Shown here: in pieces, positions 1 through 47,753 of the stretch
How positions within the stretch are numbered: the stretch's first letter is position 1
Layout: every line of letters begins with the position of its first letter
Assembly: GCA_016873845.1 (NCBI GenBank)
Contig: VGVX01000011.1
Span: forward strand, 1 to 47,753
Reading direction: 5' to 3'
Length of the DNA stretch: 47,753 nucleotides
Source of the DNA: Ignavibacteria bacterium
GTDB taxonomy: Bacteria; Bacteroidota; Ignavibacteria; Ch128b
The notes under the pieces: model-generated
Told to the model about the DNA's origin: nothing
Databases searched by the model: none
The model's input: the letters and a program-made list of their open reading frames with translations, nothing else
Position numbers and translations under genes: made by a program

Positions 1-37
1 GTGAATAGTTCGATTTACAAATAATTGATTTTCGCGG

Positions 38-93
38 TTTTGAGAAAAATTTCTACCATCTGAGATAGAATCTCTCAATTTTGAGAAAATTTC
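38..93. repeat. Short direct repeat upstream of the multiheme cytochrome
   Basis: The motif TTTTGAGAAAAATTTC at 38-53 recurs one base shorter at 79-93 (TTTTGAGAAAATTTC). The second copy lies in a small inverted repeat, CTCAA-TT-TTGAG (74-85). The leader of the cytochrome gene is otherwise AT-rich, with no clear promoter. The copies could be a tandem regulator site for that gene, but AT-rich sequence gives such matches easily, so this is tentative. Confidence 0.3.
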
Positions 94-214
94 AAAATTT
101 TATTCAAAAAAAATGATTTAATAACACATTTTTAGTTACTTGTATAGGAACAATTTTTGCTCTTTACACGCCGTAAGTTTAATAATATTTATTAACAAAC
201 CTTGGAGAGGATTC

Positions 215-2284
215 ATGAAGTTTCTAACTACTTCAATTCTACTGGTATTATTTGTCGGTTTTTCTTTCGCTCAAACTGCGAATATTGAAATCGAAGCAAT
301 GACACCAGAGAAATTGCACCACTATGGTTATACAACAAAATCGGTTTCATCCGGATTAAATGTTGTACCAAACGGTACTTATGTATATCTAAATGCTGAA
401 AATTTAGGAAGTACCGAACCATTCCTTCCTATTTGGGAAGTTCAATCCGCCCCAACTGGCGCATCGGTAACTTTTACGTATCCAAGCGCAAATGCGGCTT
501 ATTTTATGCCGTCGGTTCGCGGGGCTTATGTGATTAAATTAACTGTTGTTTCTGGCGGAAAATCTGACGATACAACTGTTACAATTTATTCGGCCAACTA
601 TGTTGGTACAGGGAAATTTGACGATGTTCCTGCATCATATCCAAACTGTATGTCTTGTCACGGTGCATCGCCCAAATTCACTGCTATCTTTGATAAGTGG
701 AAAGAATCTGGTCATGCGACTATGTTCAAGGAAGGCATTTCAGGCCTCAAAGGTTCATATTATGGTTCTGGCTGCTTTAAGTGTCACACTGTTGGTTATG
801 ATCACGATGTAGCATCATCAAATAATGGTTTTGATGATGTGGCAAAAACAGAAGGTTGGACTTGGGTCAGTCCGCCTAATGCAAAAAAGTGGGATACACT
901 AAAAACATCATATCCTAAATTAGTTGCTTTTGCAAGTATAGGTTGTGAAAATTGTCACGGACCAGGGAGTGAGCATGCATCAAGCGGTGATGTTAAAAAA
1001 ATTGCTATTTCCTTAAATTCAGGTTCGTGCGGTCAATGTCATGATGAACCATGGAGACATAACAGATACGCTCAATGGGAAAACTCTCTTCATTCTCATG
1101 CAGTATGGTCAGGCTCATTTGCTCAAGGTGCATCATCACAAAATAATAATTTAGGAAACTGCATCAGATGCCATGATGGTCAAGGATTCGTTAATTTCAC
1201 AAAGGGTAAAACAACGAATACTACCGGATGGACCGAAGCCCGTCATACTAAATTAGGGTGTCCTACTTGTCACGATCCGCACAGTGGTCATTTGCGCGAA
1301 GCACCAACAGTAGCAGATACTTTGGCAAACGGTTTTAAATATACTGTTGGCGGTAAAGGAATGCTCTGTATGAATTGTCACAAAGCTCGTAGAGAAGCAA
1401 AATCCTATGCAGTAAGTTCAGTAAGTTCTTCGCATTGGGGACCACACTACTCTGTTGAGTCAGATGTATTATTAGGTCAAAATGCTGCAGAATTTGGGAC
1501 TCCGTTCATAAGTGGAAATCATAAAAATGCTGTAAGAGACGGATGCGTCCAATGTCATATGGTTGCTACTGTTGATACAGGTAATGTAAATAGAGACAAA
1601 GTCGGTCAGCATTCATTTAGATTATTGAATGAAGCAACTGGATATGAACACGTTGAATCTTGTAAAGAGTGCCACGGCTCAAACATTTCTAGTTTCAAAG
1701 ACTTTATTGCAGCAGCTGATTTTGATGGTAATGGTTTAATTGAAGATGTTCAATCTGAAGTAAAAGGTTTACTGAAGAAGTTGAAAAAAGCTTTACCACC
1801 CGTTGGCAGTGAAGAAGTTGATTGGACTAAAGTAAGAGATTACAAAGGGGCTGATTCACTTAATATGAGAAAAGCCTATTATAACTATAAAATAATGGTT
1901 GATGATAATAGTTATGGTATGCACAATGCTAAATTCTCAATTGATGTCTTGAGAAAATCAGTCGCGATACTGACCGGCGTCGAATTTGAAGACAATAATA
2001 TTCCAGCTAAATTTGATCTTAGTCAAAATTATCCTAATCCATTCAATCCATCGACTGAGATTAAATTCTCAGTTGCAAAATCAGAGAATATAAAAGTCTC
2101 AGTATATGATGCGGTTGGCAGATTAGTAAAAGTGTTAGTTAATGATATGCTCTCTCCTGGTAATTATAAAGTGACCTGGAATGGAGAAAATTCAAACGGA
2201 TCTAAAGTTGTGAGCGGAATCTACTTCTATCGATTTGAATCCTCCTCCTTCGAAGCAACAAAGAAAATGGTGCTATTGAAATAA
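215..2284 (+). CDS. Secreted nine-heme cytochrome c with T9SS sorting domain
   Basis: A probable extracellular or cell-surface electron-transfer protein of 689 residues. The ATG at 215 is chosen over an upstream in-frame TTG at 140 because a GGAGAGG ribosome site (204-210) precedes it and a clean signal peptide (MKFLTTSILLVLFVGFSFAQ) follows. Residues about 30-135 look like an Ig/PKD-type beta domain. Nine CXXCH heme sites lie between about C145 and H487: CMSCH, CFKCH, CENCH, CGQCH, CIRCH, CPTCH, CMNCH, CVQCH and CKECH. The last 85 or so residues (from NYPNPFNPSTEIKF to KKMVLLK) form a type A C-terminal sorting domain, known to send proteins through the type IX system to the surface. The heme region resembles the cytochrome c554 group. 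Electron donor and acceptor are unknown. Confidence 0.9.
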   Translation: MKFLTTSILLVLFVGFSFAQTANIEIEAMTPEKLHHYGYTTKSVSSGLNVVPNGTYVYLNAENLGSTEPFLPIWEVQSAPTGASVTFTYPSANAAYFMPSVRGAYVIKLTVVSGGKSDDTTVTIYSANYVGTGKFDDVPASYPNCMSCHGASPKFTAIFDKWKESGHATMFKEGISGLKGSYYGSGCFKCHTVGYDHDVASSNNGFDDVAKTEGWTWVSPPNAKKWDTLKTSYPKLVAFASIGCENCHGPGSEHASSGDVKKIAISLNSGSCGQCHDEPWRHNRYAQWENSLHSHAVWSGSFAQGASSQNNNLGNCIRCHDGQGFVNFTKGKTTNTTGWTEARHTKLGCPTCHDPHSGHLREAPTVADTLANGFKYTVGGKGMLCMNCHKARREAKSYAVSSVSSSHWGPHYSVESDVLLGQNAAEFGTPFISGNHKNAVRDGCVQCHMVATVDTGNVNRDKVGQHSFRLLNEATGYEHVESCKECHGSNISSFKDFIAAADFDGNGLIEDVQSEVKGLLKKLKKALPPVGSEEVDWTKVRDYKGADSLNMRKAYYNYKIMVDDNSYGMHNAKFSIDVLRKSVAILTGVEFEDNNIPAKFDLSQNYPNPFNPSTEIKFSVAKSENIKVSVYDAVGRLVKVLVNDMLSPGNYKVTWNGENSNGSKVVSGIYFYRFESSSFEATKKMVLLK

Positions 2285-2329
2285 ACTCCATTCCAGATTT
2301 TATTCTGCCTCTCGTGGCAGCATTTAGTA

Positions 2330-2358
2330 AGTCCCGCCAAAAGCGGGACTTTTTTTTT
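2330..2358 (+). terminator. Rho-independent terminator after the multiheme cytochrome
   Basis: A perfect 8-bp stem, AGTCCCGC / GCGGGACT, with a five-base loop (CAAAA) is followed by eight T residues. It lies 46 bp after the cytochrome stop codon. It is the clearest terminator in the window and makes the cytochrome a single-gene unit. Confidence 0.92.
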
Positions 2359-2443
2359 GGTAAGTTTAAATTGAATCATGAAGACTGATTATTTCTTTTG
2401 CATGATGAGAGCTTCAAGGTTGTCACTACAAAAACCCGATTTC

Positions 2444-2495
2444 AAAGTTTCCATCTTTTTGAGTCATAAGCAACTTGCTGAAAGATGGAAGCTTT
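2444..2495. other. Long hairpin in the gap before miaB
   Basis: AAAGTTTCCATCTTT (2444-2458) pairs with AAAGATGGAAGCTTT (2481-2495) over 15 positions with one G-T pair, around a 22-base loop. No T-run follows, so it is not a standard terminator. It sits in the 300-bp space between the cytochrome terminator and miaB (2359-2584), where no gene is visible. It could be a leader structure of miaB, a small RNA or a degenerate mobile repeat; nothing here decides between these. Confidence 0.45.
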
Positions 2496-2584
2496 ATTCG
2501 CATCTGCTTTCAATACTGCATTGAGTTCATTGTTCTAATGAATTATATTGAACTCGAAATTTTACTATAATCATTGAGATTTTA

Positions 2585-3904
2585 TTGGATAAACAAAACA
2601 TTTATATAGAAACCTATGGCTGCCAGATGAATTTGGCAGATACCGAAATCGTTCAAGGTGTGCTGAATTCAACAGGATACAAGTTCACGAATGATATTTC
2701 GCAAGCTGATGTTGTGCTTGTGAATACTTGCGCAATCCGTGAGCATGCTGAAGAAAGAATTTACGGCAGACTTGGCGAATTCAGGCATCAAAAAAAGGAA
2801 AACCCGAATTTAATTGTTGGAGTTCTTGGCTGCATGGCAGAACGTCTGCGTAAACAATTAATAGAGGAAGAAAAGGTTGTTGACCTGATCGTTGGTCCGG
2901 ATGAATATCGGCGAGTTCCAGAGCTCATTGAAAATGCTTTCGTAGGTGAAAAAGGAATTGCAGTTAGGTTAAGTAAGACAGAAACTTACGACGACATCAT
3001 CCCTTACCGTGAAGAAGGAATTTCTGCATGGATTTCGGTAATGCGCGGCTGTGATAAGTTTTGCACATTCTGTGTTGTGCCATTCACTCGCGGCAGAGAA
3101 AGAAGCCGCTCACTTGAAAGTATTGTTGAAGAAGTCCGCCTGCTAAGTGAAAGAGGTTTTAAAGAAATTAATCTTCTTGGCCAAAATGTAAATTCATATC
3201 AAGATGATAGTTTTGATTTTGCAGATCTACTTTACGCTGTAAGTAAAGTCGATAAACAAATGCGTGTTAGGTTTACTACGTCACATCCGCAGGATTTTTC
3301 GGATAAACTTGTTCGGACGATTGCTGAGAATGAAAACATCTGCAATTACATTCATCTTCCCGTTCAGTCCGGTTCGAATCGAATTTTACAATTGATGAAC
3401 AGAACCTACACAGTTAAGCATTTTCTCAAACTTGTGGAGAAAGCAAGAATTGAAATTCCAAGCGTAAGCTTTTCAACTGATATCATAACTGGATTTCCAA
3501 CAGAGACCGATGATGATCATCAGATGACAATGGATTTGATGAAAGAAGTCCAATTCGATGGAGCTTTCATGTTCAAATATTCAGCAAGAGAAAACACAAA
3601 GGCATGGAATTTAGGCGATGATGTTGCCGAAGAAATAAAAAGTATAAGATTGAGAGAAATAATCGAACAGCAGCAAAAGATTTCGTATGAGATAAATCAA
3701 ACTCTGATTGGAAAAACTTTTGAAATTCTAATCGAAGATTTAAGTAAGAAGTCGGAAGATTTCTACATGGGCAGAACTGACACAAACAAAATTGTTATCG
3801 TGCCAAAAGGGGATTTACGAATCGGAGATTACTGTCTCGTAAAAATTGAAAGAGCAAACTCAGCAACCTTATTTACTTCTGATGGGATTAAAATCGAAAA
3901 GTGA
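2585..3904 (+). CDS. miaB: tRNA-2-methylthio-N6-dimethylallyladenosine synthase
   Basis: A radical-SAM methylthiotransferase that adds a methylthio group to i6A37 in tRNAs reading UNN codons. The 439 residues match the usual length. The N-terminal MTTase domain carries three cluster cysteines (C13 in YGCQMN, C49 in NTCAIR, C83 in LGCMAE). The radical-SAM cluster motif is C156-x3-C160-x2-C163 (RGCDKFCTFC), and a C-terminal TRAM-like region follows. YGCQMN and FTRGRERSR separate MiaB from RimO, whose gene is also present at 14166. Translation starts at a TTG with only a weak upstream TGAG. No gene touches it on the 5' side. Confidence 0.95.
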   Translation: MDKQNIYIETYGCQMNLADTEIVQGVLNSTGYKFTNDISQADVVLVNTCAIREHAEERIYGRLGEFRHQKKENPNLIVGVLGCMAERLRKQLIEEEKVVDLIVGPDEYRRVPELIENAFVGEKGIAVRLSKTETYDDIIPYREEGISAWISVMRGCDKFCTFCVVPFTRGRERSRSLESIVEEVRLLSERGFKEINLLGQNVNSYQDDSFDFADLLYAVSKVDKQMRVRFTTSHPQDFSDKLVRTIAENENICNYIHLPVQSGSNRILQLMNRTYTVKHFLKLVEKARIEIPSVSFSTDIITGFPTETDDDHQMTMDLMKEVQFDGAFMFKYSARENTKAWNLGDDVAEEIKSIRLREIIEQQQKISYEINQTLIGKTFEILIEDLSKKSEDFYMGRTDTNKIVIVPKGDLRIGDYCLVKIERANSATLFTSDGIKIEK

Positions 3905-3947
3905 ATTAGTAATTGAAATAATTTTGAAATTATTTATTTGAAGAATT

Positions 3948-4661
3948 ATGAATTTTAAATACATCACAACTCTTTTTTTGTTTTTTCTTTTATTGACCCA
4001 CTCTTACGGTCAAAGAGAAGTTGATATCACAAAATATCTCGATCAAGTCGCGAGTGGAGAATCTGAAGCGGTAAGAAGAATTTTGCCATCGTTAATGAAA
4101 AACAATCCGCAATCGACTTTCTTGAAATATCTTCAAGCTGTTTTAACACAAGATGGACGTCAAGCAGCATCGTTATATAGGGAAATTGTTCATTCAAAGT
4201 CGAGTTCAGAATATAAAGATGATGCAATCTTCAAATTGTATCAGTTTCATTATGCACTTGGAGAATTCAACGAATCGGATAAATATGCACGAATGATCTT
4301 AGACTCCTATCCGTCATCTTCCTATGTAGTAAGACTGAAGAGAACAGAAACAGTTAATCGGCAAATACCTGCCACTCAACAGAGTGAAACGAGAACTCAA
4401 TCTATCGAACTTACTCAACCGGTATTATCTGGAAATTTTACTCTTCAAGTCGGTGCGTTCCTCGATAGAAACAATGCGGAGAGCTTACGAATGCAAGTAA
4501 TGAAATACGGGGAATCTTGGATTAACCAGCGTGAGGTTAAGGGGAAAATTTTCCATACAGTTCTCCTGGGAAAATTTACTGACGAAGTTCAAGCAAATAT
4601 TTTATTAGAAAGAATTAAATCGGAACTAAGCTTGAACGGAGTTGTGTTAAGATTGCAGTAG
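3948..4661 (+). CDS. Exported SPOR-domain protein with TPR-like N-terminal region
   Basis: A 237-residue protein with a signal peptide (about residues 1-21, ending SYGQ), a helical TPR-like stretch (about 30-130), a polar linker rich in Q, T and E, and a C-terminal SPOR domain (about 161-237, starting SGNFTLQVGAFLDRNN). SPOR domains bind denuded glycan strands of peptidoglycan, often at the division site, so a periplasmic wall-associated role is likely. The TPR-like part would give a protein-binding surface. It follows miaB by 43 bp and may be cotranscribed. The exact function is unknown. Confidence 0.8.
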   Translation: MNFKYITTLFLFFLLLTHSYGQREVDITKYLDQVASGESEAVRRILPSLMKNNPQSTFLKYLQAVLTQDGRQAASLYREIVHSKSSSEYKDDAIFKLYQFHYALGEFNESDKYARMILDSYPSSSYVVRLKRTETVNRQIPATQQSETRTQSIELTQPVLSGNFTLQVGAFLDRNNAESLRMQVMKYGESWINQREVKGKIFHTVLLGKFTDEVQANILLERIKSELSLNGVVLRLQ

Positions 4662-4769
4662 CTCGATCGGTATTTTACCCTCAGAACAAAATTTCAGAAA
4701 CTTTAACTAAAATTAATTAATTTTGTGTGCATCCTTGTGTGATTAAGGATTTTAAATAAAGTTGTGTAG

Positions 4770-4800
4770 TTTGACACATTAATTGTCAAATTTACTTTAG
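4770..4800 (+). promoter_or_regulatory. Promoter overlapped by an operator-like palindrome
   Basis: TTTGACA (4770-4776) and TGTCAAA (4784-4790) form a perfect 7-bp inverted repeat with a 7-bp spacer. The left arm starts with TTTG. Nineteen bases further on is TACTTTAG (4793-4800), seven of eight matches to the Bacteroidota -7 element TAnnTTTG. The predicted start lies just upstream of the sigma-54 activator ATG at 4824. A dimeric regulator bound here would cover the -33 region, so repression or autoregulation is plausible. Confidence 0.5.
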
Positions 4801-4823
4801 TATTTTATATAGTTAGAATATTA

Positions 4824-5924
4824 ATGAATCATCAAGAGTTTCAAGATAAATTTGGATTATTCTATCGCTCGCAGTTGATGCGTGAAGTCGTTGAAGTCAT
4901 CCAGCAAGTATCTGCGACTGACATAACAGTGCTCATTCAAGGGGAGAGTGGAACGGGCAAAGAGTTAGTGGCAAAGGCGATTCACGGACTAAGTAAAAGA
5001 TCATCCAATAAATTATTGAGTGTAAACTGTGGAGCGATTCCAGAAGGCATCATAGAAAGTGAATTGTTTGGACATCAAAAAGGAGCTTTCACTGGTGCTA
5101 TCGAATCAAGAAAAGGATATTTCGAACTTGCAGACGAGGGAAGCTTATTTTTAGATGAAATTGGTGAATTGCCAACTTCGGTGCAAGTTAAATTTCTTCG
5201 TGTGTTAGAGACAAAAGAAATTTTGCGTATCGGTGCAGAAACAGTCTCGAAGGTCGATGTCAGATTCATAACTGCAACAAATAAAGATTTGAATTTTGAA
5301 GTTTCGAAGAAAAAATTTCGTGAGGATTTATTTTACAGGCTACGAAGTGTAATGATCGAAATTCCTCCACTCAGAAAAAGAAAAGAAGATATACCTCTTC
5401 TTGCAAACAAATTTCTTGCTGATTTTTGCATGCGAAATAAAATTGAACAGATTCGAATTGATGATCAAGCATACGATTTCTTAATAGAGTATCATTGGCC
5501 TGGAAACGTTCGAGAGCTAAAAAATGCAATTGAGTCTGCTTCTGCTCTTAATAAAACCGGAATTTTGAAATCCGAAGATTTTGGAAAAAACTTTGTTGTA
5601 TCGTTAAACGAAATGCCTCATCGAAATCTTCCTATCCATTTAAACAAATCTGCCGATGAAGCAGAACGTGGATTGATCTTAAGTGCACTAATAGAAATAA
5701 AAAAAGATCTTGTCGATCTGAAAAATGCAATTATTAATGACGGAAATGAAGTACAGTCGCAAAATAATCCGGTTTCTATTAAAGAAGTTCAGAAAGAAGC
5801 GATTAAGAATGCATTGATCAAAACTCACTACAACAAGAAAAAAGCTGCTTCTATGCTGAATATCAGTTTGAGAACTTTGTATCGCAAAATTAAAGAATAT
5901 GGATTAAGTTTGAGAGAAGATTAA
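4824..5924 (+). CDS. Sigma-54 AAA+ transcriptional activator without sensor domain
   Basis: An enhancer-binding protein for sigma-54 RNA polymerase, 366 residues. The AAA+ domain starts almost at the N-terminus. Walker A is GESGTGKE (40-47), the sigma-54 contact loop is GAFTGA (87-92), and LFLDEIGELP is the Walker B region. DVRFITATNKDL and ERFYRL-like DLFYRLRS follow. A Fis-type helix-turn-helix occupies about 325-362 (KKAASMLNISLRTLYRKIKEYGL). No receiver, GAF or PAS domain precedes the ATPase, so control must come from partner proteins or expression level. An odd 60-residue charged segment (about 275-330) joins ATPase and HTH. The stop is 4 bp before lptE, so the two are probably cotranscribed. 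Confidence 0.9.
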   Translation: MNHQEFQDKFGLFYRSQLMREVVEVIQQVSATDITVLIQGESGTGKELVAKAIHGLSKRSSNKLLSVNCGAIPEGIIESELFGHQKGAFTGAIESRKGYFELADEGSLFLDEIGELPTSVQVKFLRVLETKEILRIGAETVSKVDVRFITATNKDLNFEVSKKKFREDLFYRLRSVMIEIPPLRKRKEDIPLLANKFLADFCMRNKIEQIRIDDQAYDFLIEYHWPGNVRELKNAIESASALNKTGILKSEDFGKNFVVSLNEMPHRNLPIHLNKSADEAERGLILSALIEIKKDLVDLKNAIINDGNEVQSQNNPVSIKEVQKEAIKNALIKTHYNKKKAASMLNISLRTLYRKIKEYGLSLRED

Positions 5925-5928
5925 CAGA

Positions 5929-6441
5929 ATGAAATTATTAAAAATATTTTTTCCAATACTTTTTTCTGTGATAATTACTGGTTGTGCTGGTTGCCCATAT
6001 TCATTTACCGGCGCATCACTACCGCCTGAGATGAAAACAATTGCAATACCAATATTCGAAGATTTAAGCGGCTTCGGAGAAGCTGGTCTGCGTGAAAAAA
6101 TTACGGAGGAACTCAGACGAAAATTCACTGATGATAATACACTAAAAATTAGTGATAGAAAAATTGCGGACACAATTTTGGATGGTGCCATATTAAGCGT
6201 TCGCGACGAACCATCAGTGATTACCGGCACTGAGCGTGTCAGTACGCGAAGAGTAACGGTATCTGTTAAAGCAAGTTTTACGGATTTAAAAGCAAGAAAA
6301 AAAATCTGGGAAAAGAATTTTTCTCAGTGGGGTGATTATGATGCTACATCAGGGGGCATTGTAAGCCGTCAAATAGGATTTCAAACAGCAATTGAAAAAC
6401 TTACAGAAGATATTTTAATTGCCACAGTTTCAGATTGGTAA
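5929..6441 (+). CDS. LptE-like outer-membrane lipoprotein
   Basis: A 170-residue lipoprotein with signal peptide and lipobox (ITGC, acylated Cys about residue 19). The body (MKTIAIPIFEDLSG, LREKITEELRRKF, VRDEPSVITGTERVSTRRVTVSVKASFTDL) matches the Bacteroidota LptE family. LptE plugs the LptD barrel and helps place lipopolysaccharide in the outer leaflet. No lptD lies in the window. The gene follows the sigma-54 activator by 4 bp and precedes a membrane glycosyltransferase, consistent with an envelope operon. Confidence 0.8.
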   Translation: MKLLKIFFPILFSVIITGCAGCPYSFTGASLPPEMKTIAIPIFEDLSGFGEAGLREKITEELRRKFTDDNTLKISDRKIADTILDGAILSVRDEPSVITGTERVSTRRVTVSVKASFTDLKARKKIWEKNFSQWGDYDATSGGIVSRQIGFQTAIEKLTEDILIATVSDW

Positions 6442-6459
6442 AAATTTAAAGGACAATTT

Positions 6460-7926
6460 GTGTTTATCGAAGATATTATCTTAACTATTTATTTGTTTTC
6501 GTTGTCGTTGCTTTTTATTTATAGCATGCACGGATTTATTATGGTTTATTATAACGACAAGTATGGAAAGGTTTTGTTCACTCCAAAAGGAGATTATGAG
6601 GAACTGCCAACTGTAACAATTCAGCTTCCTCTGTTCAACGAAATTTATGTCGTGCAAAGATTGATGGACAGCGTTTGTGAAATCGAGTATCCAAAAGATA
6701 AGCTCGAAATACAAATCTTAGATGATTCAACTGACGATACATCAGAATATTTGAAAGAATTAATCGAAGAAAAAAAGAATTTAGGATTTAACGTAACGTA
6801 CTACCATCGTACAAATCGACAAGGATTCAAAGCTGGTGCATTAAAAGAAGGACTTGAAAAAACCGATTCAGAATTTATAGCAATATTTGACGCAGATTTT
6901 GTTCCGAAAAAGGATTTCCTAAATAAAACAATTCCTTATTTTACCGATTCTAAAGTTGGCATGGTACAGACTCGTTGGGAACATTTGAATGCCGAGTTTT
7001 CACTTTTAACGCGTGCTCAGGCTCTCGCATTGGACGGGCATTTTGTAATTGAACAAAATGTAAGGAATAAATCGGGCTTCTTTATAAATTTCAATGGAAC
7101 TGGTGGAGTATGGAGAAAGTCTTGTATCATTGATGCAGGGAATTGGGAAGCAGATACTTTAACCGAAGATTTGGATTTGAGTTATCGTGCACAATTAAGA
7201 GGCTGGCAATTTATTTTCTTAAATGATTTCACCTCTCCGGCAGAACTCCCAAGTGAAATAAATGCCTTGAAGAATCAACAATTCCGGTGGACGAAGGGAG
7301 CAATTGAAACTTGCAAAAAAATTCTTCCTGTTGTTTGGAGGTCAAAAATTCCTCTTCGAATAAAACTTCAATCAACTTTTCACCTCACAAACAATTTTGT
7401 TTTTCCATTCATTGTGATTGCAGGAATACTAAACGTTCCTCTTGTATATTTAAAAAATTCTGGTAACTACGATGAGTATTTTGCTTTCATGTCTATATTT
7501 GTTCTTGCATTTGTAAGTTCGTTTTTATTTTACATGTACTCACAGAAAATCGTTTATCCGGATTGGAAAAGGAAAATTTATTTATTCCCAGTTTTCATGG
7601 CAGGAAGTATGGGTTTTGCTCTTAATAACACACGTGCAGTTTTGGAAGGTTTAGTAAACAAAAAAAGTGAATTTGTGAGAACTCCCAAATATCAAGTGGT
7701 CGACAAAAAAGACACTTGGACAAGAAAGAAATATGCTACTAAAAAAATACATTTAGCCGTTGTTTTTGAAGTACTATTCGCTCTGTGGATGTTGTTCGGG
7801 ATTGGTCTGGCAGCATATTACGTTGAAATTGCTGCTATTCCTTTTATGGCAATGTACTGTATGGGTTACACAATAATTTCTTTGCTTTCAATTAGACACG
7901 CATTAGCCAGCAAGTCTGCAGGATGA
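6460..7926 (+). CDS. Membrane GT2 glycosyltransferase (cellulose/mannan-synthase-like)
   Basis: A 488-residue processive-type family 2 glycosyltransferase. It starts at GTG behind an AAAGGA ribosome site. An N-terminal membrane helix (about 5-30) is followed by a cytoplasmic GT-A domain with the D,D,D,QxxRW set: LDDSTDD (about 88-93), DAD (144-146), TED (235-237) and QQFRW (273-277). Several C-terminal membrane segments lie between about 305 and 485. The family makes beta-linked polysaccharides such as glucan or mannan from nucleotide sugars and extrudes them. No c-di-GMP PilZ domain is visible. The product is unknown. It overlaps the TPR gene by four bases (ATGA). Confidence 0.85.
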   Translation: MFIEDIILTIYLFSLSLLFIYSMHGFIMVYYNDKYGKVLFTPKGDYEELPTVTIQLPLFNEIYVVQRLMDSVCEIEYPKDKLEIQILDDSTDDTSEYLKELIEEKKNLGFNVTYYHRTNRQGFKAGALKEGLEKTDSEFIAIFDADFVPKKDFLNKTIPYFTDSKVGMVQTRWEHLNAEFSLLTRAQALALDGHFVIEQNVRNKSGFFINFNGTGGVWRKSCIIDAGNWEADTLTEDLDLSYRAQLRGWQFIFLNDFTSPAELPSEINALKNQQFRWTKGAIETCKKILPVVWRSKIPLRIKLQSTFHLTNNFVFPFIVIAGILNVPLVYLKNSGNYDEYFAFMSIFVLAFVSSFLFYMYSQKIVYPDWKRKIYLFPVFMAGSMGFALNNTRAVLEGLVNKKSEFVRTPKYQVVDKKDTWTRKKYATKKIHLAVVFEVLFALWMLFGIGLAAYYVEIAAIPFMAMYCMGYTIISLLSIRHALASKSAG

Positions 7927-8633
7927 AAGTTTCAAGTGAACTTGATCTCAATCGTATTGAAGAACTGGTTTACATCAGTCCAAATTCTCCTCTATTCGCC
8001 CGCCAGGCATTCTCACTCGCAGATAAGGGAAAAATTAATGAAGCGATAAAGATTTGTGAAACCGGATTACAAAAGTATAGGTTTTACATTTCTGGGTATA
8101 TAATCCTTGCAAAACTGTTTTTTGAAAAGAAAGATTACAAATCTGCATTCGTTGCTCTTAAGAATGCTTTAACAATTGCTCCAAATTGTCCTGCCGCGAT
8201 TGAATGTCTCATTGAATGGAAGGAAAAACTTGATGAAAAAAGTAATCTTCCAAGTGAGCTAGACTCAGTTGATAAAAACTTGAATCAAAAAAAATTTCTG
8301 AATTCAACGCCTCATGTAATTGAAAAAATTGATATTCAAAATAAAATTAAAATTAAAGATGAATTAGAAAGAATCTTAGAAAAATTTGAGAAATCAAATT
8401 CGCTTGTTATTAAAGCAGATCCTACTTTCAATATGATATACGAACCTCCGCCTCACAAAGAAGTTATTGCAACCGAGACGCTTTGTGCAGTTTATTTAAG
8501 TCAAGGTCTTTACAAAGAAGCAGTCTCTGTTTTAGAAAGACTTCAAGAGAAGGATCCATCGAAAAAAGGAGAATACACGGCAAAAATTCAAGCACTGAAA
8601 GAAAAATTAGAAATTTCAAAATCCATTTCTTAG
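7923..8633 (+). CDS. TPR-repeat protein
   Basis: A 236-residue soluble protein without signal peptide. Residues about 20-95 form two or three tetratricopeptide-like helical hairpins (LADKGKINEAIKICETGL, FFEKKDYKSAFVALKNALTIAPNC). A charged, lysine-rich linker and another TPR unit near the end (LYKEAVSVLERLQEKDPSKKGEY) follow. The ATGA overlap with the glycosyltransferase suggests translational coupling, so it may scaffold or regulate that polysaccharide synthase, as TPR partners do in other exopolysaccharide systems. No enzyme motif is present. Confidence 0.75.
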   Translation: MKVSSELDLNRIEELVYISPNSPLFARQAFSLADKGKINEAIKICETGLQKYRFYISGYIILAKLFFEKKDYKSAFVALKNALTIAPNCPAAIECLIEWKEKLDEKSNLPSELDSVDKNLNQKKFLNSTPHVIEKIDIQNKIKIKDELERILEKFEKSNSLVIKADPTFNMIYEPPPHKEVIATETLCAVYLSQGLYKEAVSVLERLQEKDPSKKGEYTAKIQALKEKLEISKSIS

Positions 8634-8637
8634 TATT

Positions 8638-9228
8638 TTGACTAATTATAAACCTATCGATAATTCATTTTTCAAACATTCAACTAAAAATCTTGCAATT
8701 GAGTTGTTGGGTAAATATTTAGTATGTAAAATTGATAGAAATATATTAATCGGAAAAATAGTTGAAACAGAAGCATATCTTGATAATAATGATCTCGCTT
8801 CTCACTCAGCTGTTGGCAAGACAAAGCGAAATGAAGTTATGTTTGAAGAAGCTGGGAGAGCTTATGTCTATTTCACTTATGGTATGCATTACTGCTTCAA
8901 TGTTGTTTCTGGGTTAAAAGGAAAAGGATCAGCCGTACTAATTCGTGCGCTCGAGCCCTTGCATGGAATTGATTACATGATGAAAAATCGAAGAATCAAA
9001 AATTTAAGTAATCTTACAAATGGACCGGCAAAACTGTGTGAAGCATTTTCTATTGATAAAACTGTCAATGGTCTCGACTTAAGGGTATCAAAAATATTAT
9101 ATATTTCCAATGGTGATTGTCCGGAATTTGAAATTGTCAAAACTGCGAGAATTGGAATTAAGAAATCTGCAGAAAAATTATTACGCTTTTATATTAAAGG
9201 GAATAAATTTGTATCAAAAGCTAGATGA
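8638..9228 (+). CDS. DNA-3-methyladenine glycosylase (AAG/MPG family)
   Basis: A 196-residue base-excision repair enzyme that removes alkylated purines such as 3-methyladenine. Family features run in order: LLGKYLVCKI, GKIVETEAYL with the catalytic glutamate, DLASHSAVGKTKRNEVMF, the YVYFTYGMHYCFNVV strand lining the base pocket, and AVLIRALEP. Length and layout match bacterial homologues of human AAG. It starts at TTG five bases after the TPR gene stop, so it is likely in the same transcript although the functions are unrelated. Confidence 0.92.
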   Translation: MTNYKPIDNSFFKHSTKNLAIELLGKYLVCKIDRNILIGKIVETEAYLDNNDLASHSAVGKTKRNEVMFEEAGRAYVYFTYGMHYCFNVVSGLKGKGSAVLIRALEPLHGIDYMMKNRRIKNLSNLTNGPAKLCEAFSIDKTVNGLDLRVSKILYISNGDCPEFEIVKTARIGIKKSAEKLLRFYIKGNKFVSKAR

Positions 9229-9234
9229 GGCAAT

Positions 9235-10242
9235 TTGAAATTTCTAATTATTAGAACTGACCGAATTGGAGATACAGTGCTCACATTGCCGATGGCAGTT
9301 TATTTAAAAAATAAATTCGAAAATTCTGAAATTATTTTTCTTTGCAGAAATTACACTAAAGGTGTTGTTAAGCTGTGCGGTTCGATTGATAAGATAATCA
9401 CAATCGATAAGCAAAACTTTATTGACACGATTAGTCTTTTAGCCAAAGAAAAAATTGATATTGCTATTCATGTCAATCCGAGACTTAAAACCGCAATAAT
9501 TGTTTGGCTGGCTGGAGTAAAGAAAATCGTTGGGACGAAGTTTCGAGCGTATTCATTCTTATTTAATCAAAGAGTTCCGCTGCATAGAAAATTTAATGTT
9601 AAACATGAAATGGAGTATAATTTTGATCTTCTCGCTGGAATCAATTTGAATGATTCTATTAATTTATATGATGTAGATTTCGGTATACGAACTGATGAGA
9701 ATAGTAAACGATCAACAATCAATAAGCTCTCGGCTCAAGGCATAGATTTATCGAAAAAGAGTGTAATATTACACTTAGGAAGCGGTGGCTCGGCAATTGA
9801 TTGGAGTAAGAAAAATTTTCTTGAATTAGCTATCATGATTTTAGAAAAATATAATTGCAATATAATTCTTACTGGCTCAAGCGAAGAATTTGAAATGCTT
9901 CAGGATCAATTTGTTAAATTGAAAAATAAAGTATTTAATCTTGCTGGAACATTAAACTTGGAGCAACTGTTCAATCTGCTAACTATGGCAGTTGTATTTA
10001 TTGGAAATTCAACCGGCCCAACACATCTGGCAGCGGCTGCTGGAACGAACGTGATCGCATTCTATCCTAAAATCCCATCATGCTCTGCTTTAAGATGGGG
10101 TCCGGTAACAAAAAAAAGGACTATCCTTGAACCGAGCATCGACTGCAACGATTGTGATGAAAATAAGTGTAAAGAATTAAACTGTATGGAGTCTATCACT
10201 GCTCAAGAAGTTTTTGAAAAGGTTAAAACATTTTTAGTATAA
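9235..10242 (+). CDS. Glycosyltransferase family 9 protein (heptosyltransferase-like)
   Basis: A 335-residue GT-B protein of the ADP-heptose:LPS heptosyltransferase family. The N-terminus (KFLIIRTDRIGDTVLTLPMAVYLKN) is the GT9 signature. The second domain has the nucleotide-sugar site (LHLGSGGSAIDWSKKNF, GNSTGPTHLAAAAGTNVIAFY). The C-terminus is cysteine-rich (CNDCDENKCKELNC), as often seen in this family. TTG start with GAGG just upstream, overlapping the end of the previous gene's stop region. It probably adds a sugar to LPS core or a surface glycan. A second GT9 gene is at 34840-35853. Confidence 0.85.
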   Translation: MKFLIIRTDRIGDTVLTLPMAVYLKNKFENSEIIFLCRNYTKGVVKLCGSIDKIITIDKQNFIDTISLLAKEKIDIAIHVNPRLKTAIIVWLAGVKKIVGTKFRAYSFLFNQRVPLHRKFNVKHEMEYNFDLLAGINLNDSINLYDVDFGIRTDENSKRSTINKLSAQGIDLSKKSVILHLGSGGSAIDWSKKNFLELAIMILEKYNCNIILTGSSEEFEMLQDQFVKLKNKVFNLAGTLNLEQLFNLLTMAVVFIGNSTGPTHLAAAAGTNVIAFYPKIPSCSALRWGPVTKKRTILEPSIDCNDCDENKCKELNCMESITAQEVFEKVKTFLV

Positions 10243-10255
10243 TTGTGAGAACGAT

Positions 10256-11029
10256 ATGAAAATTAAAATATTTATACTTTTTGCTGCGATGTTTCTTGTA
10301 GCTTTTACATCAGCAGATGAATTCAGAAAAGTGGAAAACAAAGCTTTTGGAGTGGGGGAAAAATTAACATTTAATGTGAATTATAGTTTTGCAACAGTTG
10401 GAATTGCTTCATTCTCAATTCCTGAAATTAAAACTTTCAGTAAAAGAAAATGTTACAGAATAAAGTTTGAAGTGAACACGGTTCCAAGTTTCGATCTCTT
10501 TTTTAAAGTCAGAGATTTATATGAATCGTACTTAGACGTGGAAGGAATTTTTCCGTGGAGATTTGAGCAGCATATTAGAGAAGGAAAATTTTCCCGTGAC
10601 TTCAGTGCTTTCTTTGATCAACGAAAAAACAAAGCGAAAACAACTGAAGGTGAATACGATATTCCAAAATATGTTCATGATATAGTATCAGCATTTTACT
10701 ATGTCCGCACAATGGATTTAAGCAAAATGAAAAAAGGGGAGAGATTTAATCTTAAGAATTTTTACCGAAACAAAACTCATGAACTCGATGTCATTTATCA
10801 CGGAAGAGAAACTGTTGAAGTCCCGGCAGGAAAATTTGATTGTCTAATTGTTGAACCGTTGGTAAAAGAAGGAGGTTTATTTAAACATGAAGGAAATATT
10901 TTAATTTGGTTAACCAACGATGAAGCAAAAGTTCCTGTTAAAGTTAGAACAAAAATTATTATTGGTTATGTTGAGAGTGAATTGACAAATTACGAAAACA
11001 TAAAAGCACCACTAAAATCAAAGCAATAA
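10256..11029 (+). CDS. DUF3108-domain exported protein
   Basis: A 257-residue protein with a signal peptide (about residues 1-20). The body matches the DUF3108 family common in Bacteroidota and Proteobacteria: FGVGEKLTFNVNYSFATVGIASF, a central beta-rich segment, and VEVPAGKFDCLIVEPLVKEGG near the end. The family is predicted to be periplasmic and beta-structured, and its function is not established. It lies 13 bp after the GT9 gene and 1 bp before the deoxyhypusine-synthase-like gene, so the three probably form one transcript. Its context hints at envelope biogenesis. Confidence 0.75.
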   Translation: MKIKIFILFAAMFLVAFTSADEFRKVENKAFGVGEKLTFNVNYSFATVGIASFSIPEIKTFSKRKCYRIKFEVNTVPSFDLFFKVRDLYESYLDVEGIFPWRFEQHIREGKFSRDFSAFFDQRKNKAKTTEGEYDIPKYVHDIVSAFYYVRTMDLSKMKKGERFNLKNFYRNKTHELDVIYHGRETVEVPAGKFDCLIVEPLVKEGGLFKHEGNILIWLTNDEAKVPVKVRTKIIIGYVESELTNYENIKAPLKSKQ

Positions 11030-11030
11030 T

Positions 11031-11975
11031 ATGTCAAAATATAAAACCGCCGACCTTTCGAAAGTAAAAACATACTCAATTAAGAAACGAAGGAGTAAAG
11101 TAGATATCGCATCTCTCTCGAAGGTATTTAATCCGAAGTCGGAAGAATTTAAAAGTTTTCTGTTAAGTCTTCCCAATTATCTCGTAGTAAGTGAACTGAA
11201 TGATTTCGCAAATGCAATAGTTAAAGCAAAAAAGAAAAATAAACCAGTAGTATTCATGCTTGGTGCACATGTTATCAAAGTTGGACTTAATCCGCTTATA
11301 ATTGATTTAATGAAACAAAAATTTGTGACAGCTATTGCAATGAATAGTGCTGCAGCTATTCATGATGTAGAACTTTCTTTATTCGGTAAAACATCCGAAG
11401 ATGTCGATGCGGGAATCACAGACGGTTCTTTTGGTATGGCAAAAGAAACAGGTGAATTCATTAACCTAACTCTTGAGAAATATAAATTTGCAAACATCGG
11501 ATATGGTGAAGCATTAGCAATTGAGTTGGCAGCTAAAAAGGCAAAGTATTTGAAACACAGTATAATTTATAATGCTTACAACTTGAATTTACCGATTACA
11601 GTGCACGCTGCAATCGGAACCGACATAACTCATCAGCAGCCAAATGTTGATGGCGGTGCAATCGGTGTGTTAAGTTATTTTGATTTTAAAATATTGTGCG
11701 ATGTTATTTCAAAAATTGGTAACGGCGGAGTAGTTGCAAACATCGGTTCAAATGTTATAATGCCTGAAGTATTTTTAAAAGCATTAACTGTAGCAAGAAA
11801 TCTTGGTAATAAAGTTTTTAATTTTTCTGCAGCTAACTTCGATTTTATACAACACTATAGACCGCGAGTGAATGTTGTTCAACGGCCCACTCAAGATGGC
11901 GGAAGAGGTTTTCAATTTACGGGTCATCATGAAATTATGATCCCGCTTCTTTGTGCTATTATAAAATCGAATTAG
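11031..11975 (+). CDS. Deoxyhypusine-synthase-like protein
   Basis: A 314-residue protein that looks like the bacterial branch of the deoxyhypusine synthase family (NAD-dependent Rossmann-like fold). The stretch VVFMLGAHVIKVGLNPLIID (about 73-92) and the following AIAMNSAAAIHDVE and ITDGSFGMAKETGEF fit that family, as does NGGVVANIGSNVIMPEVFLKA. True deoxyhypusine synthase modifies eIF5A, which bacteria lack. I cannot find the SWGKI segment that carries its catalytic lysine, and the C-terminus (HYRPRVNVVQRPTQDGGRGF) differs. It may act on a polyamine or another substrate, so the product name should stay generic. A 77-bp gap without features follows. Confidence 0.6.
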   Translation: MSKYKTADLSKVKTYSIKKRRSKVDIASLSKVFNPKSEEFKSFLLSLPNYLVVSELNDFANAIVKAKKKNKPVVFMLGAHVIKVGLNPLIIDLMKQKFVTAIAMNSAAAIHDVELSLFGKTSEDVDAGITDGSFGMAKETGEFINLTLEKYKFANIGYGEALAIELAAKKAKYLKHSIIYNAYNLNLPITVHAAIGTDITHQQPNVDGGAIGVLSYFDFKILCDVISKIGNGGVVANIGSNVIMPEVFLKALTVARNLGNKVFNFSAANFDFIQHYRPRVNVVQRPTQDGGRGFQFTGHHEIMIPLLCAIIKSN

Positions 11976-12058
11976 ATTTTTATTTAATCGAAGTTTTTTT
12001 ATTTCGCACCTTCATTTTCTTCTCGATATTTGTATTTTTGAAGTAAAGATGATTGGCA

Positions 12059-12997
12059 ATGATTCAATTTGAAAGAAAATTAGATAAGTATACGATCTCA
12101 CCTATTGCAGCTGGATTTTTAGTTTTGATAGTCGCATTTTTTCTCTATCAAGTTATTGGCGGAGCTTTAACTTTACTTTTCGCTGGAAGTGAAGTTACGA
12201 CTGAGAATGCCGGCATGATCAGACTTCTTACTTCCATCAGTCAAATCTTATTCCTTCTTGTAGTGAGTATTTTATTTGCAAGGTTGATTTACGATGATTT
12301 TAATTCGGTATTCAAAATTTCCAAACCTGATTGGAAAGAACTAGTAATTTCATTCATCGGTTTAATATTAATCATATCAGCAAGCCAGTCATACTTATTT
12401 TTACAGACGAATTTTATAAAATATTTATCGACACAGAACGAATCTTTAAAATCTTTTTTTGATGCACTAAATAATTTCAACTCAGTAGTTGAAGAGTCGT
12501 ATATAAAAATCATAAAGTCTAACAATGGATTCGATTATGCTTCGATAGTACTTAGCATCGCTCTCGTACCTGCATTCTGCGAAGAATTTCTGTTCAGAGG
12601 ATTTGTTCAATCGAGCTTCGAACAAAAAATGAAACCGATTTGGGCAATCATTTTAACCGGTGTTCTGTTTGGAATTTTTCATTTTAATCCTTACGCACTT
12701 CTACCTTTGATTGCATTAGGTGCATACTTTTCTTACTTGGTCTATATAACACAAAGTATTTTTATTCCTGTGTTCCTTCACTTTCTAAATAATTTTATTA
12801 CCGTCACAGTTTATTACTTTACACAATCAGATGAAATCTTAAAGACTCAAGCGGAAGTTGATTTATCAAATACTCTTCTGCTCGCAAGTTTTTTCTCTAT
12901 GATTTTTTTATTTATATTAACTATAGTAATATTGAATAAGATGATAAAGATTAAAATTCTAAAACAGCGGGAGTTAGATAATGCACATTTGTCCTGA
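12059..12997 (+). CDS. CPBP-family intramembrane metalloprotease
   Basis: A 312-residue polytopic membrane protein. The three motifs of CAAX-protease/bacteriocin-processing (CPBP) enzymes are visible: EEFLFR (E175, E176, R180), FGIFHF with H208, and HFLNNF with H241, all in predicted membrane helices. Seven or eight hydrophobic segments are present. Bacterial members cleave unknown membrane substrates or act in self-immunity. An in-frame TTG at 12053 would add two residues; the ATG is preferred. The 3' end overlaps the next gene by 17 bp, so the two are translationally linked. Confidence 0.85.
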   Translation: MIQFERKLDKYTISPIAAGFLVLIVAFFLYQVIGGALTLLFAGSEVTTENAGMIRLLTSISQILFLLVVSILFARLIYDDFNSVFKISKPDWKELVISFIGLILIISASQSYLFLQTNFIKYLSTQNESLKSFFDALNNFNSVVEESYIKIIKSNNGFDYASIVLSIALVPAFCEEFLFRGFVQSSFEQKMKPIWAIILTGVLFGIFHFNPYALLPLIALGAYFSYLVYITQSIFIPVFLHFLNNFITVTVYYFTQSDEILKTQAEVDLSNTLLLASFFSMIFLFILTIVILNKMIKIKILKQRELDNAHLS

Positions 12998-13343
12998 ATG
13001 CGGATATGAATACAAAGATTCAGTTACAAGATGTCCGGATTGTGACGTTCAACTTATTACTAAAAAACAAAAAGAAGAAAAAGAAAAACGTTACAAAAAT
13101 TGGGAAGTTGTTTATACGGCCGATACGAATTATGAAGCAGAGATGATCAAATCTAATCTGTTAAGTGCTGGAATCGAATGTGTTATTCTCAACCAAAAGG
13201 ATAGAAGTTTCCAAGTAAGCGGCGATCTTGGAATTGTTAAAATCATGGTGCCAATGGATAAAGTTAGCGAAGCTCTCGTTCTTATAGAAAATTCAGATTC
13301 GTATGATGATGACGACGATATTGAAGAAGAACTTGGGCGCTAA
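12981..13343 (+). CDS. Zinc-ribbon / DUF2007 small protein
   Basis: A 120-residue protein. The N-terminus is a four-cysteine zinc ribbon (CPECGYEYKDSVTRCPDCD, residues 4-22). Residues about 42-105 fit the DUF2007 domain, whose suggested role in signal transduction is unproven (VYTADTNYEAEMIKSNLLSAGIECVI). The tail is acidic (DDDDDIEEE). It overlaps the CPBP protease gene and sits 5 bp before cdsA. No enzymatic motif is seen; it may be a small regulatory or adaptor protein. Confidence 0.75.
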   Translation: MHICPECGYEYKDSVTRCPDCDVQLITKKQKEEKEKRYKNWEVVYTADTNYEAEMIKSNLLSAGIECVILNQKDRSFQVSGDLGIVKIMVPMDKVSEALVLIENSDSYDDDDDIEEELGR

Positions 13344-13348
13344 TCCGC

Positions 13349-14179
13349 ATGAGTTTTGGAAATGTTGTAGCCAGAGTTACAGTTGCTCTAATAACTATTC
13401 CATTCCTTCTCGGAATTAGTTATTTAGGCGGATGGTTTTTCTTTTCTCTAGTTGCTGCAATAACAATTCTTTCACTTTACGAATTTTATAAGCTAACCGA
13501 AAAAAAAACTGCTTTACCAAATTATTTTTTGGGTATAACTTTTTCGATCTGCACATTGTTGCTTTTTTTTTACCAACGCAGTGACCAGTTTATTTCATTA
13601 ATTTTTATTTTCATCGTTCTATCTTCCTTTTTTGAATTATTTAAAAAGGAAAACAATTCCATTTCAAATTTGAGTGTTACAATTTTCGGAGCAATTTTTA
13701 TAAGTTTTTTCTTTTCAACGTTAATCGGGATACGTGAACTTTTTTCTAATTATGGTTCGATGTATTATTCACGAGGGGGATTGGTAGTAATTACAATATT
13801 AGCGGCAATCTGGATTTGCGATTCGGCTGCATATTTTGGCGGAACTGCGATCGGAAAACGGAGATTGTTGGAGAGAATCAGTCCTAAAAAAAGTTGGGAA
13901 GGAGCAATTTTTGGATTTGTATTTGCAATTCTTACAGTAATCGCTGCTAAGTTTTTAATTTTGGATTTTTTCAATTGGTCAGATGTTCTATTTATCGGTC
14001 TAATTGTTGGAACAATCGGGCAAATGGGGGATTTAGTTGAATCTATGATCAAACGTAATGCCGGTGTTAAAGATTCTTCAAATCTAATTCCTGGTCATGG
14101 CGGAGTGTATGATAGATTTGATAGTTTGCTTTTTGTTTCTCCGTTCATATATTTTTACTTAGTATATGTCTACGGTTAA
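13349..14179 (+). CDS. cdsA: Phosphatidate cytidylyltransferase
   Basis: Makes CDP-diacylglycerol from phosphatidic acid and CTP, the branch point for bacterial phospholipids. The protein has 276 residues and many membrane helices. The C-terminal signature is clear: SPKKSWEGAIFGF, then GQMGDLVESMIKRNAGVKD and IPGHGGVYDRFDS with the catalytic aspartates and metal-binding residues. The length is normal. The 3' end overlaps rimO by 14 bp, so the two are translationally coupled. Confidence 0.95.
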   Translation: MSFGNVVARVTVALITIPFLLGISYLGGWFFFSLVAAITILSLYEFYKLTEKKTALPNYFLGITFSICTLLLFFYQRSDQFISLIFIFIVLSSFFELFKKENNSISNLSVTIFGAIFISFFFSTLIGIRELFSNYGSMYYSRGGLVVITILAAIWICDSAAYFGGTAIGKRRLLERISPKKSWEGAIFGFVFAILTVIAAKFLILDFFNWSDVLFIGLIVGTIGQMGDLVESMIKRNAGVKDSSNLIPGHGGVYDRFDSLLFVSPFIYFYLVYVYG

Positions 14180-15482
14180 AAAGAAAATCAGAAATAGGGC
14201 TAAAGTTAATTTAATTTCTCTTGGATGCAGTAAAAATTTAGTTGATTCCGAAGTTTTACTTCGGCAGTTCGAAGCAAATAATCTGAAAATAGTCGATGAA
14301 CCTGCCGAATCAGAAATTATTGTGATAAATACGTGTGGTTTTATTCAAGATGCGAAAGATGAATCGCTGCAGACAATTCTTGAAGCCGCAAAGCTCAAAG
14401 AATCGGGGCAGCTTCAAAAACTGTTAGTTATGGGATGTCTTTCGCAAAGATATTCGGAGGAATTAAAAAAAGAGATTCCTGAAGTTGATGGCTTTTTCGG
14501 TGTGACTGATTATAATTCTGTCTTAAAGGAGATAGGAGTTAATTTTAAGTATGATTTAATTGGTGAAAGAAAACTTACTACACCATCGCATTTTGCTTAT
14601 CTCAAAATTTCTGAAGGGTGCGATAATCCCTGCTCCTTCTGTGCAATTCCTTTAATGAGGGGTGTGCATAAATCAAAACCACAAGCCAAAATAATTTCTG
14701 AGGCTGAACATTTAGCCAATCAAGGTGTTAAGGAACTAATCTTAATTGGTCAGGATACAACTTCATATGGACTCGATATTTCGGGAAAAAGAGAGATTGC
14801 GAAGCTTTTGCAATCTCTTTGTATGATAAATGGCATTGATTGGATAAGACTGATGTATGCTTATCCGACCCAATTTCCATTGGATGTTTTAGATATAATT
14901 GCCAACGAAGAAAAAATTTGTAAATATATCGATTTGCCGGTTCAGCATATTTCCGATGAGATTTTAAAATCGATGAGAAGAGGTATTTCAAAACGAAAAA
15001 CTTACGAGCTGCTTGAAACAATTAAAAATAAAATTCCTAATCTTGCACTAAGAACAACATTAATTACGGGTTATCCGACTGAATCTGAAAAATGTTTTAA
15101 TGAGTTGGTCGAATTTATTAATCAAATTAGATTTGATAGACTCGGGGTATTCACCTATTCAAGGGAAGAAGATACTACAGCATTTGAACTTGGAGATCCG
15201 ATACCAGATTCAACCAAGAGAGAAAGAAGAGATCTTATTATGGAGCTTCAAAGAGATATTTCACTGTCAAAAAATCGTCTATTGGAAAATAGTATTGTGA
15301 ATGTCATTGTGGATGAAAAAATCAATTCAGATATTATCGCGAGAACTGAAAAAGATGCTCCGGAAATTGATAATGAAGTAATTATTACGAGCAGTGATAA
15401 TAATATAGATATCGGTGAGTTTTACAGTGTTGAAGTCACCGATTCAACCGAATATGAATTATATGGTGAAATAGTAAAATGA
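14166..15482 (+). CDS. rimO: Ribosomal protein S12 methylthiotransferase
   Basis: A radical-SAM enzyme that methylthiolates the conserved aspartate of ribosomal protein S12. The 438 residues include an MTTase domain with cysteines C21 (SLGCSKN), C57 (NTCGF) and C91 (MGCLSQRY), a radical-SAM motif C152-x3-C156-x2-C159 (EGCDNPCSFC), and a C-terminal TRAM domain. LGCSKN and IPLMRG mark RimO rather than MiaB. It overlaps cdsA by 14 bp and the next gene by four bases (ATGA). Confidence 0.95.
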   Translation: MSTVKKKIRNRAKVNLISLGCSKNLVDSEVLLRQFEANNLKIVDEPAESEIIVINTCGFIQDAKDESLQTILEAAKLKESGQLQKLLVMGCLSQRYSEELKKEIPEVDGFFGVTDYNSVLKEIGVNFKYDLIGERKLTTPSHFAYLKISEGCDNPCSFCAIPLMRGVHKSKPQAKIISEAEHLANQGVKELILIGQDTTSYGLDISGKREIAKLLQSLCMINGIDWIRLMYAYPTQFPLDVLDIIANEEKICKYIDLPVQHISDEILKSMRRGISKRKTYELLETIKNKIPNLALRTTLITGYPTESEKCFNELVEFINQIRFDRLGVFTYSREEDTTAFELGDPIPDSTKRERRDLIMELQRDISLSKNRLLENSIVNVIVDEKINSDIIARTEKDAPEIDNEVIITSSDNNIDIGEFYSVEVTDSTEYELYGEIVK

Positions 15483-16762
15483 AAAAAGTGTTAGTGTATT
15501 TATTATTTTTTATCGTACCTGCAATTTCTTTGTCACAAGTGGAAAATGTTTCGAGACTTGCAGTTCGAACCGTTAATCCATTTTTCTATTATAACGCATT
15601 AAATTTTATTGATGAAGATTCTTCGTTAACACGTATTGATCTGTATATCCAAGTTCCGTATACACAATTAACATTTATAAAAGATGGTAATTCATTCCAA
15701 TCAATTTACGAAATAAGTGCTGGCATTTACGATCAAAACGACAAGATCATTACAGAAAAAATTTGGAGTGAGAGGATAACACTCGCGTCTTATTCCGAGT
15801 CAATTTCACGCGGCGGGAGTAATATCAGCTTGAGATCATTCCGACTGCAGCCCGGTACTTACAAAATCAAGATTTACATGGAAGATCGTGAATCAAAGCG
15901 AAATGCAACCGCAAATGCAGAATTAAATGTTAGAGATTTTAGGACTTACAGTTTCTCAGTAAGCGATATTCTACTGGTTAAAGATTATTCAGAAATTGCG
16001 GGCACAAGAAGAATTATTCCAAATATTACTAACAATATTGTCTTCAGCGATAGCGGCTTTTATATTTTCTGGGAATTTTATAAACAATCAGAGGATTCGC
16101 TATATAATGTAAATTGTAAAATCAAGAATCAGGATGGACAGGTGATACTGGATTTTGATACTCCATACAAATTTCTGACAAATAAAAATCCGGTGTTTTT
16201 AAAAATTCAAAAACAAGATTTCAAACTCGGCGAATATGTTGTAACCGTCTCGGCAATTTCGAATAATTCGAATGAAGGTCCTTATAATGTTTCCAAAAAA
16301 ATATTTTCGAGATGGATTGGCGTTCCCAAAAGCGTAGTCGACTTAAACAAAGCAATCGAACAGATGATATACATCACTTCACGGGAGAATATTGAAAATA
16401 TGTTGAGTATTAAAGAGGAGCCAGAAAGATTTAACATATTCATGGATTTTTGGAAATCAAAAGATCCTACTCCTTCTACTGCTGATAATGAATTGATGGA
16501 TGAGTACTATGGAAGAATTGATTATTCAACAAAAAATTTTTCTAATTATATGGAAGGATGGAAAACTGACATGGGAATGGTGTTCGTTATTCTGGGCCCG
16601 CCGAATAATGTTGACCGTTATCCATTCAATTATGATACCCCAGCACATGAAGTTTGGGAATATTATAATCTAAACAGAAAATTTGTTTTTGTTGATTACA
16701 GCGGTTTTGGTGATTATCGCTTGTTGAATCGCGATTATTCAGAATGGTTTAAATACAGATAG
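15479..16762 (+). CDS. GWxTD-domain exported protein
   Basis: A 427-residue protein with a signal peptide (about 1-19, ending SLSQ). Most of it is beta-rich, with no known enzyme motif. Near the C-terminus is the GWxTD family signature, DPTPSTADNELMDEYY followed by EGWKTDMGMVFVILGPPNNV. The family is common in Ignavibacteria, Bacteroidota and Acidobacteria, and its function is not established. Start overlaps rimO by 4 bp. Likely periplasmic or outer-membrane associated. Confidence 0.8.
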   Translation: MKKVLVYLLFFIVPAISLSQVENVSRLAVRTVNPFFYYNALNFIDEDSSLTRIDLYIQVPYTQLTFIKDGNSFQSIYEISAGIYDQNDKIITEKIWSERITLASYSESISRGGSNISLRSFRLQPGTYKIKIYMEDRESKRNATANAELNVRDFRTYSFSVSDILLVKDYSEIAGTRRIIPNITNNIVFSDSGFYIFWEFYKQSEDSLYNVNCKIKNQDGQVILDFDTPYKFLTNKNPVFLKIQKQDFKLGEYVVTVSAISNNSNEGPYNVSKKIFSRWIGVPKSVVDLNKAIEQMIYITSRENIENMLSIKEEPERFNIFMDFWKSKDPTPSTADNELMDEYYGRIDYSTKNFSNYMEGWKTDMGMVFVILGPPNNVDRYPFNYDTPAHEVWEYYNLNRKFVFVDYSGFGDYRLLNRDYSEWFKYR

Positions 16763-16773
16763 AAATTCTTTTC

Positions 16774-17745
16774 TTGAAGAGGATGTCCGCATATAGATCA
16801 GATATAATTGTATTAGGGACAATTGTATTCGACATTTTTGTACCTGAAGTAAGCGCTTTTCCCAAAAAAGGAAGTGCGGTTGCTATGAGTGATTTTCCGA
16901 CAAGCATTGGTGGGTGCGGAGTTAATTCCGCAATTGTTCTCTCACAGCTTGGAGCAAAAGTTTCACTTATTGGGAGTTCCGGAAAAGATATTTTCGGTAA
17001 ATATATTTTAGAGGAATTAAGTAAGTGTAATGTCGATTCATCCATGCTGAATGTTGATGAAAAATTTCCAACCTCAACGTCAATTTTGTTCATCGATAAA
17101 AAGGGGGAACGAAGTTATTTGCATAGTTCGGGTGCTAATAAAAAAATTATAATTAATGACGATGTACTAGCTGGAATTTCATCTGCAAAAATTTTTCATA
17201 TCGGCGGTGCTTTGCTTATTCCCGGTTTTGACGGTAAATTAATGTCCAATACTCTTAAATGGGCGAAGAAGAATAAAACTCTAACTTCTGTTGATCTCGG
17301 ATGGGATACATCTAATAAATGGATGAAAAAATTGAATTCTTCTCTTCCATCCATCGATATTCTAATGCTGAATGATGCTGAGCTAAAAGCTTTAACCAAA
17401 AAAAGAAATTTAGAAACCGCAGTGAATTTTCTACATACTCTTGGGCCAAAAGTAATTGTCATCAAGCTTGGGAAAAAAGGTGCTTTCGTTTCAAAAGATC
17501 TTTTAAAAGTTCATGTCCCAGCAATTAATGTTAAGGCAATTGATTCGACGGCTGCCGGTGATAGTTTTGCCGCCGGATTTTTATTCTCAATTCTTAAAGG
17601 TGGAAATTTAATTGACAGCGTTAAGCTTGGCAACACGCTTGGTGCATTAGCTGTTCAAAAATATGGTTCGCTTTCAACAGGAGTAATTTTTTCTAAAGTT
17701 TTGAATTTTGCAAAGCAGAATTATGATTTTAACGGTCTCGCTTAA
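16774..17745 (+). CDS. PfkB-family sugar/nucleoside kinase
   Basis: A 323-residue ribokinase-family (PfkB) kinase. The N-terminus has the family glycine-rich signature (FPTSIGGCGVNSAIVLSQLGAKVSLIG). The C-terminal ATP/catalytic motif reads DSTAAGDSFAAGF, with alanine where DTxGAGD usually has glycine and the catalytic aspartate kept. The start is uncertain: TTG at 16774 has no ribosome site, and ATG at 16783 has AGAGG too close. The substrate cannot be told from sequence. It overlaps the next PfkB gene. Confidence 0.82.
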   Translation: MKRMSAYRSDIIVLGTIVFDIFVPEVSAFPKKGSAVAMSDFPTSIGGCGVNSAIVLSQLGAKVSLIGSSGKDIFGKYILEELSKCNVDSSMLNVDEKFPTSTSILFIDKKGERSYLHSSGANKKIIINDDVLAGISSAKIFHIGGALLIPGFDGKLMSNTLKWAKKNKTLTSVDLGWDTSNKWMKKLNSSLPSIDILMLNDAELKALTKKRNLETAVNFLHTLGPKVIVIKLGKKGAFVSKDLLKVHVPAINVKAIDSTAAGDSFAAGFLFSILKGGNLIDSVKLGNTLGALAVQKYGSLSTGVIFSKVLNFAKQNYDFNGLA

Positions 17746-18664
17746 TCCTCTTCTCGAAAAAACTTTTTTTTATGATAAAGTTAATTACAACGATGTAAAC
17801 AGGGCATCTTCAATTTTGTTGAGTGCGGGGGGAAAAGGAATTAATGTCTCGCGTCAGTTGAATCACCTTAGAGTTGATAATTTGGCAACTGGTTTTCTTG
17901 GCGGAGAGAATGGGAAAAGAATAAAAAGTATTCTTCATAAAGAAAACATTAAAAATTCATTCCATCGGATAAAATCAGAGACGAGGGAGGGGATTGTAAT
18001 AGTTGACAGCAATAATGTACATACATCTTTCTTTGAACCTGATCCCTTTATTTCTAAAATCGAAGTTGATGAGTTTATCGGAAAGACAAAAAAGTCAATA
18101 CTTAACTCCGAGATGATAATTATTTCTGGAAGTGCTCCAGAAAATCCGAACGGTGAAGATTGCTCAAGAATTTTTGCGGAATTAATTGCATTTGGAAATG
18201 AACTCGATAAATTTACGATTGTAGATACTTATGGAAAAAAGTTAAATCAGATCTATTCAAATCCTCCATTGGTAGCTCATGCAAATATTAAGGAAGTGGA
18301 GACTTCTTTAGGAATATCCATTTCAAATGAAGATGACATGATCAACTTTCTGAAATCTGATGTGATCGGCGGAATTAAAATTTATTTCTTAACCAATGGT
18401 GAGCAGCCATTTTTTGCTGTTAATCAAAAATATATTTATCGAATTGAACCATTGGAAGTCAATACTCTTAATTCAACCGGATCTGGTGATGCGTTTATGG
18501 CTGGATTAATTTTTGGGCTTCATCACAATCAACCGTTTGAAGATATATTGAGATTCGCGACCGTCTGCGGCTCGCTTAATGCGTCTATGATGGAAGTTTG
18601 TCGAGTACCTCTGGATGAGATAATGAGAGAACTTAATCAGGTTCAGATACAAAAATTGAATTGA
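17723..18664 (+). CDS. 1-phosphofructokinase-type PfkB kinase
   Basis: A second PfkB kinase, 313 residues from the ATG at 17723; an in-frame TTG lies at 17708. The start MILTVSLNPLLEKTFFYD and the motif SAGGKGINVSRQL are typical of the FruK/LacC/PfkB hexose-phosphate kinase subfamily, which differs from the ribokinase-like upstream gene. The C-terminal motif is NSTGSGDAFMAG. It probably phosphorylates fructose-1-phosphate, fructose-6-phosphate or tagatose-6-phosphate. No PTS genes are nearby, so a fructose-PTS role is not supported. It overlaps the preceding kinase by 23 bp. Confidence 0.8.
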   Translation: MILTVSLNPLLEKTFFYDKVNYNDVNRASSILLSAGGKGINVSRQLNHLRVDNLATGFLGGENGKRIKSILHKENIKNSFHRIKSETREGIVIVDSNNVHTSFFEPDPFISKIEVDEFIGKTKKSILNSEMIIISGSAPENPNGEDCSRIFAELIAFGNELDKFTIVDTYGKKLNQIYSNPPLVAHANIKEVETSLGISISNEDDMINFLKSDVIGGIKIYFLTNGEQPFFAVNQKYIYRIEPLEVNTLNSTGSGDAFMAGLIFGLHHNQPFEDILRFATVCGSLNASMMEVCRVPLDEIMRELNQVQIQKLN

Positions 18665-18694
18665 GTGTTTTTAACAAGATTTTTTTATTCTATT

Positions 18695-20431
18695 ATGAAA
18701 ATTAATTTTATTTATTTCATAATATTTATCCTTTTTCTGTGCAGATTTTCTGTGGCGCAAACTTCAAATTATATAATTGAACTTGAGGGATTGGACCAGA
18801 CTTCACCGCAAGATTATGAGGGGATCACACAATCAAACTTTACGGCTATTGGTGACTCAGCAGTTACAATCATAAAAGAAAAAACCTCTTCAGTTTTAAC
18901 CTCTTTGGGATTTATTGATCATTCACTTGAAATTACTCTAACCGATACTTCTCAATCGGAAAAGGAGAAAACAATTCGTGTGAAGGTAATCGAGGGTAAA
19001 AAATATATTGTTGATGAGATCATCGTCGAAAGCAGCTCTTTAGAGGATGATTCGCATCTAATCAGAGAACTGAACATATTAACAGGAACTCCTCTGAATG
19101 ACGCTGCTGTAATTGCCGTCAGTGATAAAATATTGGAACACTATTTAAATGAAGGTTTCCTCTTTGCCAGAGTTAAATTAAACGGCTTTGAAAAATTAGA
19201 AGAGGACGAAGATGAAGTTCAAGTAAAACTTAATTTTATTATTGTTCCTGAAAGGAAATCTGTAATTGACAAAGTTCTTACAGAAGGAAATGATGCCACA
19301 GATGCAGATGTTATTGTACGGGAGATTCGATTAACTGAACGAAGTGTGTTCAATCAATCTCTTTCTGAAAAAATTGTGAGAAGATTGAAACGACTGAACA
19401 TATTTTCTAGAGTTGGAACTCCAGAATATTTTATCGATCAAAATGATAAAGGGACTCTGAAAATATCTCTTGCAGAAGGGAATACTAATTCTTTTGATGG
19501 GATCATCGGATATATCCCCGGAACTAGCGGAAAGGAGAAAGGATATTTCTCGGGTCTGGTTAATATGTCTTTTCGGAATCTGTTTGGAACGATGAGAGCA
19601 TTTTCGCTTAAATGGCAGCAGGTAAGCCGAAGCTCGCAAGATTTAGAAATTAATTATTTTGAACCGTGGCTGTTTGGTCTGCCGATAAATTTATACCCAA
19701 GTTTCTTTCAGCGGAAGCAGGATTCAACATATGTTCAAAGAAATATAGGATTAAAAACCGAGGTGCTCGCATCCGAGTTTCTATCGTTTAGTTTGTCAGT
19801 CCATTCGGAAAAAGTTATTCCTTCCGCGGAAAGAACGATTTCCTTGCTTAGCAGAAGTACTTCCCTATCGGTGGGCGGTGGAGTCAAATTTGATACAAGG
19901 GATGATGTATTTTTTCCAACTGAAGGATTAGTTTTTCGAACAGACTATTTTTTGATCCGAAAAGAAATTACAAAACAAATAAAATCTTCATCCGCACGAA
20001 TTGATTTAAGAAAGATCGTGGCGGATTTTGATTATTACCAGCCTACTTTCACTAATCAAATTTTCGCTGTAAGTGTGCATGGAAGAGAATTACGCGGAAA
20101 TGATTACGACATTAGCGATTTATTTCGGCTCGGTGGAACAAACACACTGCGCGGGTATGAAGAAAATCAGTTCAGCGGTTCGCGGCTGCTTTGGATGAAC
20201 AATGAATACAGAGTGTTGCTTGCAGAAAAAAATTTTGTTTTTGTTTTTCTTGACGTTGGTTATTATTACAGAAATATCATGAACGATAATCTTTCAAAAG
20301 TTAAATTTGGGTATGGACTCGGTGTAGCGGTCGATTCACCTCTTGGGATCTTAAAAGTAAATTATGCTCTCGGCGAGGGAGATTCAATCTCAAAAGGAAA
20401 AATTCACTTCGGAATAATTAATGCCTTCTAA
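18695..20431 (+). CDS. Omp85-superfamily outer-membrane protein (BamA/TamA-like)
   Basis: A 578-residue protein. The ATG at 18695 gives a signal peptide (MKINFIYFIIFILFLC to SVAQ); a GTG at 18665 would lengthen it. The N-terminal 250 or so residues hold POTRA-like repeats (IRVKVIEGKKYIVDEIIVES, LTEGNDATDADVIVREIRL). The rest is a beta-barrel of the surface-antigen family with GGTNTLRGYEENQFSG, the VRGY-type loop that closes the barrel. It is shorter than BamA and has fewer POTRA domains, so it resembles TamA or an accessory Omp85. Role: insertion or export at the outer membrane. It overlaps the UbiA gene by 11 bp. Confidence 0.82.
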   Translation: MKINFIYFIIFILFLCRFSVAQTSNYIIELEGLDQTSPQDYEGITQSNFTAIGDSAVTIIKEKTSSVLTSLGFIDHSLEITLTDTSQSEKEKTIRVKVIEGKKYIVDEIIVESSSLEDDSHLIRELNILTGTPLNDAAVIAVSDKILEHYLNEGFLFARVKLNGFEKLEEDEDEVQVKLNFIIVPERKSVIDKVLTEGNDATDADVIVREIRLTERSVFNQSLSEKIVRRLKRLNIFSRVGTPEYFIDQNDKGTLKISLAEGNTNSFDGIIGYIPGTSGKEKGYFSGLVNMSFRNLFGTMRAFSLKWQQVSRSSQDLEINYFEPWLFGLPINLYPSFFQRKQDSTYVQRNIGLKTEVLASEFLSFSLSVHSEKVIPSAERTISLLSRSTSLSVGGGVKFDTRDDVFFPTEGLVFRTDYFLIRKEITKQIKSSSARIDLRKIVADFDYYQPTFTNQIFAVSVHGRELRGNDYDISDLFRLGGTNTLRGYEENQFSGSRLLWMNNEYRVLLAEKNFVFVFLDVGYYYRNIMNDNLSKVKFGYGLGVAVDSPLGILKVNYALGEGDSISKGKIHFGIINAF

Positions 20432-21275
20432 TTTCATTCTTCGCTTTGCAGTATATCTGAAAATTCTACGTCTGACAAACTTTGTTATTGCATTCGCGAG
20501 CATATATTTTGCCGTACTGATTGCGAATGAGGATTTAGCTTTTCAATTAAATACTTTTTTCGCCGCACTTTCTGGTGCAGTCATAGGCGGCGCCGGGATG
20601 GTTATTAATGATTACTTCGATTTCGAAATCGATAAATTGAACCGGCCCGAGCGTCCAATTCCTGCTGGATTGATTTCAAAAAATAATGCTCTGAAATATT
20701 ATATCATCCTTAATGCCATTGCTTTCATAATGCTTTATAAAACCGGCGTGATCGTCTATGTGATTGCATTGTGTTCGATGGTTCTGATTTTTTTCTACAG
20801 TTTCAAATTAAAAAGACTTCCGCTTGTTGGAAATTTGTGTGTTGCGTTGATGACTGGGATCGCATTTATTTTTGGCGGTGCTGTTGGAGGAAATATTCAG
20901 AACCTGATAATTCCTGCTGTATTTGCTTTCTTAATTAACCTTGCCAGGGAAATTATAAAAGCTACTGAAGACTTAGAGGGGGATAAACAATTTCATTTGC
21001 GCACATTTCCAATCGTGTTCGGCGATAAGATCGCGCTGAAACTTGCATTCTCAATTTTAATCCTTTTAATGTTTTTTACTTTGTTACCATATATTTTCAA
21101 GATTTATAGCTTAACATACTTTCTTATTATTGTTTTTGGAGTGAATGCAGTTATAATTTATTCAATACTTTCTCTTCAGTCCGATTCTTCAAAAAGCAAT
21201 TTAAGAAGAATTGGAAATTTGATTAAATACGATATGGCAATTGGTTTGCTAGCGATTTATTTAGGCATTAAATGA
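20421..21275 (+). CDS. UbiA-family prenyltransferase (digeranylgeranylglyceryl-phosphate-synthase-like)
   Basis: A 284-residue membrane protein with about eight or nine helices. The first aspartate-rich motif is NDYFDFEIDKLNRPERPIPAG and the second is DLEGDKQFHLRTFPIVFG. The NRPxRPIPAG continuation is typical of the subfamily annotated as geranylgeranylglycerol-phosphate geranylgeranyltransferase, which makes ether lipids in archaea and occurs in some FCB bacteria. A menaquinone or heme/chlorophyll prenyltransferase cannot be excluded from motifs alone. It overlaps both neighbours (Omp85 upstream, rnhB by ATGA). Confidence 0.75.
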   Translation: MPSNFILRFAVYLKILRLTNFVIAFASIYFAVLIANEDLAFQLNTFFAALSGAVIGGAGMVINDYFDFEIDKLNRPERPIPAGLISKNNALKYYIILNAIAFIMLYKTGVIVYVIALCSMVLIFFYSFKLKRLPLVGNLCVALMTGIAFIFGGAVGGNIQNLIIPAVFAFLINLAREIIKATEDLEGDKQFHLRTFPIVFGDKIALKLAFSILILLMFFTLLPYIFKIYSLTYFLIIVFGVNAVIIYSILSLQSDSSKSNLRRIGNLIKYDMAIGLLAIYLGIK

Positions 21276-21904
21276 GAACCTATCAGCGAATTGAAAAAAA
21301 ATATTTCAAAGCCGGATACAAATTAATTGCCGGAACCGATGAAGCAGGCAGAGGTCCGCTTGCAGGCCCTGTCGTTGCCGCTGCCGTAGTTTTTCCAAGG
21401 AAAGTATGGATCGATGGAATCAACGATTCAAAAAAGCTGAGCTTATCGGAGCGGCTGGATCTTGAATCAAAAATAAAATCAAAAGCATTAGCATACTCTG
21501 TTCAGTCAGTTAATCATTCAACTATAAACGAGATAAATATTTTAAACGCTTCTCTATTGGCAATGAAAAAAGCTATCGAGTCTCTTGGTGTTAATCCGGA
21601 TATAATTTTGGTTGACGGAACAAAACTATTCGATTCGCAAGTAAAGGCCGAAGCAATTATTGATGGAGATAATAAATGCTTTTCAATTGCTGCAGCATCT
21701 ATTCTCGCCAAAAATCACCGCGATAGATTAATGTTGGAATATGCCGATAAATTTCCAATCTACAATTTTGAAAAGAACAAAGGTTATCCGACAAAGTTTC
21801 ACATTGAAGCAATTCTGAAATATGGTCCATGCGAAATTCACCGAAAGAAATTTTTAACTAAAATTTATGAACGACGAATCGAACAAGACTCATTCAAATT
21901 CTAA
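21272..21904 (+). CDS. rnhB: Ribonuclease HII
   Basis: Cleaves the RNA strand of RNA-DNA hybrids and removes misincorporated ribonucleotides. The protein has 210 residues, with the type 2 signature GTDEAGRGPLAGPVVAAAVVF near the N-terminus (catalytic D23, E24), a third carboxylate in ILVDGTK, and SIAAASILAKNHRD. It starts inside an ATGA overlap with the prenyltransferase gene and ends 38 bp inside yraN. Confidence 0.95.
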   Translation: MRTYQRIEKKYFKAGYKLIAGTDEAGRGPLAGPVVAAAVVFPRKVWIDGINDSKKLSLSERLDLESKIKSKALAYSVQSVNHSTINEINILNASLLAMKKAIESLGVNPDIILVDGTKLFDSQVKAEAIIDGDNKCFSIAAASILAKNHRDRLMLEYADKFPIYNFEKNKGYPTKFHIEAILKYGPCEIHRKKFLTKIYERRIEQDSFKF

Positions 21905-22250
21905 ATCAGTTGGAAAAACCGGTGAAGATTTAGCAGAGAATATTTTAATTGAAGCTGGTTATAAAATTATTAAAAGAAATTTCAGATTCGGACACGGTGA
22001 AATCGATATTGTTGCAATGGACGGGGACTGTTTAGTCTTTGTTGAAGTAAAGTCACGCCGAACACTTGAGTACGGTGAACCTGAATATTCAATCACTCAA
22101 TCGAAAATTAAACAGCTAAAAAGAATCGCTGAAGCTTATTACTATATAAACAAAATCGAAAGTCAAGAGTGCAGATTCGATGTAATAACAATTCTCGGTG
22201 ACTTGAAAAACAATCCTAAAATTAATCATATCAAGAACGCTTTTTACTAA
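21867..22250 (+). CDS. YraN/UPF0102-family nuclease-fold protein
   Basis: A 127-residue protein of the UPF0102 (YraN) family, which has a restriction-endonuclease-like fold. The family core is visible: KTGEDLAENILIEAGYKIIKRNF, GHGEIDIVAMDG and LVFVEVKSRR, giving the E, D, ExK catalytic set. Pairing with rnhB is common in bacteria and suggests nucleic-acid processing, but the activity is not established. The 38-bp overlap with rnhB makes it translationally linked. Confidence 0.88.
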   Translation: MNDESNKTHSNSKSVGKTGEDLAENILIEAGYKIIKRNFRFGHGEIDIVAMDGDCLVFVEVKSRRTLEYGEPEYSITQSKIKQLKRIAEAYYYINKIESQECRFDVITILGDLKNNPKINHIKNAFY

Positions 22251-22268
22251 TTGTAACGGAGAGATCAA

Positions 22269-24029
22269 ATGAACATTGCGATTGTAATGATTGGCTCGTT
22301 AATCGTATTGATAGTCGGCTATAGAACTTATGGAAGATTCGTTGCGAAAAAAATCGGTGTTGATCCGGACGTCCCCACACCCGCCGTCACAAAAAATGAT
22401 GGAATCGACTATGTACCAACAAAACCGCTAATACTATTCGGCCATCATTTTGCTGCGATTGCCGCAGCCGGTCCAATTGTCGGTCCGACTCTCGCAATTC
22501 TTTTCGGTTATCTTCCGGCTTGGTTGTGGATAATTGTCGGTGTAATTTTTATCGGTGCTGTTCATGATTTCACTTCTTTGTTTGTAGCGATGCGCGAAGG
22601 GGGAAAATCCATTGCGGAAGTTGCGAAGCGAACACTTGGCAAACAAGGATTTCTATTTTATGTTTCTTTTGCAATCATACTTTGTCTTTTGGTGATTGCT
22701 GCATTTCTACAGCTTACTGCAGTCGCTCTTACTTCAAGTCTTCCTCCCGATGATGTGAATTTAACTGCTGGTGAATCTGTACTGCATACAATTGAAATTA
22801 GTGGAATTTTAAATATTCAGATTGGCGGCGTTGCGTCTGCATCTGTAATTATTATGACAGTTGTTGCTCCATTAATCGGATGGATGATTTACAAAAAACA
22901 AATCAATGTAGTAATTGTCAGCATCATTGCATTCACGGTTGCTTTCGCATCTGTAGTAATTGGATTTTATTATCCGGTGACTCTCGATCCAAAAGTTTGG
23001 ATGATCATTATTTCCGTTTATGTATTTTTTGCATCGTGGATTCCGGTTTGGCTCATTCTTCAGCCGAGAGATTTTGTGAACGCACAAATCTTATATCTCG
23101 GTTTGGCATCGATGGTGATTGGAATAATTGCTGCAGGATTTAACGGTGCAGTAATAAACGTTCCGGTATCAAATATTTCCGGCGCAATGGAGATGCCGAA
23201 TCTTGGATTGATATGGCCATTCCTTTTTGTTACGATTGCGTGCGGTGCAGCTTCGGGTGCGCATGGTTTGATCTGCGGAGGAACTTCATGCAAGCAAATC
23301 TCAAGCGAGAAGCATGCAAAAATGATCGGCTACGGCGGAATGCTGCTCGAAGGATTACTCGCTGTTTGTGTAACACTTATTATCGCCGGCGGATTAGATT
23401 TTGAAAAATATAAATCGCTTGTTTACCCGGCTGAAAATCCTTTAAGAGGAAATCCACCGCTCGCTTTTGCACTTGGACTTGGGAATATTTTGAACTATGG
23501 AATCGGGCTTCCAACTGTCTATGGAACAATTTGGGGAATACTTTTACTCGAAGGATTTCTAATCACAACAATTGATGCACTAGTTCGGCTCACTCGCTAT
23601 TTGTTTGAAGAATTGTGGAGTACGTTTTTTACAAATCCTCCAAAAATATTAATGAGCAAAGCTTTTAATAGTCTGATCGTAGTCTCTTTCATGGTGCTTT
23701 TGGCTTTCACAAATGCATATGCATCAATCTGGCCGGTTTTTGGTTCGGCCAATCAATTACTCGCTGCGTTGACTCTTATAGCTGTAACTGCCTGGCTTGT
23801 GCAGAAAGCGAAAAATTATTGGTTCACTGCCATTCCTGCTGGATTCATGGTGATAACAACTTTGTTTTCTCTCGTTATCTTGTTAGAGAGATATATCTCC
23901 GCTTCAAATTGGACGTTGACTATCGCTGATACTTTGCTTTTGATACTCGCAATTGGTGTAGTCATTCTTTCATTCAAGTATTTTTATAATATGCGTGTGA
24001 AGCTGAGCACCGAAGCAAATAAAAATTAG
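22269..24029 (+). CDS. cstA: Carbon starvation protein A (peptide/pyruvate transporter family)
   Basis: A 586-residue polytopic membrane protein of the CstA family. Typical features are GPIVGPTLAILFGYLPAWLW, IGAVHDFTSLFVAMREGGKSI and SGAHGLICGGTSCKQI, together with a C-terminal GSANQLLAALTLIAVTAWL. The family takes up peptides or pyruvate when carbon is short. This is the shorter CstA form. A GGAGAG ribosome site lies 8 bases before ATG. It starts 18 bp after yraN but is functionally separate. Confidence 0.9.
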   Translation: MNIAIVMIGSLIVLIVGYRTYGRFVAKKIGVDPDVPTPAVTKNDGIDYVPTKPLILFGHHFAAIAAAGPIVGPTLAILFGYLPAWLWIIVGVIFIGAVHDFTSLFVAMREGGKSIAEVAKRTLGKQGFLFYVSFAIILCLLVIAAFLQLTAVALTSSLPPDDVNLTAGESVLHTIEISGILNIQIGGVASASVIIMTVVAPLIGWMIYKKQINVVIVSIIAFTVAFASVVIGFYYPVTLDPKVWMIIISVYVFFASWIPVWLILQPRDFVNAQILYLGLASMVIGIIAAGFNGAVINVPVSNISGAMEMPNLGLIWPFLFVTIACGAASGAHGLICGGTSCKQISSEKHAKMIGYGGMLLEGLLAVCVTLIIAGGLDFEKYKSLVYPAENPLRGNPPLAFALGLGNILNYGIGLPTVYGTIWGILLLEGFLITTIDALVRLTRYLFEELWSTFFTNPPKILMSKAFNSLIVVSFMVLLAFTNAYASIWPVFGSANQLLAALTLIAVTAWLVQKAKNYWFTAIPAGFMVITTLFSLVILLERYISASNWTLTIADTLLLILAIGVVILSFKYFYNMRVKLSTEANKN

Positions 24030-24111
24030 TTCTTTCTATATTGATTGAAACAAATTGCTTTTTTAACGTAACTTGTAATTGAAGATTTCGTTTTTAATTG
24101 AAACTTAGTAC

Positions 24112-24345
24112 ATGGACTTTATAGAACTTCAAGTTGCCGACGAGCTTCATAAGCTGGATGATCTCGTTAAGCAGGATGCATATAATGTTAAAACAGTTAA
24201 GATTGTCTATAACCCTTTAAAGTACACTCTTCGAGAGCTTAAAGAAGTTCAGCATTTTATTGAAAGGCATTTTAGAGACGTTCCGATAACTTTTGAAGAA
24301 TCGGAGGAAAACAAAAACATCTCGTTCATTCTTGGGATTGAATGA
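24112..24345 (+). CDS. Small protein of unknown function before the Mla genes
   Basis: A 77-residue soluble, charged protein (MDFIELQVADELHKLDD to NISFILGIE) with no signal peptide, membrane segment or known motif. The composition and lack of overlap with another gene support it as real. The middle segment predicts beta-alpha (VKTVKIVYNPL, then LRELKEVQHFIERHF). It stands 82 bp after cstA and 46 bp before the MlaE-like permease, in the same direction, so a link to the lipid transporter is possible but unproven. Confidence 0.6.
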   Translation: MDFIELQVADELHKLDDLVKQDAYNVKTVKIVYNPLKYTLRELKEVQHFIERHFRDVPITFEESEENKNISFILGIE

Positions 24346-24391
24346 TTTTGAATTTCAATAAAGACAAAATTTTTATAATTTATAAAGCAAA

Positions 24392-25192
24392 TTGAAACAG
24401 AACTTTTTGGATAAAATAATAAACAAGCTGACCTCTCAAGTCTTTGAGTTTTTTGAGATCATTGGCGGAGTAACTACTTTTTCAGTCAAGTTTTTTGCAA
24501 GCGTCTTCCGTCCTCCGTATGAAATTACTGAAGTTCGTAAACACATGGATGAGCTCGGAGTGAAAACCCTTGCATTAGTCAGCGTCACTGGATTGATCAT
24601 TGGATTAGTTTTAGGTATGCAGTCACAGCCGGTTATGGCAAGATTTGGTGCGGAGATGTTCCTTCCAGGAATGATTGCTCTTTCAGTTGTTCGCGAATTA
24701 GGTCCAGTGATCACAGCACTAATTTTTGCTGGAAGAGTTGGCTCCGGAATAGGTGCTGAGCTTGGCTCAATGCGTGTTACAGAACAAATCGATGCAATGG
24801 AAGTTTCTGCAATCGATCCATTTAAGTATTTAGTTGTAACTCGTGTTCTTGCCTGCACTTTGATGCTTCCGCTTCTGACTGTGTATGTAGATTTTATTGC
24901 AATACTTGGCGGATACATTTCAGTGATCATCACACAGAATTTAACATTTGCACTCTATGCTGATCTCGTGATTCGAACATTAAAATTCTCAGATATACTC
25001 CCGGGAATAACGAAAACTTTCGCTTTCGGATTTATAGTTGGGATTGTTGGATCATATCTCGGTTATTATGCAAAAAAGGGGACTGAAGGAGTCGGTAAAG
25101 CAAGTACAACCGCTGTGGTTATTTCTTCACTACTGATACTTTTGGTTGATGTAATTATGGTACGAATCACATTATTTCTTTTTCCGGAATGA
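24392..25192 (+). CDS. mlaE: MlaE-family ABC permease
   Basis: A 266-residue permease for phospholipid transport between inner and outer membranes. It starts at TTG. Family features are LGVKTLALVSVTGLIIGLVLGMQ, then VVRELGPVITALIFAGRVGSGIGAELGSMRVTEQIDAMEVSAIDP, the classic MlaE coupling region. Five or so membrane helices are present. It overlaps the ATPase gene by four bases (ATGA); an MCE protein follows, so 24392-26991 forms a complete EFD cassette. No MlaC or MlaB is adjacent. Confidence 0.93.
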   Translation: MKQNFLDKIINKLTSQVFEFFEIIGGVTTFSVKFFASVFRPPYEITEVRKHMDELGVKTLALVSVTGLIIGLVLGMQSQPVMARFGAEMFLPGMIALSVVRELGPVITALIFAGRVGSGIGAELGSMRVTEQIDAMEVSAIDPFKYLVVTRVLACTLMLPLLTVYVDFIAILGGYISVIITQNLTFALYADLVIRTLKFSDILPGITKTFAFGFIVGIVGSYLGYYAKKGTEGVGKASTTAVVISSLLILLVDVIMVRITLFLFPE

Positions 25193-25947
25193 TAAAAGTT
25201 TCAAAACTAAATATCAGCTTTGGTGATAATATTATTCTTGATGATATTGACTTCGAGGTTCCGAATGGTTCAACAGTTGTTGTACTTGGAAGAAGCGGGA
25301 TTGGGAAAAGCGTTTTACTGAAGTGTCTCGTGAAATTAATTCAACCCGATTCCGGATTTATTGAGATTGACGGTAAGGCAGTTTTGAATTTGAAAACAAG
25401 AGAGCTGAACGAACTCAGAAAAGAAATCGGATTTCTATTTCAGAGCGCTGCACTTTATGATTCGATGAGTGTAGAAGAGAATCTCGCTTTCCCATTAAAA
25501 AAACATACGGAGTTGAGCGAAAGTGAAATGCGGGAAAGAATCATAGAAATGCTCGATATGGTTGGCCTGAAAGAAGCATTGAAAAAAATGCCATCTGAAT
25601 TATCAGGTGGAATGAAAAAAAGAATTGGGCTCGCAAGATCGCTAATTCTTTTTCCAAAGATTATGCTGTATGACGAACCGACTACTGGATTAGATCCCGT
25701 TACTTCAAAAGAAATTACTCGTTTAATTCTTGAAATGCAGGACAGATTTAAGATGACAAGCATTGTTGTTACGCATGACATGATTTGTGCTATGAGCGTT
25801 GCCGATCAAATTCTAGTGCTCGAAAGTGGAAAGTTTATATTTAATGGCTCGACCGACGATTTGGTGAAATCAAAAAATATGTTTCTGCAAAACTTTTTAT
25901 CCACGAAATTAGAAGATAATCCGAAGGATGCTTCGGAAAGGAGATGA
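25189..25947 (+). CDS. mlaF: MlaF-family ABC ATPase
   Basis: The ATPase of the Mla-type lipid transporter, 252 residues. Walker A is GRSGIGKS (34-41). The signature motif is LSGGM, Walker B is IMLYDEPTTGLD, and a switch histidine lies in VVTHDM. GIGKSVLLKCL and ELSGGMKKRIGLARSL are typical of MlaF. ATGA overlap with the permease and a 3-bp gap to the MCE gene indicate one operon. Confidence 0.93.
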   Translation: MIKVSKLNISFGDNIILDDIDFEVPNGSTVVVLGRSGIGKSVLLKCLVKLIQPDSGFIEIDGKAVLNLKTRELNELRKEIGFLFQSAALYDSMSVEENLAFPLKKHTELSESEMRERIIEMLDMVGLKEALKKMPSELSGGMKKRIGLARSLILFPKIMLYDEPTTGLDPVTSKEITRLILEMQDRFKMTSIVVTHDMICAMSVADQILVLESGKFIFNGSTDDLVKSKNMFLQNFLSTKLEDNPKDASERR

Positions 25948-25950
25948 GAA

Positions 25951-26991
25951 ATGTTAAGATCATTTAAAGGTGCACGACTTGGAATTTTTACTTTTTTAGG
26001 AACAATTTTATTAATTATTGGAATTTTTGTAATTGGTAATAAGAATCTTCTTTTTAGAGAAGCCTTCGATCTTAAAGCGTACTTTCCAACAGTCGAGGGT
26101 TTACGAATTGGCGCTCCTGTGCGATTGACTGGAATTGATGTGGGTGCTGTGAAGTCGATTGAATTCATTGCAGATACTGTAAATAAAATTTTAGTTACGA
26201 TGAGAATCAATTCAGATGTACAGCAATTTATTAAGAAAGATTCAAAGGCAAGCATTGAAACCGAAGGATTAGTTGGAAATAAAGTTCTTATAATCAGCGG
26301 AGGTTCTGCTGAAGTTCCGAATGTAGAGAATGGAGATTTCCTTTCAGTTAAGATGCCGCTCAGTTACGCTGAAATAATTGAAGAAACGCAAGGAATATTA
26401 AGTTATATAAAAGATATTACTCGTGAGTTCGCAACGATTTTGAAAAAAGTAAATGAAGGTGAGGGGACTGTAGGTCAGCTTATTAATGATAAAAAACTTT
26501 ATCGGAGTATAGACCAAGCTACGCAAACTGCTAATAACACAATGCTCGGATTAACCGGCAGTCTTGAGGATGTGACTGGTGTTGTTACCGAGCTCGGAAA
26601 ATCTGTTGTGGTTGTAATGTCGGGAGTTGATTCAGTCGTAAAAAAAATTGATAACTTAGTCATTAGAGTTGATAAAGGTGAAGGTGTGCTTGGTGCATTG
26701 ATTAGCGATAAAAGCGGATATGACTCAGTCAAAGCAATCATTAATAATTTGATTACCACATCCAACGAAGCAAGACTTGGTGCAGAACGTTTCGCTGAAA
26801 ACATGGAGGCGTTAAAGCACAATTGGTTGTTCAAGGGATATTTTGAAAAACGCGGTTATTGGGAACGTGCTGAGTATGAACGAGAGCTCGGTCAAAAACT
26901 TGAAGAAATCAAAACACAACAAAAAGAACTTGAGAAACGAATTAACGAATTGAGAGAGTTAGAGAAAAGAGTTGATGAGGTGAAGAAGTAA
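25951..26991 (+). CDS. mlaD: MCE/MlaD substrate-binding protein
   Basis: A 346-residue protein anchored by one N-terminal helix (about 10-30). The MCE domain (about 35-120) contains LKAYFPTVEGLRIGAPVRLTG and VGAVKSIEF. MCE proteins form hexameric rings that carry lipids across the periplasm. The C-terminal half is helical and ends in a strongly charged coiled coil (KLEEIKTQQKELEKRINELR). It is longer than E. coli MlaD (183 residues), so it may bridge more of the periplasm. A GGAG site precedes ATG. Confidence 0.9.
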   Translation: MLRSFKGARLGIFTFLGTILLIIGIFVIGNKNLLFREAFDLKAYFPTVEGLRIGAPVRLTGIDVGAVKSIEFIADTVNKILVTMRINSDVQQFIKKDSKASIETEGLVGNKVLIISGGSAEVPNVENGDFLSVKMPLSYAEIIEETQGILSYIKDITREFATILKKVNEGEGTVGQLINDKKLYRSIDQATQTANNTMLGLTGSLEDVTGVVTELGKSVVVVMSGVDSVVKKIDNLVIRVDKGEGVLGALISDKSGYDSVKAIINNLITTSNEARLGAERFAENMEALKHNWLFKGYFEKRGYWERAEYERELGQKLEEIKTQQKELEKRINELRELEKRVDEVKK

Positions 26992-27021
26992 TGAGTGCTA
27001 AGTCGCTCAAAGTTACTTTTT
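26986..27021 (+). terminator. Possible terminator after the Mla cassette
   Basis: AAGTAATGAG (26986-26995) can pair with CTCA (27006-27009) plus TTACTT (27013-27018), with a three-base bulge, followed by three more T residues. The stem overlaps the mlaD stop codon. It is weaker than the terminator at 2330 and is only a candidate. The remaining gap to uvrA (27022-27112) is AT-rich and includes TAACTTTA at 27084-27091, a near match to the -7 element. Confidence 0.35.
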
Positions 27022-27112
27022 GAAAGAATAGTTGGAAAATCTTGTTCTTACATAACCTATCAATAATTTATCATAAAAATCAGTAACTTTATTATTAATT
27101 CACACTCGCAAT

Positions 27113-29881
27113 ATGACAAATAATCTCGAAAAAAAATTAATAGTTCGGGGTGCTCGCCAGCACAATCTTAAGAATGTCAATCTTGAAATTCCGAGAAACA
27201 AGCTGGTTGTGTTTACTGGGGTAAGCGGTTCGGGCAAATCGAGTCTTGTCTTTGATACGATTTATGCAGAAGGGCAGAGACGATATGTTGAAAGCTTGTC
27301 CGCATATGCACGTCAGTTCTTAGAGCGAATGAATCGACCAGATGTTGATTTCATTCAAGGTATATCCCCTGCAGTCGCCATTGAACAAAGACCGCCGGCA
27401 AAAAATCCACGCTCAACAGTGGGAACAAATACCGAAATCTACGACTATCTAAGATTGCTATTTGCGCGAGTGGGGAAAACATACTGTACAGTTTGCAGCA
27501 ATATTGTAAAAAAAGATTCAACTAATTCAGTCATTGATAAACTTAAAGTGTTTCCCAATGAGCACAAACTATTAATTGCCTTTCCGCTTCATGTTCATGG
27601 AAAAAAATCTTTGAAAGATGAATTTAAAAATCTGCTCAGTAAGGGCTTTTTCAGGATCTATTCTAAAGGAAAAATTCACGATATCAATGAATGGAAAAAT
27701 CCCAGATTAAAGAAAGAAGAAATTAAAGTCATCGTAGAACGTATTTCGCTGGATAAAGCTAATGTGGACTCCCTTTATTCAGATTCGATAGAAACAGCTT
27801 TTCTAGAAGGAGATGGACGTCTTGTGTTGATTGATTTTGAATCGAAGGAAGAGTTTCAATTTTCAAAATTCTTCGAGTGTCATGAAATTATCTACCAAGA
27901 ACCAGAGCCAAGATTATTTTCATTTAATAATCCATTTGGAGCTTGTCCAACGTGTCAAGGATTTGGGCGAACAGTTGGAATTGATTATGACTTAGTCATA
28001 CCCGATAGGAAGAAAACAATTCGTGATGGAGCAATAGTCCCATTCACTACAAAAAAATTCAGCAAATATTGGCGAGATCTTATCCGCATTTCAGCCAGTT
28101 CCGGATTGAGAATAAATGTCTCTTTTGACGCCTTAACTTCTGCAGAAGAAAAAATTGTTTTTGATGGAACTCGCGGATTTATTGGGATAAATGGATTTTT
28201 CAAAATGCTCGAGAGTAAAACTTATAAGTTACATTATAGAGTTCTACTCAGCAGATATCGCGGCTATACTTCATGCTATGACTGCGGCGGCTCACGGGTG
28301 AGGAAAGAAGCCCTCAACATCCGAATCAGTGAGAAAAGAATTGCAGACTTGATTCAAATGCCGCTGGCAACACTTCACGAATGGTTTGAACGATTAGATC
28401 TTTCACAACATGATTTAGAAATCGGAGGGAGAATTCTTAACGAGATCCGAAAGAGATTAAAATTTTTAGTCGATGTTGGAATTGGTTATCTTACTCTCGA
28501 TCGACTTTCGAGTACGCTTTCAGGTGGGGAAACTCAAAGAATAAATCTTGCATCTATACTCGGCTCTTCGCTCGTTGGGTCGTTATACGTTTTGGATGAA
28601 CCATCAATCGGACTGCATCCACGAGATAATTATAGATTAATTCAGGTCTTGCACGAATTGAAAAATCTTGGTAACACAGTTCTCGTTGTCGAGCACGATC
28701 CCGAAATGATGAAGGAAGCGGATTACATTGTCGATATGGGACCGGCAGCGGGAGTGCAGGGCGGCGAGATTGTTTATTTCGGGGATTATGATAATTTGCT
28801 AAAAGATAAAAATACACTCACGGGAAAATATTTGAACGGAGAGAAAAAAATCAACATTCCTAAAATCCGAAGAATGAAGGGGAAGCGTTCTATAAAAATT
28901 CTTGGAGCTAGAGAAAACAATTTGAAAAATATCGATATAGAAATTCCGCTTGGCATATTTGTCTGTATTACTGGAGTGAGCGGCTCCGGTAAAAGCACTC
29001 TTGTAAATGATATTTTGTATCCAGCAATTCAAAAAATTAAATCGGCGGAAAATTTGGATGTCGGAAAATTCAAATCAATAGAGGGAGCTGGATACGTCTC
29101 CGGTGTTGAAATTGTGGATCAGTCTCCTATTGGTAAAAGCTCAAGATCAAATCCTGCAACATATGTTAAAGCATTTGATTTGATCCGCGAATTTTATTCA
29201 CAAAGACCTCAATCAAAAACGCGCGGGTATAAACCGGGATATTTTTCGTTTAATGTTCCCGGCGGAAGATGCGAAACCTGTCAGGGTGAAGGGTATGTTA
29301 AGATTGAAATGCAGTTTTTAGCAGATCTCTACTTACTTTGTGAAGATTGTAAAGGAAGCCGATACAAAAAAGAAGTCCACGAAGTCAAGTATCAAAATAA
29401 AAGCATTGTAGATGTACTTGACATGACTACTATGGAAGCAATCGATTTTTTTAAGGGTCAGAAAAAAATTATAAATCGTTTGCAGCCCCTAGTTGATGTT
29501 GGATTGGGTTATTTGAAGCTTGGGCAGCCCTCGACTACATTGTCGGGTGGAGAAGCACAGAGGGTAAAGCTTGCCGAGAAGCTCATACCAAAAGAAGAAA
29601 ATAAAAATATACTTTACATTTTCGATGAACCGACAACAGGTCTTCACTTTGATGATATTGACAAACTGCTTAATTGTTTTGATGCTTTGATCGAGAAAGG
29701 GAATTCAATTATTATTATCGAACACAACATGGACGTCGTCAAATGTGCAGATTATATAATTGATCTCGGTCCCGAAGCTGGGGAGTACGGGGGTGAGATC
29801 GTAGTAGAAGGTACCCCTGAGGAAATCGCAAAGTCGAAAGCATCTTATACGGGCGAATTTTTGAAAAAGTATCTGAAATAA
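27113..29881 (+). CDS. uvrA: Excinuclease ABC subunit A
   Basis: The damage-recognition ATPase of nucleotide excision repair, 922 residues, close to the usual 940. Two ABC modules: Walker A GVSGSGKS (about 36-43) and a second GVSGSGKS around residue 620. Both have LSGGE signatures. Zinc-binding pairs are CPTC...CYDC and CETC...[23 protein letters not shown] and ISPAVAIEQ are diagnostic. It is a stand-alone gene with a 121-bp upstream gap. No uvrB or uvrC is nearby. Confidence 0.96.
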
Positions 29882-29935
29882 ATTTAATTTATATTTAATT
29901 GAAGTTGATTTAATTTAAAACTTGGAAAAAGTAAC

Positions 29936-31681
29936 ATGAAAACACTACTAATTATTATTTTGGTCATCGGTTTTACCCTTCTTACTTCTTGCAGCAAAGA
30001 AATGCCAGATAAAGTTTTCATCAATTGTAAAGTTTACACAATGGATGAGGATAATTCAATTTATGAAGCTGTAGCAGTTAAAGATGGGCTAATCTTCGAT
30101 CTCGGAACTTCAGATGAGTTAAAACAAAAATACACTGAAGCTGAACGCATAGATCTTGGAGGTAAATTTTTGTTCCCGGGATTTATAGATGCTCATGGCC
30201 ATATAAGTGGTTATGGTGATAATCTGCTTGAGATAAATTTAGTCGGTACTGATTCTCAAGAAGAAATTGCAAAGCTTGTTAAGGAAAAGTCAGCCCAACT
30301 AATTCCTGATGAATGGATTGCTGGGCATGGTTGGGATCAAAACGATTGGAAAGACAAGAGCTGGCCTAATCATAAAATTTTGGATCAAGCAGCTCCTAAT
30401 CATCCCGTTTATCTTACGAGGATTGACGGACACGCTTTATGGGTAAACAAAAAAGCACTTGAACTTGCGGGCATCACCAAAGAAACAAAAGATTCTGATG
30501 GAGGCGATATAAAGCGTGATGCAAATGGAAATCCGACTGGAGTGTTGATCGATAATGCAATGAATTTAATCTATAAAGTTCTGCCTGCCGTTACAGAAGA
30601 GATGATACAAAAAACAATCCTGGCTTCGGTTCAAGATCTTGTAACTCACGGAATAACTTCAGCGCACGATATGGGTGCTAGTTCACGCACGATAAATGTT
30701 ATGAAATTACTTGCTGATGAAGGCAAATTACCCATTCGCATACATGCGTACATCGATGGTCCTGGAAAAACTTGGAATGAATATCTTGAAAAAGGGCCAA
30801 TGATCGGCTATGGAAATAATTTTGTAACAGTCAGAGGAATTAAATTATTTGTCGATGGTGCAATGGGCTCTCGCGGTGCACTAATGTCTGAGCCATATAA
30901 TGATGACGCGAAAAATTTCGGTCTCATGTTAATGAGTGAAGACGAAATTTATAAAGTTACAAGTAATGCACTCAAAAAAGGATTTCAAGTTGCAACTCAT
31001 GGAATTGGCGATGAAGGTATTAAGTTGATTTTTAATGCATATGAAAAAGCATTAAATGAAAATTCTAATAAAGATTATCGCTTGCGAATTGAACATGTGC
31101 AAGTTATTGATCCAGTTGACGTTGAACGATTTTCAAAAAATGGAATCATCCCAAGTATGCAGCCCGTCCATGCAACATCGGATATGCCCTGGGCAGAAGC
31201 ACGGCTCGGAACTGAACGAGTGAAATGGTCTTACGCTCCTAAACTCGTATTAAAAGGGAGTCCGATTATTGCAGGCGGTTCAGATTTTCCGGTGGAGAAT
31301 CCGAGTGTTCTTGAAGGAATCTACGCAGGTATTACACGACAGGATAAAAATGGTTATCCGCGTAATTGGATGGACGTTATGTGGCTTGTTGATAACAAGA
31401 TGTGGATCATCTCGGAGGAAGGAATCCCAGACACAACCGTATTTGATGGAGGTTGGTATCCTGAAGAGAAATTGACAATTCAAGAAGTGCTGAATGAATT
31501 TACTAAATGGGCAGCTTATGCCGGTTTTGAAGAGAAGAAAAAAGGAACAATTGAAATTGGTAAGTGGGCAGACTTTACTATTCTCGATCAAGATATCACA
31601 TCAATAGAGCCGAAGGAGATTCTTAAGACAAGTGTTGTCATGACTGTAGTTGATGGCAAGATAGTTTATGAGAAGAAATGA
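29936..31681 (+). CDS. Amidohydrolase-family lipoprotein (YtcJ-like)
   Basis: A 581-residue member of the amidohydrolase superfamily, amidohydrolase_3/YtcJ type. The N-terminus has a lipobox (LLTSC), so it is probably a membrane-anchored lipoprotein outside the cytoplasm. The metal-binding start is PGFIDAHGHI, and further on are SAHDMG, GFQVATHGIGDEG, RIEHVQ and IIAGGSDFPVENP with conserved histidines and aspartate. Substrates for this family are mostly unknown. It has its own 54-bp upstream gap and faces a convergent minus-strand gene. Confidence 0.88.
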   Translation: MKTLLIIILVIGFTLLTSCSKEMPDKVFINCKVYTMDEDNSIYEAVAVKDGLIFDLGTSDELKQKYTEAERIDLGGKFLFPGFIDAHGHISGYGDNLLEINLVGTDSQEEIAKLVKEKSAQLIPDEWIAGHGWDQNDWKDKSWPNHKILDQAAPNHPVYLTRIDGHALWVNKKALELAGITKETKDSDGGDIKRDANGNPTGVLIDNAMNLIYKVLPAVTEEMIQKTILASVQDLVTHGITSAHDMGASSRTINVMKLLADEGKLPIRIHAYIDGPGKTWNEYLEKGPMIGYGNNFVTVRGIKLFVDGAMGSRGALMSEPYNDDAKNFGLMLMSEDEIYKVTSNALKKGFQVATHGIGDEGIKLIFNAYEKALNENSNKDYRLRIEHVQVIDPVDVERFSKNGIIPSMQPVHATSDMPWAEARLGTERVKWSYAPKLVLKGSPIIAGGSDFPVENPSVLEGIYAGITRQDKNGYPRNWMDVMWLVDNKMWIISEEGIPDTTVFDGGWYPEEKLTIQEVLNEFTKWAAYAGFEEKKKGTIEIGKWADFTILDQDITSIEPKEILKTSVVMTVVDGKIVYEKK

Positions 31682-31712
31682 GGATAGAGATTAATTTCTT
31701 CTTAAGTGGTAA

Positions 31713-32828
31713 TTAATTTTTTGTGATAGAATTATCGATTTGCATTAAGATAAATACCAGCGGAAAAATAAAGTAGGCGACATCAAATCTATCTTTGTAA
31801 ATCAACTCAAAGAGAGTATGCTCTTGAAGATGAAATAAGAAGGAAGCTGCAACAAATAAAAATAAAATAATTGCAGTGGAAAAGTATAAACTTTTTTCAT
31901 CTTTAATTTTGAATCCGAGGTAAACCGCCCCAGCGAGGAAAATTGCAACTACTTCTATTGGCAGATAGAGCGATTGAACTGCAAACGGTCCTTTCTCGAT
32001 AAAACTTGAAGGATTCCAGAAAAAAAAGGGTACAAGGGTTAATAAGAAAATAAATCCAATTCCTAAAAATAAAATAAATAGTCTTTTTAAGTCTTGTCGA
32101 AAATAATAGATCAATAAAATAAAATATATTGGTAACAGTATCATTCTCGTGGAAAGAAGCAATCCGCCAAGAATTGAGATGAATAACAATTTATTAAAAT
32201 TAATTCTCTTAACATTTTGCTTCGAAACAAAATCAACAAAGAGAAGAACAAATACCATATTTGAAAACAATTCACTTCTTGTGATTATTTCATAATGATA
32301 AATCGGTGAAATTAACAACAGAATCTGAACTGACCACTTAACCTCCTGGCGATTCTTAAATTTCTTGAACAGATATAAAGAAATTAAAATGTATGTTAAG
32401 ACTTGCATTAAACCTAACTCGCCGACTAATGCGAATGGGGTAAAAGCAAGAAACAATATTGGGAATCCTGATGGATTTGTTGGACTTCCATAAGGAAATA
32501 TTCCATTCAAAAAGTTAAAGAGCCATTCTTGTATTGCAGCATATCTACTGACCCTGATATCTGAGATGTCAAACTGAGTTAATGAAATAAAAAATAACAT
32601 TGCCACTAACAAACAAAACCATAAATAAATAGTTATGCTAAATTTTAATATTAAATCTCTTTTAAAAACCAGAGTAGAAATAATTGCAATTACAACTACT
32701 ACGTATCCGATTATCAAAGGAACTGGTGGAAGAGAATATCTGACCGAATATTTTAGAATGAAGATCGAATTGATTAATAAATAAACAAAAATTATTGAGT
32801 GCTGTTGAAGTTTGGAAATGTTCTTCAT
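31713..32828 (-). CDS. Polytopic membrane protein, unknown (GT-C-like)
   Basis: A 371-residue protein with about ten hydrophobic segments and short loops. A conserved-looking loop (NFLNGIFPYGSPTNPSGFPILFLAF) and an aspartate-rich early loop resemble membrane glycosyltransferases of the GT-C fold (DUF2029/GT87 type), but I see no firm signature. It is the last gene of the minus-strand group that starts with LPS genes, 24 bp after the pirin gene. It could transfer a lipid-linked sugar or be an unrelated membrane protein. Confidence 0.6.
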   Translation of the reverse strand: MKNISKLQQHSIIFVYLLINSIFILKYSVRYSLPPVPLIIGYVVVVIAIISTLVFKRDLILKFSITIYLWFCLLVAMLFFISLTQFDISDIRVSRYAAIQEWLFNFLNGIFPYGSPTNPSGFPILFLAFTPFALVGELGLMQVLTYILISLYLFKKFKNRQEVKWSVQILLLISPIYHYEIITRSELFSNMVFVLLFVDFVSKQNVKRINFNKLLFISILGGLLLSTRMILLPIYFILLIYYFRQDLKRLFILFLGIGFIFLLTLVPFFFWNPSSFIEKGPFAVQSLYLPIEVVAIFLAGAVYLGFKIKDEKSLYFSTAIILFLFVAASFLFHLQEHTLFELIYKDRFDVAYFIFPLVFILMQIDNSITKN

Positions 32829-32852
32829 GCGGATTTTAGTTCAGGTATTTAC

Positions 32853-33554
32853 TTATCCATTACAGTCTATTAAGAGAAAGTCAGCTTTAGACTTTGTTTT
32901 AAAATTAATAATTTCCTCTCCGTGAATTTTGAGTGAGTCAGCTTTTGATAACTCAACATCGTTGACTTGCAATTCGCCATCAATTGTATACAAATAAAGA
33001 TACCTTTCTTTGTCGGTAAGATGAGCTATCTCAATTGATTCTTCCAATTTCGAAACATAAAATGTTACATCTTGGTTTATGTGGAGCGAGTATGGGTGTT
33101 TACTGTTACTCACAACCGTAAGAAGTTTGTTCAGTCTTTCAGTGATATCAAAATGTTTTTCATCATATGAAGGATCGAGTCCAGATTGATCAGGAAGCAC
33201 CCACATTTGCAATAAGTGAACAGGCTCATCGGAGTGTTCATTTCTTTCAGAATGAATTATTCCTCTGCCGGCTGTCATTCTCTGAATATCTCCGGATTTG
33301 ATTACGCCTTCATTTCCTAAATTATCACGGTGGGTTAATTCTCCGCTGATGATAAAAGTTATAATCTCCATATCACGATGAGGATGAAAATCGAAGCCAG
33401 ATTTTGGTTTAATTATATCGTCATTAAAAACTCTAATGTTTCCCCAATTCATATTATTTGGATCATAATAGTGGTCGAAAGAAAAATGCCAATAGGTTTG
33501 AAGCCAATCGGTCTTGAAGAAATGTCGTTCATTTGCCTTGATCAGTTTAATCAT
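32853..33554 (-). CDS. Pirin-family protein (YhhW-like)
   Basis: A 233-residue bicupin. Metal-binding residues of pirin are present: FDFHPHRDMEIITF (two histidines), then a later histidine/glutamate in GRGIIHSERNEH. The order MTAGRGIIHSE and VHLLQMWVLPD is diagnostic. YhhW-type pirins can oxidise quercetin in vitro; the in vivo role is unknown. It lies between waaA (15 bp) and the membrane protein, probably in one transcript. Confidence 0.88.
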   Translation of the reverse strand: MIKLIKANERHFFKTDWLQTYWHFSFDHYYDPNNMNWGNIRVFNDDIIKPKSGFDFHPHRDMEIITFIISGELTHRDNLGNEGVIKSGDIQRMTAGRGIIHSERNEHSDEPVHLLQMWVLPDQSGLDPSYDEKHFDITERLNKLLTVVSNSKHPYSLHINQDVTFYVSKLEESIEIAHLTDKERYLYLYTIDGELQVNDVELSKADSLKIHGEEIINFKTKSKADFLLIDCNG

Positions 33555-33569
33555 ATTGTACCTAGCAAT

Positions 33570-34847
33570 TTATATATAGCTTCTTAGAGCGTCTAAGATT
33601 TTTTCAGTAGCACCGAGATTAGTCTCGACGAATTTCTTTGCTGCAAAGCCCGATTCTTTTCGGAAGGAATCGTCAAGTGTGATTCTCCGCATAATTTTAT
33701 ACAGCTGTTTTTTATTTTGAACTTCAAATCCGCCACCGATTTGGATAAGACTCTCTGCTTCTTGACTATTTGAGTGCTTCGGTCCAAACATCACCGGTAT
33801 CCCGTAAACAGCGGGTTCAAGCACATTGTGAATATTCGATTTGAAACCACCGCCAACAAAAGCAAAGTCGGCATTCGCATAGAGAGTTAAAAGAATTCCA
33901 ATTGAATCAATGATGATTACCTTTTCGTCTTTGTATTGATTTAATAGTGAAAAGCGAATTACTGCAACTTTTCCTTTCAAGTCATACTCTATTTGCTCAA
34001 TCGTTTGAACTGTCGGTTCATGAGGAACAATAATGGTAAGTAAATTATCGATGTGTTGATTGAGTTTCAGAACTGCCGGTAAAAATTCCTCTTCATCTTC
34101 ACGCCAAGTGCTTCCGGCAACTAAAACTTTTTTCCCCTTTATGATTTTCTCGTCTAGGATTTTTTTTGTTAAAGCATTTTGACTCTTTGAGAAGACTCTG
34201 TCATAGCGGGTATCACCTACAGTTGATACCTTATCATTCTCTAACTTGAATTTCAGAAACCTATCTCGATCAATGTCGGAAATTGTTAAAATTTTTGTGA
34301 AGCAGCTGAATAATTGTACATGGAAATTTTTCACCAAGGGAAGTATTCTTTTCGAATTGCCCTTCATTGTAGCATCGACTAAAAATATTGGGATGTTCCT
34401 TTTGTAGGATTGCCAAATTGTATTCGGCCAAAAATCATATCGCATAATAATGAAGGCGATCGGATTCACGAGTTCAAGAAATCGATTTACATTCCGTTTT
34501 GAATCAAATGGTAAGTATGTAATTGCGTCTGCCGATTCATATCTTTTTGCGCTGTGCAATCCCGATGGTGATAAAAAAGAGACAACTATGTTGTATTTAT
34601 CTGTTCCCTTTAATTTTTCAATTATTGGTTTTGCCTGCTCAAATTCACCAACGGAAGATGAGTGAAGCCAAATATTTTTTTTGGTTATATCCAATTGCGA
34701 GATTATATCTGATAAGTTCTTGAATAAATCCTTCCTCTCCTTTAATGCAGTTCTAATTTTTAGATTAAATAAAGAGAGCAATCCAAGTGCGAAGCGAAAT
34801 TTGTGAATGAGAAAATAATTATAAAAAATATACCAGAACTTATTCAT
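33570..34847 (-). CDS. waaA: 3-deoxy-D-manno-octulosonic acid transferase
   Basis: Transfers KDO from CMP-KDO to lipid A, a GT30 glycosyltransferase with an N-terminal membrane anchor. The 425 residues include IWLHSSSVGEFEQAKPII, the acceptor-side segment IIMRYDFWPN, and in the second domain VLVAGSTWREDEEEFLP and PVMFGPKHSNSQEA with the sugar-nucleotide site. It overlaps the heptosyltransferase gene by 8 bp. With lptE at 5929 it shows that the organism makes LPS. Confidence 0.93.
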   Translation of the reverse strand: MNKFWYIFYNYFLIHKFRFALGLLSLFNLKIRTALKERKDLFKNLSDIISQLDITKKNIWLHSSSVGEFEQAKPIIEKLKGTDKYNIVVSFLSPSGLHSAKRYESADAITYLPFDSKRNVNRFLELVNPIAFIIMRYDFWPNTIWQSYKRNIPIFLVDATMKGNSKRILPLVKNFHVQLFSCFTKILTISDIDRDRFLKFKLENDKVSTVGDTRYDRVFSKSQNALTKKILDEKIIKGKKVLVAGSTWREDEEEFLPAVLKLNQHIDNLLTIIVPHEPTVQTIEQIEYDLKGKVAVIRFSLLNQYKDEKVIIIDSIGILLTLYANADFAFVGGGFKSNIHNVLEPAVYGIPVMFGPKHSNSQEAESLIQIGGGFEVQNKKQLYKIMRRITLDDSFRKESGFAAKKFVETNLGATEKILDALRSYI

Positions 34848-35853
34848 TTTTTAAAAGACTCTGAAGCTTTGAGATGATCATTTGCGGTGAAATATCTTTC
34901 ATACATTTGAAATGTCCCTTCGGGCACTCGTTTCTTCCAATGTGGGTACATGGCCTGCAATTTAAATTAATGTTTTCAATTAATACACTCTTATTGCCGA
35001 GCGGAAAAAATCCAAACTCAGCCACAGTTGAACCAAATATCGCAAGAGTTGGGATGTCCAATGAACAGGCAAGATGCATCAAGGCGGAATCATTCGAAAT
35101 TACAGCTGAACATTTCTTCATCAAGGCTGCAGTAAGGTACAAATCGTTTTCATTTTGAAAATTATTAACTCTTGGATTTTGACCCGCGAGTTTAGAACAA
35201 ACCTTGCTGTCCTCTTTTCCACCGAAGAGAAAAATAGAATAACTCAATTGAGAAAGCTCGTTGATCAATTTTGAAAAGTATTCTGCCGGATACCTTTTTG
35301 TAAAATGTTTTGAGCCAGGGCAAATTCCGATAATTAATCTGTCAACAAATATTCCGGTTGACAATAAGTTAGCTTCTTCATCTTTGCCTTCGGGATAATG
35401 AAACTCTAGTTCTAATTTTTCTCCTTTCACGAGTGGGAATGAGTCAATATATCGTTGAGCAATTGAAGTTTTGTCTTTTAGTAAGTTAACCTTTAAGTTT
35501 ACTAATAAAAATTTTTTAACAGTTGGCTTTTGAAATCTAAAAACTTTTATGCTCGACCTTCTTAATAACCGTCGAGTACGGAAATTATTTTGGAGGTCAA
35601 TTACATAATCATAAGATGAATTTTCAATCTTCTTTCGAATAGTACGAAGTTCATTTTTTTGATAATATATAACTTCATTTATATGGGGGCTGCTTTCAAC
35701 CGCTTGGGCAAACTGGGGCTTAAGAAGAAAATCGATTAGACAATTTTCATAAGCTGCACTTAAAGATTTCAAGAGCGGAGATGTCAGTAAAATATCACCG
35801 AGGGAGCTTAAACGAATGACCAATATTTTTTTGTATGAACTCAATTTATACAA
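34840..35853 (-). CDS. GT9 heptosyltransferase-like LPS glycosyltransferase
   Basis: A 337-residue GT9 protein, similar to WaaF/WaaC. The N-terminus is KKILVIRLSSLGDILLTSPLLKSL, and the second domain has IGICPGSKHFTKRYPAEYF and VISNDSALMHLACSLDIPTLAIFGST. The C-terminus contains the cysteine cluster common in this family (CRPCTHIGRNECPKGHFKC). The start is TTG. It is the first gene of the minus-strand envelope group, overlapping waaA, so it likely acts on the LPS inner core. The exact sugar is not determined. Confidence 0.88.
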   Translation of the reverse strand: MYKLSSYKKILVIRLSSLGDILLTSPLLKSLSAAYENCLIDFLLKPQFAQAVESSPHINEVIYYQKNELRTIRKKIENSSYDYVIDLQNNFRTRRLLRRSSIKVFRFQKPTVKKFLLVNLKVNLLKDKTSIAQRYIDSFPLVKGEKLELEFHYPEGKDEEANLLSTGIFVDRLIIGICPGSKHFTKRYPAEYFSKLINELSQLSYSIFLFGGKEDSKVCSKLAGQNPRVNNFQNENDLYLTAALMKKCSAVISNDSALMHLACSLDIPTLAIFGSTVAEFGFFPLGNKSVLIENINLNCRPCTHIGRNECPKGHFKCMKDISPQMIISKLQSLLKNE

Positions 35854-35960
35854 TCAGCTTTGTGATTAAAATTAATCCATTTTTATTAAGCATACAAATT
35901 CTTTTCATGTTGCGGCTCATGGCAAAAAACCATGCACGAAAGGTTTTTCTTTGATTCGAT

Positions 35961-35992
35961 TTTGCTCAATTAACACTACTTAACTATATTTG
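35961..35992 (+). promoter_or_regulatory. Bacteroidota-type promoter
   Basis: TTTG (35961-35964), a 20-base spacer and TATATTTG (35985-35992) match the Bacteroidota sigma consensus TTTG-N19/21-TAnnTTTG completely. The predicted start is near 35998, giving a leader of about 25 bases to the ATG at 36024. The rest of the 170-bp divergent gap holds only a short CATGG/CCATG hairpin. Confidence 0.7.
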
Positions 35993-36023
35993 AATCAAAA
36001 GTTAGAAAAATTAGGAATCTGAA

Positions 36024-36284
36024 ATGTCAACTTTACCTCCTGCACATATACAAAAATTTGGTATTGATACGCTTGAAAAAAAAGTTTATACGATTGCTGA
36101 AGAATTGAAAGAATACATGCCGCTAGAAAGTGATCGCAACCGCCTTGGATTTAACTTATTTAAAAAATTTAAGGGCGAGGGAGACGATGTAACCACAATA
36201 TTTCGCACAAATAAATTCCAAATTCAGAGCATCAGTAGAAAAGATTTGATCAAACTTATCGAGGAAAAACTCTCTAATATTTAA
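36024..36284 (+). CDS. Small conserved-looking protein of unknown function
   Basis: An 86-residue soluble protein (MSTLPPAHIQKFG to EEKLSNI). No signal peptide or membrane helix. The sequence looks like a small alpha/beta domain: helix (TIAEELKEYM), strand (DDVTTIFRTNKFQIQSI) and a final helix (SRKDLIKLIEEKL). It lies behind a well-matched promoter with its own short leader, so it is expressed independently of the DUF5916 gene 77 bp downstream. No function can be assigned. Confidence 0.65.
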   Translation: MSTLPPAHIQKFGIDTLEKKVYTIAEELKEYMPLESDRNRLGFNLFKKFKGEGDDVTTIFRTNKFQIQSISRKDLIKLIEEKLSNI

Positions 36285-36361
36285 GCTCGTGCTATAAAAA
36301 AATTATCTCTTTGTGAAACCTTATCCCGAGAAATTCCGTCTAAAGCGGTAAAATAATTCGG

Positions 36362-39013
36362 ATGAGACGATATTTATTTACACTATTATTATTCCTTTCT
36401 CAATTTTCCCTATTGCTTTCCATTGACCGCCCTGGTAACTCAAAAACTGTCACCGCCCATAGATTAAATGAAAAAATATTGCTGGATGGTCTCTTATCAG
36501 AAACTGTTTGGACAAATAAACCAATAAGCGAATTTACACAAAGTGATCCCAAAGAAGGAGAAAAAGCAACTGAGCTGACAGAAGTTTGGGTGGCGTATGA
36601 TGATGATGCACTTTATGTTGCAGCAAAGCTTTACGATTCTCAACCGGATTCGATCGTAGGTTTATATGCAAGACGGGATGATATGCCCGAATCTGATATA
36701 TTCGCTTTTGCAGTTGATTCATATTTCGATAGAAGAACAGCATTCGTTTTTGCATTGAATCCTGCAGGCTCAATGCTCGATGGTACATTTTATAACGATA
36801 GCTGGAACGAATGGTCTTGGGATGGAATATGGGATTATGGAATTCATAAAAATAGTAAGGGCTGGTATGTCGAAATGCGCATACCATTTACACAGCTTAG
36901 ATTCAAAGATGAAGATGAAATGAAGTGGGGAATAAATTTTTACAGACGGATCCATAGAAAAAATGAAGAAGCTCATTTCGTTCAAGTTCCAAAAAAAGAA
37001 AGCGGTTACGTATCGCACTTTGCTACTTTAATTGGACTTCGCGGGATCAAATCCAAGCAAAGACTTGAATTGCTTCCTTACTTTGTTTCGAAAGCACAGT
37101 ATTTAATTCATGATGCTAATGATCCATTCTACAAAGGAAAACAATATCGGTTGAATGCTGGTGCAGATTTGAAACTTGGTCTTGGCAGCAATCTTACTTT
37201 GGATGCAACATTTAATCCCGATTTCGGGCAAGTTGAAGTCGATCCAGCAGTTGTTAATCTTTCTGCATTTGAAACTTTTTATCAGGAAAAAAGACCTTTC
37301 TTTATAGAAGGAGGAAACATATTCAGATTTGGTTCTGGGGGAGCGAACAGTAATTGGGGAATGAATTGGGGGGACCCAAGATTATTTTATTCCCGAAGAA
37401 TCGGCAGGGCTCCACAAGGTTCAGTCGAACGTGATGGATTCGTGGATTATCCAACTGAAACTAGAATTCTCGGTGCAGCAAAACTTTCCGGCAAAATTGG
37501 AGATAACTTGTCACTCGGAATTATCAATGCTGTAACTGAACGAACATTTGCTACAATTGATTCATCGAACTTCAAATCTGAAGAAGAGGTCGAACCATTA
37601 ACTTACTACGGAGTATTCAGGGCTCAAAAAGAGTTTAACTCTGGAAGTCAATCTATCGGTATGATTGGCACCGCAGTGATTCGAGATTTAGAGTATCTAC
37701 CGCTCAAAGATAGATTAAGTGATAAAGCATTTACTCTTGGAATTGATGGATGGACTTCACTCGATTCAAGTCAAACTTATGTGGTAACAAGTTATTTAGC
37801 TGGATCGTATTCACACGGCTCAGAAAATTATCTTGTCAGATTACAACGATCTTCAAGGAGATATTTACAAAGGCCGGATGCAGCATTTTTAAAAATAGAT
37901 AGCAATTTGACTTCATTATCCGGATATGTCGGTAGAGTTGCAGTGAATAAACAGAAAGGAAATATAATTTTTAACTCAGCTGTTGGAATTCTCTCACCAG
38001 GATTTGAATCGAACGATCTCGGCTTTCAATCACGAGCGGATGTAATAAATGCTCATGTCGTAGGTGGATATCGTTGGTATGAGCCAGACGATTTTTCAAG
38101 AAGTAAGTCAGCTGTCCTTGCTTACTTTAGAAATTATAATTTTGATGGTGATGTAATTGGACAGGGAATATTCAATTTTGGAAATATTCAATTTCTGAAT
38201 TATTGGGGATTAGGATACAATGTTGGATATAATTTTTCGGCATATTCAACCGATTTGACAAGAGGCGGTCCGATTACAAAACGACCGAATTCACTCTTCC
38301 TCAATCTTCATGGATATACTGACGGACGGAAAAAATTAACTGCTTTCTTCGGTGGTGAGTATTTTGAAAATAATGCAGGCGATAATGGATTCGGAATTAA
38401 TCTTGATTTTAATTGGAAACCGTCATCAAAATTAATTATTTCATTTGGGCCATCGCTAAATAAGAATTTTGAAACTGCTCAATGGGCCGGAAGATTCGAG
38501 GACAAATATGCTGACGAGACTTATGGTAATCGTTATGTTTTCGGTGAGATGAAACAAACAACAATTTCATCAAATATCAGATTGAATTGGACGTTTACAC
38601 CAAAGCTTAGTCTTCAATTATATTTGCAGCCCCTTATTTCCGTCGGTAATTATGAAAACTTTAAGGAGCTCGCAAAACCGCGCACATATGATTTTAATTA
38701 CTTCGGAGAAAACGGCTCAACCATTAAATACGATTCCAATTCAGAAGAATATACTGTCGATCCGGATGGCATTGGGCCGGCTGTGAGTTTTAGTTTTCAG
38801 AATCCAGATTTTAATTACAAATCCCTCCGAGCAAATTTAGTTTTGAGATGGGAATTCTCGCCGGGTTCTGCATTTTATTTTGTATGGACTCATGATAAAA
38901 CCAACTTCGATGATCCGGGACGCTTTTCAGCCGGAAGAGATTTTAAGAATCTTTGGAATGCGGAAGCAAACAATATTCTAATGATAAAATTTACTTATTG
39001 GCTGGATGTCTAA
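36362..39013 (+). CDS. DUF5916 outer-membrane protein with N-terminal CBM9-like domain
   Basis: An 883-residue protein with a signal peptide (to about residue 20). Residues about 30-215 fit a carbohydrate-binding family 9-like domain (ILLDGLLSETVWTNK, VWVAYDDDALYVAAKLYD, MRIPFTQLRF). The rest is DUF5916, predicted as an outer-membrane beta-barrel: long aromatic-rich strands, FNPDFGQVEVDPAVVNLSAFETFYQEKRPFFIEG, ending with MIKFTYWLDV. The family is widespread in Bacteroidota and Gemmatimonadota and its function is unknown. Binding or import of a surface ligand is a guess. Confidence 0.82.
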   Translation: MRRYLFTLLLFLSQFSLLLSIDRPGNSKTVTAHRLNEKILLDGLLSETVWTNKPISEFTQSDPKEGEKATELTEVWVAYDDDALYVAAKLYDSQPDSIVGLYARRDDMPESDIFAFAVDSYFDRRTAFVFALNPAGSMLDGTFYNDSWNEWSWDGIWDYGIHKNSKGWYVEMRIPFTQLRFKDEDEMKWGINFYRRIHRKNEEAHFVQVPKKESGYVSHFATLIGLRGIKSKQRLELLPYFVSKAQYLIHDANDPFYKGKQYRLNAGADLKLGLGSNLTLDATFNPDFGQVEVDPAVVNLSAFETFYQEKRPFFIEGGNIFRFGSGGANSNWGMNWGDPRLFYSRRIGRAPQGSVERDGFVDYPTETRILGAAKLSGKIGDNLSLGIINAVTERTFATIDSSNFKSEEEVEPLTYYGVFRAQKEFNSGSQSIGMIGTAVIRDLEYLPLKDRLSDKAFTLGIDGWTSLDSSQTYVVTSYLAGSYSHGSENYLVRLQRSSRRYLQRPDAAFLKIDSNLTSLSGYVGRVAVNKQKGNIIFNSAVGILSPGFESNDLGFQSRADVINAHVVGGYRWYEPDDFSRSKSAVLAYFRNYNFDGDVIGQGIFNFGNIQFLNYWGLGYNVGYNFSAYSTDLTRGGPITKRPNSLFLNLHGYTDGRKKLTAFFGGEYFENNAGDNGFGINLDFNWKPSSKLIISFGPSLNKNFETAQWAGRFEDKYADETYGNRYVFGEMKQTTISSNIRLNWTFTPKLSLQLYLQPLISVGNYENFKELAKPRTYDFNYFGENGSTIKYDSNSEEYTVDPDGIGPAVSFSFQNPDFNYKSLRANLVLRWEFSPGSAFYFVWTHDKTNFDDPGRFSAGRDFKNLWNAEANNILMIKFTYWLDV

Positions 39014-39099
39014 TTGGAATTTTAATTAATCGAATCAAATTCTGATTTACGCAAAGGTGCCAAGCTTCAAAGTCTCGCACAGAACTTATTCAGTTACTT

Positions 39100-39124
39100 C
39101 TTAGTGTCTTTGTGCCTTAGTGGC
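39100..39124. repeat. Octamer-periodic intergenic element
   Basis: Three 8-base units, TTAGTGTC, TTTGTGCC and TTAGTGGC, run in tandem at 39101-39124. Upstream, CGCAAAGGTGCCAAG (about 39053-39067) looks like a degenerate partner on the opposite strand. Similar G/T-rich octamer strings occur between genes in many unrelated bacterial genomes. It lies between the 3' ends of two convergent genes, where it cannot be a promoter for either. Confidence 0.5.
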
Positions 39125-39144
39125 ATTTTAATTCATGATAACTG

Positions 39145-40047
39145 TTAGTGCTTAGTATTTTTATTCCTTCTTAGTTGTACCAGAACAGCTCCAATCGCAG
39201 CAATTACCATCCCAATTCCTTCCTGCATAGTGATTTTCTCATCGATAAAAAACCAGGCAAGAATTGCAATTTGAATAAGCATAGTTCCATTTATAATGCT
39301 CGATTCCATCGCTGTGAGCGTCCGAAGAGTTAAATTCCAAAGTGTAAATGCGAAAGCAGTATTGATGGCAGCTAACCAGAGCAGGAAAAGAAAGTTTTGC
39401 AGGCTGAGAGATGAAAATCCCTCAATCGATAAACCGACGATCAACAATAGTATTGCACCGATCCCCATACTTACAAATGTTACAACCAATGGACTAATAT
39501 CTCTATTGCGGTTAATATCTCTTCCCAATATAGCAGATCCAGAATTTGCCATAACTCCAATAATCATTACTAATATTCCAATCCATTCACTTCCTGAAAA
39601 TCCAATTGGATAAAAGTAAACTAAGATACCAAACACAAAAAGTACCGCACCAATCCACTGGAGTTTGGAGGGTATCTCTTTTAAAAAGAAAATTCCTAAA
39701 GTAGCAACGACTAACGGCGTAAAGTTTAACATTAAGCTAACCGTTACGGCTGGCAGCAAAGATAAACCCAGAAATAGTGTTCCTTGAGTGAAAAAATAAA
39801 AAACTATTCCAAGCAGGACTAACTTTTTAATTTGTGTTCTGTTTAGTTTGAACAACTCAGTTCTATAGTTTTGTTTAAAAACAAACGGTGCGAAAATTAT
39901 AAACGCGAGAAAGTATCTGTAGCCCGCAAATGTAACCGGCGGAATTTCCGCCAATCCCCATTTGATTATTATGAATGAGGTGGACCATAAAAAAGTTACA
40001 AGAAGAGCTTGGAGAACAGCGAAAAGATTTGGGAAATGTTTGTTCAT
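39145..40047 (-). CDS. EamA/DMT-family transporter
   Basis: A 300-residue drug/metabolite-transporter superfamily protein with about ten membrane helices in two EamA repeats. Features are LLVTFLWSTSFIIIKWGLAEIPPVTFAGYRYFLAF in the first repeat and WLAAINTAFAFTLWNLTLRTLTAMESSIING in the second. Substrates range from amino acids to metabolites and cannot be told here. It is the last gene of the minus-strand group fbp - methyltransferase - eamA, 12 bp after the methyltransferase. Confidence 0.88.
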   Translation of the reverse strand: MNKHFPNLFAVLQALLVTFLWSTSFIIIKWGLAEIPPVTFAGYRYFLAFIIFAPFVFKQNYRTELFKLNRTQIKKLVLLGIVFYFFTQGTLFLGLSLLPAVTVSLMLNFTPLVVATLGIFFLKEIPSKLQWIGAVLFVFGILVYFYPIGFSGSEWIGILVMIIGVMANSGSAILGRDINRNRDISPLVVTFVSMGIGAILLLIVGLSIEGFSSLSLQNFLFLLWLAAINTAFAFTLWNLTLRTLTAMESSIINGTMLIQIAILAWFFIDEKITMQEGIGMVIAAIGAVLVQLRRNKNTKH

Positions 40048-40059
40048 ACCAGTAAATAA

Positions 40060-40950
40060 TTATTTTACAGCAAATCCTGTCATGTTTTGTCCAGAGAAAA
40101 AAAATGTAATTGGTTTTCGTATAATTCTTTTTATAAAATTGATTTCCGAATTTCGACAGGCTGTGCAGCAAGTATTCACTTGATTGATATTTTTTCTCTC
40201 GTAATCTGTTTCGCCCGATATAAAGAATTTGAAGATTTGAACCGGATTCAGAAATGTTTTTACAAGCTCAACTCTTGAAAATTTTGCTTGTTTGAGCAGG
40301 AACTTTAACGAATTTGGCGAGAAGTGAAATAGGTGATAAGGCAAGTGCCAGCCATCCCATCTGTCGCCATGGACAAATCTATCTGTACTTAAAATGTTTG
40401 GAAGGACGATCCAAACAATTCCATTTTTCTTAAGCAGTTCACAACTTTTTTGTATCGCAAATTTTGGATCTGGAAAATGCTCAAGTGAATGATTGAATAT
40501 TATTAAATCAAATTCTTTATTGGTTTTGAATTGCTCAATTTTACCATTGAAGAGATTTAAATCGAAATGTGATTTTGCGTATTTGCAGCCGTCAGAAGAA
40601 ATTTCAATTCCATCTACCGAATAACCCAAATCTCTTAAAGCAGCTAAAAACTCTCCATTACCGCAGCCGATTTCGAGGATCGAATTGATCTTTCCAAATC
40701 GTTGTTCAATTCTTTGGAGATGAAATTCAGCCGCAGCTTTAACTTGTGGGTATTTTAAAAATACGTCATTGCGCGAAATGCTTTGAAGATAAAGTTCATC
40801 ATAAAAGTTTTTAATTTCTGCGGTATTTGGCTGGGGATTTTGAAAAATAATTTTACAGCTTCTGCATTTCACCAATTTTGTCCGACCGAATTCCTTAAAG
40901 TCAGAAAGTTTATTGCAATAGCAAATCGGGCAAGAATCAAATATGTGCAT
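40060..40950 (-). CDS. SAM methyltransferase with N-terminal zinc ribbon
   Basis: A 296-residue class I methyltransferase. The N-terminus has a zinc ribbon (CPICYCN and VKCRSCKIIFQNPQP). The SAM site is SILEIGCGNGEFLAAL and a second motif is LIIFNHSLEHFPDP. This domain order is common in enzymes acting on sugar or lipid precursors of surface glycans. A conserved-looking C-terminus has a CCTACRN cysteine cluster (about 262-268). It is separated from fbp by 9 bp. The substrate is unknown. Confidence 0.85.
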   Translation of the reverse strand: MHIFDSCPICYCNKLSDFKEFGRTKLVKCRSCKIIFQNPQPNTAEIKNFYDELYLQSISRNDVFLKYPQVKAAAEFHLQRIEQRFGKINSILEIGCGNGEFLAALRDLGYSVDGIEISSDGCKYAKSHFDLNLFNGKIEQFKTNKEFDLIIFNHSLEHFPDPKFAIQKSCELLKKNGIVWIVLPNILSTDRFVHGDRWDGWHLPYHLFHFSPNSLKFLLKQAKFSRVELVKTFLNPVQIFKFFISGETDYERKNINQVNTCCTACRNSEINFIKRIIRKPITFFFSGQNMTGFAVK

Positions 40951-40959
40951 TAATCCTTT

Positions 40960-41985
40960 TTACTTAGTGTCTAAGTCTCTTTGACCCTGAACGAATTCTT
41001 CGGCAATTCTCACATCGTGCAGACTTCCAATAAAAAGAGGAATTCTTTGATGCAATTCTTTAGGTTGAATATCGAGCATTCGTGTATGTCCATCAGATGC
41101 TTTACCGCCGGCTTGCTCACAAATAAATGCGAGAGGATTGCATTCATACATCAATCTGAGCTTGCCGCTTGGATTTCTATTATCCTTCGGATAAATAAAT
41201 ATTCCGCCATAGATTAAGTTTCGATGGAAATCTGCAACGAAAGAGCCGATATACCTTCCAGTGTATGGACGCCCTGTTTCTTTGTCATGCTGTTGTAAAT
41301 ACTTAATGTATTTTTTCAATCCCTCTTCCCAATAGAGATAATTTCCTTCGTTGGTCGAATAAATTTTTCCCTTAGTTGGAATTCGAATATTATCGTGTGA
41401 AAGAAGAAATTCACCGACCGATGGATCGAGCGTAAAACCATAGACTCCATTTCCGGTTGTGTAAACTAAAATCGTACTCGAACCGTAAACAATGTAACCT
41501 GCGGCAACTTGTTCGGATCCTTTTTGCAGACAATCCTCAAGCCTGCCAGCTCCATCTCCCGAGGATTTCCTTTTATAAATAGAAAAAATTGTTCCGATTG
41601 ATACATTCACATCAATGTTTGAAGAGCCATCGAGTGGATCGAACAGCAAAACATACTTTCCAATTCTCTTGTGAGCCGGAATATGAATTAGCTGTTCTTC
41701 TTCTTCCGAAGCCATTACACAAAGATGCCCGCCATGGTCCATTGCGCGAATTAGAATTTCATGTGCAAAAATGTCGAGCTTCTTTACTCGCTCGCCATGA
41801 ATATTCGTATCGCCAGTAAATCCGAGAATATCTACTAAACCTGCTTTGTTAACTTCAAGAGAAACAATTTTTGCAGCTAATGCAAGGTCAGAGAGCAATG
41901 CTGAAAGTTCTCCAGTCGCCTGTGGATGTCTTCTTTCACTTTCGATAATATGGCGTTCAAGAGTCATGAATCTTCTGTGCGGCAT
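40960..41985 (-). CDS. fbp: Fructose-1,6-bisphosphatase class I
   Basis: Hydrolyses fructose-1,6-bisphosphate in gluconeogenesis. The protein has 341 residues, with the metal/active-site motif [25 protein letters not shown], the acidic set [17 protein letters not shown], and [19 protein letters not shown] near the C-terminus. A strong GGAGG site lies 5 bases before ATG (41991-41995 on the minus strand). It is the first gene of its transcript. Confidence 0.95.
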
Positions 41986-42129
41986 TTAATCCTCCAATTT
42001 GTTTTGAGAATAATTATAAATCTGAATTCCCCGTGTAAGAATAATTTTTAACAATTTCTATACATCCCTCAATCGTATTTTAAGAAATTCATTAATCAAA
42101 TTCACCAAGAATTTTTGCGATAATTAGCT

Positions 42130-42137
42130 TAAGTTTG
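42130..42137 (+). promoter_or_regulatory. Candidate -7 element for the bd-like operon
   Basis: TAAGTTTG matches TAnnTTTG fully, 30 bases before the ATG at 42167. The nearest TTTG upstream (42114-42117) is only 12 bases away, so the -33 part is not convincing. The remaining divergent gap (41996-42129) shows no other clear signal. Confidence 0.35.
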
Positions 42138-42166
42138 TTGAAAGAAATATTCAAAATGGAGGAAAA

Positions 42167-43573
42167 ATGCACTATCCATGGTGGTATGTTGATGTGATCA
42201 CCGCCCCGATGCTTATCGCGATAATCGCAACAATCCATGTTTACGTGGCAATGTATGCTGTCGGAGGAGGAATGATCCTCGCCTATGAGACGGGTAGAGC
42301 GTATCGCAATCTTCGCGAAGACACTCTAGATTATTTACGTTCACATCTGAAATTTTTTATTTGGCTTACGGTAGTTTTCGGTGCGATCACAGGAGTCGGA
42401 ATTTGGTGGACTATAAGTCTTGCCTCACCATTAGCAACCGAAGCACTTATCCACATATTTGTTTTCGGCTGGGCAATGGAGTGGGTGTTCTTTATAATCG
42501 AAATTATCGCTGCATTTATTTTTTATTATTACTGGGGAAAACTTGATCCGAAAACTCATACTATCATTGGATGGATTTACGGAGTTTCTGCCTGGATGAG
42601 TTTAGTTTTAATAACTGGTATAACTTCATTTATGCTTCATCCAGGAAACTTCATTCAAGATAAAGAATTTTGGACAGCGTTCTTTAATCCTCAGACGATT
42701 CCACAAATTTTCTCACGAACCGGTGGATCAATTTTACTTGCGGGACTTTATTTTTTCCTTCACGCTTCAATAACAGTAAAAGATCCAGAATTTCTGAGAA
42801 GAATCGAAAGACGAATTGCTAAGTGGGCAATATTTGGCGCCGCATTCACATTGATCGGCGGTATTCTATGGTTCATTTATCTCCCTGAAAGCAGCAAAGC
42901 CGCACTTGAGGGTGCCGCATCGTTAAATATTTTAATGGGATTGGTTTTCGCGGCAACAGCGGTTGTTTTCTTTTTCTTTTATTTAGGTTCGTTAAAAGGG
43001 AAGGGATTACTCTCGCTCGGATATGCAATTCTGCTTTTTATTTTTGGATTGATTGCTGTCGGATCGAGCGAGTTCATCCGCGAAGCAGTCCGCAAACCTT
43101 ATATTGTTTATGATTATGTTTATGGACATCAGATCTACAAAAGTGAAGTCGCAAAAGCAGAGCAGATCGGATTTTTGAATTTTGGAGCTTGGACGCGTCC
43201 GTACGTTTTAAAAAAATATCCTCAGCTTGCGGATCAAAACAACATGATTGACTATCAAAAGGTAAACGATCTTTCAAAGAATGATAAAGTCAAACTTGGC
43301 GAAACATTGTTTATGTATCACTGTAACGATTGTCATGCGGTAAAGGGGCTTTCGGGAATTCAAAGCATCACGCGCGGATGGAAAAAAGAGCACATCGAAA
43401 CAACGATAATTGATATGGAGCGAATTCATTATTTCATGCCGCCTTGGTCTGGGAATAAAATCGAAGCAGAACTACTCACAAGTTATATCCAAAGCATCCA
43501 AATGCCGCATCCGATTTTAGATAAAGAAAATAATTCTGCTCAAACAAAAACTGAGGGAGGAAACCATGAATGA
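42167..43573 (+). CDS. CydA-like membrane oxidoreductase subunit fused to cytochrome c
   Basis: A 468-residue protein resembling subunit I of cytochrome bd oxidase in its first 320 residues (about nine helices). H24 in TIHVYVAMY is placed like a CydA heme ligand, and E105 and E112 in GWAMEWVFFIIE match the paired glutamates of CydA. The SSEFIREAVRKPY segment (about 300-312) resembles the GRQPW region. The loop after helix six is only about 15 residues (about 240-254), so the quinol-binding Q-loop is missing. A C-terminal periplasmic cytochrome c domain (about 371-455) carries one CNDCH site (C386-H390), with a likely axial Met in HYFMPPWSG. A GGAGG site precedes ATG. It overlaps its partner by 8 bp. 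Confidence 0.82.
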   Translation: MHYPWWYVDVITAPMLIAIIATIHVYVAMYAVGGGMILAYETGRAYRNLREDTLDYLRSHLKFFIWLTVVFGAITGVGIWWTISLASPLATEALIHIFVFGWAMEWVFFIIEIIAAFIFYYYWGKLDPKTHTIIGWIYGVSAWMSLVLITGITSFMLHPGNFIQDKEFWTAFFNPQTIPQIFSRTGGSILLAGLYFFLHASITVKDPEFLRRIERRIAKWAIFGAAFTLIGGILWFIYLPESSKAALEGAASLNILMGLVFAATAVVFFFFYLGSLKGKGLLSLGYAILLFIFGLIAVGSSEFIREAVRKPYIVYDYVYGHQIYKSEVAKAEQIGFLNFGAWTRPYVLKKYPQLADQNNMIDYQKVNDLSKNDKVKLGETLFMYHCNDCHAVKGLSGIQSITRGWKKEHIETTIIDMERIHYFMPPWSGNKIEAELLTSYIQSIQMPHPILDKENNSAQTKTEGGNHE

Positions 43574-44681
43574 GTTTTTAGCTCCGATAAATGAAATGGG
43601 ATTACCCGCACCAATTTGGTTCTTGAAGTTATTCAAAGTGCTCGGATTTGTTCTCCATCTTTGCATGATGAATCTGTGGTATGCAGGCATGCCGTTAGCC
43701 GCGATACTCTCACTCACCGCTGAAGGGGATACAAGACGAATAGGTGAACGAATGGTCATGTACATGCCTATCATTGTAGCCCTTGGAATTAATTTCGGAA
43801 TTGTGCCTTTACTGTTTATTCAAACGCTTCACTACTCGCTTTACTATCCGACCGGAATCTTGATCGCCTGGCCCTGGCTGAGTGTGATTGTGCTTTTGAT
43901 GTTTGCTTATTATGGAGTCTATATCTACACAACTCAAGTGAAGAATAATAATATCACAAAGATTGGAAAAATTTCGGTTTGGATCAGTGCAGTATTTTTT
44001 ATTCTGATCGGATTTCTCTTTGCTAATAATTTTTCTCTTTTGGTAAATAAAGATGAATGGCTTAGAATTTATGAACAGACAAATGTCGCCGGTGCCGTGA
44101 CAGGTTTTGCTTTGAATCTGCAAGATGCCTCGCTGCTTCCCCGCTGGCTTTTTATGATCGGCTTATCAGTTATGACAACGGCTGTTTATTTAATTATCGA
44201 TTCGGTGTTTTTCGCGAAGAATGAAACTGATAATTATAGAAACACCGTTAGAAAATTTTCTCTAAAGCTCTATCTCGTGGGATTGATTTGGGCAGGAACC
44301 ACGTCAGCTTGGTACATCTTTGGAACATTTTCACGAGATTTATTGGATGCAATTAAAACCGATCCGATTGTGCATGGACTTTTTGTTATCACAGGCTTAT
44401 CAGCAATCGTACCGCTTGTTATAATGATAATCAAAAAGCAAAATTTCACAAAAGCTACTGCTTGGCTTCTTGGCGGTTTTCAATTTTTGGTGCTAACTTT
44501 TAACGTATTGAGCCGACAATGGGTGCAGGATTTTTCAATTGCTAAAATCGTCGATTTGAATCGTGAACTGGTTGTAACGCAGTGGAGTTCAATGATCCCA
44601 TTTCTCTTAACCTTTGTGATCGGTGCGGCGGTGATATTTTGGATGCTGAAGAAAATTGTTGGGTTGAAGTCTATGTCTTGA
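43566..44681 (+). CDS. Membrane partner subunit of the bd-like complex
   Basis: A 371-residue protein with about nine membrane helices. Early residues LKLFKVLGFVLHLCMMNLWYAG contain H31, placed like the heme-ligand histidine at the start of the upstream subunit, suggesting the two are distant relatives or that this one also binds heme. YMPIIVALGINFGIVPLLFIQTLHYSLYYPTG has a further histidine in a helix. It does not closely resemble typical CydB by eye. The 8-bp overlap and a GGAGG site inside the upstream gene point to equal translation in one complex. Confidence 0.72.
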   Translation: MNEFLAPINEMGLPAPIWFLKLFKVLGFVLHLCMMNLWYAGMPLAAILSLTAEGDTRRIGERMVMYMPIIVALGINFGIVPLLFIQTLHYSLYYPTGILIAWPWLSVIVLLMFAYYGVYIYTTQVKNNNITKIGKISVWISAVFFILIGFLFANNFSLLVNKDEWLRIYEQTNVAGAVTGFALNLQDASLLPRWLFMIGLSVMTTAVYLIIDSVFFAKNETDNYRNTVRKFSLKLYLVGLIWAGTTSAWYIFGTFSRDLLDAIKTDPIVHGLFVITGLSAIVPLVIMIIKKQNFTKATAWLLGGFQFLVLTFNVLSRQWVQDFSIAKIVDLNRELVVTQWSSMIPFLLTFVIGAAVIFWMLKKIVGLKSMS

Positions 44682-44698
44682 ATGTGCGATGTGGAGAT

Positions 44699-44731
44699 GA
44701 GGCTGAGGCTTAGGCTGAGACGGAGACTAAG
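44699..44731. repeat. Degenerate hexamer repeat
   Basis: GAGGCT, GAGGCT, TAGGCT, GAGACG and GAGACT run in tandem directly after the bd-like operon. It is purine-rich, with no terminator features. Such GAGGCT strings appear in intergenic DNA of many bacteria; their origin is unclear. The gap (44682-44830) otherwise holds only the inverted repeat at 44791. Confidence 0.45.
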
Positions 44732-44790
44732 AAAAGTAATTAATATTTAATGAGTCACAGAATAATTTGATTTATAAAACGCCCTAAACT

Positions 44791-44810
44791 AAATTTGTCC
44801 ACACAAATTT
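44791..44810. promoter_or_regulatory. Inverted repeat upstream of the ATP-cone kinase
   Basis: AAATTTGT and ACAAATTT form a perfect 8-bp inverted repeat with a 4-base spacer (CCAC), 20 bases before the TTG start at 44831. Its position fits an operator or a leader hairpin. It does not match the NrdR box, which would have been notable because NrdR also has an ATP cone. It could be chance in AT-rich DNA. Confidence 0.35.
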
Positions 44811-44830
44811 GAATAATAGAAAGAAAAGTT

Positions 44831-46174
44831 TTGAGTAAATTTAAGTTCGTAATTAAGAGAAGCGGGGCAATAGTTCCTTTTAATGAAGAAAGAATAGCAA
44901 ATGTCATTTACAGAGCGGCAGTTTCGGTCGGCGGGCGTGACAAAGACAAAGCAGCCGAACTTGCTCAAAAAGTCGTGCAATTGATGAATGAATCATTTGA
45001 AGAAAACTACAAACCTCACGTAGAAGAAATTCAAGATATAATTGAAAAAGTACTAATTGAAAACGGTCATGCGAAAGTCGCAAAGGAATTCATTTTATAC
45101 AGGGAAGAAGCTGCACGCTGCAGAAGGGAAGATTCACGGCATTATTCAAAACCATCGGAAGTAATTCCATGGGCAAAAGTCTGGCGCTCGCTTGATTGGG
45201 CAGTTAAACATAATCTGCACACAATCGAGTCGACAAACGAAAGAATAAGAAACGGCGAATTCCCTCACATTGTTCATGAATGCGAAACACTTTACGAAAC
45301 GCAGCTCGATACTGCTTCGGATCTAATTCGTGAAAGGGCGGATGAATTAAAAATGGTAATGGTCAGCGGTCCATCCTCATCGGGAAAAACGACTACAACT
45401 TACAAACTCGAGCAAAGATTGAAAAAGCTGGGAATGAAGTTCGTTCCTTTAATTGTAGATAATTACTTTTTCGATTTAGAGCTTCATCCAAAAGATGAAT
45501 TCGGCGATTATGATTTCGAAACGCCCCAAGCTTTAGACCTTGAGATGATAAATGAACATCTGAAACTTTTAGCCGAAGGCAAAGAGATCAAAATTCCATA
45601 TTACGATTTCAAGGAAGGAAAAAGATATTCAGACAGAACAAAAATCCAGCTTCACGAAGGCGAAGTACTACTCATCGACAGTCTTCACGGATTATTTCCG
45701 GATTTCAGCCGGGAGATACCGGCTTCACAAAAGTTCAAGCTTTATCTCGAACCGCTTCTTCAAATGAAAACTCCGGAAGGAGAATATATTCAATGGACGG
45801 ACATTCGGTTAATTCGCAGAATGCTTCGCGACTCAGTGCATCGTGCATACAAACCTGAGCAGACTTTACTCCATTGGCATTATGTTCGTTCATCTGAAAA
45901 AAGAAATATTCTCCCGTACTGCAATTCGGCGGATTATATTCTAAACACATCGCTTTCGTATGAAATTCCGCTTTACCGTCCAAAGCTTCTTGCAAGTTTT
46001 ATTGAGTGGGAGAAAAAGTATAAGGACGACCCTTTAAGAATTGATGCATATACTCGTGCATCAAGAGTGCGTGGATTTTTGGATGCTATTGAACCGGTGG
46101 AAGACGATTCACCTGTACCGGGCGATTCTGTTTTGAGAGAATTTATCGGCGGGAGTGCAATTAATCTTCATTAA
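44831..46174 (+). CDS. ATP-cone domain fused to uridine-kinase-like P-loop kinase
   Basis: A 447-residue two-domain protein. Residues about 4-95 look like an ATP cone (FKFVIKRSGAIVPFNEERIANVIYRAA, then VEEIQDIIEKVLIENGHAKVAKEFILYREE), the nucleotide-sensing module of ribonucleotide reductases and NrdR. A linker (about 100-170) leads to a P-loop kinase like uridine kinase/phosphoribulokinase: Walker A GPSSSGKTT (180-188), VDNYFFD (about 209-215), and LLIDSLHGL as a Walker B region. The substrate is unknown; a nucleoside is the best guess. The ATP cone suggests control by ATP/dATP. TTG start. No ribonucleotide reductase is in the window. Confidence 0.78.
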   Translation: MSKFKFVIKRSGAIVPFNEERIANVIYRAAVSVGGRDKDKAAELAQKVVQLMNESFEENYKPHVEEIQDIIEKVLIENGHAKVAKEFILYREEAARCRREDSRHYSKPSEVIPWAKVWRSLDWAVKHNLHTIESTNERIRNGEFPHIVHECETLYETQLDTASDLIRERADELKMVMVSGPSSSGKTTTTYKLEQRLKKLGMKFVPLIVDNYFFDLELHPKDEFGDYDFETPQALDLEMINEHLKLLAEGKEIKIPYYDFKEGKRYSDRTKIQLHEGEVLLIDSLHGLFPDFSREIPASQKFKLYLEPLLQMKTPEGEYIQWTDIRLIRRMLRDSVHRAYKPEQTLLHWHYVRSSEKRNILPYCNSADYILNTSLSYEIPLYRPKLLASFIEWEKKYKDDPLRIDAYTRASRVRGFLDAIEPVEDDSPVPGDSVLREFIGGSAINLH

Positions 46175-46185
46175 GTACTTTTTTA

Positions 46186-46223
46186 TTATTTGCTGTCACC
46201 GACCGGTCGGTGACAGCAAATAA
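46186..46223. repeat. Perfect 38-bp palindrome
   Basis: The left half is TTATTTGCTGTCACCGACC (46186-46204) and the right half is its exact reverse complement (46205-46223), with no spacer. It lies 12 bases after the ATP-cone kinase stop and at the broken end of the orphan Rhs fragment, whose last codons and stop fall inside it. T residues precede it on the plus strand, but none follow on either strand, so it does not look like a normal terminator. It may be a recombination site or the end of a mobile element. Confidence 0.8.
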
Positions 46224-46501
46224 CTGGTTTCGATATCACGTTCCTTTTCTGTGAATTTGTATTTTTCGTTTATAGCTCCGTATTCAAAGTTTTGCATTAT
46301 TTCGCCGTAAGGATAGTAATCCTGTGCGTTTCTTACATTTCCTAATTTATCTACAGTTATTCTTATACTTCCTAAATGGTCTTTTATGTAGTATAAACTT
46401 GAATAAGTGAAGAATGGTCTTTCAGGTAAATCATCCCAATAGAATTTCACCCTTCCAATAAGTCCAAGTCCAAGTAAATTTAACATTTGTTTTCTGTCAA
46501 A
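46196..46501 (-). pseudogene. Orphan Rhs core fragment
   Basis: An open frame of about 100 codons, not a full gene. From an early segment (MLNLLGLGLIGR) through YIKDHLGSIRITVDKLGNV and QDYYPYGEIM it encodes the Rhs repeat-associated core. Bases 46236-46408 are identical to 47465-47637 in the larger Rhs gene. It breaks off after KERDIETSY and runs into the palindrome at 46186, ending with LLSPTGR. Upstream the frame closes at a TGA (46502-46504). It lacks a toxin tip and is probably a displaced copy, possibly used as a recombination template. Confidence 0.8.
46236..46408. repeat. 173-bp direct repeat, copy 1 (Rhs core)
   Basis: Identical base for base to 47465-47637 in the same orientation. 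Outside it the two copies drop sharply in similarity, with protein homology kept on one side only. It encodes the Rhs core segment from YSSLYY to KERD. Confidence 0.92.
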
Positions 46502-46549
46502 TCAGTACCGCGCATAAGATATTAAAATGATTGTATAATTAATTTTAGT

Positions 46550-46828
46550 TCAGTGTCTTCTCTTATATAATTTAATAATTAAGAAAAACACGTAATAAAA
46601 AATAAAATTTAAAATTAAATAAACATAGTCTGGAGTATTATGCATAGCATCCCATGTGGGATTAAAAATTAGTCTTAGGATAATTCCTGGTAATAAAATA
46701 AATCTCGTTATTTCTTCTATTGTAGAAGTAGGTAAAATATAAATTACAATTACAATTAAAAGCCAAAATGGTAAAGCTAAAACAAGGGTCTCTAACATAA
46801 CTTTGATAAATGTACGAGGAGACATCAT
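46550..46828 (-). CDS. Small membrane protein, putative immunity protein
   Basis: A 92-residue protein with three likely membrane helices: VMLETLVLALPFWLLIVIVIYI, EITRFILLPGIILRLIF and VYLILNFIFYYVFFLIIKLY. It starts in a four-base ATGA overlap with the Rhs toxin stop codon (46825-46828), the usual arrangement of a polymorphic toxin and its immunity gene. A membrane immunity protein fits a toxin that attacks membrane lipids. Very AT-rich. No homology is recognised; the role is inferred from position. Confidence 0.65.
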   Translation of the reverse strand: MMSPRTFIKVMLETLVLALPFWLLIVIVIYILPTSTIEEITRFILLPGIILRLIFNPTWDAMHNTPDYVYLILNFIFYYVFFLIIKLYKRRH

Positions 46829-47753
46829 TTCTCGCCTTTTAGCTCAATTGAAGTTTTGTAGAAATCCCTGAGCAATCGAACAGTTAAATCAAATCTTTCA
46901 TCGTTTATTTTAAATTCTCTTATTATATGAACACCCGCTTTAAGAAGCGTTAAAAAATTAAATTCTTTTGGTGGGAAAAAGAAATTTTCATCCCATTGTT
47001 GAAATCCTTCGTGTGACGGTGAAGTAATATCCATGATAGGATGTAATGCTTCGCCAAGTGAAAACAATGCAGCATCTCCTTTACCCTCAATAAACTCCTG
47101 TCTTTTAATATTTATATATTCATACATCCTATTTCTTGCTACCTCAACGGTTTCTCCTTTTTCTCTCATAGCATGCTTGAATTGTCCAATACTGCTTTGG
47201 TCTTCATCAACAAATTTACTTGCTTGTTGTAGTATAATAATTTCTCTTGACGTTAAAATATCCTTAAATGCTTCATATAAAATTTTATTATGAATTTTCT
47301 CCGGCCATTTACCATCTGGATCAAAATATCTTAACGGATTATTAAATGAATAATTATACGGACTCCACCCCCAATACTTCTCACTCAACGGGTCAACTTG
47401 TAACCACTTTTCAAGTTCGCTGTCATAGTAGCGTGCTTTAAAATAATCATAACCAGTTTCTGTGTCACGTTCCTTTTCTGTGAATTTGTATTTTTCGTTT
47501 ATAGCTCCGTATTCAAAGTTTTGCATTATTTCGCCGTAAGGATAGTAATCCTGTGCGTTTCTTACATTTCCTAATTTATCTACAGTTATTCTTATACTTC
47601 CTAAATGGTCTTTTATGTAGTATAAACTTGAATAAGTTACTACCGGCTGCATAGACTCTGGCAGCTCATCATGGTAAACGTTTATTCGTCCTATTAATCC
47701 GTTTCCAAACAGGTTTAGCATTTTTAGTTTGTTTGTGTTCATATCGTAGACTG
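46825..47753 (-). CDS. Rhs protein, 3' part, with zinc-phospholipase-C-like toxin tip
   Basis: Partial: the frame stays open to the window edge, so the ATG at 47742 is probably internal. Numbering from that ATG (305 residues), residues about 38-144 are the Rhs core end (YIKDHLGSIRITVDKLGNV, YDYFKARYYDSELEKWLQVDP), closing with NNPLRYFDPDGK like PxxxxDPxG junctions. Residues 145-305 are the tip domain. H234-x3-D238-x5-H244 (ALHPIMDITSPSH) has the exact spacing of three zinc ligands in Bacillus cereus phospholipase C (H118, D122, H128). An HxxxE follows at H272-E276, as in H142/E146. D179 or D181 and H190 may supply others. The likely product is a contact-delivered toxin of the zinc PLC/P1-nuclease fold. 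Confidence 0.75.
   Translation of the reverse strand, partial: VYDMNTNKLKMLNLFGNGLIGRINVYHDELPESMQPVVTYSSLYYIKDHLGSIRITVDKLGNVRNAQDYYPYGEIMQNFEYGAINEKYKFTEKERDTETGYDYFKARYYDSELEKWLQVDPLSEKYWGWSPYNYSFNNPLRYFDPDGKWPEKIHNKILYEAFKDILTSREIIILQQASKFVDEDQSSIGQFKHAMREKGETVEVARNRMYEYINIKRQEFIEGKGDAALFSLGEALHPIMDITSPSHEGFQQWDENFFFPPKEFNFLTLLKAGVHIIREFKINDERFDLTVRLLRDFYKTSIELKGEK
47465..47637. repeat. 173-bp direct repeat, copy 2 (Rhs core)
   Basis: Same sequence as 46236-46408, here within the larger Rhs gene, offset by exactly 1229 bases. Such identical segments let Rhs genes swap tips by homologous recombination. Confidence 0.92.

What the first reader, a model, noticed from the sequence alone, without database searches (positions are those of the whole stretch)
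46825..47310. Rhs tip domain with zinc-dependent phospholipase C ligand spacing
Seen: after a PLRYFDPDGK junction, a 161-residue tip contains HxxxDx5H (H234, D238, H244) and a later HxxxE (H272, E276), plus D179/D181 and H190. Known: B. cereus phospholipase C binds its zinc ions with H118, D122, H128, H142 and E146, and P1-type nucleases share the fold. The first triad has identical spacing. Inferred: the Rhs protein delivers a zinc-dependent lipase or nuclease toxin, a tip type I do not recognise from the common Rhs sets.
Basis: partly seen in the sequence, partly recalled or inferred. Interest (0 to 1): 0.78.

Follow-up and report, generated by a model that had tools for sequence, protein, structure and literature searches.

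The report
Rhs toxin tip resembling zinc phospholipase
The end of a bacterial delivery protein carries what looks like a compact zinc-dependent phospholipase-type toxin, and the self-cutting site of the carrier lies exactly where the cut would create the tryptophan end that such enzymes need to be active.

Summary
Relatives were found in Rhs proteins of a Melioribacteraceae, a Nitrospirae and two Marinilabiliales MAGs. Across six tips, 16 columns are invariant, and they include all nine residues expected of the zinc phospholipase C / S1-P1 nuclease superfamily: W1, H6, D, H, HxxxDx5H and HxxxE. The window tip contains only five histidines, all at these positions. Profile and fold searches of the PDB both return zinc phospholipases first (profile E 0.0015; Foldseek E 0.14, individually weak), and S1 nuclease also appears in one fold search. 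The tip matches no curated family. W1 sits at P1' of the known Rhs autocleavage site (DPxGx|W), so cleavage would expose the N-terminal tryptophan that phospholipase C needs; a residue added before W1 inactivates the Listeria enzyme (published). I therefore propose a phospholipase C-like toxin armed by the carrier's own cut. A 92-aa membrane protein overlaps the toxin stop codon (ATGA) and is conserved in two other loci: the likely immunity protein. Substrate (lipid or nucleic acid) and cleavage are inferred, not shown. Ligand clustering in space was not measured.

The parts
46825..47742 (-). 3' part of an Rhs protein (305 aa from an internal ATG; frame open to the contig end at 47753)
   Evidence: Rhs_assc_core TIGR03696 at residues 66-144, E 2.1e-17
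47308..47322 (-). DPDGK, predicted Rhs autocleavage motif; the cut is expected after K145
   Evidence: Sequence; P. laumondii Rhs1 is cut directly after the fifth residue of DPLGL (PMC8636562)
46828..47310 (-). Tip domain: predicted zinc PLC/P1-like hydrolase toxin
47305..47307 (-). W146 = W1 of the predicted released toxin (N-terminal zinc ligand)
   Evidence: Invariant in 6 of 6 tips; W at this position in about 1 of 44 other Rhs junctions
47290..47292 (-). H151 = H6, putative zinc ligand
   Evidence: Invariant; same W1-H6 spacing in S1/P1-like proteins
47206..47208 (-). D179, putative zinc ligand / general base (PLC D55 counterpart)
   Evidence: Invariant; PLC role from PMC10576769
47173..47175 (-). 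H190, putative zinc ligand
   Evidence: Invariant
47011..47043 (-). H234-x3-D238-x5-H244, putative zinc ligands
   Evidence: Invariant; HMMER aligns them with the LGxxxHxxxDxxxPxH segment of PLC chains
46915..46929 (-). H272-x3-E276, putative zinc ligands
   Evidence: Invariant
46550..46828 (-). 92-aa predicted three-segment membrane protein, candidate immunity protein; its ATG overlaps the toxin stop (ATGA)
   Evidence: hydropathy peaks at 14, 37 and 69; homologues directly after the tip in L002/L004 (37%, E 3e-13) and L005 (24%, E 1e-5)
46196..46486 (-). Truncated second copy of the Rhs core end, without a tip
   Evidence: 97.4% identical over 189 nt to the core next to the tip

Best explanation
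The tip is a compact (about 160 aa), all-helical, zinc-dependent phosphodiesterase toxin of the phospholipase C / S1-P1 nuclease superfamily, most likely a phospholipase C that attacks the target cell's membrane. It is carried in the Rhs cage. The Rhs autoprotease cuts after DPDGK and leaves W146 as the new N-terminus. The free amino group and carbonyl of this tryptophan complete the zinc site with H151, D179, H190, H234, D238, H244, H272 and E276. The cut that frees the toxin would therefore also switch it on, and the uncut protein would be safe for the producer. The adjacent overlapping gene makes a small membrane protein that protects the producer. Shown: the ligand set, its invariance, the position of W at P1', the family in other genomes, the conserved membrane-protein neighbour, and the PLC-like profile and fold matches. 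Inferred: zinc binding, cleavage in this protein, activation by cleavage, lipid as substrate, and the immunity function.
For: Nine-ligand set invariant in six tips and no spare histidines in the tip. All six PDB sequences matched by the family profile are phospholipase C, best E 0.0015. AlphaFold model pLDDT 87.5, pTM 0.82, seven helices; the Foldseek top eight are all PLC/alpha-toxin, with S1 nuclease at ranks 10, 11 and 13. A second model from a 37%-identical relative has the top four all alpha-toxin. Two relatives hit Pfam Zn_dep_PLPC below threshold (E 0.0037 and 0.065). W directly follows DPxGx/EPGGR in 6 of 6 tips, against 1 of about 44 other Rhs junctions. Rhs1 is cut exactly there (PMC8636562). 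In LmPC-PLC an extra residue before W1 abolishes activity (PMC10576769), and S1 nuclease binds zinc with its N-terminal Trp main chain (PMC5201275). The candidate immunity proteins are membrane proteins (window, L004, L005) or exported/lipoprotein-like (L006, L007), which fits an envelope target.
Against: Foldseek E-values are weak (0.14 at best) and TM-scores low (0.37-0.44). My profile-profile comparison with S1/P1 and PLC sets from the same class was not significant (E 0.046 and 0.13), although it aligned the HxxxDx5H segment with the S1/P1 set. The window sequence itself does not hit Pfam PF00882. W1-H6 spacing is S1/P1-like, not B. cereus PLC-like, so a nuclease is not excluded. Autocleavage at DPDG[KM] junctions of this kind has not been tested. 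The gene is cut by the contig end, so this copy may be an orphan cassette.
Confidence: 0.62

Rival explanations
1. Same superfamily and same cleavage-armed zinc site, but the tip is an S1/P1-type nuclease that degrades DNA or RNA of the target.
For: W1xxxxH6 spacing is identical to S1/P1-like proteins of the same class. The tip-family profile also picked up an S1/P1-like protein, L010 (E 0.001). S1 nuclease is among the best fold matches (prob 0.77). Rhs tips are often nucleases (general knowledge).
Against: PDB profile hits are only PLC. Pfam weak hits are only Zn_dep_PLPC, none to S1-P1_nuclease. The candidate immunity proteins are membrane or exported proteins, unexpected against a cytoplasmic nuclease.
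Confidence: 0.22
2. PLC/P1-fold zinc hydrolase in which the N-terminal Trp is only structural and no activation by cleavage occurs (constitutively active, or the zinc site completed otherwise).
For: Cleavage at this junction is not demonstrated for this class of Rhs. A related-looking Rhs tip (L093) has Tyr at P1', so Trp itself may not be essential.
Against: W1 is invariant at P1' in all six family members, at 25-46% identity. The S1/P1-like proteins of the same class carry W1-H6 directly after their predicted signal peptides. The N-terminal Trp is required in LmPC-PLC.
Confidence: 0.12
3. Not a metal hydrolase: a helical toxin of another kind, or a decayed cassette, in which the motif is coincidental.
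For: No significant curated-family match; fold matches individually weak; the gene is truncated by the contig end.
Against: Invariance of all nine ligands across several lineages, absence of other histidines, intact reading frame and an overlapping conserved neighbour gene.
Confidence: 0.04

Closest known systems
Zinc-dependent phospholipase C (Pfam PF00882; B. cereus PC-PLC, Listeria PlcB)
   Same: Order of ligands W, H, D, H, HxxxDx5H, HxxxE; all-helical; LGxA-H segment alignable; N-terminal Trp
   Different: About 160 aa against about 245 aa; H6 instead of H14 (from memory); below the Pfam cut-off; made as an Rhs tip rather than a secreted proenzyme
S1/P1 nuclease (Pfam PF02265)
   Same: W1 and H6 with identical spacing, HxxxDx5H, later HxxxD/E
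   Different: No PF02265 hit; shorter; sits behind an Rhs cage instead of a signal peptide
Tox-HET-C domain (Zhang et al. 2012, PMC3482391)
   Same: Polymorphic-toxin domain predicted to share the PLC/P1 fold and metal site
   Different: HET-C motif HxxxDxxxH rather than HxxxDx5H, described in PVC-secretion-related polymorphic toxins; no Pfam Het-C match for this tip in the scan
Rhs polymorphic toxins with C-terminal autocleavage (P. laumondii Rhs1, P. protegens RhsA)
   Same: Rhs core ending in DPxGx followed by a variable toxin and an adjacent candidate immunity gene
   Different: Tre23 and other known tips are unrelated enzymes; in the papers read here the new N-terminus made by the cut is not described as part of their active sites

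Membership tests
Rhs polymorphic toxin | Rhs-associated core directly upstream of the variable tip | tested here: met
   TIGR03696 E 2.1e-17, 63.4 bits over cut-off 32.5
Rhs polymorphic toxin | Conserved DPxG cleavage motif at the junction | tested here: met
   DPDGK at 141-145, DPLSE at the first motif position
Rhs polymorphic toxin | Adjacent immunity gene | tested here: inconclusive
   Overlapping conserved membrane protein; protection not tested
Rhs polymorphic toxin | Full-length cage-forming Rhs protein | not testable with these tools
   Contig ends at 47753; another contig, C45, ends inside an open YD-repeat ORF; not joined
Zinc-dependent phospholipase C / P1 nuclease superfamily | Complete W1-H-D-H-HxxxDx5H-Hxxx[ED] ligand set | tested here: met
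   Invariant in 6 of 6
Zinc-dependent phospholipase C / P1 nuclease superfamily | Fold match to solved members | tested here: inconclusive
   Top-ranked but E 0.14-0.33, TMq 0.33-0.45
Zinc-dependent phospholipase C / P1 nuclease superfamily | Ligands cluster in space around three metals | not testable with these tools
   Model coordinates are not released; only DSSP was available
Pfam PF00882 Zn_dep_PLPC | Score above curated cut-off | tested here: not met
   No hit for the window tip; 17.7 bits for L005 against cut-off 26.8
Pfam PF02265 S1-P1_nuclease | Score above curated cut-off | tested here: not met
   No hit
Tox-HET-C | Pfam Het-C match | tested here: not met
   No hit at E up to 10
Zinc-dependent phospholipase C | Hydrolysis of phospholipid headgroup | not testable with these tools
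   Needs a bench assay

The most novel reading that the evidence does not exclude
A toxin whose catalytic metal site is built by its carrier's self-cleavage: the Rhs autoprotease makes the N-terminal tryptophan that serves as a zinc ligand, so that release and activation are one chemical event, in a previously undescribed family of Rhs phospholipase C-like tips.
Probability: 0.5. Interest if true: 0.72.

Novelty: new variant of a known kind. Interest (0 to 1): 0.55.

Why it matters
Why Rhs proteins cut themselves is only partly explained; cleavage is needed for toxicity, yet the fragments stay together. Here the cut would have a direct chemical role, making the enzyme's N-terminal zinc ligand. 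That is a simple answer to how a membrane-attacking enzyme stays harmless in its producer, and it can be tested by comparing the tip that starts at W146 with one that has a residue in front of it. It would also add a zinc phospholipase-type domain to the Rhs tip catalogue, of which I found no report in the literature searched.

Tried and rejected
COX6A, DUF2070, Dna2 and DUF2378 Pfam hits: weak, taken as chance. Viral contigs, plasmids and phages: no relatives. L003 (E 4.8e-4, 24% identity): the long frames at that place are unrelated genes with no Rhs core, and the place was not hit by the family profile; rejected. L070 (DPTGKWDITVH): W-x4-H start but the frame ends after 18 residues; not counted as a member. 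hhalign against S1/P1 and PLC sets from the same class: not significant, shallow profiles. Viral fold library: nothing. First junction-counting script found too few junctions and was replaced.

Full report
What is there. The minus-strand ORF 47742..46825 gives 305 aa. Residues 66-144 are the Rhs-associated core (TIGR03696, E 2.1e-17), ending in PLRYFDPDGK, and residues 145-305 are the tip. The window is the whole of contig C11 of a 2.98-Mb, 162-contig genome, and the frame is open to the contig end, so the 5' part of the gene is not seen. The only YD-repeat match in the genome lies on contig C45, in an ORF that also runs off its contig end.

Conservation. No Pfam, NCBIfam or PADLOC family covers the tip, and the one PHROG match lies mainly on the core. 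Relatives were found in a Melioribacteraceae MAG (L002/L004, 46%), a Nitrospirae MAG (L005), and two Marinilabiliales MAGs (L006 with two tips, L007). All are ends of Rhs proteins. In the six-sequence alignment the invariant residues are W2 H7 L19 D35 Q38 H46 M48 L85 G86 A88 H90 D94 H100 W106 H128 E132 in tip numbering with K145 as 1. These include a complete PLC/P1 ligand series: N-terminal W, H, D, H, HxxxDx5H, HxxxE. Five of the six tips contain exactly five histidines, all in this series. In S1/P1-like proteins of the same bacterial class, W1 and H6 have the same spacing. B. cereus PLC has H14 instead (from memory).

Independent tests of the fold. A phmmer search of the tip alone against the PDB gives a phospholipase C first, E 0.062, aligned through HxxxDx5H. 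With the family profile the best E is 0.0015 and all six matched sequences are phospholipase C. AlphaFold gives a seven-helix model with pLDDT 87.5 and pTM 0.82. Its first eight Foldseek matches among 350,542 chains are PLC/alpha-toxin structures, and S1 nuclease follows at ranks 10, 11 and 13. A model built on the 37%-identical L006 tip again has alpha-toxin in ranks 1 to 4. The individual E-values are weak (0.14 and 0.33) and the TM-scores about 0.4; the weight lies in the agreement of sequence, fold and ligand evidence. Two relatives hit Zn_dep_PLPC below its cut-off. My own profile-profile comparison with S1/P1 and PLC sets was not significant. Coordinates are not released, so clustering of the ligands in space remains unmeasured.

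The junction. In P. laumondii Rhs1 the C-terminal cut falls after the fifth residue of the second DPLGL: the shell ends at L1342 and the toxin starts at A1343, with D1338 catalytic (PMC8636562). By the same rule the window protein is cut K145|W146. In all six tips W is the P1' residue, after DPDGK, DPDGM, DPNGK, DPNGM or EPGGR. Among 44 other Rhs junctions from the same class, picked automatically and with a few probable mispicks, W occurs there once; two more W junctions (L070, L076) were seen with another script, so the background is a few per cent. Phospholipase C and S1/P1 nucleases need this N-terminal residue: S1 nuclease binds zinc through the main chain of its N-terminal Trp (PMC5201275), and a single residue added before W1 switches off the Listeria enzyme (PMC10576769). 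The simplest mechanism is that autocleavage both frees the toxin and creates its last zinc ligand. This is an inference; neither cleavage nor metal binding was tested.

Neighbourhood. The next gene (46828..46550, 92 aa) starts inside the toxin stop codon (ATGA) and has three hydrophobic segments. It has homologues directly after the tip in L004 (37%, E 3e-13) and L005 (24%, E 1e-5). The L006 and L007 tips are followed instead by a family of exported or lipoprotein-like proteins (33% identity between the two compared). Both kinds point to protection at the cell envelope, which fits a phospholipase better than a cytoplasmic nuclease. Further downstream, 46486..46196 is a broken second copy of the Rhs core end, 97.4% identical over 189 nt, typical of Rhs cassette arrays; L004 shows such an array.

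Known or new. The nearest published proposal is Tox-HET-C, a polymorphic-toxin domain predicted to share the PLC/P1 fold (PMC3482391). Its motif spacing differs and this tip does not match Het-C. I found no paper describing a zinc PLC-like Rhs tip, or a Rhs cut that makes an active-site residue, in the held library; the library is open-access only. I file the tip as a new family within the known kind 'Rhs polymorphic toxin', working like the PLC/P1 superfamily, with a testable new activation step.

Noticed in passing
L093 (G407:C55:40620-41562, minus strand): Another Rhs tip, DPSGL|YEEPVHGALTYH...LGVGLHSLEDVGFANAPGPH, with an aromatic P1' residue, H at +5 and HxxxD; weak Pfam DUF6765 hit (E 1.7e-5). 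It may be a second branch of the same zinc-hydrolase theme.
   Followed up: partly
window 46196-46486: Truncated duplicate of the Rhs core end without a tip, 97.4% identical over 189 nt to the one at the tip.
   Followed up: yes
L006 2973-3377 and 4995-5465: One Marinilabiliales contig carries two diverged tips of the same family in tandem, each followed by an exported protein of one family.
   Followed up: partly
L087 (G000:C45 15000-22849): An open 1391-aa YD-repeat ORF with a signal-peptide-like start runs off the contig end; possibly the front of the window's rhs gene. No PAAR or secretion-system domain was looked for.
   Followed up: partly
L041 (G000:C56:6617-6937): The same genome has an S1/P1-like secreted enzyme with W1 and H6 after its predicted signal peptide, below the Pfam cut-off.
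   Followed up: no
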